Of a stretch of 64,000 bases of DNA, positions 1 to 64,000 are shown in pieces. Location of the stretch: positions 172,286 through 236,285 of the forward strand of contig JAFDXR010000001.1 of the NCBI GenBank assembly GCA_018267825.1. Reading direction: 5' to 3'. The stretch is from Bacteroidota bacterium. Its GTDB lineage: Bacteria; Bacteroidota; Bacteroidia; B-17B0; Aurantibacillaceae. The notes under the pieces are model-generated. The model was not told the DNA's origin and searched no databases. It saw nothing but the letters and a program-made list of their open reading frames with translations. Made by a program: the position numbers and the translations under genes. Numbering within the stretch: position 1 is the stretch's first letter; each line of letters opens with the position of its first letter.

Positions 1-2123
1 ATATCCAATTCAGTTACATCAATATTCTGAGAATCAATTTGTTGTGATAAACCAGAAACGGTATCATTCATTTTCAGCAATTGTGTAGCCATCTCTTCTT
101 TTTCGTTGAGCAACTGCAGTTTCTCATCATTCAGAACATCTAACTGCTTGAATAAGCGATCGATAAAGGCTTCCTGTTCATCTACTTTCGATGCCGATTT
201 CAAGCCTTCAATCTGAGAAAGATTAGAGCTGATTTCCTGATTCAGGCTTTCTACTTTAACATTCAGACCATCGATCTCTGATCTGTAAGTACCAATACTT
301 TGCTCCAGTTCGTTTTTCACTGACAAAAGTTTGTCATACTCCTGTTGTTGTTCCAGTGCCAGCTCATTGGCACTGTTGGCTGATTTCAGCTCGCCGCGAA
401 GTGTTTCCATTTCAGCTTTTAACAGGCTTAACTCCGTTTGCAGGGCTGTATTGTCGGCCGATAAGGATGTGATTTCGTAATTTTTGGTATTCAATGTTTC
501 TTTCAGGGCCTCTACTCTGCTCTCAACCCCTGAATTCGCTTCGGCCAATTCTGCTTTCAATAATTGAAGTTCTGCTTCAGCAGCTTCCAGTTTATCAGAG
601 GTCACATCAATTTCGCTGATCAGGTTTGTATTTTCTGCCAGTAATTTCTGGAACTCAATGTCCTTACTTTGAATCTGCTGAGAATGACTCATCTCCAGTT
701 CATTCCGGAAAGCATCAAAGGCCTCTTCTTTTTCAGTGAGTGTATTGCTGAGCGACTGCAGCTTTGTATTCAATTCGCTATACGATACTTGAAGGTTATT
801 AAGCTCCTGCGATTTACTTTCCAGTTCCGTGCTTAAAACAGAAACGGTCGATTCTTTTTCTGATAACTTGCCGGAAAGTTCGCTAATGCTGGCATTGAGA
901 CCGGAAACGATTTCGCTTTCCGAAGCCTGGCTGGCCAGTTTATAGGCATCGAACTCCGATAATAATGTATTATACACTTCGTTCTGACGATTGATCTCCT
1001 GGTTTTTAATTTCAATTTCGCGGCTCAGGTTTTCAATTTGTGTATTTTGAGCATCGATATGAAATACCATTTCACGGATTTTCTCCTTGAAGTGCTCATT
1101 CTCCAGAACAAAGCGGTTGGCTTCTTCAGCCAGCCTGGTGTTTTGTGAATTGGAATGAATAAGTGTATTTGACAGTTGCTCTTCGTAGTATGTTTTAAGC
1201 TCCGCTTCTTTTTGTGCGAAAGAAGACGTGATCTCTGCGACACGTGACTCCAGGGTCTGCGTAAATGTTGCTTCCTGTTGTTGCAGGCTGTTTGATAAAA
1301 ATTCAATACGTTTCTCAAACGATGCCGTCAGTTCCTGTTTCTCGGCAGCGAATGTTTCATTTAACGAGCGGATGGCCGACTCATGTGTAGTGGCCACCTG
1401 TTCCTTTTCTGCATGATATAAGGTCTCTAATAAAGAGATCTTATTCTCATAGTCTTTCTTCAGTTTTTCCATTTCACCGGAACTCGAAGATGATAAAGCT
1501 GAGATCGACTGTTCCGATTCCTGTTTAAGCGCATGGATTTGCTCTGTATAACCGGCAGACATATCTGCAATGCGGTTTTCGTAAGCCGACCTGACTTCGC
1601 TTAACTGCGACTCAAACGATGCGTTTAACTGGCTGATCTTTCCTTCATATTCACTTCGGATGCCGTTTTGCTGATACGATGTATTTGTTTTCAGTTCGGC
1701 AATCTGGTTTTCATACGTGTTTTTCAGGGATTCGATTTCAGCTGCTGAAGCGGCATTCATTTCCGAAATTTTTGTTTCGTACTCTGATGAGATACCTGAA
1801 AGTTGAGTATTCAGCTCGTCAATTTTAGCTAACAGTGATACAATCTCATCCTGTTTTTCCTGCAGCTGATCTTTAATTGTTGAACGTAATTCTTTGAAAG
1901 CCGCAACTTCGCTTTTGTAATTGCTGTTGTCGCGTTCCATCACAACAAGCTTGGTATTAAGCACGTCAATGTTTACCTGCAGGCGCTTGCAATCCTCGTC
2001 GCGTTCAATCAGTTGATTTCTGTAATCGCTCAGGGAGCGTTTCAACTCATTGTATTCTTTACGCAACGCCAGGTCGCTGTCTAACACTTGCTGTAATTCG
2101 GTTTTAATTGTTTCTACGTTCAT
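1..2123 (-). CDS. Giant coiled-coil protein, C-terminus beyond window
   Basis: An open minus-strand frame runs from an ATG at 2123 to the left edge (707 codons) without a stop, so the gene is truncated by the window. The product starts MNVETIKTELQQ and has no signal peptide or membrane segment. Almost its whole length is rich in Glu, Lys, Gln, Ser, Asn and Leu with heptad-like spacing, the pattern of a very long cytoplasmic coiled coil. I recognise no ATPase head, hinge or catalytic motif in the visible part. Such proteins resemble SMC, myosin rods or cytoskeletal scaffolds only through shared composition, so no function is assigned. It is transcribed divergently from the M23 peptidase gene. 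The reading frame is secure; the role is unknown. Confidence 0.85.
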   Translation of the reverse strand, partial: MNVETIKTELQQVLDSDLALRKEYNELKRSLSDYRNQLIERDEDCKRLQVNIDVLNTKLVVMERDNSNYKSEVAAFKELRSTIKDQLQEKQDEIVSLLAKIDELNTQLSGISSEYETKISEMNAASAAEIESLKNTYENQIAELKTNTSYQQNGIRSEYEGKISQLNASFESQLSEVRSAYENRIADMSAGYTEQIHALKQESEQSISALSSSSSGEMEKLKKDYENKISLLETLYHAEKEQVATTHESAIRSLNETFAAEKQELTASFEKRIEFLSNSLQQQEATFTQTLESRVAEITSSFAQKEAELKTYYEEQLSNTLIHSNSQNTRLAEEANRFVLENEHFKEKIREMVFHIDAQNTQIENLSREIEIKNQEINRQNEVYNTLLSEFDAYKLASQASESEIVSGLNASISELSGKLSEKESTVSVLSTELESKSQELNNLQVSYSELNTKLQSLSNTLTEKEEAFDAFRNELEMSHSQQIQSKDIEFQKLLAENTNLISEIDVTSDKLEAAEAELQLLKAELAEANSGVESRVEALKETLNTKNYEITSLSADNTALQTELSLLKAEMETLRGELKSANSANELALEQQQEYDKLLSVKNELEQSIGTYRSEIDGLNVKVESLNQEISSNLSQIEGLKSASKVDEQEAFIDRLFKQLDVLNDEKLQLLNEKEEMATQLLKMNDTVSGLSQQIDSQNIDVTELD

Positions 2124-2188
2124 GCTAAATAAACAGTTTATTGTTGGTTAAAATTATATTATATAAACCGCATAAAAACGTGGCTGAC

Positions 2189-2196
2189 TAACTTTG
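2189..2196 (+). promoter_or_regulatory. TAnnTTTG -7 promoter box
   Basis: TAACTTTG matches the Bacteroidota primary sigma factor -7 consensus exactly. It lies 28 nt before the M23 peptidase ATG, which would give a short leader. No convincing TTG box is visible at the expected upstream distance. Confidence 0.55.
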
Positions 2197-2224
2197 ATTC
2201 AACAACCCATTGTTAATTAAGTAG

Positions 2225-3892
2225 ATGAGATTTAACACAAGCATGATCACCAGTTATAAAGTCTTTTTAGGGTGTTTACTTATGAGTAAACTCAGTACAG
2301 CCCAGCAACCATATAACGGTTCCGGTCTTATATACCCACTCGATAAAACACCTGTCGTTACTGGTAATTACGGCGAATTACGGTCTAATCATTTTCATGC
2401 GGGTATTGATTTTGTAACCGATCCAAAATTGCATTTACCCATTCGTGCGGTTGATGATGGTTATATCTCACGGATCAAAATAAGTCCCTATGGTTATGGT
2501 AAAGTTCTTTATATAACACACAAAAATGGCCTGGTGAGTGTTTATGCACATCAGCAGCGCTATGCCTGGAAAACAGATCGCTATGTAAAAGCGGAACAGA
2601 TCCGGCAACAAAAAAATGATATTGAATTATTTCCGGCTCCGGGTGAATTGCCCGTGAAAAAAGGCGATATCATTGGTTATACAGGAAACACCGGAGGTTC
2701 TACAGGTCCGCACCTTCATTTTGAACTGCGCGACGAAAAAACAGAAACCCCTGTAAACCCTTTACTCATCTATCATGTAGCGGATACGGTAAAACCAAAA
2801 GTGACCCATCTGGCTTTTTATAAATTCCAGGATACTCTCATCGTGCCTGTTCCCAAACTTGTTCCCTTATCAAAAAAAGCCATCCGTTCCGATAGCCTTG
2901 CCCTCAGCGGATCCTTCTGGGGTATTGGCTTTGCCGGCTATGACAAAGAAAACGAAGGTACCAATCCCAATAATATTTATGGTGCCAGGCTTTGGTTTGA
3001 TCAATTACTGGTTTATCAGCATGAACTGAATAACATCCATTTCGACGAGGGCCGCTTTGTAAATGCGTTTTGCGATAAACAGGAGGGGCTAAAGATTCAG
3101 CACTGCTTTACACCACAGTGTTACCGCATTCAAATATATAAACAAACCGTGAACGGCGGTTTGCTCACACTCCGTGATACACTGTGGCATGATATAAAAC
3201 TGGAAGTATATGATGAGGCTGGCAATACGAGTTCCTACAGTTATCATATCCGCAGCAAATCGCTTTCATTGCCCGATCTTTACAGTTCATCGGATATTGC
3301 GGCCTGTAATAAGGATATTAAAATACAACAGGAAGACTTCGAACTATTTATTCCGGCCTATACACTTTATTATAGTCTGAACAGAAAACTGAATGCCGGG
3401 AAAACCAAAACAGGTTATACTGTCGGGAATCCGGATATACTCATGAATAACAGCGCTACCGTGAGAATGCACTTGATCAAACCGGTTCCTGAACTGATTT
3501 CGAAATATGCCATTACGGTAAATGGTAATTTCCTTAATACAAAAGCGGATAATGACTGGTTGGTTGCAGAATGCAAGTCTCTGGGTACATTCCGTTATGT
3601 GCCTGATACCACAGCCCCATCCATAAAACCTGTATTATCCAAAAAGAAATTGCTGAACATAGGCAAAGCATCGGCTATCGGTTTTAAGATAGCAGACAGC
3701 CAGAGCGGAATCGGCAACTACCATGTTTATATAAACGATGTATGGCACATTGCCGAATACGATGCCAAAAATGACCTGCTTACCTGCAACTTTACGGATG
3801 AAACGGCCAGCGGTAAAATTACGATACGGGTTGTGGTTGAAGATAAAATGCTGAACAAAAAGGAAATTACGCTGAAAACCACCCGGCAATAA
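2225..3892 (+). CDS. M23 family metallopeptidase, secreted
   Basis: Predicted zinc endopeptidase acting on peptidoglycan cross-links outside the inner membrane. The 555-residue product has an N-terminal signal-like segment ending near the STAQQ cleavage region (about residue 26). The LytM/M23 domain spans roughly residues 35-185: HFHAGID gives the HxxxD zinc ligands (His58, Asp62), and GPHLHFE gives the HxH pair (His163, His165). About 370 further residues look beta-rich and carry no domain I recognise; this two-part layout is common for Bacteroidota M23 proteins. All key M23 ligands are present, so activity is expected. ATG 2225 is preferred, but the in-frame ATG at 2243 (M7) would also leave a signal peptide. 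The gene ends at a bidirectional terminator. Confidence 0.9.
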   Translation: MRFNTSMITSYKVFLGCLLMSKLSTAQQPYNGSGLIYPLDKTPVVTGNYGELRSNHFHAGIDFVTDPKLHLPIRAVDDGYISRIKISPYGYGKVLYITHKNGLVSVYAHQQRYAWKTDRYVKAEQIRQQKNDIELFPAPGELPVKKGDIIGYTGNTGGSTGPHLHFELRDEKTETPVNPLLIYHVADTVKPKVTHLAFYKFQDTLIVPVPKLVPLSKKAIRSDSLALSGSFWGIGFAGYDKENEGTNPNNIYGARLWFDQLLVYQHELNNIHFDEGRFVNAFCDKQEGLKIQHCFTPQCYRIQIYKQTVNGGLLTLRDTLWHDIKLEVYDEAGNTSSYSYHIRSKSLSLPDLYSSSDIAACNKDIKIQQEDFELFIPAYTLYYSLNRKLNAGKTKTGYTVGNPDILMNNSATVRMHLIKPVPELISKYAITVNGNFLNTKADNDWLVAECKSLGTFRYVPDTTAPSIKPVLSKKKLLNIGKASAIGFKIADSQSGIGNYHVYINDVWHIAEYDAKNDLLTCNFTDETASGKITIRVVVEDKMLNKKEITLKTTRQ

Positions 3893-3900
3893 ATAAAAAA

Positions 3901-3923
3901 GCCCCGCTATAGCGGGGCTTTTT
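3901..3923. terminator. Bidirectional intrinsic terminator
   Basis: GCCCCGCTA pairs with TAGCGGGGC (3901-3918), flanked by an A-run on the left and five T on the right. It can therefore stop the M23 transcript and the convergent T9SS-cargo transcript. Confidence 0.85.
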
Positions 3924-3942
3924 AGATCTGACTCGTGTCGGA

Positions 3943-5961
3943 TTATTTGTTAATGATCAGTCGTTTTGTAGAAACGCGGCCGTCATTTAATGTAATTTTC
4001 ACAAAGTATGCACCATTGTTCAGGTTAGCGATGTTCAGCACGGTAGTGCTGTTTACAGAAGCTTGTTTGTAAACGACATCACCCAGCATATTCATCACTT
4101 CAACATGGTAAGCCGGTGCTGATACAGCAAGGGTAACCACATCTTTTGCAGGGTTTGGCATTAAAGCAAATTCTACATTGCTGGAAGCATCAGCTACATT
4201 GGTAGTGATAATGTTTACAACAGTAGTATACGTTGATGTTACGCTGCAAGCATTAGTTGCAACCATTGTCACGGTGTATGTTCCTGTAGCAGTATATGTA
4301 TTGGCAGGGCTCATCGCTGTAGATGTTTGTCCGTCGCCGAAATCCCAGCTATAAGATACTGCACCTGTTGATGTATTGGTAAATGTAGCAACCATACCGG
4401 CTACCGATACGTTGGCAGCAGCATTTACTGTTGCAACCGTGCGGTTTACAGCAATACCGTCAATACCAATGAAATCAGAGTTAGCACCGGTTGAACCACC
4501 ATTACCCATCAGGTAACGGAAAGCTACACGGTATTGAGTTGTTCCGGCAGGTAATAAGCTGTTGAGGTTATATTTGAATTTTGTCCAGCCTGTTTTAGGC
4601 ACATTCAGGTAAGCCACCTGTACGGTAAAGTCAGAAACCGTGCTGCCACCATTCGGAGCAAGACGAATTTCCATTGAATCAACATAAGCACTGTTTACAC
4701 TGCGGATATTGAATACCAGTGAATCCAGATTTGCAGTACAATAGCTGGAAATTAAAGGAGATACCAGCCAGTCATCAATTTTCACACCATTGGCAGTTGC
4801 ATAGCCATCGTTGATAGATTGGTTGCCGTCAAACGGTTCGAAAACCGCGTTGGAAATATACCATGGACCCAGTGTTGTGGTTCCTGTACTGCCGTCGTTG
4901 TTGATAGAGCTCCAGCCACCGCCCAACTGAGCTAATGCGGCACTGTTGCTTCCACCGGAAATGTTTTTGAATGCAGCTGTATCATTGAAATCCTGTTTCA
5001 TAACAGCCAGGGTACTGAAGGCATATTCGTAAACGGTATCAATGTCAGAAGCCGGGTTAAGATCGCCGGCATAAGCTGTTTTAATGGCAAAGGTGCTGCG
5101 TTTTTCAGGTGTCATTGGCATCCAGTTGCTGTTAACGGTAACCGAACCACCGGCTGCAATCGCAGGGGCATTAAGTGTTGTAGGCATACCGTCGATAGTC
5201 ACAGTCATGGTGCTTGCAGTTGCAGCAGCGTTACCGTAGTTATTTAAAGTTACTGAGTATGTGTAGTTGTTCCCAACTGTTTTATTGCTGGCAATGTCTA
5301 CTTCCGTTACAGATACTTCCACACCATTGTATTGGAAATACCAGGTAATGATCGGACGGAAAGCACTCTGAGCACCCAGCGTGGTAGGCATAGCTGTTGC
5401 CGAAGCCGCAGTTCTGATACCATTGGGGGTCAGGCTGGTATTACAGTTGTAGGTATTCGGGTTTGTAGAAACTGTACCTGTGTTTGTGTACTCATAAGCC
5501 AGGTATAAGCCATTTCCACCGTAGTTAAATGGTGTTGTAAAAGGCACAATCACATTGGTAGCGGTTGCTCCTGAAGCTGGAATATTTACCGTACCATTGT
5601 AACATACAGACATTGTAGAAACAGCTGTAGTCCAGGTTGTGGATTTGCTGTTGGTTATATCCGTTGTATTTTCAAGGTAAACTTTAATATTGGCACCGGT
5701 AATTGGGGTACTTACCAGTGTGGTAGTAGGCATGGTAAAACCAATACCCACGATCTGAGCGCCGGCCAGGCTGCTCATTAATTCTGTTTTGGTATAAAGA
5801 CCTTCGGTAATCTGGTAGTGGTTAGCAGCAGAGGGGCCTTTACTGTTTGAACTTGTTCCGGTAACACTGGAAGGCAGGTCAGCGTAGTAAATCTGAGCCG
5901 ACACCTGGCCTGCTCCTAAAATAGTGGCGAGAGCGCAAAGTGATAGTAATTTTTTAATCAT
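3943..5961 (-). CDS. T9SS type A cargo protein with PKD domain
   Basis: Predicted secreted or surface-attached protein exported by the type IX secretion system. The 672-residue product begins with a signal peptide (MIKKLLSLCALATILG...VSAQ). A central beta-rich region follows, with a CARDB-like stretch (EVDIASNKTVGNNYTYSV) and a jelly-roll-like segment. A PKD domain lies at about residues 520-580 (SYSWDFGDGQTS), and the last ~75 residues form a T9SS sorting domain (FALMPNPAKD ... GAYFVKI ... KRLIINK). The frame is open up to 6000, but a TATATTTG promoter box lies at 5996-5989, inside that extension, and the signal peptide begins at 5961, so 5961 is chosen. No catalytic domain is recognised; an adhesin or matrix role is inference. 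Confidence 0.88.
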   Translation of the reverse strand: MIKKLLSLCALATILGAGQVSAQIYYADLPSSVTGTSSNSKGPSAANHYQITEGLYTKTELMSSLAGAQIVGIGFTMPTTTLVSTPITGANIKVYLENTTDITNSKSTTWTTAVSTMSVCYNGTVNIPASGATATNVIVPFTTPFNYGGNGLYLAYEYTNTGTVSTNPNTYNCNTSLTPNGIRTAASATAMPTTLGAQSAFRPIITWYFQYNGVEVSVTEVDIASNKTVGNNYTYSVTLNNYGNAAATASTMTVTIDGMPTTLNAPAIAAGGSVTVNSNWMPMTPEKRSTFAIKTAYAGDLNPASDIDTVYEYAFSTLAVMKQDFNDTAAFKNISGGSNSAALAQLGGGWSSINNDGSTGTTTLGPWYISNAVFEPFDGNQSINDGYATANGVKIDDWLVSPLISSYCTANLDSLVFNIRSVNSAYVDSMEIRLAPNGGSTVSDFTVQVAYLNVPKTGWTKFKYNLNSLLPAGTTQYRVAFRYLMGNGGSTGANSDFIGIDGIAVNRTVATVNAAANVSVAGMVATFTNTSTGAVSYSWDFGDGQTSTAMSPANTYTATGTYTVTMVATNACSVTSTYTTVVNIITTNVADASSNVEFALMPNPAKDVVTLAVSAPAYHVEVMNMLGDVVYKQASVNSTTVLNIANLNNGAYFVKITLNDGRVSTKRLIINK

Positions 5962-5988
5962 GACAGTTATTTTTTTTAATTTATCAGT

Positions 5989-5996
5989 CAAATATA
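5989..5996 (-). promoter_or_regulatory. TATATTTG -7 box for T9SS cargo gene
   Basis: An exact TAnnTTTG match on the minus strand, 27 nt before ATG 5961. It rules against translation starting at the earlier in-frame codon at 6000. Confidence 0.6.
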
Positions 5997-6134
5997 GCAA
6001 TTAATCGATGTTGAGCTTTTTTTTTAACAAAATCGTATTCTTACCACATTTTAACATCCCACTATTAACAAAAAGATTCAACTCTGCTTATGTAAATTCT
6101 TGTTAATTAGCATCTTTATACTAAATTATTTAGC

Positions 6135-6142
6135 TAATTTTG
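6135..6142 (+). promoter_or_regulatory. TAATTTTG -7 box overlapping the first possible start
   Basis: An exact TAnnTTTG match whose last three bases are the TTG at 6140-6142 that would be the first start codon of the following giant gene. If this is the promoter, transcription begins near 6148 and the TTG is not translated. Confidence 0.4.
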
Positions 6143-9100
6143 TTAAAGAAGCAAGCCCATATCCAAGTCTGTTTTAACATAAATATAACCTGCAAAGTCT
6201 TTTTGCTTCTTCTGTTCATGCTTTTTGGTAGCCTCAAAGCATGGTCTCAGCCGAAAAATGAAGATGATCTCAAGAAAGAAGCTCTCAAAGCCTTTGAAGA
6301 AGAAGACTATGCAAAAGCATATAAATATTATGCCCAGCTTGTTTCTCTATACCCCAAAGACCCTGAATTCAACTATCACCTGGGGGTTTGTATGCTATAT
6401 ACCGAACCCGATAAGAAAAAACCTTTTTCATACCTCCAGATAGCGACCAACAATCCGAAAGATGCACCGAAAGACGCCAAATTTTACCTGGCCAAAGCCT
6501 ATCATTACAATTACCGTTTCGACGATGCACTTAAACTCTACAACGAGTATAAACAAACAGCCGGAGCTGCCAATGTCAAAAAACTGCAGGTCGACAGGGA
6601 GATCGACAATTGCAAAAACGGGAAACGTTTACTCTCCAACCTTTCGGACCTGGTAATTATTGAAAAAAAACAGCTCAACGAAAGTGATTATTTCCGTGCT
6701 TATAACCTGTCCGATATCGGTGGTAAACTGCTTGTAAAACCGGATGATTTCAAATCGGGCCAGGATAAAAAGAAAAAAGAAAAGTCGGTGATATACCTTC
6801 CCAACAATGCACAAAGGGTGTATTACTCGAGCTATGGCGAAAACGGCAGCAATGGCCGTGACATTTACTTTGTAAACCGATTGCCCAATGGCAGCTGGAG
6901 TAAACCTCAAGCCATGCCTGCCACGATTAATACTGAATACGACGAAGATTATCCGTTTCTGCATCCCAATGGCCATACGCTGTATTTTGCATCCAAAGGA
7001 CACAACAGTATGGGTGGTTACGATATTTTCAAATCTACCTTCGACGACCAGACACAGACCTGGAGCAAGCCTGTGAATCTCGATTTCCCGATTAACTCGC
7101 CCGATGACGATATTCTCTTCGTAACAGACTCTCTCGAAAAAACAGCCTACTTCTCCACCGGCCGCTACAGCCCATATGGCAAACTCGATGTTCTTAAAAT
7201 CAGTACCGAGCGCCGCCCGATGGATATTGCCGTATTGAAAGGAACAGTTGTAAAAGAAAATGTAAATCAGAGTGTCAAGTCTAAAATCACAGTAAAGAAT
7301 ATTGCCAATGGCGAGATTGTAGGAACCTACCAGGCCCAGGACAATGGCGACTATTACATGGAACTGCCCAATGGCGGTAAATTTATTTTTACGGTCGAAA
7401 CACCCGGCCTCCCAACCCAATCGGACGGTGTACAGATGCCAATCGCCTACTCCCTGAAGCCTTATAAACAGGTAATTTCATACGAAAATAAAGTATTGAA
7501 GATCATCAACTATTTCGATGGACAGATCTCAGACGACAACTACTCTATGTATCTTGATCTCATTGAAAAGAAAGCCAGGCTGGAGGTTAATGAAAATGAA
7601 CCGTACAACAACAATCTGCTGAATAACAATGGTAACCAGGGCGATCCGAAAAACAATCTGAATGCCGTAAATACAAACAATCCGAGTGTCGTTAATGAAA
7701 ACACCGGAAACCCTCCGGGCAGTACGACAAATCCGAAAAATGTAAGCAATGAAGATTTATTGAATATTGCCAGGGAAGATCAGAAAGAAGCTACCGAAGA
7801 AGCCGCCAAGCTTAAACAGGAAGCCCAGGATGCCATGGGACTTGCCACTCAGAAAAACCAGGAAGCTACCGAAAAACAAAAACTGGCCGATGAAGCATTA
7901 ACAGCCGCCAACTCCATTACCGATGTAGCCAAAAAGAACGAAGAGCTTTCGAAAGCCAACGATTTAAAAGATGAAGCCAAGATCGCCAAAGATGTTGCCA
8001 ATACAGCCCTGAACCTTGCTAAAAAACTGGAGGTGGATGCCGATATGCAACAGAAGGAAGCTGACCTCTCGGCACAGTACGTGAAAGAACTGGAAGCCGT
8101 TACCAAAAACAAAAACAATAAGGACGCGCTCAACAAACTGGAACAGCTGCAAAAACAACTCGACGATTTATCCAAACAGAAAAATCAGTCGGATGAATTA
8201 TTCTCTTCTCTGAAAGCAGAAACAGAACTGAAACAAAATGAACTGAAAAAAGAAGAACAGAAGAACGACCTTATTACCAACGACATCAATACCCTGAAAA
8301 CCGAGGTCAAAGATTTACAGAATGACCTTGCCAATGAAAAGGATGCCGGTTTAAAAGAAAACATCAATGCCCAGATCCGTGAACTGAATACGGATATAGA
8401 ATCGAAAAACAAGGAAATAGCTTCCAATAATCAGAAAATAGATCAGCTCAAAAATGAATTGGAAGGGGTAACGAAAGAGCTGGAAATAGCTGCTAAAATC
8501 CTGAACGAGAAACCCGATAACCTGGCATCAAACACAAACACCCCGGGCGAAAATGCTTTTGAAGGGGCTGTGGATACCAAAACTGCAACAACCAACACTC
8601 CTGTTACCAACGAAACAACACCCGGTAATTACAATGATCTCGCAAAAAAATACGAATCTATTACTGCTGCCAATACCAGCAACGAGACCAGTTCGGATCC
8701 GGGCGAACTCATTAAACAGAATGATGCCCTTACCAATTACAATAAAGACATAGAAGCACTCATCGCAAAAGACAAAGCAACTCTTTCGAAAAGTAAGAAT
8801 GCCGATGAGAAGAAAAACCTGAACAACGACATTAAACAACTTGAAAAGCAAAAAAGCAGCAATACAACACTGATCGCCGCAAACAATACAAAAATCAAGC
8901 AACTTGAAAATGCCATTGCCTCCAATACTGCCTCTGCGGTGAGCAGCGAAAGCACAAGCCCCGTCAGTACCAACACCCTGGAGCCGACGGCCACAACCAA
9001 TACTACTGCCATTGCGAACAATACACTTACGTCCAACCCAACAGAAACAACCACTATAAATACCGGCACCAATGATGTAACCACACTTCTCAGTGAAGCT

Positions 9101-12100
9101 GAAACCCTGAATAACCAGGCTGCTGATATCCGTAAACAGGCAGGTTCCAAAACCGGTGATGAACAAATCAGCCTGATAAAACAAGCCACAGATCTGGAGA
9201 AGCAAGCCATCACAAAAAAACTGCAGGCCAACGAAATTTCCGTTCAGAAGAACAACAGCCAGTTTGAAACCAACAATCAGAATATTGAAGCCCTGTTGAA
9301 ACTCAATGGCAGTAAAACAAACGATGATATTTCGCAGGCCAATATGCTGGTGACCGAAGCTGAAATTAATTTCAAGCAGGCCAGGGATATTCATAAGGAA
9401 GCCGATAACTACCCTACAGATGCCTCCAAACTTGGCGGATACAGCAATGCCGAAGACAAAGAGCAGGAAGCGCTCCTGAAACAAAAGAAAGCCATTGAGC
9501 TGCTCATGAAGAACAATCCGGGCTACACGCTTATTCAGAATACCAGCCAGCCGGCCAATACAACCGACATCAATAACGAACAGGTTAAGATTGCTACCGA
9601 ACAAAGCAACACATACCTGGCTCAGAGCAAAAAGAACCAGGATGAAATAAAACAGAAGGATCGGCTGATTGCTTCGGATCCCGCTTTCAACACAAATCAG
9701 GAAGCCAAAACGCTGAAAACAAAATCGGATAATCTGAATAAGGAAGCCACTGCTCTGGTGAGCAAAGCCAATAACACCGGCAACCCCTTAGAAAAAGCAA
9801 AACTACTGGCCGAAGCCAATCAGAAAGAGCAGGAAGCCCTCAACACCCTGAACGAAGCCGGGAATATTCTTTCTAAAGGTAATAATCCTGTAGCTGTGAA
9901 TCCGGGAAATAATAATGGTGGAAATAATGGAGGCAACAACAATGATCCCGGAAATACAAATGCAGCCCGGACAAACACAACTACCAATACAAACAGCAAC
10001 CCTGAAAATACAGCCGGTACCAATACGCTCTCAGCCAACACAAACACGCTGAGTACTGCTACCGAAAGTCTGAGTTCAAATAATCCGGGCGAAACAAATG
10101 CATCCGCCAATACGGGGACCAGTCATGCAGACGAAGCCAATACACTGAAAACAACGCTCAATGACCCGAATGAACAGGCACTTACAGGCTTTTCAAATTA
10201 TGTGAATACAGAAGCCATTCAGTTAAAAGATCAGGCTTATGAAAAAATAAATGAAGCCTTATCAGAAGATAAAACCCTGAGCGGGCAGCTTGACCAGGTA
10301 GCCGCTACTACAGGCACCATCTCACCCGGCGCATCGCAGATCGAGAGTCTGACTACCGATGCCGAGTCGCTCAACAAACAGGCTTATACACTCCGGAAAG
10401 AAGCTTCCGCTAAAACAGGAGACGAAAAAGATAAGCTTATCGCGCAGGCAAAAGACCTGGAAGCGAAAGCCATTGCCAAAAAACTGGAAGCTTCCAAAAT
10501 ACAGCGCGATGTTAATGTCAGCGGTCTCGAAAGCAATGCAAAAGCCCTGGAGGAATTAGCACAGCTTACCAAAACCAAAAATGTCGCTGAAAAATCGTCG
10601 ATCGAAAAACTGATCAACGAAGCTAACAACGCCATGAAACAGGCCCGTAACCTGCGCGAAGAGGCCAATTCTTACTCAACAGATGCGGCAAAACTCGGTG
10701 GTTATAACAATGCCGAAGAAAAAGAAGCTGAAGCACTTGCCAAACAACAAAAAGCCATTGGCCTTTATAAAAAATATGCACCGGATTATGTGGTCAACCA
10801 ACCTGTTACCAGCGACGGATTTGAAGATATTAAATCATCTGTAGATTATAATACACAGGCTCACGTCAATGGTTTAATGCTCCTTACACAGGCAAATGAA
10901 AAAGAATACAGAAGTCGTTTCCTTTCATTACCGGTAAATCTCTCCGTTGACCAGCAGGCCCTGAAAACCAAAGCACAGGCTTCTTACAAACAATCGCAGA
11001 ACCTGACAGCCCAGGCAAACCAGGCAAAAGATCTTGCCAAAAAGAAAACGCTTCTGACCGAAGCCTCTAAAAGCGGGCAGGAAGCTATTAACTTCCTGAA
11101 CCAGATTTCAGGCGGATCACCTCTGGCTGTAAATACGGCCACCGAAACCGGTAACCCGGTTAATACTTCGGGCAATAATGACGGAGGTACAGGCAACAAT
11201 CCTAACAACACTGGTAACAACAATGGTGGCAATAATAGCGGAGGCAACAACTCCAATAATCCTCTGGTAAACAATGGAGGGAATAATGCCAATAATGGGG
11301 AAAATAATACCGGGAATACCAATGGTAATAATGGTAATAACCCGGTAAACAATGGTGGTAACGACACAAATGCCGGAACAAATCCGGTGACAAACAATGG
11401 TGGCAATACAAACGGCGGCAACACAAATGCAGGTAATCCGAACCGTACCGGAAATACAAGCCCGGCTAATAACAATAACCCTGGCAATACAAGTAATGAA
11501 CCATTGGTGACATTGAAAACCAAAGGCATCGAAATAAAAAACAACAGTGCATACAGCAGCAGCAAACCTATTCCGATTGATGAAAAAATACAGGATGGCC
11601 TCGTATTCAAAGTGCAGGTCGGTGCGTTCAAAAATCCATTACCAAACGATCAGTTCAAAGGTTTAAGTCCGGTTGTGGGCCAAACCACACCTAGCGGTTA
11701 CATACGCTACATGGCAGGTAACTTTGATGAATTTACGGACGCCAATGCTGTTAAAAATGATTTACGCCGCCTGGGTTACAGCGATGCATTTGTGGTTGCC
11801 TATTACAATGGTCAGCGTATCACCATTAACGAAGCTATTGGTAAACTGAAAGAAAGCGGAAAAACGGTGGATGTAGCGGCAACCAATACCAGTGCCGGCA
11901 TTACCGAAAACAGTAATGTACCGCGCAGCAATTTCCCGGTGAACCCCGGCACAGCTGCTGTAGCCAATACAACAGATTCACAGCCGGCAGAGATTACAAA
12001 AGAGCTGGAACAAACAAACGGTTTATTATATACCATACAGATCGGTGTATTTTCAAAACAGGCTACGCGCTCTCAACTGCATTTCCTGAAACCGATTTAC

Positions 12101-12772
12101 ACCGAAAAATTACCAAGCGGACTTTACCGCTACACAGCCGGTATATACAACCAAAGCTCGCGCCTGCTCGACGATAAACGCCGTGTGGTCGATCTCGGTA
12201 TAAAAGATGCTTTTGTTTCCGTTTATTACAATGCCAAACGCATTGCTTATGCCGATGCTCAGAAAATACAAAGCGAAAACAATAACCTGAAACTGGAAAC
12301 TGAAAACCCGATTGTATTCCCGGATGGCGGCAACACCACAACAGTTACATCACCTGCCAATACAAATACCAGCACTCCTGTTGTAAGCAATACAACAACA
12401 CCGGTTACAAACAATACTCCAACTGTAACACCCTTCAGCAATGGAGTTACCAAAGCACCCGAACCTACTGCCGAAAATGGCGTGAAAGTGGGTGATGAAG
12501 GCATTTCATTTAAAGTACAGATCGGGGCTTATAAAAACCAGGTACCAAATGACGTGGCTTCCAAATTCCTGAATATTAAAACATGGCCGGTGGAAAGCAA
12601 AGCCATTAATGGACTCTTCATATACACAATCGGCAACTTTGTAGATGCTAAATTCGCTAAAACACTTAAAGAAGAAGCTGTTTCTCTGGGTATTACAGAT
12701 GCTTTCGTAACTGTTTACAAAGATGGTAAGAAACTCTACGGCGCCGAGGCCTCCCAGTACCTGAACCGGTAA
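6140..12772 (+). CDS. Giant TPR-PD40-coiled-coil-SPOR envelope protein
   Basis: About 2,200 residues, exported (hydrophobic VFLLLLFMLFGSLKAWSQ). Order seen: TPR-like helices (about 40-130); WD40-like PD40 propeller repeats (about 215-355, with DEDYPFLHPNGHTLYFAS and GGYDIF); a carboxypeptidase-regulatory-like beta domain (about 363-424); an Ala/Glu/Lys/Gln coiled coil (about 538-790); a ~265-residue coiled-coil unit present twice (about 983-1247 and 1402-1664); Asn/Gly/Thr linkers after each copy; and three SPOR-like domains (about 1822-1900, 1963-2042 and 2124-2210; VQVGAF, IQIGVF, VQIGAY). TPR-PD40-CRD is the front of PorE-type T9SS proteins, where OmpA follows; here SPOR-like modules, known to bind denuded glycan, take that place. 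Attachment of an envelope complex to peptidoglycan is inference. The start is unresolved: TTG 6140 overlaps a promoter box and the first ATG (6218) shortens the signal peptide. Confidence 0.88.
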   Translation: MLKKQAHIQVCFNINITCKVFLLLLFMLFGSLKAWSQPKNEDDLKKEALKAFEEEDYAKAYKYYAQLVSLYPKDPEFNYHLGVCMLYTEPDKKKPFSYLQIATNNPKDAPKDAKFYLAKAYHYNYRFDDALKLYNEYKQTAGAANVKKLQVDREIDNCKNGKRLLSNLSDLVIIEKKQLNESDYFRAYNLSDIGGKLLVKPDDFKSGQDKKKKEKSVIYLPNNAQRVYYSSYGENGSNGRDIYFVNRLPNGSWSKPQAMPATINTEYDEDYPFLHPNGHTLYFASKGHNSMGGYDIFKSTFDDQTQTWSKPVNLDFPINSPDDDILFVTDSLEKTAYFSTGRYSPYGKLDVLKISTERRPMDIAVLKGTVVKENVNQSVKSKITVKNIANGEIVGTYQAQDNGDYYMELPNGGKFIFTVETPGLPTQSDGVQMPIAYSLKPYKQVISYENKVLKIINYFDGQISDDNYSMYLDLIEKKARLEVNENEPYNNNLLNNNGNQGDPKNNLNAVNTNNPSVVNENTGNPPGSTTNPKNVSNEDLLNIAREDQKEATEEAAKLKQEAQDAMGLATQKNQEATEKQKLADEALTAANSITDVAKKNEELSKANDLKDEAKIAKDVANTALNLAKKLEVDADMQQKEADLSAQYVKELEAVTKNKNNKDALNKLEQLQKQLDDLSKQKNQSDELFSSLKAETELKQNELKKEEQKNDLITNDINTLKTEVKDLQNDLANEKDAGLKENINAQIRELNTDIESKNKEIASNNQKIDQLKNELEGVTKELEIAAKILNEKPDNLASNTNTPGENAFEGAVDTKTATTNTPVTNETTPGNYNDLAKKYESITAANTSNETSSDPGELIKQNDALTNYNKDIEALIAKDKATLSKSKNADEKKNLNNDIKQLEKQKSSNTTLIAANNTKIKQLENAIASNTASAVSSESTSPVSTNTLEPTATTNTTAIANNTLTSNPTETTTINTGTNDVTTLLSEAETLNNQAADIRKQAGSKTGDEQISLIKQATDLEKQAITKKLQANEISVQKNNSQFETNNQNIEALLKLNGSKTNDDISQANMLVTEAEINFKQARDIHKEADNYPTDASKLGGYSNAEDKEQEALLKQKKAIELLMKNNPGYTLIQNTSQPANTTDINNEQVKIATEQSNTYLAQSKKNQDEIKQKDRLIASDPAFNTNQEAKTLKTKSDNLNKEATALVSKANNTGNPLEKAKLLAEANQKEQEALNTLNEAGNILSKGNNPVAVNPGNNNGGNNGGNNNDPGNTNAARTNTTTNTNSNPENTAGTNTLSANTNTLSTATESLSSNNPGETNASANTGTSHADEANTLKTTLNDPNEQALTGFSNYVNTEAIQLKDQAYEKINEALSEDKTLSGQLDQVAATTGTISPGASQIESLTTDAESLNKQAYTLRKEASAKTGDEKDKLIAQAKDLEAKAIAKKLEASKIQRDVNVSGLESNAKALEELAQLTKTKNVAEKSSIEKLINEANNAMKQARNLREEANSYSTDAAKLGGYNNAEEKEAEALAKQQKAIGLYKKYAPDYVVNQPVTSDGFEDIKSSVDYNTQAHVNGLMLLTQANEKEYRSRFLSLPVNLSVDQQALKTKAQASYKQSQNLTAQANQAKDLAKKKTLLTEASKSGQEAINFLNQISGGSPLAVNTATETGNPVNTSGNNDGGTGNNPNNTGNNNGGNNSGGNNSNNPLVNNGGNNANNGENNTGNTNGNNGNNPVNNGGNDTNAGTNPVTNNGGNTNGGNTNAGNPNRTGNTSPANNNNPGNTSNEPLVTLKTKGIEIKNNSAYSSSKPIPIDEKIQDGLVFKVQVGAFKNPLPNDQFKGLSPVVGQTTPSGYIRYMAGNFDEFTDANAVKNDLRRLGYSDAFVVAYYNGQRITINEAIGKLKESGKTVDVAATNTSAGITENSNVPRSNFPVNPGTAAVANTTDSQPAEITKELEQTNGLLYTIQIGVFSKQATRSQLHFLKPIYTEKLPSGLYRYTAGIYNQSSRLLDDKRRVVDLGIKDAFVSVYYNAKRIAYADAQKIQSENNNLKLETENPIVFPDGGNTTTVTSPANTNTSTPVVSNTTTPVTNNTPTVTPFSNGVTKAPEPTAENGVKVGDEGISFKVQIGAYKNQVPNDVASKFLNIKTWPVESKAINGLFIYTIGNFVDAKFAKTLKEEAVSLGITDAFVTVYKDGKKLYGAEASQYLNR
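9085..9880 (+). repeat. Internal duplicated coiled-coil unit, copy 1
   Basis: It encodes a ~265-residue segment beginning SEAETLNNQAADIRKQA and containing YPTDASKLGGYSNAEDKE. The same order of motifs recurs at 10342-11130. The copies are diverged, so this is an old duplication within the gene. Confidence 0.75.
10342..11130 (+). repeat. Internal duplicated coiled-coil unit, copy 2
   Basis: It encodes the second copy, beginning TDAESLNKQAYTLRKEA and containing YSTDAAKLGGYNNAEEKE. As in copy 1, it is followed by a long Asn/Gly-rich linker. Confidence 0.75.
11133..11515 (+). repeat. Asn/Gly-rich low-complexity tract
   Basis: About 127 codons made almost only of Asn, Gly, Thr and Pro with irregular NNGGN units, built from aat/ggt/aac/ggc codons. 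It is in frame, probably a flexible linker between the second coiled-coil unit and the SPOR-like domains, and likely to vary in length between strains. Confidence 0.8.
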
Positions 12773-12818
12773 AAAAGGAATCTGATAACTTACTAAACAT
12801 TTACTAGCTCACCCTTGT

Positions 12819-12826
12819 TATTTTTG
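12819..12826 (+). promoter_or_regulatory. TATTTTTG -7 box for clpS
   Basis: An exact TAnnTTTG match 48 nt before the clpS ATG, in the only gap between the giant gene and clpS. It probably drives the clpS-M48 pair. Confidence 0.5.
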
Positions 12827-12874
12827 TGGAACAAATAGTAATTTTATCGCATACTTTTTGATATGTAATTTATC

Positions 12875-13126
12875 ATGATGCCTTCACTGCAATCAAACCT
12901 GGTATTATACAACGACGATGTTAATTCTTTCGAATGGGTCATTGACTGCCTGGTGAAAGAATGTTTTCATCATCCGATACAGGCCGAACAGTGTGCCTAT
13001 CTGGTGCATTATACCGGGCAATGCATTATCAAAGTGGGAGATGCCGCGGAACTTAAACCCATGTGCGATGCCCTGGTTACGAAGGGCCTTCATGCTCAGA
13101 TTCATATCAATCACGAAGCAGTTTAA
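12875..13126 (+). CDS. clpS: ATP-dependent Clp protease adaptor ClpS
   Basis: Small cytoplasmic adaptor that docks on ClpA-type ATPases and delivers N-degron substrates. The 83-residue product shows the family core: LVLYNDDVNSFEWVI (the NDD/VN loop lining the N-degron pocket), then HPIQAEQCAYLVHYTG and a final helix-strand unit (ELKPMCDALVTKGLHAQIHI). It is slightly shorter than proteobacterial ClpS because the N-terminal tail is reduced, which is usual in Bacteroidota. ATG 12875 is followed directly by a second ATG, so either may be used. An M48 protease gene follows 9 nt downstream, and the two are probably co-transcribed. Confidence 0.93.
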   Translation: MMPSLQSNLVLYNDDVNSFEWVIDCLVKECFHHPIQAEQCAYLVHYTGQCIIKVGDAAELKPMCDALVTKGLHAQIHINHEAV

Positions 13127-13135
13127 ATACATTTT

Positions 13136-13936
13136 ATGAAAAAAATTCTGATTCCGATCATTACGCTTGCTGTTCTGTCAAGCGCCTGCGAAAAAAACGC
13201 GATTACCGGCCGTCGTTCTCTTAACCTCGTTCCCGAGTCTGAAATGATGACGATGAGTTTCTCGCAATACGATCAGTTTTTAACGGAGAACAAACCTTTA
13301 CCGGATACCGATAAAAACGTACAGCTTGTAAGAAGTGTGGGAAAGAAAATTCAGGCCGCTGTTGAAAAGTATTATAATGACAAGGGCCTCAGCAGCCAGC
13401 TGGCAGGTTACCAATGGACTTTTAACGTTGTGCAGAGTGCTGAAGTGAACGCCTGGTGTATGCCCGGAGGAAAGGTGGTTGTATACACCGGATTACTGCC
13501 TGTTACACAGGATGAGCCGAGCCTGGCTGTTGTGATGGGCCATGAAATTGCGCACGCTGTTGCCCGTCATGGCAACGAACGCATGAGCCAGGGTCTTCTC
13601 GTTCAGTATGGGGGCGAAGCGCTCTCATCTATGCTGCAAACAAAACCACAGGTTACGCAGGAATTATTCAAACAATCTTTTGGTATTGGTTCACAACTTG
13701 GCCTGCTCAAATTCAGTCGTACCGATGAAACCGAAGCTGATAAAATGGGCGTTGTATTTATGGCCCTTGCGGGTTACAATCCGGAAGCAGCCCTCCCCTT
13801 CTGGGAACGCATGGCCCAGGCCAGCAGCGGTCAAAAACCACCGGAAATCCTGAGCACACACCCGAGTGATGAAACCCGTATTGCCACATTAAAGGCATTC
13901 ATGCCCGAGGCAAAAAAATATTACACAGGAAAATAA
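13136..13936 (+). CDS. M48 family metallopeptidase, lipoprotein
   Basis: Predicted zinc metalloprotease tethered to an envelope membrane. The N-terminus is a lipoprotein signal with lipobox LSSAC (Cys18). The M48 core includes HEIAHAVARH (HExxH at 136-140) and a third ligand Glu200 in TEADKMGVVFMALAGY, so the active site is complete. Its 266 residues fit the short LoiP/Oma1-like group rather than BepA, which carries extra TPRs. Family knowledge points to quality control of envelope proteins. It lies 9 nt after clpS, pairing a cytoplasmic and an envelope proteolysis factor in one likely transcript. A hairpin terminator follows. Confidence 0.92.
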   Translation: MKKILIPIITLAVLSSACEKNAITGRRSLNLVPESEMMTMSFSQYDQFLTENKPLPDTDKNVQLVRSVGKKIQAAVEKYYNDKGLSSQLAGYQWTFNVVQSAEVNAWCMPGGKVVVYTGLLPVTQDEPSLAVVMGHEIAHAVARHGNERMSQGLLVQYGGEALSSMLQTKPQVTQELFKQSFGIGSQLGLLKFSRTDETEADKMGVVFMALAGYNPEAALPFWERMAQASSGQKPPEILSTHPSDETRIATLKAFMPEAKKYYTGK

Positions 13937-13961
13937 TCTCCTCATCTGATCTTTTTAAATA

Positions 13962-13994
13962 AAACGCTTTCCAACCGGGAAGCGTTTCTTTTTT
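13962..13994 (+). terminator. Intrinsic terminator after clpS-M48
   Basis: AAACGCTT pairs with AAGCGTTT (13962-13987), with further C/G pairs toward the loop, followed by a T-run with one interrupting C. It sits 25 nt past the M48 stop. Confidence 0.8.
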
Positions 13995-13999
13995 ATAGA

Positions 14000-14432
14000 T
14001 TACATATGCCATCGATTACCAAACAATCATCAACGAACACAACATGAGAGTTATGATTCAATTTTCATCCTTTCCTGCTGCCTATTATTAAAGTTATCTC
14101 AAACAAAACTTTCTTCTTCGGTATAGACAAAAACAACTGTCATGCTGAGAAGCAATGCATACAAAGGTTTCAAGGCATTGTTGCGACAGTAAACAAAATA
14201 AATATTTTGCAAGCAACAGCCGTTTCACGGGTAAATAACATGAATATATTGTTCAATCATTCTTACTTAACCACTTTATTCACTTAACTCAATAACAAAA
14301 ACATGAGTTTAATCAACAAATAAATTAGATGAATAACAAATATATGCGTTCACCATAAAGCGTTTGTCATCGCTGATTTTGAGTCCAAATCTTATGCATA
14401 TTTGCAATATAAAACATCAAAAAAATTAAAAC
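14000..14432. other. AT-rich non-coding gap before aqpZ leader
   Basis: Together with the leader this is a gap of nearly 600 nt without a credible protein gene; only tiny open frames are present. An imperfect hairpin lies at 14136-14190 (ACTGTC/GACAGT outside, CAATGC/GCATTG inside). A near-consensus promoter box CATATTTG lies at 14397-14404, about 30 nt before the nine-codon frame. No tRNA or repeat array was seen. The region could host a small RNA or an upstream regulatory site for aqpZ. Confidence 0.5.
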
Positions 14433-14462
14433 ATGAGCGTTCTTTTTGGACTGTTGTCGTAA
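14433..14462 (+). CDS. Possible nine-residue leader peptide before aqpZ
   Basis: ATG 14433 opens a nine-codon frame (MSVLFGLLS) with TAA at 14460-14462. The ATG follows an A-rich stretch, the context typical of Bacteroidota start sites. The frame covers the 5' arm of the hairpin at 14435-14503 and its stop falls at the edge of the hairpin loop, so a translating ribosome would open the structure. This is the layout of a leader peptide, but such a short frame could occur by chance. Confidence 0.3.
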   Translation: MSVLFGLLS

Positions 14463-14510
14463 CTCAAAACACGACTCGGGAGTGCAGTCCGGATTGAACG
14501 CTCTCTTTTT
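14435..14510 (+). ncRNA. Structured leader or attenuator-like hairpin upstream of aqpZ
   Basis: Three nested stems fit one hairpin: GAGCGTTC/GAACGCTC (14435-14442 with 14496-14503), GGACTG/CAGTCC (14448-14453 with 14485-14490) and GTCGT/ACGAC (14456-14460 with 14471-14475), all perfect. A TCTTTTT run (14504-14510) follows at once, as in an intrinsic terminator, only 22 nt before the aqpZ ATG. It could be an attenuator or regulatory leader of aqpZ, or the end of an upstream small RNA. I do not recognise a known riboswitch class. Confidence 0.55.
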
Positions 14511-14532
14511 AAACTCCTAACCTCTTTTCAGT

Positions 14533-15228
14533 ATGCAGAACGATAATTTTAAAAAGTACTGTGCCGAATTATTTGGCACAATGGTTCTTGTTTTAATGGG
14601 TTGTGGCAGTGCAGTCATAGCCGGTAACCATATCGGTTTTATGGGTATCTCGCTCGCGTTTGGTCTTGCTGTTGTTTCAATGGCTTATACGATTGGTCCT
14701 ATTTCGGGCTGTCATATCAATCCGGCTGTAACAATAGCTATGCTGGCTTTGGGAAAAATAAATTCACAAGATGCTCTTCTTTATATATTATTTCAATGTA
14801 TCGGTGCTATTATCGGAACAGGCATTTTATTTATGATTTTGCTCGGACGACCTGAATATAAAATAAGTATCGACGGACTCGGTCAAAACGGATTTGATAG
14901 CGGCTATATTGATGGTTACAATCTTATTTCTGCACTTACCTCTGAAATTATATTCACGGCTTTATTTCTTGTTGTGATTTTTGCCACAACAAGTGCAGAG
15001 AATACTGCATTTGCGGGGCTTGTTATTGGTTTATGCCTGGTACTGATTCACCTCGTTGGCATCCCTGTTACAGGTGTTTCCGTAAATCCTGCCAGAAGCA
15101 TTGGTCCGGCTATATTTATAGGGGGGAAAGCGCTATCCCAGTTATGGGTATATATTATCGGCCCTGTTGTTGGTGGCCTTTTGGGAGCTCTTATCTGGAA
15201 AGTTCTTACCCCGTCTAAAACTCCATAA
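14533..15228 (+). CDS. aqpZ: Aquaporin Z, MIP family water channel
   Basis: Inner-membrane channel for rapid water flow. The 231-residue product has six hydrophobic helices and the two half-helix NPA motifs: HINPAVT (Asn63) and SVNPARS (Asn185). The selectivity-filter positions match water-specific AqpZ rather than glycerol facilitators: Phe43, His173 in LIHLVGIP, the Thr in PVTGVS and Arg188 after the second NPA. Length matches E. coli AqpZ. It appears monocistronic, with an unusually structured upstream region and terminator-like hairpins behind it. The leader hairpin suggests control at the RNA level; that is inference. Confidence 0.94.
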   Translation: MQNDNFKKYCAELFGTMVLVLMGCGSAVIAGNHIGFMGISLAFGLAVVSMAYTIGPISGCHINPAVTIAMLALGKINSQDALLYILFQCIGAIIGTGILFMILLGRPEYKISIDGLGQNGFDSGYIDGYNLISALTSEIIFTALFLVVIFATTSAENTAFAGLVIGLCLVLIHLVGIPVTGVSVNPARSIGPAIFIGGKALSQLWVYIIGPVVGGLLGALIWKVLTPSKTP

Positions 15229-15322
15229 TCTTTTGTTTTGTTTCTGTTCTTGTTTTTGTTTTAGTTAGTGCAGTTGAAAGCATGTGAAAATAAAATAGTG
15301 GTTATTAAACTTGCTTTTAAAC

Positions 15323-15355
15323 ACAAAGAATTCCGGAAATTCCGGGATTCTTTGT
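15323..15355. repeat. Strong 15-bp hairpin downstream of aqpZ
   Basis: ACAAAGAATTCCGGA pairs with TCCGGGATTCTTTGT around an AAT loop, 15 bp with one G-T wobble. The region after it is only weakly T-rich. It may protect the aqpZ mRNA 3' end or assist the terminator that follows 15 nt later. Confidence 0.65.
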
Positions 15356-15369
15356 TGTATGTACCCATT

Positions 15370-15401
15370 AAAAAGCCCCGGAAGTTTTTCCGGGGCTTTT
15401 T
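15370..15401. terminator. Bidirectional terminator between aqpZ and acyl-CoA dehydrogenase
   Basis: AAAAAGCCCCGGAA pairs with TTCCGGGGCTTTTT around GTTT. The A and T flanks make it work for both converging transcripts. Confidence 0.9.
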
Positions 15402-15423
15402 GTATAATTTGTAAACCGAAGAA

Positions 15424-16599
15424 TCAGTCTTTTAATAATTCGCGGGAAATCACCAGTTTCTGGATCTCGCTGGTACCCTCACCGATCGTACAAAGCTTGC
15501 AATCGCGGTAATATTTTTCAGCCGGAAAATCTTTTGTATAACCATATCCACCGAAAATCTGAACGGCATCGTTACTTACACGGCATGACACTTCAGAAGC
15601 ATAATATTTTGCAAAAGCTCCTTCTTTCGTCATTTTAAGTCCTCTGTTCTTAAGATCAGCCGCTTTGAAAGTCAATAACTCAGCAGCTTCTACTTCTGTG
15701 GCCATATCAGCCAGTTTAAAGCTGATAGCCTGGAAAGCAGCAATAGGCTTACCAAACTGCTGGCGTTCTTTTGAATATTTAAGCGCGCATTCGTAAGCTC
15801 CACGGGCAATACCGCATGATAAAGCCGCGATAGAAATACGACCGCCGTCTAGTACTTTCATGGCCTGGATAAATCCATCGCCTTCTTTACCTAACATCTG
15901 GCTTTTGTGTACGCGGCAATTTTCGAAAATCAGTTCAGCTGTTTCGCTGGCACGCATACCCAGTTTATTTTCTTTTTTACCGGAACGGAAGCCCGGTGTG
16001 CCTTTTTCAATAATAAAAGCACTCATGCCGTGACTATCACCTTTTTCGCCTGTACGTACAATCACCACAGCTACATTACCGGTGATGGCATGTGTAATGA
16101 AGTTTTTACTTCCGTTGATCACATAGTAGTCACCATCTTTAACAGCTGTTGTGTGCATTCCCCCGGCATCAGAACCTGTACCTGTTTCGGTTAAGCCCCA
16201 TGCACCAATCCATTCGGCCGTGGCGAGTTTTGGCAGGTACTTCTGCTTTTGCTCTTCGTTACCGAATGCCAGTATATGTCCTGTGCATAATGAGTTATGA
16301 GCGGCCATAGATAGACCGATAGAACCACAGATTTTACCGAGTTCAATGATCGCCGTTACATATTCTGTATAAGAAAGGCCTGAGCCCCCATATTCAGTTG
16401 GAACGAGAACTCCCATGAGACCAAGCTCGCCAAGTTTCTTAAATACCTCAACAGGAAATTCCTGTGACTCATCCCACTCCATGAGTTTTGGAGCGATATG
16501 TTCTTTTCCGAATTTGCGGATCATATCAGCAATCATCAGCTGATTTTCGTTGAGGGCGAAACTCATGCCCATCGATGTTTCTAGTACTGCGCCAGACAT
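15424..16599 (-). CDS. Acyl-CoA dehydrogenase
   Basis: FAD-dependent flavoenzyme that introduces the alpha-beta double bond into acyl-CoA thioesters, in fatty-acid or branched-chain amino-acid breakdown. The 391-residue product has the usual three parts: N-terminal helical domain, middle beta domain with the FAD/substrate signature [14 protein letters not shown], and C-terminal helices with [20 protein letters not shown]. The catalytic base is Glu374 in [10 protein letters not shown], the position used by short- and medium-chain enzymes of the Bcd/SCAD group. Chain length cannot be fixed by eye. The start overlaps the end of apt by 19 nt, so the two are probably co-transcribed although not functionally linked. 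In-frame ATGs at residues 10 and 12 are alternative starts. Confidence 0.93.
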
Positions 16600-17108
16600 A
16601 TGATATTATTTGAGTGTGAAATTAATTTATCTTTTCCGTTTAAAAATCCAAGGCCAACCACAAAGGTAAAAGCGCTCACTTTTGCACCCTGCATTTCAAC
16701 CAGGCTTGCTGCTGCCGAAGCCGTTCCGCCTGTTGCCAGCAGATCGTCGTGAATCACAACATTCCAGTTTTTGCGGATACTTCCTTCGTGCATTTCTATT
16801 TTTGCAGATCCGTATTCCAGATCGTATTCGTAACCTATGGTTTTATAAGGCAGTTTTCCTGCTTTACGAACCAGTATAAAAGGTATTCCCAGTTTATTGG
16901 CCAGAAGAAATCCGAATAAAAATCCACGGCTTTCAATACCAACAATTGCATCGGGCTTTCCCTGAATGGAAGAGACAAATCCATCTGTAATTTCGTTGCA
17001 TAAATTCTGGTTTTCAAAAATGGGGGTTATGTCTTTGAACATAATACCCGGTTTCGGGAAATCAGGAACATCACGTATGGAACTCTTTATATTGGTCTCT
17101 AAACCCAT
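16581..17108 (-). CDS. apt: Adenine phosphoribosyltransferase
   Basis: Cytoplasmic purine-salvage enzyme making AMP from adenine and PRPP. The 175-residue product shows the APT pattern: SIRDVPDFPKPGIMFKDITP at the N-terminus, VGIESRGFLFG, the LVRKAGKLP flexible-loop region, and the PRPP-binding motif VVIHDDLLATGGTA. Length is normal. The gene has a clear promoter (TTG at 17150-17148, 18-nt spacer, TAAGTTTG at 17129-17122) 13 nt before its ATG. The acyl-CoA dehydrogenase gene overlaps its 3' end. Confidence 0.95.
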   Translation of the reverse strand: MGLETNIKSSIRDVPDFPKPGIMFKDITPIFENQNLCNEITDGFVSSIQGKPDAIVGIESRGFLFGFLLANKLGIPFILVRKAGKLPYKTIGYEYDLEYGSAKIEMHEGSIRKNWNVVIHDDLLATGGTASAAASLVEMQGAKVSAFTFVVGLGFLNGKDKLISHSNNIICLAQY

Positions 17109-17121
17109 TTCACTAGGATTA

Positions 17122-17150
17122 CAAACTTAGTGATATTTTACTGAAAACAA
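17122..17150 (-). promoter_or_regulatory. Complete Bacteroidota promoter for apt
   Basis: TTG (17150-17148), an 18-nt spacer and TAAGTTTG (17129-17122), reading on the minus strand. This is the only promoter in the window where I see both boxes at standard spacing. It is 13 nt from the apt ATG. Confidence 0.75.
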
Positions 17151-17204
17151 CGGTTTTTTATAAAATTATATGCCCTTTACCATTATTTAACCCATTGGTT
17201 TTAT

Positions 17205-18128
17205 TCAGTTAAAATCGAGGTATGGCAATAGCCTTTCCAGCTTCTCGGGTGTGAAAATGCCCAGATTGCGGATATCGGCCTCATTCAGCTTCCCATGTTT
17301 ATTTCTGTAGTTGATGATGGCCTGTGTAGCCTGAAAGCTGAAATACGGGTGTTTTTTGAGTTCATTAAAACCGATGGTATTAATCCCTAGTTTATGAATA
17401 AGGGATACATCCAGGTGTATAACCGGCATATTGAGCTGAACCACGCTATCGCGGAGACCATAGATCTCGCTGAGTTGTTTTAAACTGTGAAAACCACCAA
17501 GCAGGGTTCTGTATTTTATGATGCGATGCGCCAGCGCAGGTCCAATGGCCTTAAGCGCCACGAGCGAAACGCTATCGGCCGTATTGAGTTCCAATACCTG
17601 TGTTTTGCGCTCCAGGCCGGGCTTCCTCGCATTGGTGGTATACGTAGTGGTGGCCTTACTGTTGTTATGAACCAGTATATAGGGCTCCAGTTCTTTATAG
17701 AGCCTATCGTTCATGCCATATAATTTTTTCAGGTCTACTGCTGTTTTAAAATACCCTCCCTTTTCCCGGAAATTAACCAGAATACGGGCTGTTTTGGATG
17801 GAAAACCCAGTTGTATGGCTTCATCATAAGAAACTGTATTGGGGTCAAACACATAATGCTGCACCGGAATAGAAGCCGGTAGCTGTTTTCCCGAAACCGA
17901 ACCGGAATCCTTTTTATAATGGTATTTCTTTTGTTTGAGGCCGGGGCTGCTGAACTTCGAAAAATCAATGGCTGCGAGATCCGGGCGGGCCGGAGTTCCG
18001 AACATATAAGGTAGCGCAAGCCGCACCGCAATAAGTATTGCAATGATGCATATCAAAACAAATACACCGTTGCGTTCCTGTTTATTGAAATGAAAAGTGT
18101 TGGAGAAAAATTTATTGAGGCGGCCCAT
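17205..18128 (-). CDS. Membrane-anchored helix-hairpin-helix protein, ComEA-like
   Basis: The 307-residue product (start MGRLNKFF at 18128) has one membrane helix near residues 22-42 (GVFVLICIIAILIAVRLALPY). Three helix-hairpin-helix segments then follow: FDPNTVSYDEAIQLGFPSKTA, LNTADSVSLVALKAIGPALA and INTIGFNELKKHPYF. HhH units of this spacing (NTAD..L..I.GIG.A..I..YR) bind DNA in ComEA-like uptake proteins, so a role with DNA at the membrane is plausible but inferred. The frame is open up to 18242, but that part is antisense-free overlap with the permease gene and looks non-native; starting at 18128 or 18134 leaves a 17-23 nt overlap with the permease stop, suggesting translational coupling. 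Confidence 0.82.
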   Translation of the reverse strand: MGRLNKFFSNTFHFNKQERNGVFVLICIIAILIAVRLALPYMFGTPARPDLAAIDFSKFSSPGLKQKKYHYKKDSGSVSGKQLPASIPVQHYVFDPNTVSYDEAIQLGFPSKTARILVNFREKGGYFKTAVDLKKLYGMNDRLYKELEPYILVHNNSKATTTYTTNARKPGLERKTQVLELNTADSVSLVALKAIGPALAHRIIKYRTLLGGFHSLKQLSEIYGLRDSVVQLNMPVIHLDVSLIHKLGINTIGFNELKKHPYFSFQATQAIINYRNKHGKLNEADIRNLGIFTPEKLERLLPYLDFN

Positions 18129-19572
18129 ACGCATGCTTGTTTCGTTTAAACAAATAGTATACGGGAATACCAATAAGCATGATGAGAAGTCCCATGCCTG
18201 TGTTGAATGTTTTGAAAATAAGCAGGTCGATGCAGATAGCACTGGTCAGCAGAATATAAAGAACAGGGATCAACGGATATCCGAATGCCTTGTAAGGTCT
18301 GTCAGCATCCGGCATTTTTTTCCGCAGGATGAATATACCTGTAATCGTAATGATATAAAAAATGAGCGATGAAAATGTACAATAATCGAGCAGATCGCCA
18401 TAGGAACCGCTCAGGCATAACAGCGATGCCCATATACCCTGCAACACCAGGGCATTGGCCGGCACATTGAAACGGTTGAGTTTTGCCGCTTTCTTAAAAA
18501 ACAACCCTTCTTTGGCCATGGATTGAAAAAGGCGTGAACCGGCAAGGATCAACCCATTGTTACAACCGAAGGTCGATACCATAATGAGTGCGGCCATGAG
18601 GTATTTGGCGACATCACCGAACACCACAAACAAGGCGGCAGTGCCAACCCGTTCATTCTGTGCGCACATAATCCCCTGCTCCATGACTGTTTTACCGGCA
18701 TAAGATCCTTCTATCGGAAGCAGACACAGATACGCCACATTGGCCAGGATGTATATAGCCGTTACAATGCAAACACCAAAAAATAAACCCAGGGGGATGT
18801 TACGTTGCGGCTTATCAACCTCCCCTGCTATAAATGTAACATTGTTCCAGGCATCGCTGCTGAAGAGTGAGCCGATCATAGCCACTCCCAGGGCTGTTGC
18901 CAATGTCATACCTGATAAAGGACGAAAAAACTGCCCGATAATTTTACCCTCGTGCTTTACAGGAATGAGTGCTTTTGCATCCCAGGGGTTTGAAAAATTA
19001 TTGGCAAACACGTCTGTTTTGGAGCCGTAATAAATCCCAACAATGATGAGGGTAAACAAAGCCATGAGCTTGGCCGATGTAAAGATCCGCTGAATGGCTT
19101 TTCCGTTCTCAATGCCACGGGTATTAATAAATGTAAGCAGGGCTATAATAACGATGGCCAGCAACTGGGCGCTGGTTATTTTGAATTCCCAGAGTTGAAG
19201 CAATACATTGCCTTCTTCAAAAAACGGGATAAACACACCGGTGAATTTGGCAAAGGCCACGGCCACGGCGGCGATCACACCGGTTTGAATAACCAGGAAA
19301 ACCGTCCAGCCGTATACAAAGGCGGTCAGTTCCCCGAAAGCTTCCTTAATGTAAACAAATTGTCCGCCGGCTTTGGGCATCATACCCGCCAGTTCGCCAT
19401 AACTCAGGGCCGCAAATAACGTGATCAGGCCCGTGAAGATCCAGATGAGTAAGAGCCAGCCCGAAGAGCCCACGGAGCGGGCTATATCAGCACTCACAAT
19501 AAAAATCCCCGAACCTATCATTGATCCGGCGACCAGCATGGTCGTATCAAATAAGTTCAGGGATTTTTTCAT
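18112..19572 (-). CDS. APC family amino-acid permease, LAT/SteT-like
   Basis: Inner-membrane amino-acid transporter of the APC superfamily. The 486-residue product has about twelve hydrophobic helices. The first carries the substrate-binding GSMIGSGIF motif, and SYGELAGMMPKAGGQFVYIKEAFG is typical of the LAT/SteT-type exchanger subgroup (serine/threonine or neutral amino acids); the substrate is not determinable here. It lies 18 nt downstream of a second, CAT-type permease gene, and its 3' end overlaps the HhH protein gene, so the three probably form one transcript. Confidence 0.9.
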   Translation of the reverse strand: MKKSLNLFDTTMLVAGSMIGSGIFIVSADIARSVGSSGWLLLIWIFTGLITLFAALSYGELAGMMPKAGGQFVYIKEAFGELTAFVYGWTVFLVIQTGVIAAVAVAFAKFTGVFIPFFEEGNVLLQLWEFKITSAQLLAIVIIALLTFINTRGIENGKAIQRIFTSAKLMALFTLIIVGIYYGSKTDVFANNFSNPWDAKALIPVKHEGKIIGQFFRPLSGMTLATALGVAMIGSLFSSDAWNNVTFIAGEVDKPQRNIPLGLFFGVCIVTAIYILANVAYLCLLPIEGSYAGKTVMEQGIMCAQNERVGTAALFVVFGDVAKYLMAALIMVSTFGCNNGLILAGSRLFQSMAKEGLFFKKAAKLNRFNVPANALVLQGIWASLLCLSGSYGDLLDYCTFSSLIFYIITITGIFILRKKMPDADRPYKAFGYPLIPVLYILLTSAICIDLLIFKTFNTGMGLLIMLIGIPVYYLFKRNKHAYGPPQ

Positions 19573-19590
19573 GCCTAATTATAAATGGCC

Positions 19591-21081
19591 TTAGTCTTCG
19601 CTGATTTCGCCGTCGGCTTTCTGCAGATTACTATTCCATTTACTATACAGGAAATATACGGTGATCCCAATAGCGCCCCAGATCAGGAAAGCGATCCAGG
19701 TATCTTTTCTCACGAAATACATCAGGAAAATATTGAACGCAACACCCAGAGTACCTACCAGATAAACTGCCGGAGTTCTGTATGGACGCTCGAGTTCCGG
19801 TTTTTTGAAACGAAGGATCATCACGGCCACACATACCATGGCAAATGCAAGCAGGGTACCCATACTACACATTTCGCTTACTTTCTCGATAGGTGTAAGG
19901 GCTGCTACAAATGAAATAATGGCACCCACAAGGATGGTACTCTTATGCGGGGTTTTAAATTTCGGGTGTAATGTTCTGAAGAATTTCGGTAAAAGGCCGT
20001 CTTTAGCCATACCCAGGAAAATACGTGTCTGTCCAAGCATCATCACCAGCATTACCGAAGTCAGACCGGCTGTTGCCGCGAGCGTTATAATAAACACGGC
20101 CCAGTTAATTCCTATACCTGAAAACGCTGAGGCAACCGGTGCCGCTTTATCGAGCTGGTCGTATTTTACCATACCGGTCAGTACCAATGAAACGAGGATA
20201 TACAAGAGGGTACAGATAATAAGCGATGCTACGATGGCAAAGGGTACATCTTTCTTAGGGTTAATAGCCTCACCGGCTTGTGTGGATACCGCATCGAAAC
20301 CGATGTAAGCAAAGAACACAATCGTGGCGGCTGTTAATACTCCACCGAATCCAAAATTGAATTTACCGGTTGCTTCACCATGTTCGCCCAACACAGGAAC
20401 TTTTTCGGGAATAAATGGCTTCCAATTGTCTGTATTGATATAGAATGCTCCGACAAAAATCACAAACAATACCACCAGTATTTTCAGAATCACAATGATG
20501 TTATTGGTGCTTGCTGCTTCTTTAATTCCTTTTACCAGGATGGCGGTCACGATCCATGTAATGAGGAAGGCCGGCAGGTTAAAGGCAAAACCGGGAGCAG
20601 GAAGTCCTGCAGCCAGGCTCTTTTCAGTGGCCGTTGCCAAATCGTTGCAAAGCCAGATCGGAAAATCGACATGACACAGGTGGAGAAATTTCACAAAATA
20701 CCCACTCCAGGCTACAGCCACAGTTGTAGCCCCCATCATATATTCGAGTATAAGGTTCCAGCCTATGAACCATGCAAACAATTCGCCTACAGTGCCATAA
20801 GCGTAGGCATAGGCAGACCCTTCAACAGGAAGTACCGAAGCAAATTCCGCATAACATAAAGAAGCGAACAAACAACCGATACCTGCAATAATGAACGAAA
20901 GAGCGAGGGCCGGGCCTGCATAATCGTGTGCGGCAATTCCGGTCAGGGTAAAAATCCCCCCACCGATAATGGCACCAATACCGAGCGAGGTTAAGCCCCA
21001 CTTGGTAAGCACCCGTTTCAAATCGTTTTTCTTCATGTCGGCCTCGAAGGCCGATACTGGTTTTACTCTCCAAACTGACAT
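19591..21081 (-). CDS. APC family amino-acid permease, CAT/YfnA-like
   Basis: Inner-membrane transporter of the cationic amino-acid transporter branch of the APC superfamily. The 496-residue product has 12-14 helices, the GIGAIIGGGIF motif in helix 1, CYAEFASVLPVEGSAYAYAYGTVGE, and IGFDAVSTQAGEAINPKKDVP in the middle. These are hallmarks of the CAT/YfnA group; substrate specificity (basic or neutral amino acids) is not assigned. ATG 21081 gives a 15-residue extension before the alternative MKKNDLKRV start at 21036. It is first in the permease-permease-HhH run and has a TATATTTG box 33 nt upstream. Confidence 0.9.
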   Translation of the reverse strand: MSVWRVKPVSAFEADMKKNDLKRVLTKWGLTSLGIGAIIGGGIFTLTGIAAHDYAGPALALSFIIAGIGCLFASLCYAEFASVLPVEGSAYAYAYGTVGELFAWFIGWNLILEYMMGATTVAVAWSGYFVKFLHLCHVDFPIWLCNDLATATEKSLAAGLPAPGFAFNLPAFLITWIVTAILVKGIKEAASTNNIIVILKILVVLFVIFVGAFYINTDNWKPFIPEKVPVLGEHGEATGKFNFGFGGVLTAATIVFFAYIGFDAVSTQAGEAINPKKDVPFAIVASLIICTLLYILVSLVLTGMVKYDQLDKAAPVASAFSGIGINWAVFIITLAATAGLTSVMLVMMLGQTRIFLGMAKDGLLPKFFRTLHPKFKTPHKSTILVGAIISFVAALTPIEKVSEMCSMGTLLAFAMVCVAVMILRFKKPELERPYRTPAVYLVGTLGVAFNIFLMYFVRKDTWIAFLIWGAIGITVYFLYSKWNSNLQKADGEISED

Positions 21082-21114
21082 ATATCTTTTAAAACTTTTA
21101 GATTACAGAATTAC

Positions 21115-21122
21115 CAAATATA
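21115..21122 (-). promoter_or_regulatory. TATATTTG -7 box for permease operon
   Basis: An exact TAnnTTTG match on the minus strand, 33 nt before ATG 21081. It lies in a divergent intergenic region shared with the M50 protease gene. Confidence 0.55.
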
Positions 21123-21198
21123 ATTTTTTTATTTCAAAAAGTGCCCATGTCAAAACTTTTCTGCTGCTGAATGGTTTTTATTCGTGTAGTATAATTCG

Positions 21199-21206
21199 TA
21201 CTTTTG
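21199..21206 (+). promoter_or_regulatory. TACTTTTG -7 box directly before M50 protease gene
   Basis: An exact TAnnTTTG match ending only 5 nt before GTG 21212, so the transcript would start at or next to the start codon. Confidence 0.5.
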
Positions 21207-21211
21207 CACCC

Positions 21212-22159
21212 GTGGAAACAGATGAAAACCAACACCATCAGGAATCAGAACTGAAATACCCTCCGAAGCCTATTTTAGTTCAAAACAAAAAGAACTGGGT
21301 TACCCGATCCATCATAAGCCTGGTGATGTATGCTGTTTTTTTTATCATTTTTCTCCAGGGAAATCCAGTTTATGTAGCCGCTGTACTTGTTGTTCTTTTG
21401 ATTCATGAGCTTGGGCATTTCTTTGCCATGAAACTATATGGCTATAATGATGTGAAACTCTTTGTGCTTCCTTTATTAGGCGCCTATGTAACCGGTACAA
21501 AGTCGCGGATTTCGCAGAGGCAGATGTCGGTTATTATTCTGGCAGGGCCTGTTCCCGGTATATTATTAGGGTTTGCCATGCTGATGTATACACTCTATTA
21601 TCCAAACGACCGGATTCACATGCTCGGCAATATCTTTCTTTATCTTAACCTGCTGAACCTCCTGCCTTTTATGCCCCTGGATGGCGGACGCCTGCTGGAA
21701 ACCCTGTTTATACGCGAACGGTATATCATACGCATGGTCTTTTCCATTTTATCGATCATAGCGATGACACTCGTAGCGATCGTCTTCCCAAACAGCATTA
21801 TCTTTTTACTGATCCCGGTTTCCATGATCTTTAATGTAGTGCTGGAAGTCAAAAACCAGAAAATCAGAGATTATCTGAAACAGGAGCATATCAATTACAT
21901 AACGGATTATGCAGACCTGCCGGACAAAAATTACTGGTCGATCCGCGACTGCTTACTCCTGGCTTATTCGACCCGCTACAAAGGTGTTGAACCTGGTGTA
22001 TACCAATACAGTGTTGCCGAAGGCGCTATCATACAACATATTACCAGTATTCTGCAAACACCTTTCCAGGTAGATGTAAAAGCATTTGGCAAGCTGTTTA
22101 TCATGTTGCTCTATGTAGCCATGTTTGCCCTGCCCTTTATTCTTATTGCCCTGCATTAA
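21212..22159 (+). CDS. M50 family site-2 protease-like membrane metallopeptidase
   Basis: Predicted intramembrane zinc protease. Starting at GTG 21212 the product has 315 residues. The motif IHELGHFFAMKLYGY (HExxH, His65-His69) sits in a membrane helix, and LNLLPFMPLDGGRLLETLF supplies the NxxPxxPLDGG motif with the third zinc ligand Asp. Five to six hydrophobic helices surround them, and a C-terminal helix ends the protein. The frame is open back to 20969, but that stretch is antisense to the permease start and spans both promoter boxes, so it is rejected. No in-frame ATG precedes the first membrane helix, which makes GTG the likely start. The substrate is unknown. Confidence 0.85.
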   Translation: METDENQHHQESELKYPPKPILVQNKKNWVTRSIISLVMYAVFFIIFLQGNPVYVAAVLVVLLIHELGHFFAMKLYGYNDVKLFVLPLLGAYVTGTKSRISQRQMSVIILAGPVPGILLGFAMLMYTLYYPNDRIHMLGNIFLYLNLLNLLPFMPLDGGRLLETLFIRERYIIRMVFSILSIIAMTLVAIVFPNSIIFLLIPVSMIFNVVLEVKNQKIRDYLKQEHINYITDYADLPDKNYWSIRDCLLLAYSTRYKGVEPGVYQYSVAEGAIIQHITSILQTPFQVDVKAFGKLFIMLLYVAMFALPFILIALH

Positions 22160-22215
22160 TTGTTTTTTCCGGAAAGCTTATTTTCTCTTCGAAAAATAGG
22201 TAAATTGGCATTGTT

Positions 22216-22800
22216 TTGAGAATAAGCCTGTCTGTCATACTCTGTTGGTTCGTTCTTGGCCTGGGGGCCCAGAACCTGGATGTATCCATGCTCCGGAAGA
22301 TCAACAAGGATGAGCATCCGAAATGGGACAAAACCATGAGGATCACCTCCACCTCAGTGGTTCCTGTCATGATTGCGAGTCCGGCTACACTATACCTGAC
22401 TGGCTACCTGAATCATGATCAACCGATGATGCGCAACGGCGTGAAAACTGCCGTTGCTATTGGTTTTAACCAACTGCTGACCACTTCCCTGAAAATTAGT
22501 ATTCAGCGCAAACGCCCTTATGATCAGTATCCCAATGATATTGTAAAACGCACCAGTGTGCATGGTTATTCATTTCCGTCGGGCCACACGTCTACTGCTT
22601 TTGCTACGGCCACGGCCCTGACGTTGAGTACAAAAAAATGGTATGTGGCTGTCCCGGCCTATGCCTATGCCTGTGGCGTTGGTTATTCGCGCATGAGGCT
22701 GGGTGTTCACTTCCCGACCGATGTACTCGGCGGCATGGTAGTGGGTATTGGTTCGGGTCTACTGGTATGGGGTGCCGATAAATGGATCTTTCATAAATAA
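22216..22800 (+). CDS. PAP2 superfamily phosphatase, exported
   Basis: Predicted membrane-associated lipid or pyrophosphate phosphatase of the PAP2/acid phosphatase superfamily. The 194-residue product begins with a signal-like segment (MRISLSVILCWFVLGLGAQ). All three phosphatase signatures are present in order: KISIQRKRP (Kx6RP), PSGHTSTAFA (PSGH) and SRMRLGVHFPTD (SRx5HxxxD). Likely substrates are undecaprenyl or phosphatidate phosphates, but the family is broad. TTG 22216 is needed to keep the signal segment; the first ATG would start at residue 24. The TTG overlaps a promoter-like TTGTTTTG, so the start is not certain. It is convergent with the rmlD-like gene. Confidence 0.87.
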   Translation: MRISLSVILCWFVLGLGAQNLDVSMLRKINKDEHPKWDKTMRITSTSVVPVMIASPATLYLTGYLNHDQPMMRNGVKTAVAIGFNQLLTTSLKISIQRKRPYDQYPNDIVKRTSVHGYSFPSGHTSTAFATATALTLSTKKWYVAVPAYAYACGVGYSRMRLGVHFPTDVLGGMVVGIGSGLLVWGADKWIFHK

Positions 22801-22818
22801 AATCCCTGTCAGGATTTT
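22799..22818. terminator. Short hairpin between convergent PAP2 and rmlD-like genes
   Basis: AAAATCC pairs with GGATTTT around CTGTCA. It overlaps the last codons of the rmlD-like gene and can fold in either transcript; as a terminator it is weak. Confidence 0.45.
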
Positions 22819-23738
22819 GCCTTTACCTGTTCTTCCAGGATTCTGATGCCTTCTTCGAAACTATGTGGTTTGTAACCCAGATCACAAACGGCTTTTTCGA
22901 CAATGAAACCGGTTACCGGCGGGCGTTTGGCCGGTTGCTTAATATCGGCTGATTTGGAGGGTTTGATGAGCGACTTATCCAGCTTGTAATAGTCGGCTAC
23001 TTTCTGTGCCAGTTCCAGGATGCTCATAAAATCCTTTCCGGAAATGTTGTAAATACCTTTTGCATGTTTTTCGGCAATGAGGATACACCCGTCCGCCAGG
23101 TCTTCGGCCAGTGTTGGTGTGCGGAACTGATCGTCTACCACATTGATTTGTTTACCCTGTTCCAGGTTCGATTTTACCCAGAGTACAATGTTACTGCGAC
23201 TCATATTGTCGACAATCCCGTATACCAACACCGTGCGGGCAATGGCCCAGTCGAGGGCACTGGCCTGCACAATGCGCTCAGCCTCCAGTTTTGTTTCGGC
23301 GTAGTAACTCAGCGGATTCGGAATTTCGTTCTCATCGAGAGGCCCGTGTGTGCCATCGAATATAAAATCGGTGCTCAGATGAATGAAGTGCGGTTTATAC
23401 GCTGTATGTTCTTTCTGAAGGGCTTCGAGTGTTTTCACCTGGTTCTCAACCGATACAGTGTTAAGCAGGTGTGCCCCTTCACGGTCAGTTTCGCAGGCAT
23501 CCACATTGGTCATGGCCGCCGTGTTGATTACCACATCCGGCAAAAATTCCGCGAATACGCTCGCCACCTGTGCAGCATCAGTAATATCAAGGGAAGCATA
23601 CGTATAACCGTTTGTATCCACCAGCCTGTTTTCGCCACGGGCGGTGGCAATTAAAGTAACCGCAGGATTTTGTTTGAGTTTATAAACAAGTTTCTGGCCC
23701 AGGAGACCGTTGGAACCGGTGATGAGAATTTTTTTCAT
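22809..23738 (-). CDS. RmlD-like NAD(P)-dependent sugar reductase
   Basis: SDR-superfamily oxidoreductase of the dTDP-4-dehydrorhamnose reductase type, which reduces the 4-keto sugar nucleotide in the last step of dTDP-rhamnose synthesis. The 309-residue product has the Rossmann motif ITGSNGLLGQKL, the NTAAMTNVDACE motif, the HLSTDFIFDG catalytic Ser/Thr region, and the catalytic pair in YYAETKLEAE (YxxxK). No rmlA, B or C lies nearby, so the exact sugar is not certain, and related reductases exist. It stands alone between convergent and short neighbours. Confidence 0.87.
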   Translation of the reverse strand: MKKILITGSNGLLGQKLVYKLKQNPAVTLIATARGENRLVDTNGYTYASLDITDAAQVASVFAEFLPDVVINTAAMTNVDACETDREGAHLLNTVSVENQVKTLEALQKEHTAYKPHFIHLSTDFIFDGTHGPLDENEIPNPLSYYAETKLEAERIVQASALDWAIARTVLVYGIVDNMSRSNIVLWVKSNLEQGKQINVVDDQFRTPTLAEDLADGCILIAEKHAKGIYNISGKDFMSILELAQKVADYYKLDKSLIKPSKSADIKQPAKRPPVTGFIVEKAVCDLGYKPHSFEEGIRILEEQVKAKS

Positions 23739-23812
23739 ACGTCATTCATGTGCCATAAAGGCTGCAGGACAAAGTTATTATTTTTCCCCGGTTTCTTCTT
23801 TTCTGCGTGTAA

Positions 23813-23914
23813 ATGAAAAAGGCGTATTATACCCACCGGTTTTTGATCGCCGGCAGACAAATGATTCTGGCCGAAGGGATCAAACAATTATTAGACCCCG
23901 ATCCATGTAATTAA
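23813..23914 (+). pseudogene. Possible response-regulator N-terminal remnant
   Basis: A 33-codon frame starts at ATG 23813 and ends at TAA 23912-23914. Its residues HRFLIAGRQMILAEGIKQLLD resemble the opening of NarL-type receiver domains (LIADDHQMILDGIKSLL), with the paired acidic residues replaced by Gly-Arg. Nothing of the rest of a receiver or HTH domain follows, because the antisense PspC gene begins at once. It may be a relic of a deleted regulator, a small protein, or a chance likeness. Confidence 0.3.
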
Positions 23915-24141
23915 AGATCCCACACGCTGCGGCGGCGGTAGTTGCGTGGTTTGAAATACTCTTTGTGTTCGAGTATGAAGGCCATGATAAAATAAATGAT
24001 CACCGGTGAGCCAAACGTAAAAAAAGAAAGATAGATAAAATAGAGGCGGATATTGGTTGTACGGATACCTAATTTTTTACCCCACCATTCGCATACACCA
24101 AATGCGTTTTGTTCGAACCAGAAAATGATCTTATTAATCAT
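23911..24141 (-). CDS. PspC domain protein
   Basis: Small inner-membrane protein of 76 residues with a PspC-type domain. It has an N-terminal amphipathic region (INKIIFWFEQNAFGVCEWWGKKLGIRTTNIRLYFIY), a membrane helix (SFFTFGSPVIIYFIMAFIL) and a basic tail ending RRRSVWDL. PspC proteins sense or counter membrane stress in the phage-shock response, but no PspA or PspB partner is present here. It lies 33 nt downstream of the DUF2851 gene, a pairing common in Bacteroidota, and is probably co-transcribed with it. Confidence 0.85.
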   Translation of the reverse strand: MINKIIFWFEQNAFGVCEWWGKKLGIRTTNIRLYFIYLSFFTFGSPVIIYFIMAFILEHKEYFKPRNYRRRSVWDL

Positions 24142-24174
24142 AAAGTAAAGTTAAAAAAAATTAGCATAGGAATA

Positions 24175-25455
24175 TCATCCTGCGCTGTTTTTGAGCAAAA
24201 ATCCTGCCACACTACATTCGAGACAGCGTTTGGCTGTACAAAAGTTATCATGCAGATGAATAACAGCCTGGCTCTCCAGGGCGTTATTAATACGGGCTCC
24301 CAGGGCTTCGTATCCGGCTGTTTTCATATTTTTCTCAGGCTCCAGATCACTGAGGAGATCCAATCCGTATTCGATATAACTTTCCTGTTGGTGATGCCTC
24401 GACAAAAAGAACAGGTAAGGCACTATCGTGTTTATTATGATCGACGATACCGAACTGTTGCCTATGGACTTTGGTTTTTCTACGGAAAGGTTTCCGGGTT
24501 TAAAATGTGTGTGCCAGTATGGGTGCAGCTGCGCGTTGAAAAAACGGCGGATCGTCTGTATATCAGGCTTCGTCTCCAGTAAATGAAAAAAGGACTCGTT
24601 TTTCACAAACACAGCGGCCAGTTGCGCAAGCCGTAAAGGCGGGAAATTAGCGGGTCTGAGACGCATAAACTTCCATAGTTCTTTTTTCATAGGCAGGATC
24701 TGGTACTTATGCTTCAAAAATTCAAACTCGTTCTGAAGCAGGCGTGGATACTCCTCCTCATAGGGTTCTTCCAGAAAGCCGGCTGTACCAAAGAGCAGAG
24801 CCTCCACGACCAGTGGGTGATCCAGGTGTTTCCTGATCGTTTTTAAGGGCAGTTGCTTCGCCAGTAATTCAAAGGGTGCGGCATTGGTTTTAAAACCAAA
24901 GTTCCGTGCCAACAGGATGTAAAGTGTTTCTTCGAAATCGTGCGCAGTAAAGCGATACAGGTGCTCTATGTAATCGACTTTTTCTTCGATACGACTCACA
25001 GCCATACGGTTGAGCCAGCTATTCCAGGTAATGGACGGTACACTGGTAATGCCTGTACCGCAACAGATCGGATTCGGGTTTGTCGCAATGAGGCTATACC
25101 GGTGTAGTGTGGAAGAACTTATATATGGCCTGAGTTCCAATACTGCCACACGGTTTGCCTTATTCTGCTGCAGTTCCACGTCGTGTTCGAAAACGGCATG
25201 TACCAACAGGTTGTCATAGGCCGGGTCGTTTTGGTGATGGTGTTTTAGCCAATCTGATGTTTTCAGGTGAATTTCGACATTGCCGATCATCAATAGGCCA
25301 TCAATTCGGATACGGGCGCTGAAAAAGTCGGGACCGGAATCGGAATTGTGAAATCCGGGATCCACAATTTCAATCTGTTCGTGCTGTGTGCCCTGAAACT
25401 GCGAGGTATTGAACAGTTTGAATTTCCAGATGTGGTGTAATAAAGCCTCCGTCAT
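24175..25455 (-). CDS. DUF2851 family protein
   Basis: A 426-residue cytoplasmic protein of a conserved Bacteroidota family with no known function. Recognised from its opening (TEALLHHIWKFKLFN), the block EIVDPGFHNSDSGPDFFSAR, and IGNVEIHLKTSDWLKHHHQ. A cysteine-containing tail (CTAKRCLECSVAGFLL) may bind metal. There is no signal peptide or membrane segment. The GPDF...VEIH...DW arrangement recalls nuclease-like cores, but that is only a suggestion. It is upstream of pspC on the same strand. Confidence 0.85.
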   Translation of the reverse strand: MTEALLHHIWKFKLFNTSQFQGTQHEQIEIVDPGFHNSDSGPDFFSARIRIDGLLMIGNVEIHLKTSDWLKHHHQNDPAYDNLLVHAVFEHDVELQQNKANRVAVLELRPYISSSTLHRYSLIATNPNPICCGTGITSVPSITWNSWLNRMAVSRIEEKVDYIEHLYRFTAHDFEETLYILLARNFGFKTNAAPFELLAKQLPLKTIRKHLDHPLVVEALLFGTAGFLEEPYEEEYPRLLQNEFEFLKHKYQILPMKKELWKFMRLRPANFPPLRLAQLAAVFVKNESFFHLLETKPDIQTIRRFFNAQLHPYWHTHFKPGNLSVEKPKSIGNSSVSSIIINTIVPYLFFLSRHHQQESYIEYGLDLLSDLEPEKNMKTAGYEALGARINNALESQAVIHLHDNFCTAKRCLECSVAGFLLKNSAG

Positions 25456-25627
25456 AATTCTGATATGCTAAAGATTATTGGGAGTGCTTCTAATGTAAAT
25501 AAAAAACAAGCAATACCCGCAAACAAGCGATTTTAAACGATTACAAACAATCATGCATTCTACCGGAAACTGCTATTGTTTTTTAGGGCAATAAACGGTA
25601 AAATTGTTACCCTATAAAACAACTCAT

Positions 25628-27700
25628 ATGAGCAAGAAACGCCTTATTCCCGTAACCGGTGCAGCCCTACTGATGGCTGTTTGCCTGCCAGGCTACTCCC
25701 AGACCGCTAAAACAAACGGACCAAAAAAACCAACAGAAAAAGAATTTCAGTATATCGCCGATCAGTTTGCTGACCTGCGTGTACTTCGCTATAACGTTCC
25801 GGGCTTTGAACAGTTGAGCCTCCAACAGAAAGAACTTCTTTACTACCTGTCGGAAGCCGCACTCTGTGGCCGCGACATTACCTGGGATCAGAATTACAAA
25901 TACAACCTGACCATTCGTAAAACCCTCGAAGCGATTGTTGGTTCCTATAAAGGCAACGCCAAAGATCCGGAGTATCTTAAGTTTATGGTATATGCCAAAC
26001 GTGTATGGTTCAGCAATGGCATTCATCACCATTACAGCAGTGATAAAATTTTACCGGAATGTTCCCAGGCCTTTTTTGCAGGACTTGTGAAACAATGTGT
26101 ACCGGCCAAACTTCCGCTGAAACCGGGCGAAACCACAGATGCCTTTATCGCACGGATTACTCCCATTATGTTTGATCCGGCTATCGCCCCTAAAAAAGTG
26201 TGGCTCGATCCATCCAAAGACCTTGTAACCTCTTCTGCCGTTAATTTCTACGAAGGTGTTACCCAACAGGAAGCCATTGAGTTTTATGAAAAGCAAACCG
26301 ATAAAAACTCCAAAACGCCGGTCATGGTGGGGCTTAACAGTAAGCTGGTAAAAGAAAACGGACAATTGGTAGAAAGAGTCTGGAAAATTGACGGGATGTA
26401 CGATGCCTCAATTTCAAAAATTGTATACTGGCTCGAAAAAGCCGTGACCGTTGCTGAAAATGCAGAACAAAAAACAGCGCTTGAAAAACTGGTTCAGTTC
26501 TACAAATCGGGGAGCCTCAAGGACTTTGATGAATACAACATTGCCTGGGTAAAAGATACGCAGAGTGCGATTGATGTGGTAAACGGTTTTATTGAAGTGT
26601 ATGAAGACCCGCTCGGAAAAAAAGGTTCTTTTGAAGCCGTAGTATCCGTAAAAGATATGGAGGCCTCCAAGCGTATTGCTGCCATTGGCAAAGAGGCGCA
26701 ATGGTTCGAGGATCACTCACCTATTCTGTCGCAACATAAAAAGAAAAATGTTACCGGAATTTCCGCCAAAGTTATCAATGCCGTAACAGAGTGCGGTGAT
26801 GCTGCACCAAGCACCCCTATCGGTATTAACCTGCCTAACAACGAATGGATCCGTGAAGCGCATGGTTCCAAATCGGTGAATCTCGGAAACATCGTAGAAG
26901 CCTACGATCAGGCAGCTGGTGGCAGCGTAGTCAATGAATTTTATTACAACGACGAAATCAAAAAACGGGTGATGGCTTATGCCTCTCTGGCCGATAAACT
27001 TCATACGGATATGCATGAAGTGATTGGTCATGCCAGCGGACAGATCGAACCTGGTGTAGGACAACCGCATGAAACACTCAAAAATTATGCATCGGCACTC
27101 GAAGAAGGACGTGCCGACCTTGTGGCCTTATATTACCTGATGGATCAGAAACTGGTAGACCTGGGCGTGATGCCATCGCTGGATTACGGTAAGGCCGCCT
27201 ACGACGAATACATTACAAAGGGCCTGATGGTTCAGCTGTCGCGTATTAAACCGGGCAATAGCATTGAAGAAGCACATATGCGTAATCGCCAGATGGTGGC
27301 TGCATGGGCCTATGAAAAAGGGAAGGCTGAAAATGTGATTGAGAAAAAAGTGGAAAACGGTAAAACCTATTTCGTGATCAATAATTATGATAAGCTCCGG
27401 GTATTATTCGGTGAATTGCTGAAGGAGCTGCAACGTATCAAATCGCAGGGCGATTACCAGGCCGGCCACGACCTGATTGAGAACTACGGTGTGAAGGTTG
27501 ATCCGGCACTTCATAAAGAAATTCTGGAACGCTATGCCAAACTGAACATTGCACCTTACCAGGGCTTTATACAACCACGCCTGGTGCCGGTTATGGAAGG
27601 CGGTAAAATAAAAGATGTAAAGATTGAATACCCGACCAATTTTGTAAAACAAATGCTTGACTATGGCAAGAATTATAGTTTATTACCTGTAGAAAATTAA
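25628..27700 (+). CDS. Dipeptidyl-peptidase III-like M49 metallopeptidase, exported
   Basis: Predicted zinc exopeptidase that removes dipeptides from oligopeptides. The 690-residue product starts at ATG 25628 with a clean signal peptide (MSKKRLIPVTGAALLMAVCLPGYSQ), placing it in the periplasm or outside. The catalytic M49 signature HEVIGH (HExxGH, His463-His468) and the second motif EEGRAD (about 492-497), which supplies another zinc ligand, are both intact. Length is close to eukaryotic DPP III. A TTG eight codons earlier is in frame but would spoil the signal peptide. It is divergent from the DUF2851 gene and ends at a strong bidirectional terminator. Peptide scavenging is the likely role. 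Confidence 0.92.
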   Translation: MSKKRLIPVTGAALLMAVCLPGYSQTAKTNGPKKPTEKEFQYIADQFADLRVLRYNVPGFEQLSLQQKELLYYLSEAALCGRDITWDQNYKYNLTIRKTLEAIVGSYKGNAKDPEYLKFMVYAKRVWFSNGIHHHYSSDKILPECSQAFFAGLVKQCVPAKLPLKPGETTDAFIARITPIMFDPAIAPKKVWLDPSKDLVTSSAVNFYEGVTQQEAIEFYEKQTDKNSKTPVMVGLNSKLVKENGQLVERVWKIDGMYDASISKIVYWLEKAVTVAENAEQKTALEKLVQFYKSGSLKDFDEYNIAWVKDTQSAIDVVNGFIEVYEDPLGKKGSFEAVVSVKDMEASKRIAAIGKEAQWFEDHSPILSQHKKKNVTGISAKVINAVTECGDAAPSTPIGINLPNNEWIREAHGSKSVNLGNIVEAYDQAAGGSVVNEFYYNDEIKKRVMAYASLADKLHTDMHEVIGHASGQIEPGVGQPHETLKNYASALEEGRADLVALYYLMDQKLVDLGVMPSLDYGKAAYDEYITKGLMVQLSRIKPGNSIEEAHMRNRQMVAAWAYEKGKAENVIEKKVENGKTYFVINNYDKLRVLFGELLKELQRIKSQGDYQAGHDLIENYGVKVDPALHKEILERYAKLNIAPYQGFIQPRLVPVMEGGKIKDVKIEYPTNFVKQMLDYGKNYSLLPVEN

Positions 27701-27716
27701 TTGAAAGCTCTTCAAC

Positions 27717-27749
27717 AAAAAAGGCCATTCACAATGAATGGCCTTTTTT
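27717..27749. terminator. Bidirectional terminator between M49 and PP2C genes
   Basis: GGCCATTCA pairs with TGAATGGCC around CAA, flanked by six A and six T. It serves both converging transcripts. Confidence 0.92.
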
Positions 27750-27768
27750 ATTTTATACTGTTTGTATA

Positions 27769-29262
27769 TTAAACGCGAATTCCGATCACGAGGATATCAT
27801 CGACCTGCTCCATGTTGCCTTTCCAGGATTCGATTTCCTGATCGAGCCGTTGTTCCTGCACGTCTACAGGCTCATCGTAAATCTGTGCCAGGAGGGTCTG
27901 GAAACGTTTCATCATAAATTTCTTGCCCATTTCGCCACCAAACTGATCGGCATAACCATCTGTGAAAGCATAGCACATATCGCCCTTTTCGAGCTGGATG
28001 TTGTGGTTGGTAAACTGGGTGCGTTCCTGCTGGGTATTGCCAATCGGAAATTTATTGGCTTTATACTCGATCAGTTCGCCTTTCCGGTAAATATAAAAAG
28101 ACCTGTAGGCCCCGGCATATTCAACCTGGAGGGTTTTCAGATCAAAACTCATCAGGGCAATATCCATCCCGTCGCGGGTATCGGTTTGTTTGCCATCCTG
28201 TTTCAGGATATTGACAACTCCCTGATGCAGGAGATCCAGAATCGCTGAAGGTTTTTCCACTTTCAGGTCGCGGGTAATGTGATGCAGCAAATCGTTACCG
28301 ATCATGCTCATGAGAGCTCCCGGCACCCCATGCCCCGTACAATCGGCCGCTGCTATAATAGCGCGGGTTTCGGTTTTTGAATAAAAATAAAAATCACCAC
28401 TGACAATATCTTTTGGCTTATACAAAATAAAGGCGTCGCGGAATGTGGAGAACACTTCATCGCGTGGCGCCAGGATGGCCGATTGGATCCTGCGGGCATA
28501 ATTGATGCTATCCAGAATGTCCTTGTTTTTCTGGGAGATCACGAGGTTTGCCTGTTCAATCTGGAGTTTCGATTTTTCTTCGGCCCTTAGTATAACACGG
28601 ATGTAGCGCAGCAAAACAATCACCGTCACAATAAAAATACAGAGCGTGATCAGGAGATTCCGGATCATGATACTCCTCGATTCTGCCTTGAATAACGCGA
28701 AGCTTTCATCTACCTCCACAATGCCGGTGACTTCGCCTTTGGCATTTTTAATAGGACAGAAAGCAGTCAGCCAGGTTCCGAACTCATCGGTATACTGGTG
28801 TACCACATCGCCGGTTTCATAATGCTCCAGAAACTCCTTATGATAACCGACATACGGATCGTGTATATAAGGCTTGTCAGTAGAATTTACCACATAATAA
28901 AATGTTCTGGAAGGCTTATCGAGTACCAGGGTCGATATTTCCGTAACAAGGTTATTGGCTTTGTATGCGTTGTGGAGCTGTTTCCAGATGGCATAATACA
29001 ATGTATCGTCTGTGTTCGAATGGAGTTCTCCCTGTTTTTTATATTTATCGGCAAGGGCCTTATGCTGATCACCATCTATCTGCAAAGCAAGTGTATTGGC
29101 AACAGCACGCAAGCGACTCAGGCTATTCTCCTCAGATACTTTGAGGTAAGTGTAATCCGTGTACACAATAAAATAAGCCGACAGAATAAACAACGCACCG
29201 AATACCGTAACAACAATACGGGTTCCGGGTTTTTTCCAATCAGTTATTTTTAATCTTGCCAT
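27769..29262 (-). CDS. Membrane sensor PP2C/SpoIIE-type phosphatase
   Basis: Predicted serine/threonine phosphatase with an external sensor. The 497-residue product (ATG 29262) has a membrane helix at about 15-36, a ~160-residue extracytoplasmic Cache-like domain (YYVVNSTDKPYIHDPYVGYHKEF, then EFGTWLTAFCPIKNAKGEVTGIVEVD), a second helix at about 205-225, a short coiled-coil linker, and a SpoIIE-type PPM domain. The metal-binding motifs are intact: VSGDFYF, AADCTGHGVPGALMS, RDGMDIAL, TDGYADQFGG and QVDDILVIG. Such proteins often dephosphorylate anti-sigma-factor antagonists, but no partner is encoded here. The signal sensed is unknown; Cache domains bind small molecules such as organic acids. 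Confidence 0.9.
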   Translation of the reverse strand: MARLKITDWKKPGTRIVVTVFGALFILSAYFIVYTDYTYLKVSEENSLSRLRAVANTLALQIDGDQHKALADKYKKQGELHSNTDDTLYYAIWKQLHNAYKANNLVTEISTLVLDKPSRTFYYVVNSTDKPYIHDPYVGYHKEFLEHYETGDVVHQYTDEFGTWLTAFCPIKNAKGEVTGIVEVDESFALFKAESRSIMIRNLLITLCIFIVTVIVLLRYIRVILRAEEKSKLQIEQANLVISQKNKDILDSINYARRIQSAILAPRDEVFSTFRDAFILYKPKDIVSGDFYFYSKTETRAIIAAADCTGHGVPGALMSMIGNDLLHHITRDLKVEKPSAILDLLHQGVVNILKQDGKQTDTRDGMDIALMSFDLKTLQVEYAGAYRSFYIYRKGELIEYKANKFPIGNTQQERTQFTNHNIQLEKGDMCYAFTDGYADQFGGEMGKKFMMKRFQTLLAQIYDEPVDVQEQRLDQEIESWKGNMEQVDDILVIGIRV

Positions 29263-29368
29263 AAACAAATGAACACAAACTTTCCAGGGAGGAGCAATAA
29301 CAGAATAAAGGCAGTTTGTAATACAATAATAGTATTTTTACGAGAGATTACAAATTGAAAAACAAAGA

Positions 29369-30391
29369 ATGAGAGAACGGGATCATACCATTGACATACT
29401 TCGTGGAATGGCCGTTTTCACAATGATAGCAGCCAATATGGCCGCACATAGTCTATTGGAACCCCATCCATTTTTATTCAGGCTTTACGGCAGCTTTGCA
29501 GCACCCTGTTTTATTTTTCTGGCCGGCATGATGGTAAGCTACACCGCGCATTACCGCGGTCATAAACCCGTGTATTATGTGTGGCGTGGGCTCATGGTTA
29601 TTGCTGTTGCTGCGCTTATCGATGTGTTCTGCTGGGGAGTAGTACCATTTACCACTTTCGACGTATTATATATTCTCGGGTTCTCGATGCCATTTACCGA
29701 CCTGTTCCTGAAATTGAAAAAACCACTGCAAATTATTTTTATTGCGATTTTATTTTCTCTGACACCTATTATGCAGCATATTTACGGGTATCGTCCTGTA
29801 TTGACCGAACCGATGGTGAAAGACTTTACCAATGGACTTAGTCAGGTTCCTGTATTGCAGCAATTCCTCGTGGATGGCTGGTTCCCCGTGTTTCCATGGT
29901 TTGGCGTAGCTTTCCTGGGTGCTTTTGCCGGGCAATGGCGCATTGAACATGAACCGGAACGTATCAATAGATATTTTATACTGGCCGGTGTATTGCTCAC
30001 CGTTACAGGTATTGCCGGCTGGTATATCATGGCGCCTGTTCTTTATACCCGCGAGGGTTACAGCGAATTGTTCTATCCTCCTACGCTGCCATACCTGGCA
30101 ACCATGCTTGGTATTATTATGCTGGCATTGGGAGCGCTTTATCGGATACGGAATGTAAAGGGTATGCAGTTTTTTGCCGTTTACGGTCGTTCGTCGTTAC
30201 TGATGTACATTGTACACACAGTACTTATTGTATACGTTTTTAATTTGTTCTTTCCGGCATACAACCTGACAGGATTCCTGGCACTATATCTCTGCCATGC
30301 CTTTATTTTGTGGGGTATTTCGGCCGGAGTACAATTTTTGAAAAAAGGAAGAGAGCTTCCTTTCCTGCTCAGTTTCTTGCTGGGGGGATAG
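29369..30391 (+). CDS. DUF1624 membrane protein, acetyltransferase-like
   Basis: A 340-residue multi-pass inner-membrane protein of the DUF1624 group, distantly related to heparan-alpha-glucosaminide acetyltransferase. Seen: the N-terminal block RDHTIDILRGMAVFTMIAANMAAH with RxxxIDxLRG and a buried Asn/His, ten or so hydrophobic helices, and WFPVFPWFGVAFLGAFAG in the middle. Relatives move acyl groups across the membrane to sugars; the acceptor here is unknown. It is divergent from the PP2C gene and convergent with the ABC exporter gene. Confidence 0.85.
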   Translation: MRERDHTIDILRGMAVFTMIAANMAAHSLLEPHPFLFRLYGSFAAPCFIFLAGMMVSYTAHYRGHKPVYYVWRGLMVIAVAALIDVFCWGVVPFTTFDVLYILGFSMPFTDLFLKLKKPLQIIFIAILFSLTPIMQHIYGYRPVLTEPMVKDFTNGLSQVPVLQQFLVDGWFPVFPWFGVAFLGAFAGQWRIEHEPERINRYFILAGVLLTVTGIAGWYIMAPVLYTREGYSELFYPPTLPYLATMLGIIMLALGALYRIRNVKGMQFFAVYGRSSLLMYIVHTVLIVYVFNLFFPAYNLTGFLALYLCHAFILWGISAGVQFLKKGRELPFLLSFLLGG

Positions 30392-30454
30392 TGTTTCCGG
30401 AGACAAGAATCACCGATACATTACTACTGCATCTTTCCGGTTTTTGAAACAAAT

Positions 30455-30481
30455 AAAAAAGCCCCTTTTTCAAGGGGCTTT
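30455..30481. terminator. Bidirectional terminator
   Basis: GCCCCTT pairs with AAGGGGC (30461-30478) around TTTC, with a preceding A-run. It mainly serves the minus-strand ABC exporter transcript and can also stop the DUF1624 transcript. Confidence 0.85.
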
Positions 30482-30483
30482 GA

Positions 30484-33400
30484 TCAGGCTCTTTTCTTTT
30501 TGAAACTGATGTTTCCGAAGAGATCGAGTACGCGTTTAAATACATCAAAATACAATGTAACCATCAGGGTGAGGCTCATAAACCAAATCACCAGGATATT
30601 GAACCAATACGTAGGGTACAGTTTACCCATGAATTTTTTATTAGGCGCGAAGAACTGCGCACGACCAAGGTTTGATCCTGTAGGATCCAGGTAAATCGGA
30701 TCCACGCGCTGAATAAAGCGGCCGTCTTTTTCAAGGCAACGCTCCCCGAAATCGTTGCTGTTCAACACCAACTGATTAAGGCTTTCGTTTTCATAGTTTT
30801 CCTGGAGCTTCTGGTAGTCTGCCTTGGCTTCTGCGGTTTTGGTCATATCCAGTACAACCTTATCGCGGCCGGTACGGGCCGAGTTTTCTTTCTGAATATA
30901 GAAATCGTTTATCCTGGTAAAGAAAGCTCTCAAAGCCGAAGCTACATCCGCGTTGTACGCTTCGGGTGTAAGCTTATCAAGCTGTTTGAATGTGATTTTG
31001 TTTTTGAGAACCAGTTGTTCTTTTTCAATCTCATTACGTACTACCGTAAAGTCTGCTGCTAAATCATTCTTTTTCGAATTATCTTTCAGCTCTGCATCGA
31101 TTTTTGCCATTTTACTTTGCAGTTTCGGCAACCAGTACACCTTTTTGTATTGTGCAATACTGATGGCTTTATCATATTTATAGAAGTGCTTTTCGTATTC
31201 ATTGGCTTTGAACTGGTTGACAGCAAGGGCCTCAAAAGCCCAGCGACTGGCCATGACTTCACCGGCCAATGGTACACCGCCCTGTTTGGCAAGCGTTGGA
31301 TTCAGCTTATCAAATTTCACAACCACACCGGCCAGCAATAACTGCGGAATAATGAGGAATGGAATTAAAATGTAAATCGTAACCGCACTGTTGAAGGCCG
31401 ATGAGATATTGAGTCCAAGCATATTGGCGAAACAGGACACCGTAAAGAGCACCATCCAGTAGTCGAGGTACATGCCTTTGATACCGAGTACCATATTACC
31501 CACAACAATAAATGTGAGCGTTTGAACGGCTGATAACACAAACATGATGATGATTTTGCTCCACAGGTAGCTTCCCTTGCTCAGGTTCAGGAACGATTCG
31601 CGTTTACGGATTTTACGGTCGCGGATAATTTCTTCGGCGCTGACTGTTAGGCCTATAAAGAGTGCTACCACCACAGACATGAACATGTATGCCGGAATAT
31701 TCTCGTTTTCGCGATAAATATACCCTTTGGTGGTGTCGGCATCGGTATTGAAATAACGCACCAGGTAAGCCAGGATAAAGGCCAGTAAAGGCGCTTCAAT
31801 AAAGTTAATAAGCAGGTATTGCGTATTGGTAAGCTTGCTGAGTACATCGCGTTTTATAAACACGGCAAACTGACGGAATGCATTCGGAATTTTAAAAATG
31901 GCTTCCGGAATATCGCCGGTGTGTTTATTCTCAACGATACTGCTTTCAATGAGCTCCTTATAGTTTTTATTCCACTCGGCCGGACTGGTTTTACGGTTAT
32001 GTGTCAGGTTACCGTACTCGTCCAATACCTTGCTTTCAATGATATTGAAAATCTGTTCGGGGTTTACGTTACCACAGTTCCAGCACTCGCTTTCTTCGGC
32101 ATTCACGTGATTTACCAGGCGTTTGAAATAAGCCACGGCATCAACCGGGTTGCCATAGTAAATCGGGTAACCGCCCACGTCGAGGATCATGAGCTTATCA
32201 AACATTTTGAAAATATCGGACGAAGGCTGGTGAATTACCACAAAGATCAGTTTGCCTTTAAGAGCAAGTTCCTTGAGGAGGTCCATGATGTTTTCCGAGT
32301 CGCGGGATGACAGGCCCGAGGTTGGCTCATCGACATACAATACAGATGGTTCACGGATTAATTCGAGGGCGATGTTCAAACGTTTACGCTGTCCGCCGGA
32401 AATGGTTTTTTCGAGAGGAGAACCTACTTTGAGATCGCGCGTTTCAGATAAGCCGAGGTCGGCAAGTAAGGAATGGCATTTTTTAGAAATCTCATCATCG
32501 CTCAGGTTACCGAAGCACAGCTTGGCATTGTAAAATAAGTTCTGGTAAACCGTTAGCTCTTCAATCAGCAGGTCATCCTGGGTCACGTGACCGATAACAC
32601 CATCTACCGCTTTTTTGTCGGTATGAACATTTTTACCGTTAATGAGTACAGCTCCGGAACTTGGTTTCTCAACACCATTGAGCACATTGAGGAGTGTGGA
32701 TTTACCGGCACCGGAACCACCCATGATTCCGATAAGCTTCCCACTCTCTTCGCTCATGTTAATACCTCTTAATCCCAGCTTACCACCTTTAAATTTATAT
32801 TCAATGCTTTTGGCTTCGAATGAAATTCTGGCTTTGCTACCATCGGCAAGGAAACGCCCGATGATATCGCTGTAATAAATAGGTTTTACTTTGGAACTAC
32901 GGAGCGATGAGCCTGGGGTAAGAATATGTACACGCTCCTTGGAAATGCCCTGTCCATTCAGTTGAAGTTCTATATTACCATAGATCCTCAGGGCATACAT
33001 GCCCACGCTGTTGATCTGAATGACCCGCACATCATCGTTGAGGGTATCTACGTATATATGCTTACAATGATTATTGTATCCTCCTTCTTTGTTATTGATA
33101 ACAAGGATATCGGGTGAATCCGGTATTTTATCGGCCTTATCTTCTACAAACGATTTCAGTTGCTGAAACTCTTCATTTGGAATATTAAAAGTATCGGCTA
33201 CTGTAACTACGAATTCATATTCCTGATCTGATATCTCAGCAGATGAATAAATAAATTCCAGCAAACGAATCAGTACGATGACTTTCTGTGGCTGTTCCAG
33301 TTCCTGGTTTATCTGGGTACAGATTTTCAGTACTTTAACAGAGTTCAGAGAAGTACGCTTGGCGCTACCGTCTTTTTTCTTGGATACAGACTGGTGGGCC

Positions 33401-33564
33401 TCGAGGTATTCGTCAAATATTTTGAGGTAGGTTTCAACCTGTTCCTGGTTTAATTGTTGTTTTAAGAAAGACTCAACAATTGAACGACCTGTATTGGTAA
33501 TACCATCAACCTTGGCGATGATGGCAAACATTTGCATGAGGGCTCTTAGTATTCGTTCACTCAT
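30484..33564 (-). CDS. ABCG-like exporter with TerB-like N-terminal domain
   Basis: A single-chain ABC transporter of 1,026 residues. Residues 1-160 are helical and TerB-like (ALMQMFAIIAKVDGITN, then LLEFIYSSAEISDQE). A beta-rich region follows to about 265. The nucleotide-binding domain is complete: Walker A MGGSGAGKST (about 281), signature ISGGQRKRL, Walker B VLYVDEPTSGLS (about 410) and the H-loop in VVIHQPSS. The ATPase-before-membrane order, the GLSS after Walker B and the six-helix ABC-2 domain (about 590-800 plus a final helix) match the ABCG/White family. A linker holds CWNC, a possible metal site. The helix before the last membrane segment is split by a long helical insertion (about 790-960). 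Export of a lipid or other hydrophobic cargo is inferred. Confidence 0.9.
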   Translation of the reverse strand: MSERILRALMQMFAIIAKVDGITNTGRSIVESFLKQQLNQEQVETYLKIFDEYLEAHQSVSKKKDGSAKRTSLNSVKVLKICTQINQELEQPQKVIVLIRLLEFIYSSAEISDQEYEFVVTVADTFNIPNEEFQQLKSFVEDKADKIPDSPDILVINNKEGGYNNHCKHIYVDTLNDDVRVIQINSVGMYALRIYGNIELQLNGQGISKERVHILTPGSSLRSSKVKPIYYSDIIGRFLADGSKARISFEAKSIEYKFKGGKLGLRGINMSEESGKLIGIMGGSGAGKSTLLNVLNGVEKPSSGAVLINGKNVHTDKKAVDGVIGHVTQDDLLIEELTVYQNLFYNAKLCFGNLSDDEISKKCHSLLADLGLSETRDLKVGSPLEKTISGGQRKRLNIALELIREPSVLYVDEPTSGLSSRDSENIMDLLKELALKGKLIFVVIHQPSSDIFKMFDKLMILDVGGYPIYYGNPVDAVAYFKRLVNHVNAEESECWNCGNVNPEQIFNIIESKVLDEYGNLTHNRKTSPAEWNKNYKELIESSIVENKHTGDIPEAIFKIPNAFRQFAVFIKRDVLSKLTNTQYLLINFIEAPLLAFILAYLVRYFNTDADTTKGYIYRENENIPAYMFMSVVVALFIGLTVSAEEIIRDRKIRKRESFLNLSKGSYLWSKIIIMFVLSAVQTLTFIVVGNMVLGIKGMYLDYWMVLFTVSCFANMLGLNISSAFNSAVTIYILIPFLIIPQLLLAGVVVKFDKLNPTLAKQGGVPLAGEVMASRWAFEALAVNQFKANEYEKHFYKYDKAISIAQYKKVYWLPKLQSKMAKIDAELKDNSKKNDLAADFTVVRNEIEKEQLVLKNKITFKQLDKLTPEAYNADVASALRAFFTRINDFYIQKENSARTGRDKVVLDMTKTAEAKADYQKLQENYENESLNQLVLNSNDFGERCLEKDGRFIQRVDPIYLDPTGSNLGRAQFFAPNKKFMGKLYPTYWFNILVIWFMSLTLMVTLYFDVFKRVLDLFGNISFKKKRA

Positions 33565-33606
33565 ATATTATTTTTTGTAGTGGCGTATGAATATATTAAT
33601 TTATTT

Positions 33607-34101
33607 TCACTTTTTGGTCGTTAATGAGTAAAAGCATTTGGCGCTCTGCTTAATGGTTTCAGAGTCCTGCCTGGGGATCACAAACTCCATATTATCATTG
33701 AAAATGATATTGGTGAGTCCATATTCCTTGAGTGTTACCACGTAATTGGAATACAGGTCAACAATGAAATAAGCGCTTGTTTTATCAATGGGCTTAAGGG
33801 TTACCGATTTGAAAAAAATCTGTTTGCTTCCTGATTTGAGTAGCAGGGAAGCTGTTTTACCAAACCCGAGGTTATCGGTGACGATGATTTTCAGGAATTG
33901 CTTCGTGTGGTTGTAATCGATCAATTGAATGTGATAGTTGTTTTTGATCGTATTATCAAGCATAGACACCTGAAGTCCGGCCTGTTTTTCACCGGGCAGA
34001 TCGCAGGTACCTTGTGTAAATTCGCAATTTTCCTGGGCAGACAGGCCGCAGCTTATAAACAGCAACAGGACTGCGAGAATTCTTGTGTGTGTGTGCATCA
34101 T
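33607..34101 (-). CDS. Exported protein of unknown function
   Basis: A 164-residue protein with a signal peptide (RILAVLLLFISCGLSAQ) and a beta-rich mature part. Cysteines appear only near the start of the mature region (ENCEFTQGTCDLPG), suggesting a local disulfide, and one near the end. I recognise no domain. It lies 102 nt after the 143-residue exported protein gene with a terminator between them, and just before the ABC exporter gene on the same strand. The frame, signal peptide and codon pattern support a real gene. Confidence 0.75.
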   Translation of the reverse strand: MMHTHTRILAVLLLFISCGLSAQENCEFTQGTCDLPGEKQAGLQVSMLDNTIKNNYHIQLIDYNHTKQFLKIIVTDNLGFGKTASLLLKSGSKQIFFKSVTLKPIDKTSAYFIVDLYSNYVVTLKEYGLTNIIFNDNMEFVIPRQDSETIKQSAKCFYSLTTKK

Positions 34102-34153
34102 CCTTCTTTTTTGTCGTGGATCAAATAGTACAGGACATGACCTCTTTTAAAAC

Positions 34154-34183
34154 AAAAAAGGATAAAGTTGATCTTTATCCTTT
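34154..34183 (-). terminator. Intrinsic terminator
   Basis: GGATAAAG pairs with CTTTATCC around TTGAT. On the minus strand it is followed by a six-T run, ending the transcript that carries the 143-residue exported protein. Confidence 0.85.
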
Positions 34184-34203
34184 AAAGTGAACCGGTGAAG
34201 GGC

Positions 34204-34635
34204 TTATTTTTGTTTAAAGCCGATCAGAATAACAGCGCAACCAGAGCCCGGGTTTTTATTGGCATCGAGTTGACCTTCAATAATAACTTCAAGAGTCGAT
34301 TTTACTTTAAAATCCCAATATGGTGCATTCGCGTAGTTTTTATTTGTAAACAGCAAATGACGATCCTGGTCGTATACATTAAAAATAAGATTACCATCTG
34401 TTTTACCACTGCATGCTGCAAAACGGTAGGTTGTTTCACCGAATAATGTGGTATGGAATTCAGCCGTCTCTTCGGAGTTCAGCAAAAAAGCACGGTAGCT
34501 CTGTCCATCGGAAACATACGCTGAAATGATGTGTTTGGCACAGATATTAGCAATGGAGTCGCACTGTGCTTTGGCTGTATGTGTAAAGCCTGCTATAGCG
34601 AGACCCAGGATAATAGTTGATATATATTTCTTCAT
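34204..34635 (-). CDS. Small exported protein of unknown function
   Basis: A 143-residue protein with a clear signal peptide (MKKYISTIILGLAIAGFTHTAKAQ). The mature part is beta-rich, with paired cysteines in CDSIANICAK, a CSG and a GCAV near the C-terminus. The pattern LIFNVYDQDRHLLFTN ... YWDFKVKSTLEVIIEGQLD resembles a compact beta-sandwich of the kind found in secreted domains that bind ligands, but no family is recognised. It lies 20 nt downstream of the lipoprotein gene and is probably co-transcribed with it. Confidence 0.78.
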   Translation of the reverse strand: MKKYISTIILGLAIAGFTHTAKAQCDSIANICAKHIISAYVSDGQSYRAFLLNSEETAEFHTTLFGETTYRFAACSGKTDGNLIFNVYDQDRHLLFTNKNYANAPYWDFKVKSTLEVIIEGQLDANKNPGSGCAVILIGFKQK

Positions 34636-34655
34636 AATTTTTCTGAAATTTAGGA

Positions 34656-35567
34656 TTATGACTGAGCGTTAACGATTTTTTCGCGGATGGCTTTCACTTT
34701 TGCAGCGATCTGCTCCAATTGCTCTTTGCTGATAGTAACCTCTGTGGTGCTGTTGATATAAGTTACTTTTTTGGCTTCATCTGTAGTAGGTTCTACAAAT
34801 GTGTATTTAGAAGTAATACCTTCATAAATTTTGGCAAGTTCCTCGAGTTCTTTGCCCAGTTCAGTAGCTTCAGGCATGTTATGCGAGTTCAGCAGCTTAA
34901 TAATGCTTCCGAGAGCCTGTTTCTGATCTGCAATACGGAACTTAATATCGTCCGATTGTTTTTTAGCGTAAGCATTGATAGAGAAATGCATGCTCTCCAA
35001 CCAGCCACCGGTTAAGATCAGGCTGCTCACTTCTGTACGTTTATTTGTTTTGAGGTAAGAATCGCTCGCACGGTAAGCAATACCAACCAACACCAGCATA
35101 CTGTCTTTATTGGAGATGTTCTTATTGATACGTTCCATGGTTTGCTGATCGAATGCTGCAGAAACTCCCAGCTTATCGGCCAGTTGTTTTACCGATGCCA
35201 GGTAGCCAATAGCATCCTGAGTCTGGTTATACATGCTCACATAACCGAGGTCGGCACCGTAAATACCGAGATTCAATGCTTTATGATAATCAGAAGAGTA
35301 ATTACCCATTCTGTTGGCCGGGTTCAGAATTGCTTTTTCATAGGCCACGCCGGCTTTCTGGATCAGCATAGCGGTCTGGATCGGTGAAGGCACACTGAAT
35401 AACTCCCCGCCAACATTCAACACAGCCGTTTTAGCTGTATCCGGATCCGGAAGATCGTCGGTGGTCACTTCAGTTTCTTTTTTAGGATCACCACAGGAAT
35501 ATAATACCGCTGTAGCTAAACCTAAAACCACAAGTTTTGAATTCACCTTTATATTTCTTAAATTCAT
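34656..35567 (-). CDS. Lipoprotein of unknown function
   Basis: A 303-residue predicted lipoprotein. From ATG 35567 the N-terminus reads as a lipoprotein signal ending LYSCGDPKKE (lipobox Cys about residue 25), followed by an acidic linker (TTDDLPDPDTAKT) and a mostly helical mature domain with no recognised motif. ATG 35573 two codons earlier is equally possible. The open frame extends to 35636 but that part lacks signal character. Helical content and a C-terminal coiled-coil-like segment (SKEQLEQIAAKVKAIREKI) suggest a structural role at the envelope. It leads a short transcript with the 143-residue exported protein. Confidence 0.82.
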   Translation of the reverse strand: MNLRNIKVNSKLVVLGLATAVLYSCGDPKKETEVTTDDLPDPDTAKTAVLNVGGELFSVPSPIQTAMLIQKAGVAYEKAILNPANRMGNYSSDYHKALNLGIYGADLGYVSMYNQTQDAIGYLASVKQLADKLGVSAAFDQQTMERINKNISNKDSMLVLVGIAYRASDSYLKTNKRTEVSSLILTGGWLESMHFSINAYAKKQSDDIKFRIADQKQALGSIIKLLNSHNMPEATELGKELEELAKIYEGITSKYTFVEPTTDEAKKVTYINSTTEVTISKEQLEQIAAKVKAIREKIVNAQS

Positions 35568-35684
35568 CGTCATAATTGGTTGATTGATTGCTAAATAAAT
35601 CCTCCGCAAGTAAGTAAAATTTAGGCAAATAGACAAATATTTGTTTATTAACAGGATTTTGACACAAAGCCCGCCAACTGAGCA

Positions 35685-37175
35685 TTATAAATCACATAAA
35701 GCGACCAGAAAACGCTCTATTTTCAGCTTCATTTCTTTTGGTGAACAGGCATAGTTGTTAAACAGGATCGAAAACGCCAGTTCCTTTCCGCTTTTTGTTT
35801 TCACATAACCACAATAGCCCCGGGCACGGGTAATGTAACCTGTTTTGGCCCTCAGGTTATTTTCGGCGAAAGTCCCTTTACAAAGACTGGCCATACTTCC
35901 GTTTTTACCGGCCACAGGTAAGGAAGCATTAAACGCTGTGTACATGGTGCTATCCCTGTATATTTTACTTAGTATCGTTGCCTGGATTTTGGTGGTGATG
36001 GCATTGGCTCTCGATAAACCGCTTCCATCGACCATGAATAAACCGGACACATCAACTCCACGTCCTTTCCAGTAAGCCGTAACCGCATCAATGCCATTGG
36101 CCGTGGTTCCCTGTTTACCAGATTTAGCAGCTCCAACAGTATTCAGCAGTGTCTCTGCATAGTGGTTATCGCTTTTGGTGTTGGTATAGTACACAATTCT
36201 TTCGAGGCTTGGCGAAACATGTGTGAATGCCAGCGTGTAGGCCGGATAGTTAAATAAATAGCTCTTTCCATCATTAGTCCATGATACCGGCTCAGGCTTG
36301 TAAGCAATATTAATCCCCTGGTCGCTGAGGAGTTGTTCCAGCTCGTCGCGAAGTTCATTGGCCGGGGAAGCCATGGCGCCCTCCACCTCGTAAGCTGCCT
36401 GGTTGGGAGGAATGGTACCGGTGACTGCTTTTGGAGACTGCCCCGGCGCTCCGAAAATAACCGCATTATCTTCACTTCCACCTGCCAGCACACTATCGAT
36501 GAGGGCATCGTGATGAATGGTAATGCCCTGCCTGGTTTTGAGCGACAAGAGCTCCGTTTTGGAACCGGCAGCACCTGACCGGAATGTGGCAATGAATTTA
36601 TTATCGCAAAACGAAAGCCCGGATGCACCCGTGCCAAAATAATTTCCCATATCTCCCCAGATCCAGGTAGATGGTATGCGATTATCGAAACAGGAATTGT
36701 CGGTTACCACCATGCCGCTCAGCGACTTTAATCCGGCTGCCTTCAGTTTTTCTGTCCATAGCTGAAGGACGTTATCCTTGTAAAAATATTCTGAATTCAG
36801 GCTGGGATCACCGCTGCCTTTTACAACCAGATCGCCCTTTACCAGTCCATTGGCATCGGGCCTATTTGTAAAGTATACTTTTGTCTTATAGGTGTAATTT
36901 TTCCCAAGTATTCCGAGAGCGGCCGATGTAGTTACAATTTTGAGCGTACTGGCCGGTGCCAGGCTCAGTTCGGGATTATACTCCTGGATTGTTTTGCCGG
37001 TTTGCGCATCGAGAATACAAAAACTGTAAGAGGCATGCAGGAGATCCGCATCAGCCTGGTACGACTGTAAAACCTTGTCGATAGCGGTTTGTGATACCCC
37101 CCTCCATGCAATCAAAAGGCCCAGCACGATGATGCCATACCTTAAGTTCAAATGATATTTTATATATAAAAACAT
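35685..37175 (-). CDS. dacB: D-alanyl-D-alanine carboxypeptidase/endopeptidase, PBP4 type
   Basis: Periplasmic serine enzyme that trims or cuts peptidoglycan peptides (class C penicillin-binding protein, S13 family). The 496-residue product has a signal-anchor (YGIIVLGLLIAWRGVSQ), the active-site SxxK motif in APASTLKIVT, the DGSGLSRAN segment carrying the second motif, and KTG in RAKTGYITRARGYCGY. The large insert domain between the first and second motifs is typical of PBP4. All catalytic residues are present. It is adjacent to a VWA-like membrane protein gene 17 nt away, a pairing that need not be functional. Other peptidoglycan enzymes in this window are the two M23 proteins. Confidence 0.92.
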   Translation of the reverse strand: MFLYIKYHLNLRYGIIVLGLLIAWRGVSQTAIDKVLQSYQADADLLHASYSFCILDAQTGKTIQEYNPELSLAPASTLKIVTTSAALGILGKNYTYKTKVYFTNRPDANGLVKGDLVVKGSGDPSLNSEYFYKDNVLQLWTEKLKAAGLKSLSGMVVTDNSCFDNRIPSTWIWGDMGNYFGTGASGLSFCDNKFIATFRSGAAGSKTELLSLKTRQGITIHHDALIDSVLAGGSEDNAVIFGAPGQSPKAVTGTIPPNQAAYEVEGAMASPANELRDELEQLLSDQGINIAYKPEPVSWTNDGKSYLFNYPAYTLAFTHVSPSLERIVYYTNTKSDNHYAETLLNTVGAAKSGKQGTTANGIDAVTAYWKGRGVDVSGLFMVDGSGLSRANAITTKIQATILSKIYRDSTMYTAFNASLPVAGKNGSMASLCKGTFAENNLRAKTGYITRARGYCGYVKTKSGKELAFSILFNNYACSPKEMKLKIERFLVALCDL

Positions 37176-37192
37176 CTTTCGTATTCGCGCTG

Positions 37193-39256
37193 TTAAATGG
37201 TTCCATTGTATTTACGCAGGAACCACTCTATACTGAGAAGAGCTATTAAGAGCAGGCAGATCCATTTCAGGTTCAGGAGATCCGTCATTTTTTTGTGGCT
37301 GTAGGTAATGGTTTTAATAAGATCGCTGTTCAGCATATCGGCAGCGAGTTTATCCAACTCCTGTTTGTATACCATTTTTCCACCGCTTTGTTTCGACAAT
37401 TGATACAGCAGGTTATGATCGGCAACGGTGTTCAGTTTTTCTGCTACTATTTCGCGGATCACTACTACCCCACTCTTTTCGAATACCTTGTCTCCTGTTT
37501 TGGTTTGTGCTTTGTAGCTGTATTCTCCCGGAGGGAACATGCCTGCATTGAGTATATAACTGGTTTGCTTTTTACTGAATGTGTAATTGTAACTTTTACC
37601 GGCAGAATCTTTTAATACAAGATTCACGTCCGGGTCGGTAATCTGTTCATAGCTTTGATTATATACCTCTGCCGTAAAATCGAGTGGCTCGTTTTCATTA
37701 ATGATCTTTTTGGTATAAACCCTGAAAAAACTTTTGTCGGCCTTTACTGCCAGGTATTGAATGGTTTTGGTAATGAGTTCATTAAACAGATTGTGATTCT
37801 GATGATCGGCATAATCGCGTAAACGCCAACGCCATAAACCATCTCCGAGGAAAGCTCCTTTTTTCACGCCGTTATCTTCCCCGAAAACAAGAATCGGGTT
37901 TTCGGTATTAACCACACCGATACGCTGTGCAGCCAGTGTACTGAAGCTATTGGACACCTCATAATTTCCCAGTATACACTTCACGGCCGGAAAATCCTTC
38001 ATGTATTTTTTGAGCTCATCGCTTACCGTAAATAAAGCAAATTCTTTTTTGTAAACAGCTTCCGCATCATTCCATTTGCTGCTCATCATTCTGACTTGAA
38101 GTCCGCGAATGAAATCATTTGGAGAAACGCCAATAACCCAGTAAGGCTGATTATTATTCTTAAGTTCGGTTAAAAACCGTTGAGAGGCGGCTCCTGCAGG
38201 CAGTTGATGCAGAATGACAAGACTGTATGGTTTGAGCGGCTTCTGGAAGTTATCGGCCATGGCTATTTCTGTTTCGTAGCTCTGGTTCGATGAAATACTT
38301 TGCTCAATCGCCGCAATATCGGGATGTGGTGCGTTGGCCAGAATGAGTATTTTCTCGCGGTTATCGATCACATCGATCACAAAAGACTGTGCATTATTCT
38401 GCTTGTTCTTATCGTCGGCAATAGCGGAAATAGTCACCGTATACTTCTGAACACCCGGCTTGTCGGCTTCAAGAATAAAGCTGAGAGTCTGCGAAAAATT
38501 TGCGCCGCCAATATGAAGTGGTTGTGCTTTCTTAACCTGCCCATTCTGACTAACCGTTACGGTTACATCTTTTCCCTGCAGATCGGTTGCATTAACAACT
38601 ACTTCCAGCGGGAAGCTGTTGCCGAGGTAAGCTACCTGGTTGTGGCGGAGATTCTGGATCCATACATCTTTCAGGGGTGTTGTATCGCCCAGGGCAATGG
38701 TGTAAACCGGGTAATTAAACTTGGTGGTTGTATACAGCGGATTAAGGCCTTTGTTATAAATACCGTCGCTGGCGAGGATTACGGCGCCCACATTACGGTT
38801 GGCATAATTATTTTCGATGTCGGAAAAAACACCGGCTATATCGGTTTCTTTACCGTTAAAGTTATAGGTATCACCGGCACGTAGTGTATTATCGAATACA
38901 TAGGTATTTACCTCATATTTCTCTTTCAGGCGATTGATGAATCCTGGCAAGGCCTGCAGGTAGTTTTTACGGATCTCGTCAGAGTCTTTGGCATTGACAA
39001 CCGAAGAAGAGTTATCCTGTACAAATACAATAACCGGTTTTTCTGTTTCATTGACGAGCTGTTTCATCAGAAAATCGAGCAGCAACAAACAGATAAGCGT
39101 CACGGAAATGAAACGAAGGGCAAAAAGCACTGATAGCAAAACCCCGGAACGGTCTGCATTTTTCTTATCGCGGGCATAGAGGAATGCCGAAAAAAGAAAC
39201 CCTGTTACAATACATAACAGGGTAAAATACCAGGGATAATTTGAGATCAGTTGCAT
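37193..39256 (-). CDS. VWA-like membrane protein
   Basis: A 687-residue inner-membrane protein. Two membrane helices open the sequence (about 10-27 and 40-65), and a C-terminal helix (CLLLIALLSIEWFLRKY) follows a large periplasmic part. After the second helix a von Willebrand A-like domain begins (PVIVFVQDNSSSVVNA, a D-x-S-x-S metal site, then GAVILASDGIYNKGLNP). Later parts resemble the glutamine-amidotransferase-like and beta-sandwich regions of Bacteroidota VWA proteins related to BatA, although no BatB-E genes are near. The helix-VWA-helix frame suggests an assembly or chaperone role at the membrane; no substrate is known. It lies 10 nt downstream of fabG and 17 nt upstream of dacB. Confidence 0.85.
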   Translation of the reverse strand: MQLISNYPWYFTLLCIVTGFLFSAFLYARDKKNADRSGVLLSVLFALRFISVTLICLLLLDFLMKQLVNETEKPVIVFVQDNSSSVVNAKDSDEIRKNYLQALPGFINRLKEKYEVNTYVFDNTLRAGDTYNFNGKETDIAGVFSDIENNYANRNVGAVILASDGIYNKGLNPLYTTTKFNYPVYTIALGDTTPLKDVWIQNLRHNQVAYLGNSFPLEVVVNATDLQGKDVTVTVSQNGQVKKAQPLHIGGANFSQTLSFILEADKPGVQKYTVTISAIADDKNKQNNAQSFVIDVIDNREKILILANAPHPDIAAIEQSISSNQSYETEIAMADNFQKPLKPYSLVILHQLPAGAASQRFLTELKNNNQPYWVIGVSPNDFIRGLQVRMMSSKWNDAEAVYKKEFALFTVSDELKKYMKDFPAVKCILGNYEVSNSFSTLAAQRIGVVNTENPILVFGEDNGVKKGAFLGDGLWRWRLRDYADHQNHNLFNELITKTIQYLAVKADKSFFRVYTKKIINENEPLDFTAEVYNQSYEQITDPDVNLVLKDSAGKSYNYTFSKKQTSYILNAGMFPPGEYSYKAQTKTGDKVFEKSGVVVIREIVAEKLNTVADHNLLYQLSKQSGGKMVYKQELDKLAADMLNSDLIKTITYSHKKMTDLLNLKWICLLLIALLSIEWFLRKYNGTI

Positions 39257-39266
39257 GTCCGGTCTA

Positions 39267-40013
39267 TCAGGTTAACATACCACCACATACATTGATGCAC
39301 TGACCGGTAATATAAGCACTCATATCGCTTGCAAGGAATAAGGCCAGGTTAGCCACATCTTCGGAACTACCACCGCGTTTCAGCGGAATATTGTCGCGCC
39401 ATTGCTGAATAACTTTTTCATCGAGAGCACCGGTCATTTCGGTTTCAATGAACCCGGGTGCGATAGCATTACTACGGATATTGCGGGAACCAAGTTCCAG
39501 GGCAATGGATTTGGTAAAACCAATAATGCCTGCTTTTGAAGCCGCATAGTTAGACTGACCGGCATTTCCTTTTACACCAACCACGGAGCTTAGGTTTACA
39601 AACGCTCCTTTACGGGCTTTGAGCATAGGCTTTTGTGCTGCTTTGGTGAGGTTAAATACGGATTTCAGATTGGCATTGATCACTTCGTCCCACTGTTGTT
39701 CACTCATACGCATCAGGAGTGTATCGCGTGTAATACCGGCATTGTTTACTACCACATCCAGTCCGCCAAACTCTGCAACTACCTGGTTTACGAGTTCCTC
39801 GGCCGAATTAAAATTGGCTGCATCGCTCTGGTAACCTTTGGCTTTAATGCCGTAAGCGGCCAGTTCATTTTCGAATGCTTTTGCTTTTTCAACACTGCTC
39901 AGATAGGTGAATGCGATATGGCATCCGTGTTCTGCAAATTTCTGGGCAATGCCTTTACCTATACCACGGCTGGCCCCTGTAATGATGGCCACTTTATCCT
40001 GTAATAATTTCAT
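39267..40013 (-). CDS. fabG: 3-oxoacyl-[acyl-carrier-protein] reductase
   Basis: NADPH-dependent SDR enzyme that reduces beta-ketoacyl-ACP in each elongation cycle of fatty-acid synthesis. The 248-residue product has TGASRGIGKGIA (cofactor binding), NNAGITRD, and the catalytic Ser-Tyr-Lys set in NLSSVVGVKGNAGQSNYAASKAG. The C-terminus (FLASDMSAYITGQCINVCGGM) is typical of FabG and hard to confuse with other SDRs. Length is standard. It is transcribed just before the VWA-like gene; the other fab genes are not in the window. Confidence 0.94.
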   Translation of the reverse strand: MKLLQDKVAIITGASRGIGKGIAQKFAEHGCHIAFTYLSSVEKAKAFENELAAYGIKAKGYQSDAANFNSAEELVNQVVAEFGGLDVVVNNAGITRDTLLMRMSEQQWDEVINANLKSVFNLTKAAQKPMLKARKGAFVNLSSVVGVKGNAGQSNYAASKAGIIGFTKSIALELGSRNIRSNAIAPGFIETEMTGALDEKVIQQWRDNIPLKRGGSSEDVANLALFLASDMSAYITGQCINVCGGMLT

Positions 40014-40100
40014 ACGTTTTTAGAAGTGAATTTTGTGTTTAATGTGCTACGAATATACAAAAATTAGAGTACAACATAAGGGCCCTGGGGTCTTTGATTT

Positions 40101-41669
40101 CTAATGCACTGTAAACAAATCCATTTTGGATTTCGGCCGTTTATTTTCCAGCCATATAAAGCCTTTCAGACGGTTTTCACGATCGTCGGATTCGGCCAGC
40201 GGCAGGGCAACCGATTCGGGTTTGTTGCGGAATGTGGTACGATCCATTCCCTCATCGCCGCCAAACCACATGGTGAGTTCGCTGCAATTGGTTTTATTCA
40301 CACCCGAAATCTTTTTCTTTTGTTTCACATAATATACGATCTGGGCATTGCCCACCACATTAATTTTCCGCAAGGTATCGTTCGCAAAAAAGCCTTCGAT
40401 TTTACGGCCAGCCACCTGGTTGAATTTTTCTTCATCGAGGCTGTCTGCTTTCTGAATCAGGATCGCATTGCCGTTCAGCAAAAACGATTTAACGGAATGC
40501 TGCCCGGTAACGACATCAATCTGTTTGGCGGTTACCTGTCCCTGCCCTGCCCACAGTACCGGGGAGTTATACATCCGCATGAGCGAATCATGCAGGGAAT
40601 AGTTCAGTGAATCGCACATGCCCTGGAGGTCCTTTTTAAAAATACGGACATGCCGGTGAGCCCGCACATAGGAATGTGTAGAATCCGGTTCGGCATACTG
40701 CAAGGTATCTGCTGCCATGAACATGGTATCTTTTTCAATAATACGTGCATACACGGCCTTGTCGGTTACAATAGCCCTGTTGCCCTGCTCATAATGTTCG
40801 GCATAGTTGCCCGTAATAATCGATTTATTGGTGGTATCAATGATCGTAATGTTCTTCATGGCTTTTCCGAAACCTTTCTTGCGGTCATAATAGATGCTAT
40901 CGCCTGTAAGCTTCTGATCTTTGGTCACAATAATGGCGTTGGTGCTGAAACGCGAATATTCATGCTCGGTATCATAAAATCCATTTTCGCAATAGATGTA
41001 GTTCTGTTTGCTCATGATGATGCTTGGCCCCAGGAAATAAGACACTTTGGAACTGGTATTATAACGGAGTGTATCGCTGCGCATGGTATACGAGGGGTTT
41101 TTCAGCTCCACATCGTAGTGAAAGGTCAGTTCTTTGCTGGCCGAATAATAATGTCCGTTTTTACTTTTCAGTGTATTCTCTTTATTCACAATAGTTCCCC
41201 CGTTATAATAGTTGGCCACGGAATTGGCTACATCATAGGTCATCAGGTCTGTGGTGAGGGTCATATCCTTCTCGATGCAGCGTACATTTTTTTCGAGTGT
41301 CGCGAGTTTGGTCCCGGAGTCGTAAAACAATTTATCGCCATACACAAAAATACTGTCGCCTTTAATCACACTGATATGCCCGAACGCTTCGAGTTTACGG
41401 TCGTCGTACAGGTATGCACTATCGCAACGCATCACAGCACCTTCGTGCTCACAGATCACATCCCCGATCAGCCGCTTGGCATTAATACCCAGCGATTTGT
41501 CGTAACGAAGCACGGTGGCATGTTTCAACTCGATGTATTTGTTTTTTCCGTTTGGTTGCTGAACCGCCACTTTTGATTGTGCCGCTGCCTGATTGGCAAA
41601 ACAAATGCAGCACAGAAACAGAATTCCTGTAAGCATTTGTAGCTTATGTATGTGTTTGTTTTTACACAT
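40101..41669 (-). CDS. OstA-like protein, LptA/LptD N-domain type
   Basis: Predicted periplasmic carrier or outer-membrane partner in lipopolysaccharide export. From ATG 41669 the 523-residue product has a signal peptide (MLTGILFLCCICFANQAAAQ) and then repeated beta-strand units of the OstA kind (DVICEHEGAVMRCDSAYLYDD, KLEAFGHISVIKGDSIFVYGD, NAIIVTKDQKLTGDSIYYDR). These jelly-roll units form the lipid-binding groove of LptA and of the LptD N-terminus. No LptD beta-barrel follows, so this is a stand-alone OstA-like protein of the type common in Bacteroidota. The ATG overlaps the GT2 stop (ATGTGTAA). It is last in the run with GT2, GT4 and LptF/LptG. Confidence 0.87.
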   Translation of the reverse strand: MCKNKHIHKLQMLTGILFLCCICFANQAAAQSKVAVQQPNGKNKYIELKHATVLRYDKSLGINAKRLIGDVICEHEGAVMRCDSAYLYDDRKLEAFGHISVIKGDSIFVYGDKLFYDSGTKLATLEKNVRCIEKDMTLTTDLMTYDVANSVANYYNGGTIVNKENTLKSKNGHYYSASKELTFHYDVELKNPSYTMRSDTLRYNTSSKVSYFLGPSIIMSKQNYIYCENGFYDTEHEYSRFSTNAIIVTKDQKLTGDSIYYDRKKGFGKAMKNITIIDTTNKSIITGNYAEHYEQGNRAIVTDKAVYARIIEKDTMFMAADTLQYAEPDSTHSYVRAHRHVRIFKKDLQGMCDSLNYSLHDSLMRMYNSPVLWAGQGQVTAKQIDVVTGQHSVKSFLLNGNAILIQKADSLDEEKFNQVAGRKIEGFFANDTLRKINVVGNAQIVYYVKQKKKISGVNKTNCSELTMWFGGDEGMDRTTFRNKPESVALPLAESDDRENRLKGFIWLENKRPKSKMDLFTVH

Positions 41670-42840
41670 TACGTTTAGGTGGTTCCCAGGCGCTTTCGCC
41701 CGAATCAAAGATATATTTAAAAAAGCCCTGCAAAAGCGCAAAATTCATGAGCAGGAAATGTCCGGCAAAATTAACAACAGGCAGCCTGATGCTGGCTTTG
41801 TTAAGAATAATTGTGAGAAGTGGCAGGATCAGCAATAAGCTGTATAAAAGACACAGCCAGCCAAATACAGGCACATAAAATGAAATGGCCAGGCAACAAA
41901 GAAAGGAAATAATCAGGGCAAATGGCGTGAACCACCTCAGCACTTTATGCATCAGGAAAGCAAGCCCGAAACCTTTCCAGAACGGGAATAACAAATGTTT
42001 GTAATACGCCAGGTTCCTGTAATTACCCAGAGATATCCGGATTTTGCGTTTGTATTCGATCAGAGGTTCATCATTCACATCTTCATAACACACCGCTTCG
42101 GGGGCAAACAGTACTTTACCGCCACGCTCCACAACTGACAGGGTAATAAAAAAGTCATCCATCAGAAACCCTTCAGGGACCTTTGTAAACCAGTCCTTCC
42201 GGATACCGTAGCAACCGCCCTCCACACCTACCACAAACCCATAGGCAAGGCTTTCTTCATATTTTATGCGGTTCTCCATATTCATATAGAATATTTCCTG
42301 CCCCGAAATGCCGGCATTTTTGGGTGAGAACTTAAAAATATTGGCGCATACCTGCTGTGCTTTTCTTTCGGTGAGATAATACACCAGGGCTTTAACTGTT
42401 TGCGGTTCAAAAAACACATTGGCATCTGTCAGGATCAGTAAATCTGTCGTTGCCTTATCTACCAGATCGTTTATCACATTGAGTTTTCCCTGGCGTTGCG
42501 TGTTTTTATACAACGTAATCCATGGATAGGATTCTGTAAAACGTTCAATGATCGTGCAGGTAGTATCCGTAGATGCATCCGATCCTATCAGTACCCGGAG
42601 TTTTTCTTTGGGATAATCGGAATCGATGATCGACTGTAGTTTCCGTTCGATTACGGCAGCTTCATTGAATGCCGAAAAAATAATGGTTACAGGCGGGCAG
42701 GCATTGTAAGCTGCCAGATCTGACGATATATGTTCTTTTTTAGAAGCGGTTTTCAGTTTCAGAAATAAGGGAAACCACACATAGCTCAACAAAGGTACTG
42801 CGATACTAATCACCAATATGATATACAGACTAAGCAGCAT
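41662..42840 (-). CDS. Membrane glycosyltransferase, GT2 family
   Basis: Predicted processive or lipid-sugar glycosyltransferase with its catalytic domain on the cytoplasmic face. From ATG 42840 the 392-residue product has an N-terminal membrane helix (SLYIILVISIAVPLLSYVWF), a GT-A catalytic domain (VTIIFSAFNEAAVIERKL, IGSDASTDTT, LLILTDANVFF, FLMDDFFITL) and three or four C-terminal helices. The acceptor-binding RKIRISLGN segment replaces the QxxRW of cellulose-synthase-like enzymes. Its start overlaps the GT4 stop by 11 nt, and its own end overlaps the OstA-like gene start, so the genes are translationally coupled. Role in building an envelope glycolipid is inferred from the cluster. Confidence 0.88.
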   Translation of the reverse strand: MLLSLYIILVISIAVPLLSYVWFPLFLKLKTASKKEHISSDLAAYNACPPVTIIFSAFNEAAVIERKLQSIIDSDYPKEKLRVLIGSDASTDTTCTIIERFTESYPWITLYKNTQRQGKLNVINDLVDKATTDLLILTDANVFFEPQTVKALVYYLTERKAQQVCANIFKFSPKNAGISGQEIFYMNMENRIKYEESLAYGFVVGVEGGCYGIRKDWFTKVPEGFLMDDFFITLSVVERGGKVLFAPEAVCYEDVNDEPLIEYKRKIRISLGNYRNLAYYKHLLFPFWKGFGLAFLMHKVLRWFTPFALIISFLCCLAISFYVPVFGWLCLLYSLLLILPLLTIILNKASIRLPVVNFAGHFLLMNFALLQGFFKYIFDSGESAWEPPKRNV

Positions 42841-44038
42841 CGATGAGTTTTGATTTATAAAAGTGTAACAAATTCTCAGCAATCCTGCGGTAGTCGAAAT
42901 GGTTTTCGGCCAGGTTACGGGCGGCCAATCCAAGGTTCCGGCGGATCGCTTTATCGGAAGCCAGTTTCACAATGGCTTCGGCAAACTGTTCTTTCGTATC
43001 GGCAATGACCAGGTGTTTTCCGTTTTCATAAGGCACGCCTTCCGCACCTATACTGGTTGTAATAATGGGTTTGGCGTATGCCAGGCCTTCCACAAGTTTA
43101 ATGCGCAGCCCGCTTCCGCTCCACAATGGCACCAGCATGATATCGTAAGTATCATAAAACACCGCAGATGAATCAACCTGCTCTCTGACCTCAACACCAT
43201 TGCCTGCCATGGCCTTGAAACGCTCGGGCATGCCCCGTCCGGCCAATACCAGCTTTACGGATGCACCGGTATTTTTCACCAGCGGCCAAACCTCGTTCAT
43301 CAGCCAATCAGCAGCTTCTATATTCGGCATCCAGTCCATCGATGCAAAATGAAAAGCACTTTGTTCCTCTTTTGGCTGAGTGCAGGCTTTGTATTTCGCC
43401 ATATCCACGCCTGTGAGGCAGGTATACATAGGTTTTGCGGGTTCAATTCTGCCGATGTTCTCTTTATCCAGATCGGTAATCGGCACAATGGCGTCTGCCT
43501 CCCTGAAAGCCATCAGTTCAAAGCGTTTCAGCCGTTTGTTCTGCAGGTTGAGATACCATTTTTTCACGGGATTCCTTTCCGTTTTCAGATGTCTCTCCCA
43601 GATCTGATGCTCCACATTATGGGGGCGCAACACAATACGGGCCTTGCTCAGCCTGCGCAACAGTGGCAAATACGGCACCATAAATACGCCTTCTATCTGT
43701 ATAATATCAAATGTATGTGCGTTTAGAATATTTTCAAGAGCCTCTGCAAATTCGCGGAAATGAAAGCGCGACACGAAATAAGATTCTGATGAAAACAGGT
43801 TCATCAGGGCACCTGCAGCACTTGTATCTGTATTGCGATACACCGAGCGGTAATGCGTTTTACGCTTAAACTCCGCCGGTATATTTTCGTCGGGTTTAAA
43901 ATGTTTTTTGGTATTGATTGCCAGCAGGTGAAGTTCCGCACCGGCATCGGCAAGCCCCTCGGCCAGGGTGCAGATAGCAATAGAACTCCCATCGTTTGCG
44001 GGATAGGGAGCCTTATTACATATTTGCAGAATCTTCAC
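42830..44038 (-). CDS. Glycosyltransferase, GT4 family
   Basis: Predicted cytoplasmic retaining glycosyltransferase (GT-B fold). The 402-residue product starts at a GTG that directly follows the TAA of the LptF/LptG-type gene. N-terminal half: MKILQICNKAPYPANDGSS, typical of the acceptor domain. C-terminal half: sugar-nucleotide site in ASMDWMPNIEAADWL, KLVLAGRGMPE, and the E-x7-E region GSGLRIKLVEGLAYAKPIITT. These features fit GT4; donor and acceptor are unknown. The position between the LPS-type permease and a membrane GT2 suggests work on a lipid-linked glycan. Confidence 0.88.
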   Translation of the reverse strand: MKILQICNKAPYPANDGSSIAICTLAEGLADAGAELHLLAINTKKHFKPDENIPAEFKRKTHYRSVYRNTDTSAAGALMNLFSSESYFVSRFHFREFAEALENILNAHTFDIIQIEGVFMVPYLPLLRRLSKARIVLRPHNVEHQIWERHLKTERNPVKKWYLNLQNKRLKRFELMAFREADAIVPITDLDKENIGRIEPAKPMYTCLTGVDMAKYKACTQPKEEQSAFHFASMDWMPNIEAADWLMNEVWPLVKNTGASVKLVLAGRGMPERFKAMAGNGVEVREQVDSSAVFYDTYDIMLVPLWSGSGLRIKLVEGLAYAKPIITTSIGAEGVPYENGKHLVIADTKEQFAEAIVKLASDKAIRRNLGLAARNLAENHFDYRRIAENLLHFYKSKLIDAA

Positions 44039-45466
44039 TTATTTCTTCTTTCTGAAAATGGCAACCAGGTTTTTAAAGCCTGCCTTATATGTAGACATGT
44101 CGAACATGGCTGAATCTGTTGCTGCCATATAGGTCAGGAATATCCCAAAAGGCAGGAACATCAGGAGCGGAAACCACATCCCAAAGAAAGGTGTATACAC
44201 CTCTTCGGTAGCCAGCCTTTCGAAAATGATGCTCACTACATAATAGAGTAAAAAGAAAATTACAGCCACTACCACCGGTAATCCCATACCACCCTTACGG
44301 ATAATGGCCCCCAGCGGTGCTCCCACAAAGAATAAAACAATACAGGCAAACGAAATACTTATTTTCTTATGCCAGCCGATACTGTACTCCAGCTTCTGGA
44401 TATTCTGTGAATTGACCTCATCGTTCATGGAGTCAATAAAACTGCTGGAACTCCTGACCAGGTTCTGGGCATTTTCGACACTCCGCCTGAAATCGTTATG
44501 ATTCAGTTTATTGTAAAATGCAGACACCGTAATCGGCTTTACAGGCAATGAGGCCGTATGAAAGGTCCGTGCGAGAAAATATGTTTTAAACTGACGGTCG
44601 ATATTCTTATACTTATCATTTATCTTCAGGTTAAACGAATCGATTTCATGATCGATCTGCCAGATGTTCATCATTTCATGATGCCCCTTGAAAAGCTCTT
44701 CATCCGTGCGTTTCATCTTGAAATCGCTCACATCGATATTCACATCCAACTCGTCGTAAATCAATTGCATCAGCGGACGCGTACGTTTCTGGCGCTCTTC
44801 CTGGAGAATATCTTCGTAGCGTGTGCCATGCTTCAGTTTCAGCTCAAGGTAACTTGTATCGGCGCTGGTGCCCATGTAACCACTATCGGCATACATCTGG
44901 ATATTGTTGCCCATGCCACTTGAATGATCGTAAATAATGATATGCTGCAAACTGTGACCGTCTTTGCCTTTCTTGCCTACCCGGATGTTGTAGCCATTGA
45001 GCTGGCTGTAGAAAGTACCTTCTTTCAGGTTAACGGTTGGTTTTGATTCGCGGATATCGTAAAGCAGGCTTGCCGATTTCAGTGTCAGGTAACTCAATAC
45101 ATAATTATTGAAATAGAAGGTAAAAACCGCGAGAAAGACAATAAAAGCGAAAATCGGTCGGATGATCCGGAAAAGCGACAAACCGGCCGACTTCATCGCC
45201 GCGAGCTCATAATTTTCGGCCAGGCTGCCGAAGGTCATGATAGAAGATAGCAGCACGGCCAGAGGAAGTGCCGCGGGAATGAATGTTAAAAAGGAATAGG
45301 AGAAAAACTGGCAAAGCACCCAGAAACCCAAACCCTTACCGATAAGATCGTCGAGATAGGTAAAAATATGGATAAGAAAGAACACAAAAACCCCGATGAA
45401 AAGTGTTAAAAAAAAGGAGGGCAGGTATGCCTTTAGTAAAAAGGTATGCAGGGTCTTTATTCTCAT
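44039..45466 (-). CDS. LptF/LptG family lipopolysaccharide export permease
   Basis: Membrane subunit of the Lpt machinery that lifts lipopolysaccharide from the inner membrane with the LptB ATPase. The 475-residue product has six membrane helices: three at the N-terminus (FFLTLFIGVFVFFLIH, FIPAALPLAVLLSSIMTFG, RIIRPIFAFIVFLAVF) and three at the C-terminus (ISFACIVLFFVGAPLGAIIRKGG and following). A large periplasmic jelly-roll-like domain lies between them. LAENYELAAMKSAG is the LptB-coupling helix motif, well preserved. LptF and LptG are not separable by eye, and only one is encoded here; Bacteroidota genes for the partner lie elsewhere. The GT4 gene starts at the next base after its stop. 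A TAACTTTA near-box lies 14 nt before its ATG. Confidence 0.9.
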   Translation of the reverse strand: MRIKTLHTFLLKAYLPSFFLTLFIGVFVFFLIHIFTYLDDLIGKGLGFWVLCQFFSYSFLTFIPAALPLAVLLSSIMTFGSLAENYELAAMKSAGLSLFRIIRPIFAFIVFLAVFTFYFNNYVLSYLTLKSASLLYDIRESKPTVNLKEGTFYSQLNGYNIRVGKKGKDGHSLQHIIIYDHSSGMGNNIQMYADSGYMGTSADTSYLELKLKHGTRYEDILQEERQKRTRPLMQLIYDELDVNIDVSDFKMKRTDEELFKGHHEMMNIWQIDHEIDSFNLKINDKYKNIDRQFKTYFLARTFHTASLPVKPITVSAFYNKLNHNDFRRSVENAQNLVRSSSSFIDSMNDEVNSQNIQKLEYSIGWHKKISISFACIVLFFVGAPLGAIIRKGGMGLPVVVAVIFFLLYYVVSIIFERLATEEVYTPFFGMWFPLLMFLPFGIFLTYMAATDSAMFDMSTYKAGFKNLVAIFRKKK

Positions 45467-45480
45467 CCGCTATGAACCGT

Positions 45481-45488
45481 TAAAGTTA
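45481..45488 (-). promoter_or_regulatory. TAACTTTA near-consensus -7 box for LptF/G operon
   Basis: It matches TAnnTTTG except the last base and lies 14 nt before ATG 45466 on the minus strand. It is a candidate promoter for the export and glycosyltransferase run. Confidence 0.35.
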
Positions 45489-45531
45489 AGGCATATTTCC
45501 TATACAGACTATTAGATTTCCTAAAGTTTGT

Positions 45532-45539
45532 TATTTTTG
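45532..45539 (+). promoter_or_regulatory. TATTTTTG -7 box 7 nt before GT2 start
   Basis: An exact TAnnTTTG match; 7 nt separate it from ATG 45547, so the mRNA would have almost no leader. Confidence 0.5.
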
Positions 45540-45546
45540 TATCCTT

Positions 45547-46296
45547 ATGATTAATGGCAAAAAAATAGTCGTGGTGTTACCTGCATACAACGCAGCGTTA
45601 ACATTGAAACGCACCTACGACGAAATTCCTTTCGACATTGTGGATGAAGTGGTGCTGGTAGATGATTGCAGTAAAGACAACACCGTTGAAGTCGCTAAAT
45701 CCATAGGTATTCACCATGTGATCAGCCACGAGAAAAACAAGGGTTATGGCGGAAACCAGAAAACCTGTTATGACAAGGCCCTTTCTATCGGTGCAGATAT
45801 CGTTATCATGCTCCATCCTGATTACCAGTATACGCCCAAACTGATTCACAGCATGAGTTATGCCATAGCCAATGAATTATACCCGGCCATGTTCGGTTCC
45901 CGTATTCTTGGTAAAGGCGCTCTCAAAGGCGGTATGCCGATGTATAAATACATTTTCAACCGTTTCCTCACACTTAGCCAGAACATCCTCATCAACCAGA
46001 AATTATCGGAATACCACACCGGTTACCGTGCCTTTTCAAAAGACATTCTGACAACCATTAACTATCATGCAAATTCCGACGATTTTGTATTTGATAACCA
46101 GATGATTTCCCAGATCTTTTATGCAGGATTTGAAATCGGCGAGATCACCTGCCCTACCAAATACTTCCCGGAAGCGAGTTCCATTAACTTCCGCCGCAGT
46201 ATGAAATATGGTATGGGTGTGCTTGGCACCTCGTTTACCCATTTCTTCAACAAAATCGGGCTGGCGAAATCGGACATTTACAAGACCAAAAAATAA
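45547..46296 (+). CDS. Glycosyltransferase, GT2 family, dolichyl-phosphate-type
   Basis: Predicted soluble glycosyltransferase with GT-A fold, 249 residues. Seen: KIVVVLPAYNAALTLKRT, the donor site VVLVDDCSKDNT, GYGGNQKTCYDKALSIGADIVIMLHPDYQ, where HPD replaces the usual DxD, and the acceptor block LSEYHTGYRAFSKDIL. This pattern fits polyprenyl-phosphate sugar transferases such as DPM1-like enzymes. There are no membrane helices. It is followed after 5 nt by the RluA-type gene and is divergent from the LptF/LptG gene. Confidence 0.88.
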   Translation: MINGKKIVVVLPAYNAALTLKRTYDEIPFDIVDEVVLVDDCSKDNTVEVAKSIGIHHVISHEKNKGYGGNQKTCYDKALSIGADIVIMLHPDYQYTPKLIHSMSYAIANELYPAMFGSRILGKGALKGGMPMYKYIFNRFLTLSQNILINQKLSEYHTGYRAFSKDILTTINYHANSDDFVFDNQMISQIFYAGFEIGEITCPTKYFPEASSINFRRSMKYGMGVLGTSFTHFFNKIGLAKSDIYKTKK

Positions 46297-46301
46297 ACGG
46301 T

Positions 46302-47030
46302 TTGGAACCCGGCCACGCTTTTAAGCCTTCAGAACTGATTCAAAAAGAACAGATCATTTTTGAAGACAATCACCTTATTATTATCAATAAAAAACCTTCC
46401 GAAATCGTGCAGGGCGATAAAACCGGCGATATGCCCTTATCCGAGAAGGTGAAGAATTACATTAAACAACGCGATCAGAAACCGGGCAACGTGTTTGTAG
46501 GTGTTTGCCATCGGCTCGACCGGCCTGTATCAGGCATTGTTATTTTTGCCAAAACCAGTAAGGCATTATCCCGGATGAATGAGCTCTTCAGGGATAAGAC
46601 TATTCAGAAAACCTATTGGGCTGTAGTTAAAAACAAGCCTGCCAAACCGGAGGCTCACCTGGTACATTACATGCTGAAGAATGAAAAAACAAACACATCC
46701 AAAGCATTTAATGAACCCAAAAAAGACAGTCTCAAAGCCGAGCTTTCCTATAAGCTGATTGCCTCTATTTCAAATTATCATCTGCTGGAGGTACGCCTGT
46801 ATACCGGCCGTCATCACCAGATCAGGGCGCAACTGGCAGCGATTGGCTCTCCCATTAAAGGCGATGTAAAATACGGGTTCGACCGCACCAATGCCACGCC
46901 ATCCATTCATCTTCACTCTTATAAGGCGGAATTCATACACCCTGTAAAAAAAGAAAAGGTTACAGTAACCTGTAACCCTCCTTTAAATGACACTGTATGG
47001 AATGAATTGTATAAGGCTATTAAACCTTAA
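46302..47030 (+). CDS. RluA family pseudouridine synthase
   Basis: Cytoplasmic enzyme that isomerises uridine to pseudouridine in rRNA or tRNA. The 242-residue product has VCHRLDRPVSGIVIFAKT, with catalytic Asp73 in HRLDRP, the helical KTSKALSRMNELFRDK, and LYTGRHHQIRAQLAAIGSPIKGD, all diagnostic. The S4-type RNA-binding domain found at the start of RluC/RluD is absent, as in the TruC/YqcB branch; the target site is therefore unknown. The start is TTG 46302, because no in-frame ATG occurs before the catalytic core. Its last 11 nt overlap the convergent M23-LysM gene. Confidence 0.9.
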   Translation: MEPGHAFKPSELIQKEQIIFEDNHLIIINKKPSEIVQGDKTGDMPLSEKVKNYIKQRDQKPGNVFVGVCHRLDRPVSGIVIFAKTSKALSRMNELFRDKTIQKTYWAVVKNKPAKPEAHLVHYMLKNEKTNTSKAFNEPKKDSLKAELSYKLIASISNYHLLEVRLYTGRHHQIRAQLAAIGSPIKGDVKYGFDRTNATPSIHLHSYKAEFIHPVKKEKVTVTCNPPLNDTVWNELYKAIKP

Positions 47031-47997
47031 GCTTTTGTCCAAGCTTTAATACTTTATTTTGTTTGATCCCATTTTTAGCGCAGATCGCTTTGATGGTGGT
47101 ATGGTTGCGTTGTGCAATTTTCCCAAGTGTATCGCCCTTGCGAACGGTGTACACTTTGTATTTTTTTCCGTTTTTGGCTGTTACCGTTTTTGCAAATCCC
47201 AGGTCGCTTTTGTGGCGTGAGTGCAGAGCACGTAAGTCGTATTTATTTTCGACATCCGAACGGGTAATCATGAACTCATTTTTCTTCAGCATTCCGGTAC
47301 CGTAATCCACGAAGTCTTCGGTATCCATGGCCTGCCCCAGGTAACGCATTTCAAAGTGCAAGTGGCTTCCGTATGAATGCCCTGTATTGCCTCCTAAACC
47401 AAGGATTTGTCCGGCTTCAATAATTTGTCCTGGTTCAACCAGTATTTTGGATAAATGCGCATATACAGTTTCAAGCCCGTTGGCGTGGCGGATGATAACC
47501 ACGTTGCCATAAGAGCGGTTGAGTTTCGCGATACGAACCATACCATTGAATGCAGCCACAACCGTGTCGCCTGTTTCCAGGTTAATGTCGGTACCATAAT
47601 GCGGGCGGCGGTGACGCCATCCGAATTCAGATGTAACAGGACCTCTGAAAGGCATAACAAAACCACAATCGGTTGGTTCCGTGAGGCGGATCACAACTGA
47701 ATCCTGTTTGAAACTGCTGGCAAATGAATATGGGTGAATGATACTTGTATCCCAGATAGCATATAAATCCTGAGAAGGGAAAGCGAGTAAGGAATCTACT
47801 TCTTCGGTTTCTTCCTGCTCTTCGTTGATGGTCAGCATAGCTGTATTTACTGCAACCTTACAGGTATCGTCCCGTTTGGTTACTTTCTTTTTACCATCAT
47901 CATCTTTTTTCAAAGGTTTTTCGTCGGGTGTCATAGCCCCAACAGACAACGTTGCCGCCATCAGGAGGGTTAAAACAGATATTTTTTTAATGATCAC
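47020..47997 (-). CDS. M23 metallopeptidase with LysM domain
   Basis: Predicted exported peptidoglycan endopeptidase. The 325-residue product starts at GTG 47997 with a signal peptide (KKISVLTLLMAATLSVGA), then a charged linker, an M23 domain (RRPHYGTD with His133/Asp137; GSHLHFEMR near residue 212) and a C-terminal LysM domain of about 44 residues (YTVRKGDTLGKIAQRNHTTI ... LKLGQKLKV) that binds glycan chains. All zinc ligands are present, so it is probably an active amidase or endopeptidase rather than a NlpD-like activator. Its 3' end overlaps the RluA-type gene by 11 nt on the opposite strand. No ATG precedes the signal peptide, which supports the GTG. Confidence 0.92.
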   Translation of the reverse strand: MIIKKISVLTLLMAATLSVGAMTPDEKPLKKDDDGKKKVTKRDDTCKVAVNTAMLTINEEQEETEEVDSLLAFPSQDLYAIWDTSIIHPYSFASSFKQDSVVIRLTEPTDCGFVMPFRGPVTSEFGWRHRRPHYGTDINLETGDTVVAAFNGMVRIAKLNRSYGNVVIIRHANGLETVYAHLSKILVEPGQIIEAGQILGLGGNTGHSYGSHLHFEMRYLGQAMDTEDFVDYGTGMLKKNEFMITRSDVENKYDLRALHSRHKSDLGFAKTVTAKNGKKYKVYTVRKGDTLGKIAQRNHTTIKAICAKNGIKQNKVLKLGQKLKV

Positions 47998-48170
47998 CTT
48001 CGTTTAATTTTGAATAAGAATTTTGCAAAGATTATGTTTTTATTGAAAAATCCTAGTGTTAAGATGTGTTAATCCCCCTATTTTTACTAACACAGCTGCA
48101 ACTAACTGTAAATCAATACTATTATTATTCAAAAAAAGAAAGAAAATCGTTAAACTATTCGCTTTTCATG

Positions 48171-48195
48171 AAAAAGGGTGGATTTTCACCCACCC
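48171..48195 (-). terminator. Intrinsic terminator after macroglobulin operon
   Basis: On the minus strand GGGTGG pairs with CCACCC around a short A-rich loop and is followed by five T. It lies 33 nt past the stop of the 162-residue exported protein. Confidence 0.8.
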
Positions 48196-48227
48196 ATAAT
48201 ACATTTCTACTCGCCAAAAATGGCATT

Positions 48228-48716
48228 TCATTTCGTCAGTAAAATACGTTCTGTAAGCATGTGGATACGGTAGTCGGAACTTTTTATGAAGTACTTTTTC
48301 TTGAGTGTGCTGACCCATGCGGCATTGTCGATGTAATTGATAATTAAGCCTTTTTCTTCGTTTGGCTGGATATACAGGCACATAATTTTAGCATGAGCCT
48401 GAAGTTTATATAACTCTATGGTACCATCCATGTTTTCGGGAATAATGCTGCCGAATAAGATATATACAGCATTATCCTTTTCAAAACGTGGGAGGCTTTC
48501 GCGGGTTTCGGCGGAGATATTATAAAAGTACTGGTCCTCATTTGTCAGGTTCTCCAACTCCACAAGTATATAATCGTCTTTGATCATATTATCCCGGTCG
48601 CGGTTCGACAGCTTAACATGAAACAGGCTTTTTACATTAAAGGCCGTATCGCGTATAGCCTGCGCAAAAACAAGACCCGGTATAAAAGATAAACAAATAA
48701 ATACAAGTGTTTTCAT
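48228..48716 (-). CDS. Exported protein of unknown function next to macroglobulin
   Basis: A 162-residue protein with a signal peptide (MKTLVFICLSFIPGLVFAQ) and a beta-rich mature part (DDYILVELENLTNEDQYFY, YILFGSIIPENMDG). No family is recognised; a single Cys (MCLYIQPNEEKG) is not obviously paired. It starts 6 nt after the alpha-2-macroglobulin stop and a terminator follows, so it is the second gene of a two-gene transcript. It could be a partner of the macroglobulin, but that is only an inference from position. Confidence 0.75.
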   Translation of the reverse strand: MKTLVFICLSFIPGLVFAQAIRDTAFNVKSLFHVKLSNRDRDNMIKDDYILVELENLTNEDQYFYNISAETRESLPRFEKDNAVYILFGSIIPENMDGTIELYKLQAHAKIMCLYIQPNEEKGLIINYIDNAAWVSTLKKKYFIKSSDYRIHMLTERILLTK

Positions 48717-48722
48717 AGTTCT

Positions 48723-51700
48723 TTATTGTATAGCCCCGGCTTTCTGTACCTCAACCCATTTACCCGCTCTGTGCGCCGAAATGCTGTTATCATACATAGC
48801 TTCACAGGCAATACCCGGGAGGTAGTATTTACCCGTATAGGCAGCATTCAATACCACTTTGAATGTTTTAGAAACTCCTGTTCCCAGATCAAAATAGCTA
48901 TAAACCCTGTCGTCGCGGAAATCCTGATAGGTCGGAACATCGCCTTTTGCAAATGCGATATTATCGAGCCTCTGGTTTCTGATTTCCCAACCACTAGCAA
49001 ATATCTGGTTCAGTGCCAGATTCTTATACGTACCACGAAGGCCAGGGTTACGGATTGTAACTTCTGCGATAAAATCGGTACCCTGTTCGAGTTTGGCAAT
49101 ATCCAGCTCGGCTCCGGAAAGTGTTTTATAGTTAACAGTCATTTCGAGGTTATTGAACTTATCGGTCTCCTCTCCGGCTTTGGCAACACCCTGTTTTACC
49201 AGGCGTACAAACAGGTTACCACTGCCTTTCACAGTTACAGAAACCGATTTAGCCTTATCAGGGTCTTTAAGTTCAATCTGCCTGAACTTGTAGGTTTTGA
49301 AATCGCTCATCGGGATAAGCTCATTTCCTACTTTACATTCGGCACTCAGGTTGCTGCTTACTTCGGCTGTTTTTGCATATTTCGAAATAGCGAGTAAACA
49401 ATAGGCCGTTGTCTGCGTGCTGAACCAATAGTCAGCATGTCCAAGCCGTTCGGCCAGGGCCTTTACTTTTACAAAGGCATTGGTATTGGATTTCAGTAAT
49501 ACCATCGTTTCCAGGATCATGGCATCATCGCGTTCGTAGCTTCCATAGGTATAGTAATAATCCTTACGGTCTTTGACCGGACTGGATGCTCCGCTTGTTA
49601 AGCGTTTGGCGATTTCTGTCTGGCCTATCAACGCATACGCAGCCGCCAGTCGCCAGCGGGCTTCGGTCGAAAGGCTGGTATTTTCTTTCATGCGGTTCAT
49701 CGCGCTCAGCTCAGGCGATTTGGCCAGGGCCAGTGTATACAACCTGTAAGCCTGTATCAGATCTTCGCCATAGTATGCTGTATTTTTATTGGATACATAA
49801 TTCTGCGCGCGGTTTTTCTGGTAACGTTTCCAGTTATCGATCATGCCATAAGGCAGTGTATATCCCTTGATCTGGGCTTCAAGCAGGAAATGTCCGGCGT
49901 AGTTGCTACCCCAATCATCTGCCGTGTTGGAACCCGGCCAGTATGATAATCCACCGCTCATGGTCTGGAAAGAGCGCAGACGTTGAATAGCAGCCTTTAT
50001 ATTCCGGTCGATCTGATTTTTCTGTGATTCGCTGACCTGGATCAGGTCCCCGAGATAAAGTGCTGCAAACACCGATGATGTGGTTTGTTCAACACAGCCA
50101 TGCGGGTATTCCAATAAATAGTTTAAGCGTTGCGAAAGATTGATCGCCGGGAGTGTAGAGACTTCAAGATAAGCTTTATTGGTTCCCGGCATACCTACAG
50201 GTGTATAGGCTGCATTCACAGGCTTGGCAGAGCTTGCCAGAAACTCATCCGCATCTGTTGTCGAAGGATTATTGGCACGCACGGCAATCTCGATGGTTTC
50301 GCCGGTTTTTTCGCCGGCACCATTCGCTGTTATTTTTATTTTGGAGACGCCGAGTGCATCGCTTACTTTCAGGCGGAAGGTCACTACTTTATCGCCGATG
50401 CGGTTAAAGCTTACCGTTTTGGTATTTCCATCCATCACCTTCACCAGGTTATCGCCCTGCACAGAAATACCCGCCTGTTTTACCTTCTTTTCCATCGCAA
50501 ATACAGTTACCGGTAAATCTACTTCTTCACCCGGGCCTAATACACGCGGCAATGTAGAAAGGATCATTAAAGGCTTACGCACCGGCACTGCTTTTTCAGC
50601 ATTGCCATAGGCGCCGTTGTAGCCGGCAACCACCATTACTCTCACAGACCCCACATACTGAGGCACATTGATCTTATGCGTGGCGGTTTCTCCTTTTTTC
50701 AGATGGAACGGACCGATAAAGCGTACCATAGGTTTGAAACGGTTGGCAGAGTTTTCAGGGCTTTTTACATTATCACCATCACCACCGATAGACAGGATAC
50801 GGTTCATGGCTGTACCGAAAGCACCTATAACCTGGTCGTAAACATCCCATGTTTTCACACCGAGGGCTTCCTTGGCATAGAATGCACTCCATGGATCAGG
50901 CGTTTTGAAACGGGTCAGATCCAAAAGCCCTTCGTCGACCACCGCCAATGTGTAAGCCATCTCTTTTCCGTTTTGTTCACTTACTTTTACCACAGCATCA
51001 CTTTCGGGTTTCCATACAGCAGCCGTATTAATAAGTGGTTTCAGAATGGTATTTTCATCTTTCACCATGATAGGCACCACTCCATACAAGCGAATCGGGA
51101 GGTCGTTGACCGTTTGTGCATGTGGCTGGATCAGGTGTACATAGATATAGACGTTGGGCGTCATTTCTTTGGTGATCGGCAGCTCATAGGTTGTTGTTCC
51201 TTTCTGGGTATCGATCCATTTACTGAGAATAACACGGCTGCCGTTCTCTACGTTGATGAGTGCTTTGCCACCCTGTGGACTTGGAATCACAATTTTTGCC
51301 ACCTCATTCACCTTGTAATCGGTTTTATCGGTACTTACCGAAAGCATGGTGGCGCCTTCGTTGCCTTTAGGTGATTTACCGGCCCAGCTTGGCCAATCGA
51401 TATAAACAACTTTGCCACAGGCGTGGCCGCTTTCAAGGTCTTTGGCATACACTAAGTAGCGACCCCAGTTCGGGCGGTTGATGCGAAGTTTAAAAAGTCC
51501 TTTGCCATTGGTAGTACTTACGGTTTCGGTATACACCGGTTCGTGGTAATTACTGCCTATGTAAGATGAAAGGTCTTCGTTGTAGTTGTCCCACCACCAG
51601 CGCCAATCGATTTTATATACTTTTACTTCGATCTGGCTGCGGCTGGCTATTTTGCCGTGTTCGTCAACAGTAGCCACCTGCACCATATGATCAACATCTG

Positions 51701-54362
51701 TTTCGAGCCAGCTCTCTTCTTTATTAGGATCGGGCACGCGTATGCCCACATAGTATGGGTACGGCGAAACAGGAATGGTGAAGCGATCTGTGCTGAATCC
51801 TCCTCCTTCTTCGAAAGCGCGGATTGTAAAATTGGCATTGAGGAATCCGGGAGCGAGTTTGGTATCATTAAGCTGAGCATCCACATCCACTACTCCGTTA
51901 TCATCGGTTCTCCCTGTAAATACGGTTTGTGTTTCGGAGTTGAAATTCTGTGCAGGGTTGTCGAATGTATAACCTTTATAACCTTTAAACTCAGTGGTTG
52001 CTTGCGAAAGTGATACATCGATTTTGGTTTCCAGGTTCCGGCCCGGTGCACCATGCAACCAGTTGATGTATAATTTGCTCTTCAGGGCCAGTGCATCCGA
52101 ATAAATCATCTGATCCTTAAAATCAAGATTGATCTTAAGCCTGTTCGGCATGATAGATTCCACGCGGATGTTTTTTGTAAATACAGCTCCACCGACTTTT
52201 ACTTTGGCGGTGTAAATACCCGTTGGTGCTGTAGCTTCTGTTTTGGTTGTGAAATTATAAAAGCCATCGACATGATTGGCCCTGGTCAACTTCTGTACCA
52301 CCTGCCCGAGCGGGTTTGTGAGCTCCAGTGATGCCGGGTAATTGGCCGGAAACTGGTTGTTTTTGTTCTCGAGGATAAACGACAGGAACAATGTATCGCC
52401 GGGACGCCAAACACCACGCTCACCATAAATAAATCCTTTGATTCCTTTTTGGATTTCCTGTCCATCGACTTCGAACATACTGAGCGACAGGGAGCTGCCA
52501 TCATCGAGCTTCAGATAGGTACGCTCGCTGCCCCGGCGTGCTATGATAACAAAAGGTTTATGTTTGAGATCGAGTGTTGCAACACCCTCTGCTCCGGTTG
52601 TGAGTGTTTTTAATTTCTGTTGCTGAAAATCGTAAGCTTCAATGGTTACATTCGAAAGTGGTTTGGCGGTGATAATATCAGAACAAAAAACACTGATCTG
52701 GCCGTTATTTCCACGTTTGGCAATCATGCCGATATTGGTAGATAAAATATTGCGGCTTACGGATTTATTATTGTAATACGCTTTGGAGCAAGGGTTGTCG
52801 CGATTGGCATAATCATAGTAATAATAATCGTCGTAATAATCATCGTAGGCACTGTAGTAATCCCAGTCTTTTTCTTCATCATTGTTTTCGTTCCGGCGCT
52901 GGTAATAATAATCCCCGCCATCGCCTTCCTCATCAGAGGCATCACTTGTATCCGTACAGGCGTATATGGAATAATTACGGTTGAATCCGATACGTACATT
53001 ATAAATAGCACCTGGTTCTGCTTTGATGAGTGTAGAAAGATCGAGCGAATACTTGTTCCATTTGTTCTTTGCCGGATCGCCATTAGCCTGAAGGTTCACT
53101 TTCTTTTTAACAAGAAGTTTTCCAACCCGTCGTAATTCATTTTTGCCATCAAGGTTATTTACCTGCAGGAACTGGAGAATATTGCGTTCGTATACCCGCG
53201 TGATGCAAACATCCACGGCATTCAGGTTCACAGCTTCGAACGGAAACACAAGTCCGTTGGATGACGGCAGGATCACGCCTTTGCCATTCAGGCGAACGGC
53301 TGGTTTGAGGTCTTCGAAGAAGAGGGATTCGTTATAGGTTTGTTTGAGACGTTTGCCCTTTTTACTCCGGAGGTCCTCACTTACAGTCAGGTCGCAGGAG
53401 CCGGCAAAACGCTGGCTACCGTATATTTTCACTTCGTTGTTTTCTACCATGAAGGTGAGATGTGTCTCATCGCTGTTTGTATTTACGGGTGCCTCACTGT
53501 ACTCATCGCCCTGGTTCGTGGCGGCGGCGGCACCTATAAGGGTAATAAGCCCTTCGAGGTTTTGGGTTTTATCGACCGGATCGGAAAACTGCAGGGTAAT
53601 AAATTGTTCAGGTTCATTGCTGATAAGTGTATTGAGCAATATGAACTCCCCCACTTTTGGTATAGGTACTTCTTTTGTTCCTTTTTCCTGTGCGCCGATA
53701 GAAGAGCCGTTGTATGTCAGTATCAGCGGACCACTGCCTTTATGAATATCGGGTACTGAAAAGTGATGGGTAGTGGCATTTTCGTGGAGCCATTTTACAG
53801 GTTTGTTCTGCCCGCCCTGCGATGCCTGGAGTACCTTTTCAACGCCGGCATTTTCAGCTATATCAGCCGTGTTTATCGTGCCCTCAATTTCCAGGATATC
53901 TTCATCAGTTGATTTATATTCGTCAATATTCACTTCCATGGCTTGTTTCATGGTCGAGAACTCAAATTCGAAATCTTTCAGATCATCCGATACCGACAAT
54001 ACTTCACCGAGGTGGAACGTTACCTTATAAGTTTGACCACTGGCAAGATTTGAAGCCGGTTTAAACTCGATGGTTTGTTTATCGAGCCATGTTATCTTAC
54101 CCTCAATGGCAGGTGAAAATTCAAACAGGGTATTGCTTAGCTCTTTACCAATTTCAACTTCGGTATTGGTTTCTTCATTCAATACGATCAGCACTTTACT
54201 TTCAACGGAAACATAGCCGGATGTATAGGCATTGATATATTCTTTGAAAGCCGGGTTCATATATCCGGCCTCGTTTTTAGCGTGTACGGAAGTATAATAG
54301 GTTAAGCCAATGATAGTAAAGACCGTAAGCAAAAGCACGGCCAGAATCGATTTTTTAGACAT
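48723..54362 (-). CDS. Bacterial alpha-2-macroglobulin
   Basis: Large envelope protein that is thought to trap attacking proteases by a conformational change and a reactive thioester. The 1,879-residue product has an N-terminal signal or anchor (ILAVLLLTVFTIIGLTYYTS) and then many beta-sandwich macroglobulin (MG) domains. The thioester motif is intact in YPHGCVEQTTSSVFAALYL (CxEQ, about residue 1423), inside the helical thioester domain with its YLGDLIQ and LSYWPGSNTADDWG repeats. The N-terminal MG part matches the YfhM-like bacterial group. A Tyr/Asp/Glu/Asn-rich insertion (about 480-545) precedes a Cys in DNPCSKAYYN. No pbpC gene lies next to it, unlike many YfhM loci. An unknown exported protein is encoded 6 nt downstream. 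Confidence 0.93.
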   Translation of the reverse strand: MSKKSILAVLLLTVFTIIGLTYYTSVHAKNEAGYMNPAFKEYINAYTSGYVSVESKVLIVLNEETNTEVEIGKELSNTLFEFSPAIEGKITWLDKQTIEFKPASNLASGQTYKVTFHLGEVLSVSDDLKDFEFEFSTMKQAMEVNIDEYKSTDEDILEIEGTINTADIAENAGVEKVLQASQGGQNKPVKWLHENATTHHFSVPDIHKGSGPLILTYNGSSIGAQEKGTKEVPIPKVGEFILLNTLISNEPEQFITLQFSDPVDKTQNLEGLITLIGAAAATNQGDEYSEAPVNTNSDETHLTFMVENNEVKIYGSQRFAGSCDLTVSEDLRSKKGKRLKQTYNESLFFEDLKPAVRLNGKGVILPSSNGLVFPFEAVNLNAVDVCITRVYERNILQFLQVNNLDGKNELRRVGKLLVKKKVNLQANGDPAKNKWNKYSLDLSTLIKAEPGAIYNVRIGFNRNYSIYACTDTSDASDEEGDGGDYYYQRRNENNDEEKDWDYYSAYDDYYDDYYYYDYANRDNPCSKAYYNNKSVSRNILSTNIGMIAKRGNNGQISVFCSDIITAKPLSNVTIEAYDFQQQKLKTLTTGAEGVATLDLKHKPFVIIARRGSERTYLKLDDGSSLSLSMFEVDGQEIQKGIKGFIYGERGVWRPGDTLFLSFILENKNNQFPANYPASLELTNPLGQVVQKLTRANHVDGFYNFTTKTEATAPTGIYTAKVKVGGAVFTKNIRVESIMPNRLKINLDFKDQMIYSDALALKSKLYINWLHGAPGRNLETKIDVSLSQATTEFKGYKGYTFDNPAQNFNSETQTVFTGRTDDNGVVDVDAQLNDTKLAPGFLNANFTIRAFEEGGGFSTDRFTIPVSPYPYYVGIRVPDPNKEESWLETDVDHMVQVATVDEHGKIASRSQIEVKVYKIDWRWWWDNYNEDLSSYIGSNYHEPVYTETVSTTNGKGLFKLRINRPNWGRYLVYAKDLESGHACGKVVYIDWPSWAGKSPKGNEGATMLSVSTDKTDYKVNEVAKIVIPSPQGGKALINVENGSRVILSKWIDTQKGTTTYELPITKEMTPNVYIYVHLIQPHAQTVNDLPIRLYGVVPIMVKDENTILKPLINTAAVWKPESDAVVKVSEQNGKEMAYTLAVVDEGLLDLTRFKTPDPWSAFYAKEALGVKTWDVYDQVIGAFGTAMNRILSIGGDGDNVKSPENSANRFKPMVRFIGPFHLKKGETATHKINVPQYVGSVRVMVVAGYNGAYGNAEKAVPVRKPLMILSTLPRVLGPGEEVDLPVTVFAMEKKVKQAGISVQGDNLVKVMDGNTKTVSFNRIGDKVVTFRLKVSDALGVSKIKITANGAGEKTGETIEIAVRANNPSTTDADEFLASSAKPVNAAYTPVGMPGTNKAYLEVSTLPAINLSQRLNYLLEYPHGCVEQTTSSVFAALYLGDLIQVSESQKNQIDRNIKAAIQRLRSFQTMSGGLSYWPGSNTADDWGSNYAGHFLLEAQIKGYTLPYGMIDNWKRYQKNRAQNYVSNKNTAYYGEDLIQAYRLYTLALAKSPELSAMNRMKENTSLSTEARWRLAAAYALIGQTEIAKRLTSGASSPVKDRKDYYYTYGSYERDDAMILETMVLLKSNTNAFVKVKALAERLGHADYWFSTQTTAYCLLAISKYAKTAEVSSNLSAECKVGNELIPMSDFKTYKFRQIELKDPDKAKSVSVTVKGSGNLFVRLVKQGVAKAGEETDKFNNLEMTVNYKTLSGAELDIAKLEQGTDFIAEVTIRNPGLRGTYKNLALNQIFASGWEIRNQRLDNIAFAKGDVPTYQDFRDDRVYSYFDLGTGVSKTFKVVLNAAYTGKYYLPGIACEAMYDNSISAHRAGKWVEVQKAGAIQ
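52776..52915 (-). repeat. Tyr/Asp-rich low-complexity tract inside macroglobulin
   Basis: About 45 codons dominated by Asp, Glu, Tyr and Asn (for example DDYYDDYYYYDYANRDN), made of taata/taatc repeats on the plus strand. It is in frame and lies between two MG domains. Confidence 0.75.
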
Positions 54363-54396
54363 ACAATAAAGTAAAAGATGTATATAAAATTAAAAT

Positions 54397-54424
54397 AAAA
54401 AAGGCGAACTCAGCAGAGTTCGCC
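54397..54424 (-). terminator. Intrinsic terminator after T9SS cargo gene
   Basis: GGCGAACTC pairs with GAGTTCGCC around AGCA. On the minus strand it is followed by six T and sits 23 nt past the stop of the 861-residue cargo gene. Confidence 0.88.
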
Positions 54425-54447
54425 TTCAAAATACCTTTTAAAAGGGA

Positions 54448-57033
54448 TTAATTCATGAACAATCTTTTAACTGTACTGCCTTTACTGGTTGTTACCTTAA
54501 TAATAACCACCTGTTCGTGCGTATTCAGGTTCAGATATGTTGTTGTTTCTTTACCCTCAATATCCTTGTCGTTCATCAGTTTCTGTCCCATTACGTTGTA
54601 TGCTGAGATAACCGCTTTGGTATTTTCAGCGAATACTGTTTTTACATAGGCGCCAGCCTGGTCCTGGTTGATCAGCACATTGTTTGATTCATCAGCCACA
54701 TTGGCAACATTTGTTACCATGGCATTTGAACAGATGGTCAGTTCGAAACGCGGAGCACTTGTTGTATCCGAAATGGTGCAGACATAAGGACCGGTTGTGA
54801 GGTCATGTACGGTGTTTGTCAGTTTATCTTTCAGGGTTACACAACCTGCCGAAGCGATATTCTGAATATCGATCGGAGAGATTGTATACTGTCCTGTGGT
54901 CATTACTTTTACCAATACAGGGATTACCAGATTCTGTGTAGTAACCGGAGGTAAACTGTTTACAGAATAATCTTCACCAGGGCTTTTGCTGGAAATGGTT
55001 GTGTAAGCTGTATACGGCCCAGGGTAACCAAGGTAACCAGGGGTTTGGAATATTTTGTGGGCATCCCAATCCAGGTCAAAGTTTGCGGTAGCGCTGCTAT
55101 GGAAACGGAATGCTGTTTCATCATAATCGCCACTGAAACCGGTAACTCCTAAACGGAATACATCACCAATGGTATTTGCACTGGCTGTTTTAAACAAAGG
55201 ATTGGTGCTTGTATTGAAGTTTGTTTTATTATTTTCAGTAATAACAAGGTTACCTGCTGAAGTTGTCTGCACATAAAAGCCCTGTCCCATCGGAATAATG
55301 TCACAGGCTCCGGATGTACCATTGTTACTGGATACACCTGCCACATAAGATGTTGTGGATCCTAGATCGGGGTTGTAAATATAAATGGCACCGGCCACTC
55401 TGCCTGCATTACCATTGGAGCCACGAACACTGGTCCATGAAATAGGCGATGGAAACGGGTTTGATAAAAGATTATATCCATTCTGACCGGCAGGTGTTAC
55501 GGTCATCGGAATATTAACTGTACCGGTTGATACGCTGCCTGAAACAGTCCACAAAATATCGGTGGTCGTTGTAGGTCCATTACCTATATATACCCAATAC
55601 CCCTGTCCTACATTCAGTGCGTCTGTATAATTCATTTCTACATATTCGCTACCACCGGATTGGGTTTCATCAAAAGCATCGATCGATACAAAATAGGTTC
55701 CGCCGGCAGAGTATGGGTCGTTCGGACAACCGTTACAGGTCATTGGGATCTGCCCTTCCCAGCTTGCAACTGTTAACCCACTGATTCCGCTTGGACCAAT
55801 TACAGACCAACCGCTTGAACCAGCCAGATCGAAGGTTTCAACATTCATATTACCGGTTACGGAACCGGTCGCTCCTACACGGCTCAGGCGTGCTTTCAAT
55901 GCATTGGTTGATTTTAATGTAACATTGCCTGCCACATCCATTGTACCATCGAGAACAGATAAGCTATCTGTGATATTGAGGGCATTGCCGACAGAAAGAG
56001 TATTTCCGGAACTGTTCAACCCCAGTACCTTAAGTGTACTATTGGCAGAAGAGCCCTGATCCATATATAGCACATTGGTTCCACCGTTTAAGCCTATGGT
56101 TCCATTAACAAGTAATGAAGATGCGGATGATCCGATAATAGCACCACTCACATTATCCGGAGGGAAATTCGCATCAGAGGTTACATCAAGTGTAAGCTTA
56201 TGTCCATTGAGATTCAAACTACCGAGCGCCTGATAAAAGAAACTACCACTGCCGGTTACGCTCAGGTCGCCTCCCAGTGAAAGATTTGAAGACGCTGCAT
56301 CATAACCAATGTAAAGCTGATTTAGCATGGCGCTTCCGGCAGCAAAATTGACTGTTCCCATATTTCCACCGTTCCCGCCAAAAAGGTAAAGTCCGCTACT
56401 GACATTATCACCGACAAGGCCGCCGCCCGAGCATGAAATCGTTCCATAGAGGTTTACAATAAAGCCGTTCATCGTGAGGTTACCATTGAGTAATAAAGTT
56501 CCATAAGTTGTAATATCACCCTCCATCTGATTTGCCACGGAAACGGTAAGGTTCCCATATTGGGCAGATTTCACTTTGGCATTTGTACCAGAGTAAATAA
56601 CCGTACTTGCAGCATCAAGGCTATTGAATGAAAAGAATTTGTATTGCGTGGTATTCACAACAACAGTTCCATTAGCACTAATATTTACTGGAACAGGTGT
56701 CACAGTAGATGTACCGATTTTTGACAGGGAAGTGTTGGTCAATGAGAATGTGATCGCCGTAACTCCATCACCAACTATAACGGTTGCTGAAGAGGGCAAA
56801 CCCCAAACAGATGTCAATGCCACAGAAGTACGATTTTGTATATGCCAGTTATTGGTTCCACTGAAACTTCCCGGCGATGTTCCACCTACACCATTTGAAC
56901 TGTTTGTCCATGCACTTGTGGAGGTAACAGAAACTGTACCGGTCCTCAGGTAATAATCGGCTGCCTTTACCTGGCTCGTTGTCACTAGCAATGTAGCAAC
57001 AAGGATGATCATAGATGTAAATATTTTTTTCAT
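54448..57033 (-). CDS. T9SS type A cargo protein, adhesin-like
   Basis: Predicted secreted surface protein of 861 residues. It has a signal peptide (MKKIFTSMIILVATLLVTTSQVKA) and a long Ser/Thr/Gly/Asn-rich region with short beta repeats (about residues 150-400: LLLNGNLTMNG, SLNLNGHKLTL, LSVLDGTMDVAGNVTL), the pattern of a right-handed beta-helix. A further beta region (about 500-760) follows, and a T9SS sorting domain ends the protein (NVMGQKLMNDKDIEGKETTT ... VKRLFMN). No catalytic motif is seen. Attachment to surfaces or matrix is inferred. An imperfect promoter-like TAATTTTA lies about 20 nt before its ATG. Confidence 0.86.
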   Translation of the reverse strand: MKKIFTSMIILVATLLVTTSQVKAADYYLRTGTVSVTSTSAWTNSSNGVGGTSPGSFSGTNNWHIQNRTSVALTSVWGLPSSATVIVGDGVTAITFSLTNTSLSKIGTSTVTPVPVNISANGTVVVNTTQYKFFSFNSLDAASTVIYSGTNAKVKSAQYGNLTVSVANQMEGDITTYGTLLLNGNLTMNGFIVNLYGTISCSGGGLVGDNVSSGLYLFGGNGGNMGTVNFAAGSAMLNQLYIGYDAASSNLSLGGDLSVTGSGSFFYQALGSLNLNGHKLTLDVTSDANFPPDNVSGAIIGSSASSLLVNGTIGLNGGTNVLYMDQGSSANSTLKVLGLNSSGNTLSVGNALNITDSLSVLDGTMDVAGNVTLKSTNALKARLSRVGATGSVTGNMNVETFDLAGSSGWSVIGPSGISGLTVASWEGQIPMTCNGCPNDPYSAGGTYFVSIDAFDETQSGGSEYVEMNYTDALNVGQGYWVYIGNGPTTTTDILWTVSGSVSTGTVNIPMTVTPAGQNGYNLLSNPFPSPISWTSVRGSNGNAGRVAGAIYIYNPDLGSTTSYVAGVSSNNGTSGACDIIPMGQGFYVQTTSAGNLVITENNKTNFNTSTNPLFKTASANTIGDVFRLGVTGFSGDYDETAFRFHSSATANFDLDWDAHKIFQTPGYLGYPGPYTAYTTISSKSPGEDYSVNSLPPVTTQNLVIPVLVKVMTTGQYTISPIDIQNIASAGCVTLKDKLTNTVHDLTTGPYVCTISDTTSAPRFELTICSNAMVTNVANVADESNNVLINQDQAGAYVKTVFAENTKAVISAYNVMGQKLMNDKDIEGKETTTYLNLNTHEQVVIIKVTTSKGSTVKRLFMN

Positions 57034-57102
57034 GGTAACCTTATTTTTGCTTAAAATTATACAAAAAAACGACTTTTACAAAAACATTCAATCATTCAAA
57101 AT

Positions 57103-57110
57103 TACATTTG
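57103..57110 (+). promoter_or_regulatory. TACATTTG -7 box 7 nt before AddA-like start
   Basis: An exact TAnnTTTG match followed after 7 nt by the TTG start codon at 57118, implying a nearly leaderless transcript. Confidence 0.5.
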
Positions 57111-57117
57111 ACAGGTT

Positions 57118-60100
57118 TTGGGAAAATTTACTGTATATAAGTCTTCTGCCGGAAGCGGGAAAACTTTTACTCTTGTAAAAGAATACCTGATCCTCGCTCT
57201 GGCCGATAAACAAAGGCTTTCGAGCCAGTACCGTTCTATACTTGCGATTACCTTTACGAATAAGGCCGCCGCTGAAATGAAGTGGCGGATAATAAAGGCA
57301 CTCCGCGAACTGAGTGAAAATTCAGAGTCTGAACTTAATAAAATGATCTGCGGTGAACTCCACCTTAATAGCGGTGAACTCAGGCAAAGAGCGGGAATCG
57401 TGCTTTCTGAAATCCTTCACCACTACTCCGATTTTTCCATTGGCACCATCGATAGTTTTACGCACCGCATTATCCGGAGTTTTGCTCTGGACCTTAAATT
57501 ACCTGTAAACTTTCAGGTAGAAACCGATGTAAACTATGTCTTCAATAAAATTATTTCACTGCTCCTGAACGAGCTGGGGCGCGATAAAGCACTGACCGAC
57601 TACCTCGTGCATTATTCACTCAGCCAGGCCGAAGAAAATAAAAACTGGAATCCGGAGCAGGGTCTTCTGAGTTTTATAAATGATATTTATAAAGAAGGGA
57701 AAACAGACATACTGGATGCGCTGAAAGGCTATTCGCTTGCCGATTTCGACATGCTGAAACGCAGCATTGCCGGCGATATAAAGCAACATGAACAAACACT
57801 TGCAGCGTTGGGAAATAAAGCGTTGCTGCTTCTGAAGCAACATCATATAGATGCCGAAGATCTTTACCAGGGCAGTAAAGGCATCAGTAGCTTTTTTAAA
57901 AAGTTAACACTGGGTGAAAAATTATCGCTGGACGAACTTTATAATACTATAGTAAAAAAAATACTGGATGAAGATAAATGGCATGGCGGAAAAACAAGCC
58001 CGGATAAAAAGCTGGCGATTGATACTGTGAAAGGAGAGCTGATTGCGCTGGCCCGGCAGGCCATTCGTTATGTAGAGGAACACGATTCGCGTTACAACCT
58101 GCTGAAACTGATTTACAAAAACATTTATGCGATGGGACTGGTGAATGAGCTCGCGAAACTCACCACGCAGTTCAAGGAAGAAGAAAATATTTTATTTATT
58201 TCCGAGTTCAATGAGCGTATTTCACAGGTTGTAACCCAGGAGCCAACACCCTTTATTTATGAAAGGCTTGGCGAACGCTATCAGCATTTCCTGTTGGATG
58301 AGTTTCAGGATACTTCCGTGTTGCAATGGCAGAATATTTTACCCCTGCTCGACAATGCGCTTTCGAATGGTAAGTTTAACCTGATTGTAGGCGACGGAAA
58401 ACAATCTATTTACCGGTGGCGTAACGCGAACGTGGAGCAGTTCAATATGCTCCCGAATCTGAAACAGGCTTCGGAAAACCCCATATTGCAGGAACGTGAA
58501 CAGATCCTGCTTCGGAATTTTGACGGCAAACAACTGAATAAAAATTACAGAAGCCGCTCGGAGGTCATCGAGTTTAACAATGATCTGTTCGGCTATCTTT
58601 CGGATACATGGCTGCATGATGAACTCAAGAGTATATACCATGGGCAGGCCCAGGAGCATAAGCACGATGCCCTTGGCTATGTAACGATGGATCTGGCCGA
58701 TATTGGTGATGGCGATAAAGACCAGGAGAACTGCCGGCTGGTGGCAGATTATATTGCCCAGGCAAAAAGCTCTGGCTATAATTACAGCGACATCTGTATT
58801 ATTGTGCGCAAAAACGGCGATGGCAACACCATTGCCAATGACCTCATAAAACATGGAATCCCCGTGGTTTCATCAGAATCGCTTTTGTTGAACAATGCAC
58901 TCGAAGTAAATGTCCTGGTTTCTTTTCTGACTTATGTTTCAAATGAGCAGGACCTGGTAGCCGCATCTGTTGTATTGAATTACCTGCACCAGAAAAACAG
59001 GATGACGGAAACCGATTATATTAGGCATCTGAAAGAGCTGAATCTGAGTAAAACAAAAAATCTATATGGAATTCTGGGCGGCTATGGCATTGACCTGAGC
59101 GCTGAGCCATTGCAACTCCGCAACCTTTACGATATATGCACAGAAGTGTCGCAGGCATTACAGCTTCACCTGCACAATCCAACGTATGTGCGGTTTTTCC
59201 TGGACGAAATTCTTTCTTTCCTGGCTTCCAACACATCGAACATACGTTTGTTCCTGGAATGGTGGGAGCGGAAAACCGATAAGTCGTCGGTGGTTATTCC
59301 GGAGGGGATGAATGCGGTATCGATCATGACCATTCATAAATCCAAAGGGCTTGAATTCCCGGTGGTGATTACCCCTTATATTACCTGGGATACACAGAAA
59401 ACCGAACAGATATGGGTGCGCCTCGATGAAGAGAATCTGGACCTGCCGGTAGCCATGATAGACACCTCGAAAGCAGCTGAGAACACAAAATACAGTTTGC
59501 TTGCCGAAAAAGAAAAACAATTGCAGCTACTCGACAGCCTGAACCTCTTGTATGTTGATTTTACAAGGGCTATAGACCGTCTCCATATTATCTCATTGAA
59601 GTCTAAAGGACTTGGAAGTAATTCTGTTCATCACTGGTTATCGCAATACGCCGGTAACAAAGCTGATTTCAACAACGATACCAAGCACCTGGCCTTCGGC
59701 AATCCGGGCGCAAAAGAAGCCGGCCAGCACCGGAAGCAGCATGAAGAACTTCTCATAGAAGGCCTTCATTTCAACACCGGAGAAGCTCAGGGCGTTGTAG
59801 AAATTAAAGGTGGCTCCAATTATTATGTGAACGAAGAACTTGAAAAAGCAAGGGAATACGGCGTACTGGTTCACTATATCCTTTCGCAGGTGAATACACA
59901 CAACGACGTGCACAACGCTATTCACAAAGCTCTGATGAGTGGCGATCTGAATGAGGATGAAGCGCGGAAAATTGAAACCGATGTGAGCAGGCTTATCAAT
60001 CAGCCGGAGCTCAAACCCTATTTTTCGGAAGAGTATGCCATCAAAAACGAAACAGAAATCCTGACGTCAAAAGGAGATATTCTGAGGCCTGACCGGATTG

Positions 60101-60273
60101 TTGTGAAAGAGAATGCCGCCGTTGTTATTGATTATAAAACCGGTAAAAAAAATGCCTCTGCTTACCATTTACAAATGAAGCATTATGAACAGGCTCTCCG
60201 CGAGCTGGGCTTCGATAATATAAGGAAATATTTGGTATATATTCATGAACAGCAGGTAGAAGAGGTTCTGTAA
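57118..60273 (+). CDS. AddA/RecB-like helicase-nuclease
   Basis: Predicted ATP-dependent DNA helicase fused to a nuclease, acting in double-strand break processing. The 1,051-residue product has a complete UvrD-type motor: Walker A KSSAGSGKT (Lys15), ITFTNKAAAEMK, GTIDSFTHRI, LLDEFQDTS (about 394), VGDGKQSIYRWRNA, LNKNYRSRSEVIEF, SIMTIHKSKGLEFPVV (about 736) and LLYVDFTRAIDRLHII. The C-terminus is a PD-(D/E)XK nuclease of the RecB group (GDILRPDRI ... AVVIDYKTGK, about 987-1012). The start is TTG 57118: Walker A begins eight residues later, so no later ATG could work. An AddB-type partner is not in the window. Confidence 0.92.
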   Translation: MGKFTVYKSSAGSGKTFTLVKEYLILALADKQRLSSQYRSILAITFTNKAAAEMKWRIIKALRELSENSESELNKMICGELHLNSGELRQRAGIVLSEILHHYSDFSIGTIDSFTHRIIRSFALDLKLPVNFQVETDVNYVFNKIISLLLNELGRDKALTDYLVHYSLSQAEENKNWNPEQGLLSFINDIYKEGKTDILDALKGYSLADFDMLKRSIAGDIKQHEQTLAALGNKALLLLKQHHIDAEDLYQGSKGISSFFKKLTLGEKLSLDELYNTIVKKILDEDKWHGGKTSPDKKLAIDTVKGELIALARQAIRYVEEHDSRYNLLKLIYKNIYAMGLVNELAKLTTQFKEEENILFISEFNERISQVVTQEPTPFIYERLGERYQHFLLDEFQDTSVLQWQNILPLLDNALSNGKFNLIVGDGKQSIYRWRNANVEQFNMLPNLKQASENPILQEREQILLRNFDGKQLNKNYRSRSEVIEFNNDLFGYLSDTWLHDELKSIYHGQAQEHKHDALGYVTMDLADIGDGDKDQENCRLVADYIAQAKSSGYNYSDICIIVRKNGDGNTIANDLIKHGIPVVSSESLLLNNALEVNVLVSFLTYVSNEQDLVAASVVLNYLHQKNRMTETDYIRHLKELNLSKTKNLYGILGGYGIDLSAEPLQLRNLYDICTEVSQALQLHLHNPTYVRFFLDEILSFLASNTSNIRLFLEWWERKTDKSSVVIPEGMNAVSIMTIHKSKGLEFPVVITPYITWDTQKTEQIWVRLDEENLDLPVAMIDTSKAAENTKYSLLAEKEKQLQLLDSLNLLYVDFTRAIDRLHIISLKSKGLGSNSVHHWLSQYAGNKADFNNDTKHLAFGNPGAKEAGQHRKQHEELLIEGLHFNTGEAQGVVEIKGGSNYYVNEELEKAREYGVLVHYILSQVNTHNDVHNAIHKALMSGDLNEDEARKIETDVSRLINQPELKPYFSEEYAIKNETEILTSKGDILRPDRIVVKENAAVVIDYKTGKKNASAYHLQMKHYEQALRELGFDNIRKYLVYIHEQQVEEVL

Positions 60274-60296
60274 TAATACATATATTTAAAACCTAC

Positions 60297-61856
60297 TTGG
60301 AAAATAAAAAAATAAAAGTCAACATCATCGGAGCCGGTGTATCCGGTTTATGCGCGGGAAGCTACCTGCAGATGAATGGCTTTGAAACCGAGATTTTCGA
60401 GAAACACAGTATTCCCGGAGGCCTGTGCACGAGCTGGAAAAAAGGCGACTATACCATCGACGGCTGCCTGCACTGGATTTTAGGGTCCAAAAAAGGCAGT
60501 GGTTTTTACAACTACTGGTCTGAGCTGCTCGACCTCAAAAAAATTCCGTTTCACGATCATGATGTCCGGATGCATGTGGAAGTAAAACACACCCGCGACA
60601 AATATGGCGACAACACCTTCCACCTGTACACCAACCTGGATAAACTCCAGGCTTATATGCTCGACCTGGCTCCGGAAGATTCAAAGGTGATAAAAAAATT
60701 TATCCGGCAGATCCGTATTCTCCAGACATTTGAATTGCCTCCCCTCCTCGATGAGATTCCACTGATACCAAGCATTATCAGGAGTATTAAAATGTCGAGA
60801 TACCTCCGGTTTTTGTTATTGATTCTGAAATTAAATAAGGTGACCAACCGGACCATGGCCCGCCAATTTAAAAACCCCTTCCTGAAAGAAAGCTTTGAAT
60901 TACTGTTTGACGGTGAAGAAGTAAAAATGCTTGTACTCGCATTTCCGATGGCTTCCTTCGACCAGAAGAGTGCTGGCTATCCCATTGGGGGCTCTCTCAG
61001 TTGGGCGCAACGGCTGGCCGACCGTTATACAGAGCTGGGTGGAAAAATCCACTACAATACCCCTGTCAAAAAAATAATTACGGAAAACAACGAAGCCAGG
61101 GCTCTGCTGGTGCGCAATAATGTGATTCATCCATCCGACATTACGCTTTCTGCGGCCGACTGGCATCATACCCTTTTTGATTTTCTGGACGGAAAATACG
61201 TTGATAAGACGATACTTGAACTGAGATCGGAAAAGAAACTGGATTTATTTTATTCAGTACTCCTGGTTTCTTTTGGTGTGAACAGAACATTTGAAGGAGA
61301 GCCACACTTTCTGCGGTTCCCGATCCGCACAAAACTTGAATCGCCCTGCGGCACAAACTGGGAGCGACTCGAGGTGCATCTCTACAATTATGACCCTACC
61401 ATGGCGCCGGAAGGTAAAACCATGCTGGCCTGCAGCTTTTATACAAAAAACGGAAAATACTGGATCGATCTGCGTAAGAATGACAGACCAAAATACCGCG
61501 AAGCCAAAACAAAATTCTGCCAGGATGTGCTGGATCGTCTCGAAGAAAAGTATCCCGGTATAAAATCGCAGGTGGAGGTTATGGATTTTGCAACCCCGGC
61601 CACCGTGTTACGCTACACCAACAACTGGCAGGGCAGCACACAGGGCTGGCTGCCAAGCGACAATTTTGCGGCATCATCGCCGGTTGGTTTCAAATTACCG
61701 GGGCTCAGGAATTTCTATTATGCGAGTCACTGGAATCGCCCGGGTGGCGGCCTACCCATTGCCATCACAGCGGCACGTGATGTTGCGAAAACCATTTGCA
61801 AGGACTGTAAAGTTAAGTTTGTAACTCCCCCGAATCGTACGGAAACAGAACCCTAA
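60297..61856 (+). CDS. CrtI-like NAD(P)/FAD-dependent oxidoreductase
   Basis: FAD-dependent oxidoreductase of the phytoene desaturase superfamily, 519 residues. The N-terminal dinucleotide fold is IIGAGVSGLCAGSYLQMNG...IFEKHSIPGGLCTSW, and the C-terminal FAD-closing motif is SHWNRPGGGLPIAITAARD. Both are hallmarks of CrtI and the related carotenoid/retinol dehydrogenases. A carotenoid or other hydrophobic isoprenoid substrate is plausible; no crtB or other pigment gene is nearby. The start is TTG 60297, 23 nt after the helicase stop. The last residues contain CKDCK, beyond the conserved core. Confidence 0.83.
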   Translation: MENKKIKVNIIGAGVSGLCAGSYLQMNGFETEIFEKHSIPGGLCTSWKKGDYTIDGCLHWILGSKKGSGFYNYWSELLDLKKIPFHDHDVRMHVEVKHTRDKYGDNTFHLYTNLDKLQAYMLDLAPEDSKVIKKFIRQIRILQTFELPPLLDEIPLIPSIIRSIKMSRYLRFLLLILKLNKVTNRTMARQFKNPFLKESFELLFDGEEVKMLVLAFPMASFDQKSAGYPIGGSLSWAQRLADRYTELGGKIHYNTPVKKIITENNEARALLVRNNVIHPSDITLSAADWHHTLFDFLDGKYVDKTILELRSEKKLDLFYSVLLVSFGVNRTFEGEPHFLRFPIRTKLESPCGTNWERLEVHLYNYDPTMAPEGKTMLACSFYTKNGKYWIDLRKNDRPKYREAKTKFCQDVLDRLEEKYPGIKSQVEVMDFATPATVLRYTNNWQGSTQGWLPSDNFAASSPVGFKLPGLRNFYYASHWNRPGGGLPIAITAARDVAKTICKDCKVKFVTPPNRTETEP

Positions 61857-61876
61857 ATATTCGTTCATTGAATTCG

Positions 61877-61884
61877 TATCTTTG
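61877..61884 (+). promoter_or_regulatory. TATCTTTG -7 box 9 nt before Lrp-type gene
   Basis: An exact TAnnTTTG match; ATG 61894 follows after 9 nt, so the mRNA would have almost no leader. Confidence 0.5.
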
Positions 61885-61893
61885 TAAAAAAAC

Positions 61894-62358
61894 ATGGACA
61901 AAATAGACGCCAAAATTCTCAATATTTTACAGAAAGACTGCAATGTACCTGTAAAAGACATAGCCCAAAAAGTAGGTCTATCCTATACTCCCACGTATGA
62001 AAGAATAAGGCAAATGGAGGAAACCGGTATTATCAAAAGCCGTGTCACGATTTTAGATCCTTCCAAAATAGGCATGAGGCTTTTTGTTTACTGCAACATC
62101 ACACTAAAGGAACAATCCAAAAAAAGTCTGCTGGATTTTGAAAAAGCCGCAGCCAAAATTCCGGAAATCATGAGTATTATCAGTCTTTCCGGCGTATATG
62201 ACTACATGCTGAAAATTGCAACCACGGACATAGAAGCTTATAATAATTTTGTCATGAATAAACTGGCCAATATTCCGAATATTGCACAGTATCACAGCAA
62301 TATCGTTATGAGTATAGTTAAAGACGATACAGCCTATATACTACCGGAAGGAAACTAA
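61894..62358 (+). CDS. Lrp/AsnC family transcriptional regulator
   Basis: DNA-binding regulator of amino-acid metabolism, 154 residues. The N-terminal winged helix-turn-helix is clear (MDKIDAKILNILQKDCNVPV...GLSYTPTYERIRQMEETGII), followed by the RAM ligand-binding domain (CNITLKEQSKKSLLDF...IISLSGVYDYMLKIATTDIEAYNNFV). Lrp relatives respond to leucine or other amino acids. It converges with argH, their ends overlapping by 4 nt, and so lies at the edge of an arginine-synthesis cluster; control of that cluster is a hypothesis. Confidence 0.92.
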   Translation: MDKIDAKILNILQKDCNVPVKDIAQKVGLSYTPTYERIRQMEETGIIKSRVTILDPSKIGMRLFVYCNITLKEQSKKSLLDFEKAAAKIPEIMSIISLSGVYDYMLKIATTDIEAYNNFVMNKLANIPNIAQYHSNIVMSIVKDDTAYILPEGN

Positions 62359-63668
62359 CCTGCATTTATACGTCGGAAAACAGCATAAAAACTTTCACTG
62401 ATCTTATCATTACAAAGGTTTCCCAGGCTTCCTTCATGTGTATGCCGAAGTTCTTTGTTGTATTCAAAAGTATTTTGCTTTACCACGTGTCCTACCTTAT
62501 GGTAGGCATCTCTGAAGGGCATTCCTGAAAGCACCAGTTCATTTACATACTCCACTGTAAAGAGATGTTTGTAACGCTCATCCGACAAAATATCTTCTCT
62601 TATTTTAATATGAAGAAGCATGAGGCCGGTCATTTCCAGGCAATCTTTCAACTCCTGTATTGCCGGAAAAAGGCAGGCTTTGGTGAGCTGCATATCGCGG
62701 TGGTATCCTGAAGTAAGATTTGCCTGCAATAAGGTCAGCTCATTTGGCAATGCCTGTATTCTGTTGCATTTGGCGCGTATCAGTTCGAAGACATCGGGGT
62801 TTTGCTTATGCGGCATGATACTGCTACCGGTGGTCAGTTCGCGCGGAAAAGATACAAACCCGAAATTCTGATTCATATACAAACAAACATCCATAGCCAG
62901 TCGACCCAATGTAGAAGCAACAGCAGCAAGGGCCACCGCCGTCATTTTCTCCGATTTACCGCGAGTCATCTGGGCGTATACCACGTTGTAATTCATTTGC
63001 GAAAATCCAAGCAATTCAGTTGTCATACCACGGTTAAGCGGGAAAGAGGAACCGTAGCCTGCGCCGGAACCGAGGGGGTTCTTATTCACGATCCGGAATG
63101 CTGCCTCCACCATTTCCAGGTCATCGGCCAGGCTCTCGGCATAAGCGCCAAACCACAGACCAAATGAAGATGGCATAGCCAATTGGAGGTGTGTATAGCC
63201 CGGAAGCAGCGTTTTCTTATGCTTTTCACTTAATGAGATCAGACTTACAAAAAGTTTCTCCATGTCAAGAGACACATTCCTGAGCTGCTGTCTCAGAAAT
63301 AATTTTATATCCAGCAAAGCCTGGTCATTCCGTGAACGCCCACTGTGTATTTTCTTTCCCACTTCGCCGCAGCACCGGGTCAATGTAAGTTCTACCTGCG
63401 AGTGTATATCCTCAACACCATCTTCAATACAAAACTGCCCCCGACGTATTTCATCCATAATCCATGTTAAACCTGCTTCAAGTGTTTTCCATTCCTCATC
63501 AGTCAGCAAACCCACGGAGGCCAGCATCCTTGCATGAGCGAGAGAGCCCTGTACATCACAGATAGCCAGTTGCATATCGAATTGATTATCGTTTCCAATT
63601 GTAAACCGCTCTATTTTCCTGAGCAGTTCTGAATCGCTTATTGTTTCATTCTGTAACCAGAGTTTCAT
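62355..63668 (-). CDS. argH: Argininosuccinate lyase
   Basis: Last enzyme of arginine synthesis: splits argininosuccinate into arginine and fumarate. The 437-residue product carries the fumarase/aspartase signature GSSIMPHKQNPD (about residues 278-290), with DGVEDIHSQVE and KIHSGRSRNDQALLD in the N-terminal part, all typical of ArgH. Length is a little below the 460 of E. coli. It starts one nucleotide after the stop of the upstream ArgE-like gene and is probably the end of an arg operon running leftward. Its stop overlaps the convergent Lrp-type gene. Confidence 0.95.
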   Translation of the reverse strand: MKLWLQNETISDSELLRKIERFTIGNDNQFDMQLAICDVQGSLAHARMLASVGLLTDEEWKTLEAGLTWIMDEIRRGQFCIEDGVEDIHSQVELTLTRCCGEVGKKIHSGRSRNDQALLDIKLFLRQQLRNVSLDMEKLFVSLISLSEKHKKTLLPGYTHLQLAMPSSFGLWFGAYAESLADDLEMVEAAFRIVNKNPLGSGAGYGSSFPLNRGMTTELLGFSQMNYNVVYAQMTRGKSEKMTAVALAAVASTLGRLAMDVCLYMNQNFGFVSFPRELTTGSSIMPHKQNPDVFELIRAKCNRIQALPNELTLLQANLTSGYHRDMQLTKACLFPAIQELKDCLEMTGLMLLHIKIREDILSDERYKHLFTVEYVNELVLSGMPFRDAYHKVGHVVKQNTFEYNKELRHTHEGSLGNLCNDKISESFYAVFRRINAG

Positions 63669-63669
63669 C

Positions 63670-64000
63670 TTATTTCAAATTATTGTAAAGGGTCAGCATC
63701 TGTATATACCGATCTATTCCATCTTCTATTTCCTTAACATAAATAAATTCATCGGCTGTATGGGATCTTGCAGAATCACCCGGCCCCATCTTAAACGTAT
63801 AAAACGGCATGAGGGCCTGATCGGATGTGGTAGGTGAACCATATAGGGCAGCTCCTGTGGCAACAGCGGCCTTCACCATGGCATGATCTGACGGCACCGA
63901 CGACGGGTTAAGACGTACTGAACGGGGCTCAACACGGCATTTTACTTCTGTTCGGATTATATCAAGAATTTCCTGGTTTGAGTATGCATCTGTTGTTCTT
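63670..64000 (-). CDS. ArgE-like M20 family deacetylase, 5' part beyond window
   Basis: Only the C-terminal 110 residues are visible; the frame is open to the right edge. The visible end (GSPTTSDQALMPFYTFKMGPGDSARSHTADEF) is the metal-site and dimer region of M20 deacylases, and the SHTADEF block carries the conserved His and Glu. With argH one base away, this is most probably the N-acetyl- or N-succinylornithine deacetylase of arginine synthesis; the two substrates cannot be told apart from this part. The C-terminal 110 residues show no break. Confidence 0.82.
   Translation of the reverse strand, partial: RTTDAYSNQEILDIIRTEVKCRVEPRSVRLNPSSVPSDHAMVKAAVATGAALYGSPTTSDQALMPFYTFKMGPGDSARSHTADEFIYVKEIEDGIDRYIQMLTLYNNLK

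Follow-up and report, generated by a model that had tools for sequence, protein, structure and literature searches.

The window, that is, the whole stretch of DNA that was analysed (64,000 nucleotides), comes from a Bacteroidota bacterium. It contains an aquaporin gene, aqpZ, which stands alone between a gene for an M48 peptidase and a convergent gene for an acyl-CoA dehydrogenase, and which is preceded by a hairpin of three nested stems (P1 to P3) with a U-rich tail. The features of the locus are listed below.

13136–13936, + strand: gene for an M48 peptidase, preceding aqpZ
13962–13987, + strand: the M48 gene's own terminator
14397–14404, + strand: best partial −7 box, CATATTTG, 5/6 to TAnnTTTG, with a candidate start near 14411
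14433–14462, + strand: nine-codon frame ATGAGCGTTCTTTTTGGACTGTTGTCGTAA (MSVLFGLLS*), covering the 5′ arms of the hairpin; a candidate only
14435–14442 and 14496–14503, + strand: basal stem P1, 8 bp, GAGCGTTC / GAACGCTC, exact complement, also paired in the fold
14448–14453 and 14485–14490, + strand: stem P2, 6 bp, GGACTG / CAGTCC, perfect complement, also paired in the fold
14456–14460 and 14471–14475, + strand: stem P3, 5 bp, GTCGT / ACGAC, perfect complement, also paired in the fold
14504–14510, + strand: U-rich tail TCTTTTT, abutting P1, a feature of intrinsic terminators
14533–15228, + strand: aqpZ, 231 amino acids, MIP family, water-channel type
15369–15402, + strand: terminator downstream of aqpZ, common to the convergent acyl-CoA dehydrogenase gene

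The product of aqpZ matches the MIP family (PF00230, 6e-53) as well as AqpZ structures, and it matches the NCBIfam aquaporin Z model at 7.8e-73, slightly under the curated cut-off. The gene is rare in the family: only 16 of the 86 other genomes yield a match at 1e-30, these matches are mostly distant, and the best of them is 57% identical. Among 395 sampled genomes of the class, the closest relative shows 60% identity, and the best one in the genome-contig collection about 58%. Judging from this rarity and from the distance of the closest relatives, this lineage alone probably acquired or retained aqpZ. In the relatives, the M48 gene is conserved beside ClpS, and neither aqpZ nor the acyl-CoA dehydrogenase gene follows it within the 1.5 kb examined, so that the edges of any insertion are not visible. 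The same genome encodes a second MIP-family channel (L003; G000:C32:320990-321625) that is 40% identical to AqpZ and lacks a similar leader hairpin; channels of this type (37–43% identical) are the ones found in most of the family genomes with a match. Elsewhere in the window, a 2210-codon open frame (6140–12772) has weak N-terminal matches to TPR and PD40, long stretches that are rich in Asn/Thr/Gly or coiled, and repeated C-terminal segments that are alike.

The hairpin was initially annotated as three nested stems of 8, 6 and 5 bp that end in a T-run 22 nt before the aqpZ ATG (14533); all these parts are present and the stems are perfect. In the predicted fold, P2 is lengthened to about 10 bp via U-G and U-A pairs, and nucleotides 14476–14484, on the 3′ side of the P3 3′ arm, are unpaired. 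The segment 14425–14520 folds at −33.5 kcal/mol, compared with −17.7 ± 2.9 kcal/mol for shuffled sequences (z = −5.4), and none of the 200 shuffles folds as well. The hairpin alone (14435–14503) accounts for −30.4 kcal/mol and thus provides the stable, G+C-containing stem of an intrinsic terminator, with the U-tract TCTTTTT directly 3′ of it. The raw energy is not extreme, given that 56 of the 7988 96-nt segments on the + strand of the 64-kb window reach −33 kcal/mol or lower; accordingly, the claim rests on the z-score and the position. When the growing transcript is folded stepwise, P3 forms before P2 and P2 before P1, and the structure is finished at 14503, just ahead of the U-tract. A search of the window against Rfam gives no match above the gathering score, the best sub-threshold hit being a microRNA precursor family (E = 0.34). 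No Rfam family is matched by the element itself, in agreement with the initial impression that it does not represent a recognised riboswitch class.

Within the genome, the hairpin stands out among gene leaders. The comparison set consists of 246 leaders, each 110 nt or longer, from 0.8 Mb of the same genome, delimited by crude gene calls. By z-score the aqpZ leader takes second place among the 246, and no other terminator-like hairpin within 80 nt of a start codon is as stable as the one it contains; of the remaining strong leader hairpins in these 0.8 Mb, many sit at the end of the preceding gene. The usual terminators of this genome consist of a hairpin and a U-tract. With a terminator score of the published type, the aqpZ hairpin obtains a borderline −2.9, between the values for the neighbouring terminators (4.9 and −5.1). 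Two further sites in this genome carry conspicuous repeats. A strong terminator-like hairpin, GAGAACAGGGTTGGGGGACCCTGTTCTC followed by TTTTTT, ends 14 nt upstream of the ATG that opens a frame of 205 aa with no Pfam match (L197:12477-13094, − strand; G000:C32:192477-193094), a crude gene call in a divergent gap. A long, near-perfect inverted repeat, TAGGTATAAATACCTA ... TAGGTATTTATACCTA, is found in L172 upstream of position 14440 (G000:C11:94440), about 60–120 nt upstream of a gene whose product has a phage tail collar domain, and resembles an operator-type palindrome.

The gap between the M48 gene and aqpZ spans 596 nt, of which 445 nt (13988–14434) are A+T-rich. Because the M48 gene is already terminated at 13962–13987, the leader hairpin is not its terminator, and this assignment was rejected. 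The genome uses the Bacteroidota −7 box: its leaders contain 97 copies of TAnnTTTG where 27 would be expected, and most of these copies lie 10–60 nt ahead of the ATG. A full match to this box is absent from the + strand of the aqpZ upstream stretch, the + strand of 13937–14545 contains no promoter-like match with normal spacing, and no promoter site fits between the hairpin and the aqpZ ATG. The best partial box, CATATTTG, located 36 nt before the leader ATG at 14433 and 136 nt before the aqpZ ATG, is weak, with a spacing of 15 to the upstream TTG and no enrichment of CAnnTTTG in the genome. A convincing promoter 5′ of the hairpin is likewise not found, which counts against the reading of the element as a leader terminator. 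Nevertheless, since the M48 gene has its own terminator and there is no room for a promoter after the hairpin, the aqpZ transcript probably includes the hairpin in its 5′ leader, the start site being only a candidate. Farther upstream, a second inverted repeat (14137–14192; ACTGTC...GACAGT around GCAATGC...GCATTGT) is overlapped by a 16-codon frame; its fold is not significant (z = −1.7).

The hairpin was not found upstream of any of the inspected aqpZ relatives (at most 60% protein identity). The leaders folded or searched are those of about 80 genome-contig relatives and of the family and class relatives, and most of the contig loci were also searched with a covariance model; among the loci listed, the leaders of the Bacteroidota aqpZ relatives are short and A+T-rich and lack such a hairpin. 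In the 86 other genomes of the family, BLAST and the covariance model give no credible match to the element, the one weak model match (E = 0.037) covering only 30 bases. Neither method detects the element in about 380 genomes sampled across the class, and there is no second copy in the approximately 460 other genomes searched. The model was built from one sequence and the genome search was run with strict filters, so that distant forms could be missed. As no relative carries the element, there is no covariation support for it. A repeat or mobile element was considered and rejected, given that the element is single-copy in the genome by both BLAST and the covariance model; phages, plasmids and viral contigs also contain no match.

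To our knowledge, little is established on the control of bacterial aquaporin genes. The closest parallel is the Bacillus subtilis glpFK operon, in which glpF encodes a MIP-family protein and a conditional intrinsic terminator in the 5′ UTR is controlled by GlpP (PMC9604022). Here, too, a terminator hairpin lies in the leader of a gene for a MIP-family channel, but AqpZ belongs to the water-specific branch. GlpP antitermination of the aqpZ leader was rejected because the genome has no match to PF04309, the GlpP family. The suggestion that attenuation would be new for an aquaporin thus holds in the narrow sense and is too broad for the MIP family, where glpF already has a conditional leader terminator; no attenuator described for aqpZ was found in the open-access literature, which is weak evidence of absence. 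Genome scans have catalogued uncharacterised premature 5′ terminators, and leader terminators with uncharacterised sensing parts are common (PMC2965389). The aqpZ element resembles these in comprising a hairpin and a U-tract upstream of a start codon, with an uncharacterised, fast-evolving sensing part; however, that study drew on terminators that recur before the same gene family in several species, whereas the aqpZ element is seen in no other species examined. With attenuators of the trp/his type, the leader shares a short frame that overlaps the hairpin arms, but it lacks a regulatory codon run and a significant, mutually exclusive antiterminator. Translational attenuators of the erm/tetQ type enclose the downstream start region in their hairpin, whereas the aqpZ hairpin extends only to 14503, leaving 29 nt to the ATG, and the start region lies outside it. 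Short, unvalidated leader frames reminiscent of leader peptides, similar to the short frame in the aqpZ leader, have been noted in the long 5′ UTRs of a member of the same phylum, Bacteroides thetaiotaomicron; the available text of that study describes none for an aquaporin (PMC7366714).

There is about an even chance that aqpZ carries in its 5′ leader a strong intrinsic-terminator hairpin specific to this lineage, which would act as a conditional or partial brake. RNA polymerase would start upstream, possibly near 14411, and transcribe the hairpin and the U-tract; some or all transcripts would end near 14510 (approximately 14504–14512), and the water channel would be made from read-through transcripts only. 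The analysis establishes the hairpin with its significance and tail, its position between the terminator of the M48 gene and aqpZ, and the lack of space for a promoter behind it; that it terminates transcription and that read-through is regulated we infer.

Several other readings have to be weighed against this one. The initial annotation proposed translation-coupled attenuation, in which formation of the terminator would depend on whether the nine-codon frame is translated. The frame indeed lies over the 5′ arm, with its stop at the edge of the apical loop, and the claimed A-rich start context is real: 14 of the 20 nucleotides before the ATG at 14433 are A, a level reached by about 2% of shuffles, compared with 4 of 20 at the start of aqpZ itself. 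The partial −7 box lies at the distance from this ATG that is usual in the genome, and a ribosome initiating there would mask the 5′ arm of P1 and block this stem, so that a weak hairpin at 14478–14505 becomes possible. Frames of this kind are common, however, with nine ATG frames of at least nine codons upstream of aqpZ against about five expected, and MSVLFGLLS contains neither a run of one amino acid nor regulatory codons. A ribosome that has reached the stop codon would no longer keep P1 from forming again; there is no significant antiterminator fold, the only alternative hairpin, 14478–14505, being at chance level (−8 kcal/mol, z = −0.6) and itself adjoining the U-tract; and the frame shows no conservation. 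A test of the leader ATG in which the upstream flank was shuffled (0.76) was not relied on: the T before the hairpin's G is retained in the shuffles, which biases the outcome. What stands of the proposal is a terminator-type hairpin in the aqpZ leader. The coupling is possible but not favoured, given the ordinary frame without regulatory codons, the formation of P1 with the ribosome on the stop and the weakness of the alternative hairpin, and control by a leader peptide appears improbable.

It is likewise unlikely that a separate transcript, encoding an sRNA or a small protein, is made from 13988–14434 and has the hairpin as its 3′ terminator, with aqpZ expressed by read-through. Such a transcript could be accommodated in the long intergenic stretch, which contains several short frames (up to 27 codons), and it is known that sRNA terminators can be mistaken for attenuators (PMC2965389); yet this stretch has no Rfam match, no promoter-like site on the + strand and, aside from two short A+T-rich matches, no conserved counterpart in the 86 family genomes, and even then the aqpZ transcript would need to pass the hairpin. 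A stem that protects the 5′ end of the mRNA, or a DNA-level palindrome serving as an operator or bidirectional terminator, in either case without regulated termination, has a low probability. Together with the A and T tracts that flank them, the arms make up an inverted repeat of 28 nt, the minus strand of the element also scores with the hairpin model, and the U-tract is able to pair with the upstream A-tract, which counts against a leader terminator inasmuch as a plain bidirectional terminator fits too. Against this, the U-tract right behind P1 is the signature of a terminator, and an operator could do without three stems in register about a loop of 10 nt. Least probable is a small ligand-binding riboswitch, for which the long, asymmetric apical part and a possible four-pair pseudoknot between the loop (ACTC, 14462–14465) and the bulge (GAGT, 14480–14483) could be cited. 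With a loop of 10 nt and a bulge of 9 nt, a 4-base match could readily arise by chance (about 1 in 6–8 by our own estimate), and the lack of both an Rfam match and a second copy elsewhere also speaks against it.

For the leader terminator, the nine-codon frame is the only visible candidate sensor, and the simplest candidate regulator would be a ribosome that initiates at the A-rich ATG, with its footprint over the 5′ arm of P1. Control of read-through by such initiation is speculative and has a rather small chance of being correct; constitutive damping, or control by some protein or RNA, has at least the same likelihood. Because no examined relative carries the hairpin, the element is a plausible, fairly ordinary candidate rather than a proven new switch. 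By itself, it changes little, leader terminators being common and the candidate element being confined to one lineage; if the leader terminator is real, aqpZ would be regulated after the start of transcription. A more far-reaching version, to which we assign a distinctly small probability, is a recently evolved attenuator of a water-specific aquaporin, in which initiation at the nine-codon frame, or a ligand of the apical loop and bulge, would set the level of read-through. If true, such an attenuator would tie water permeability to the translation state or to osmotic conditions.
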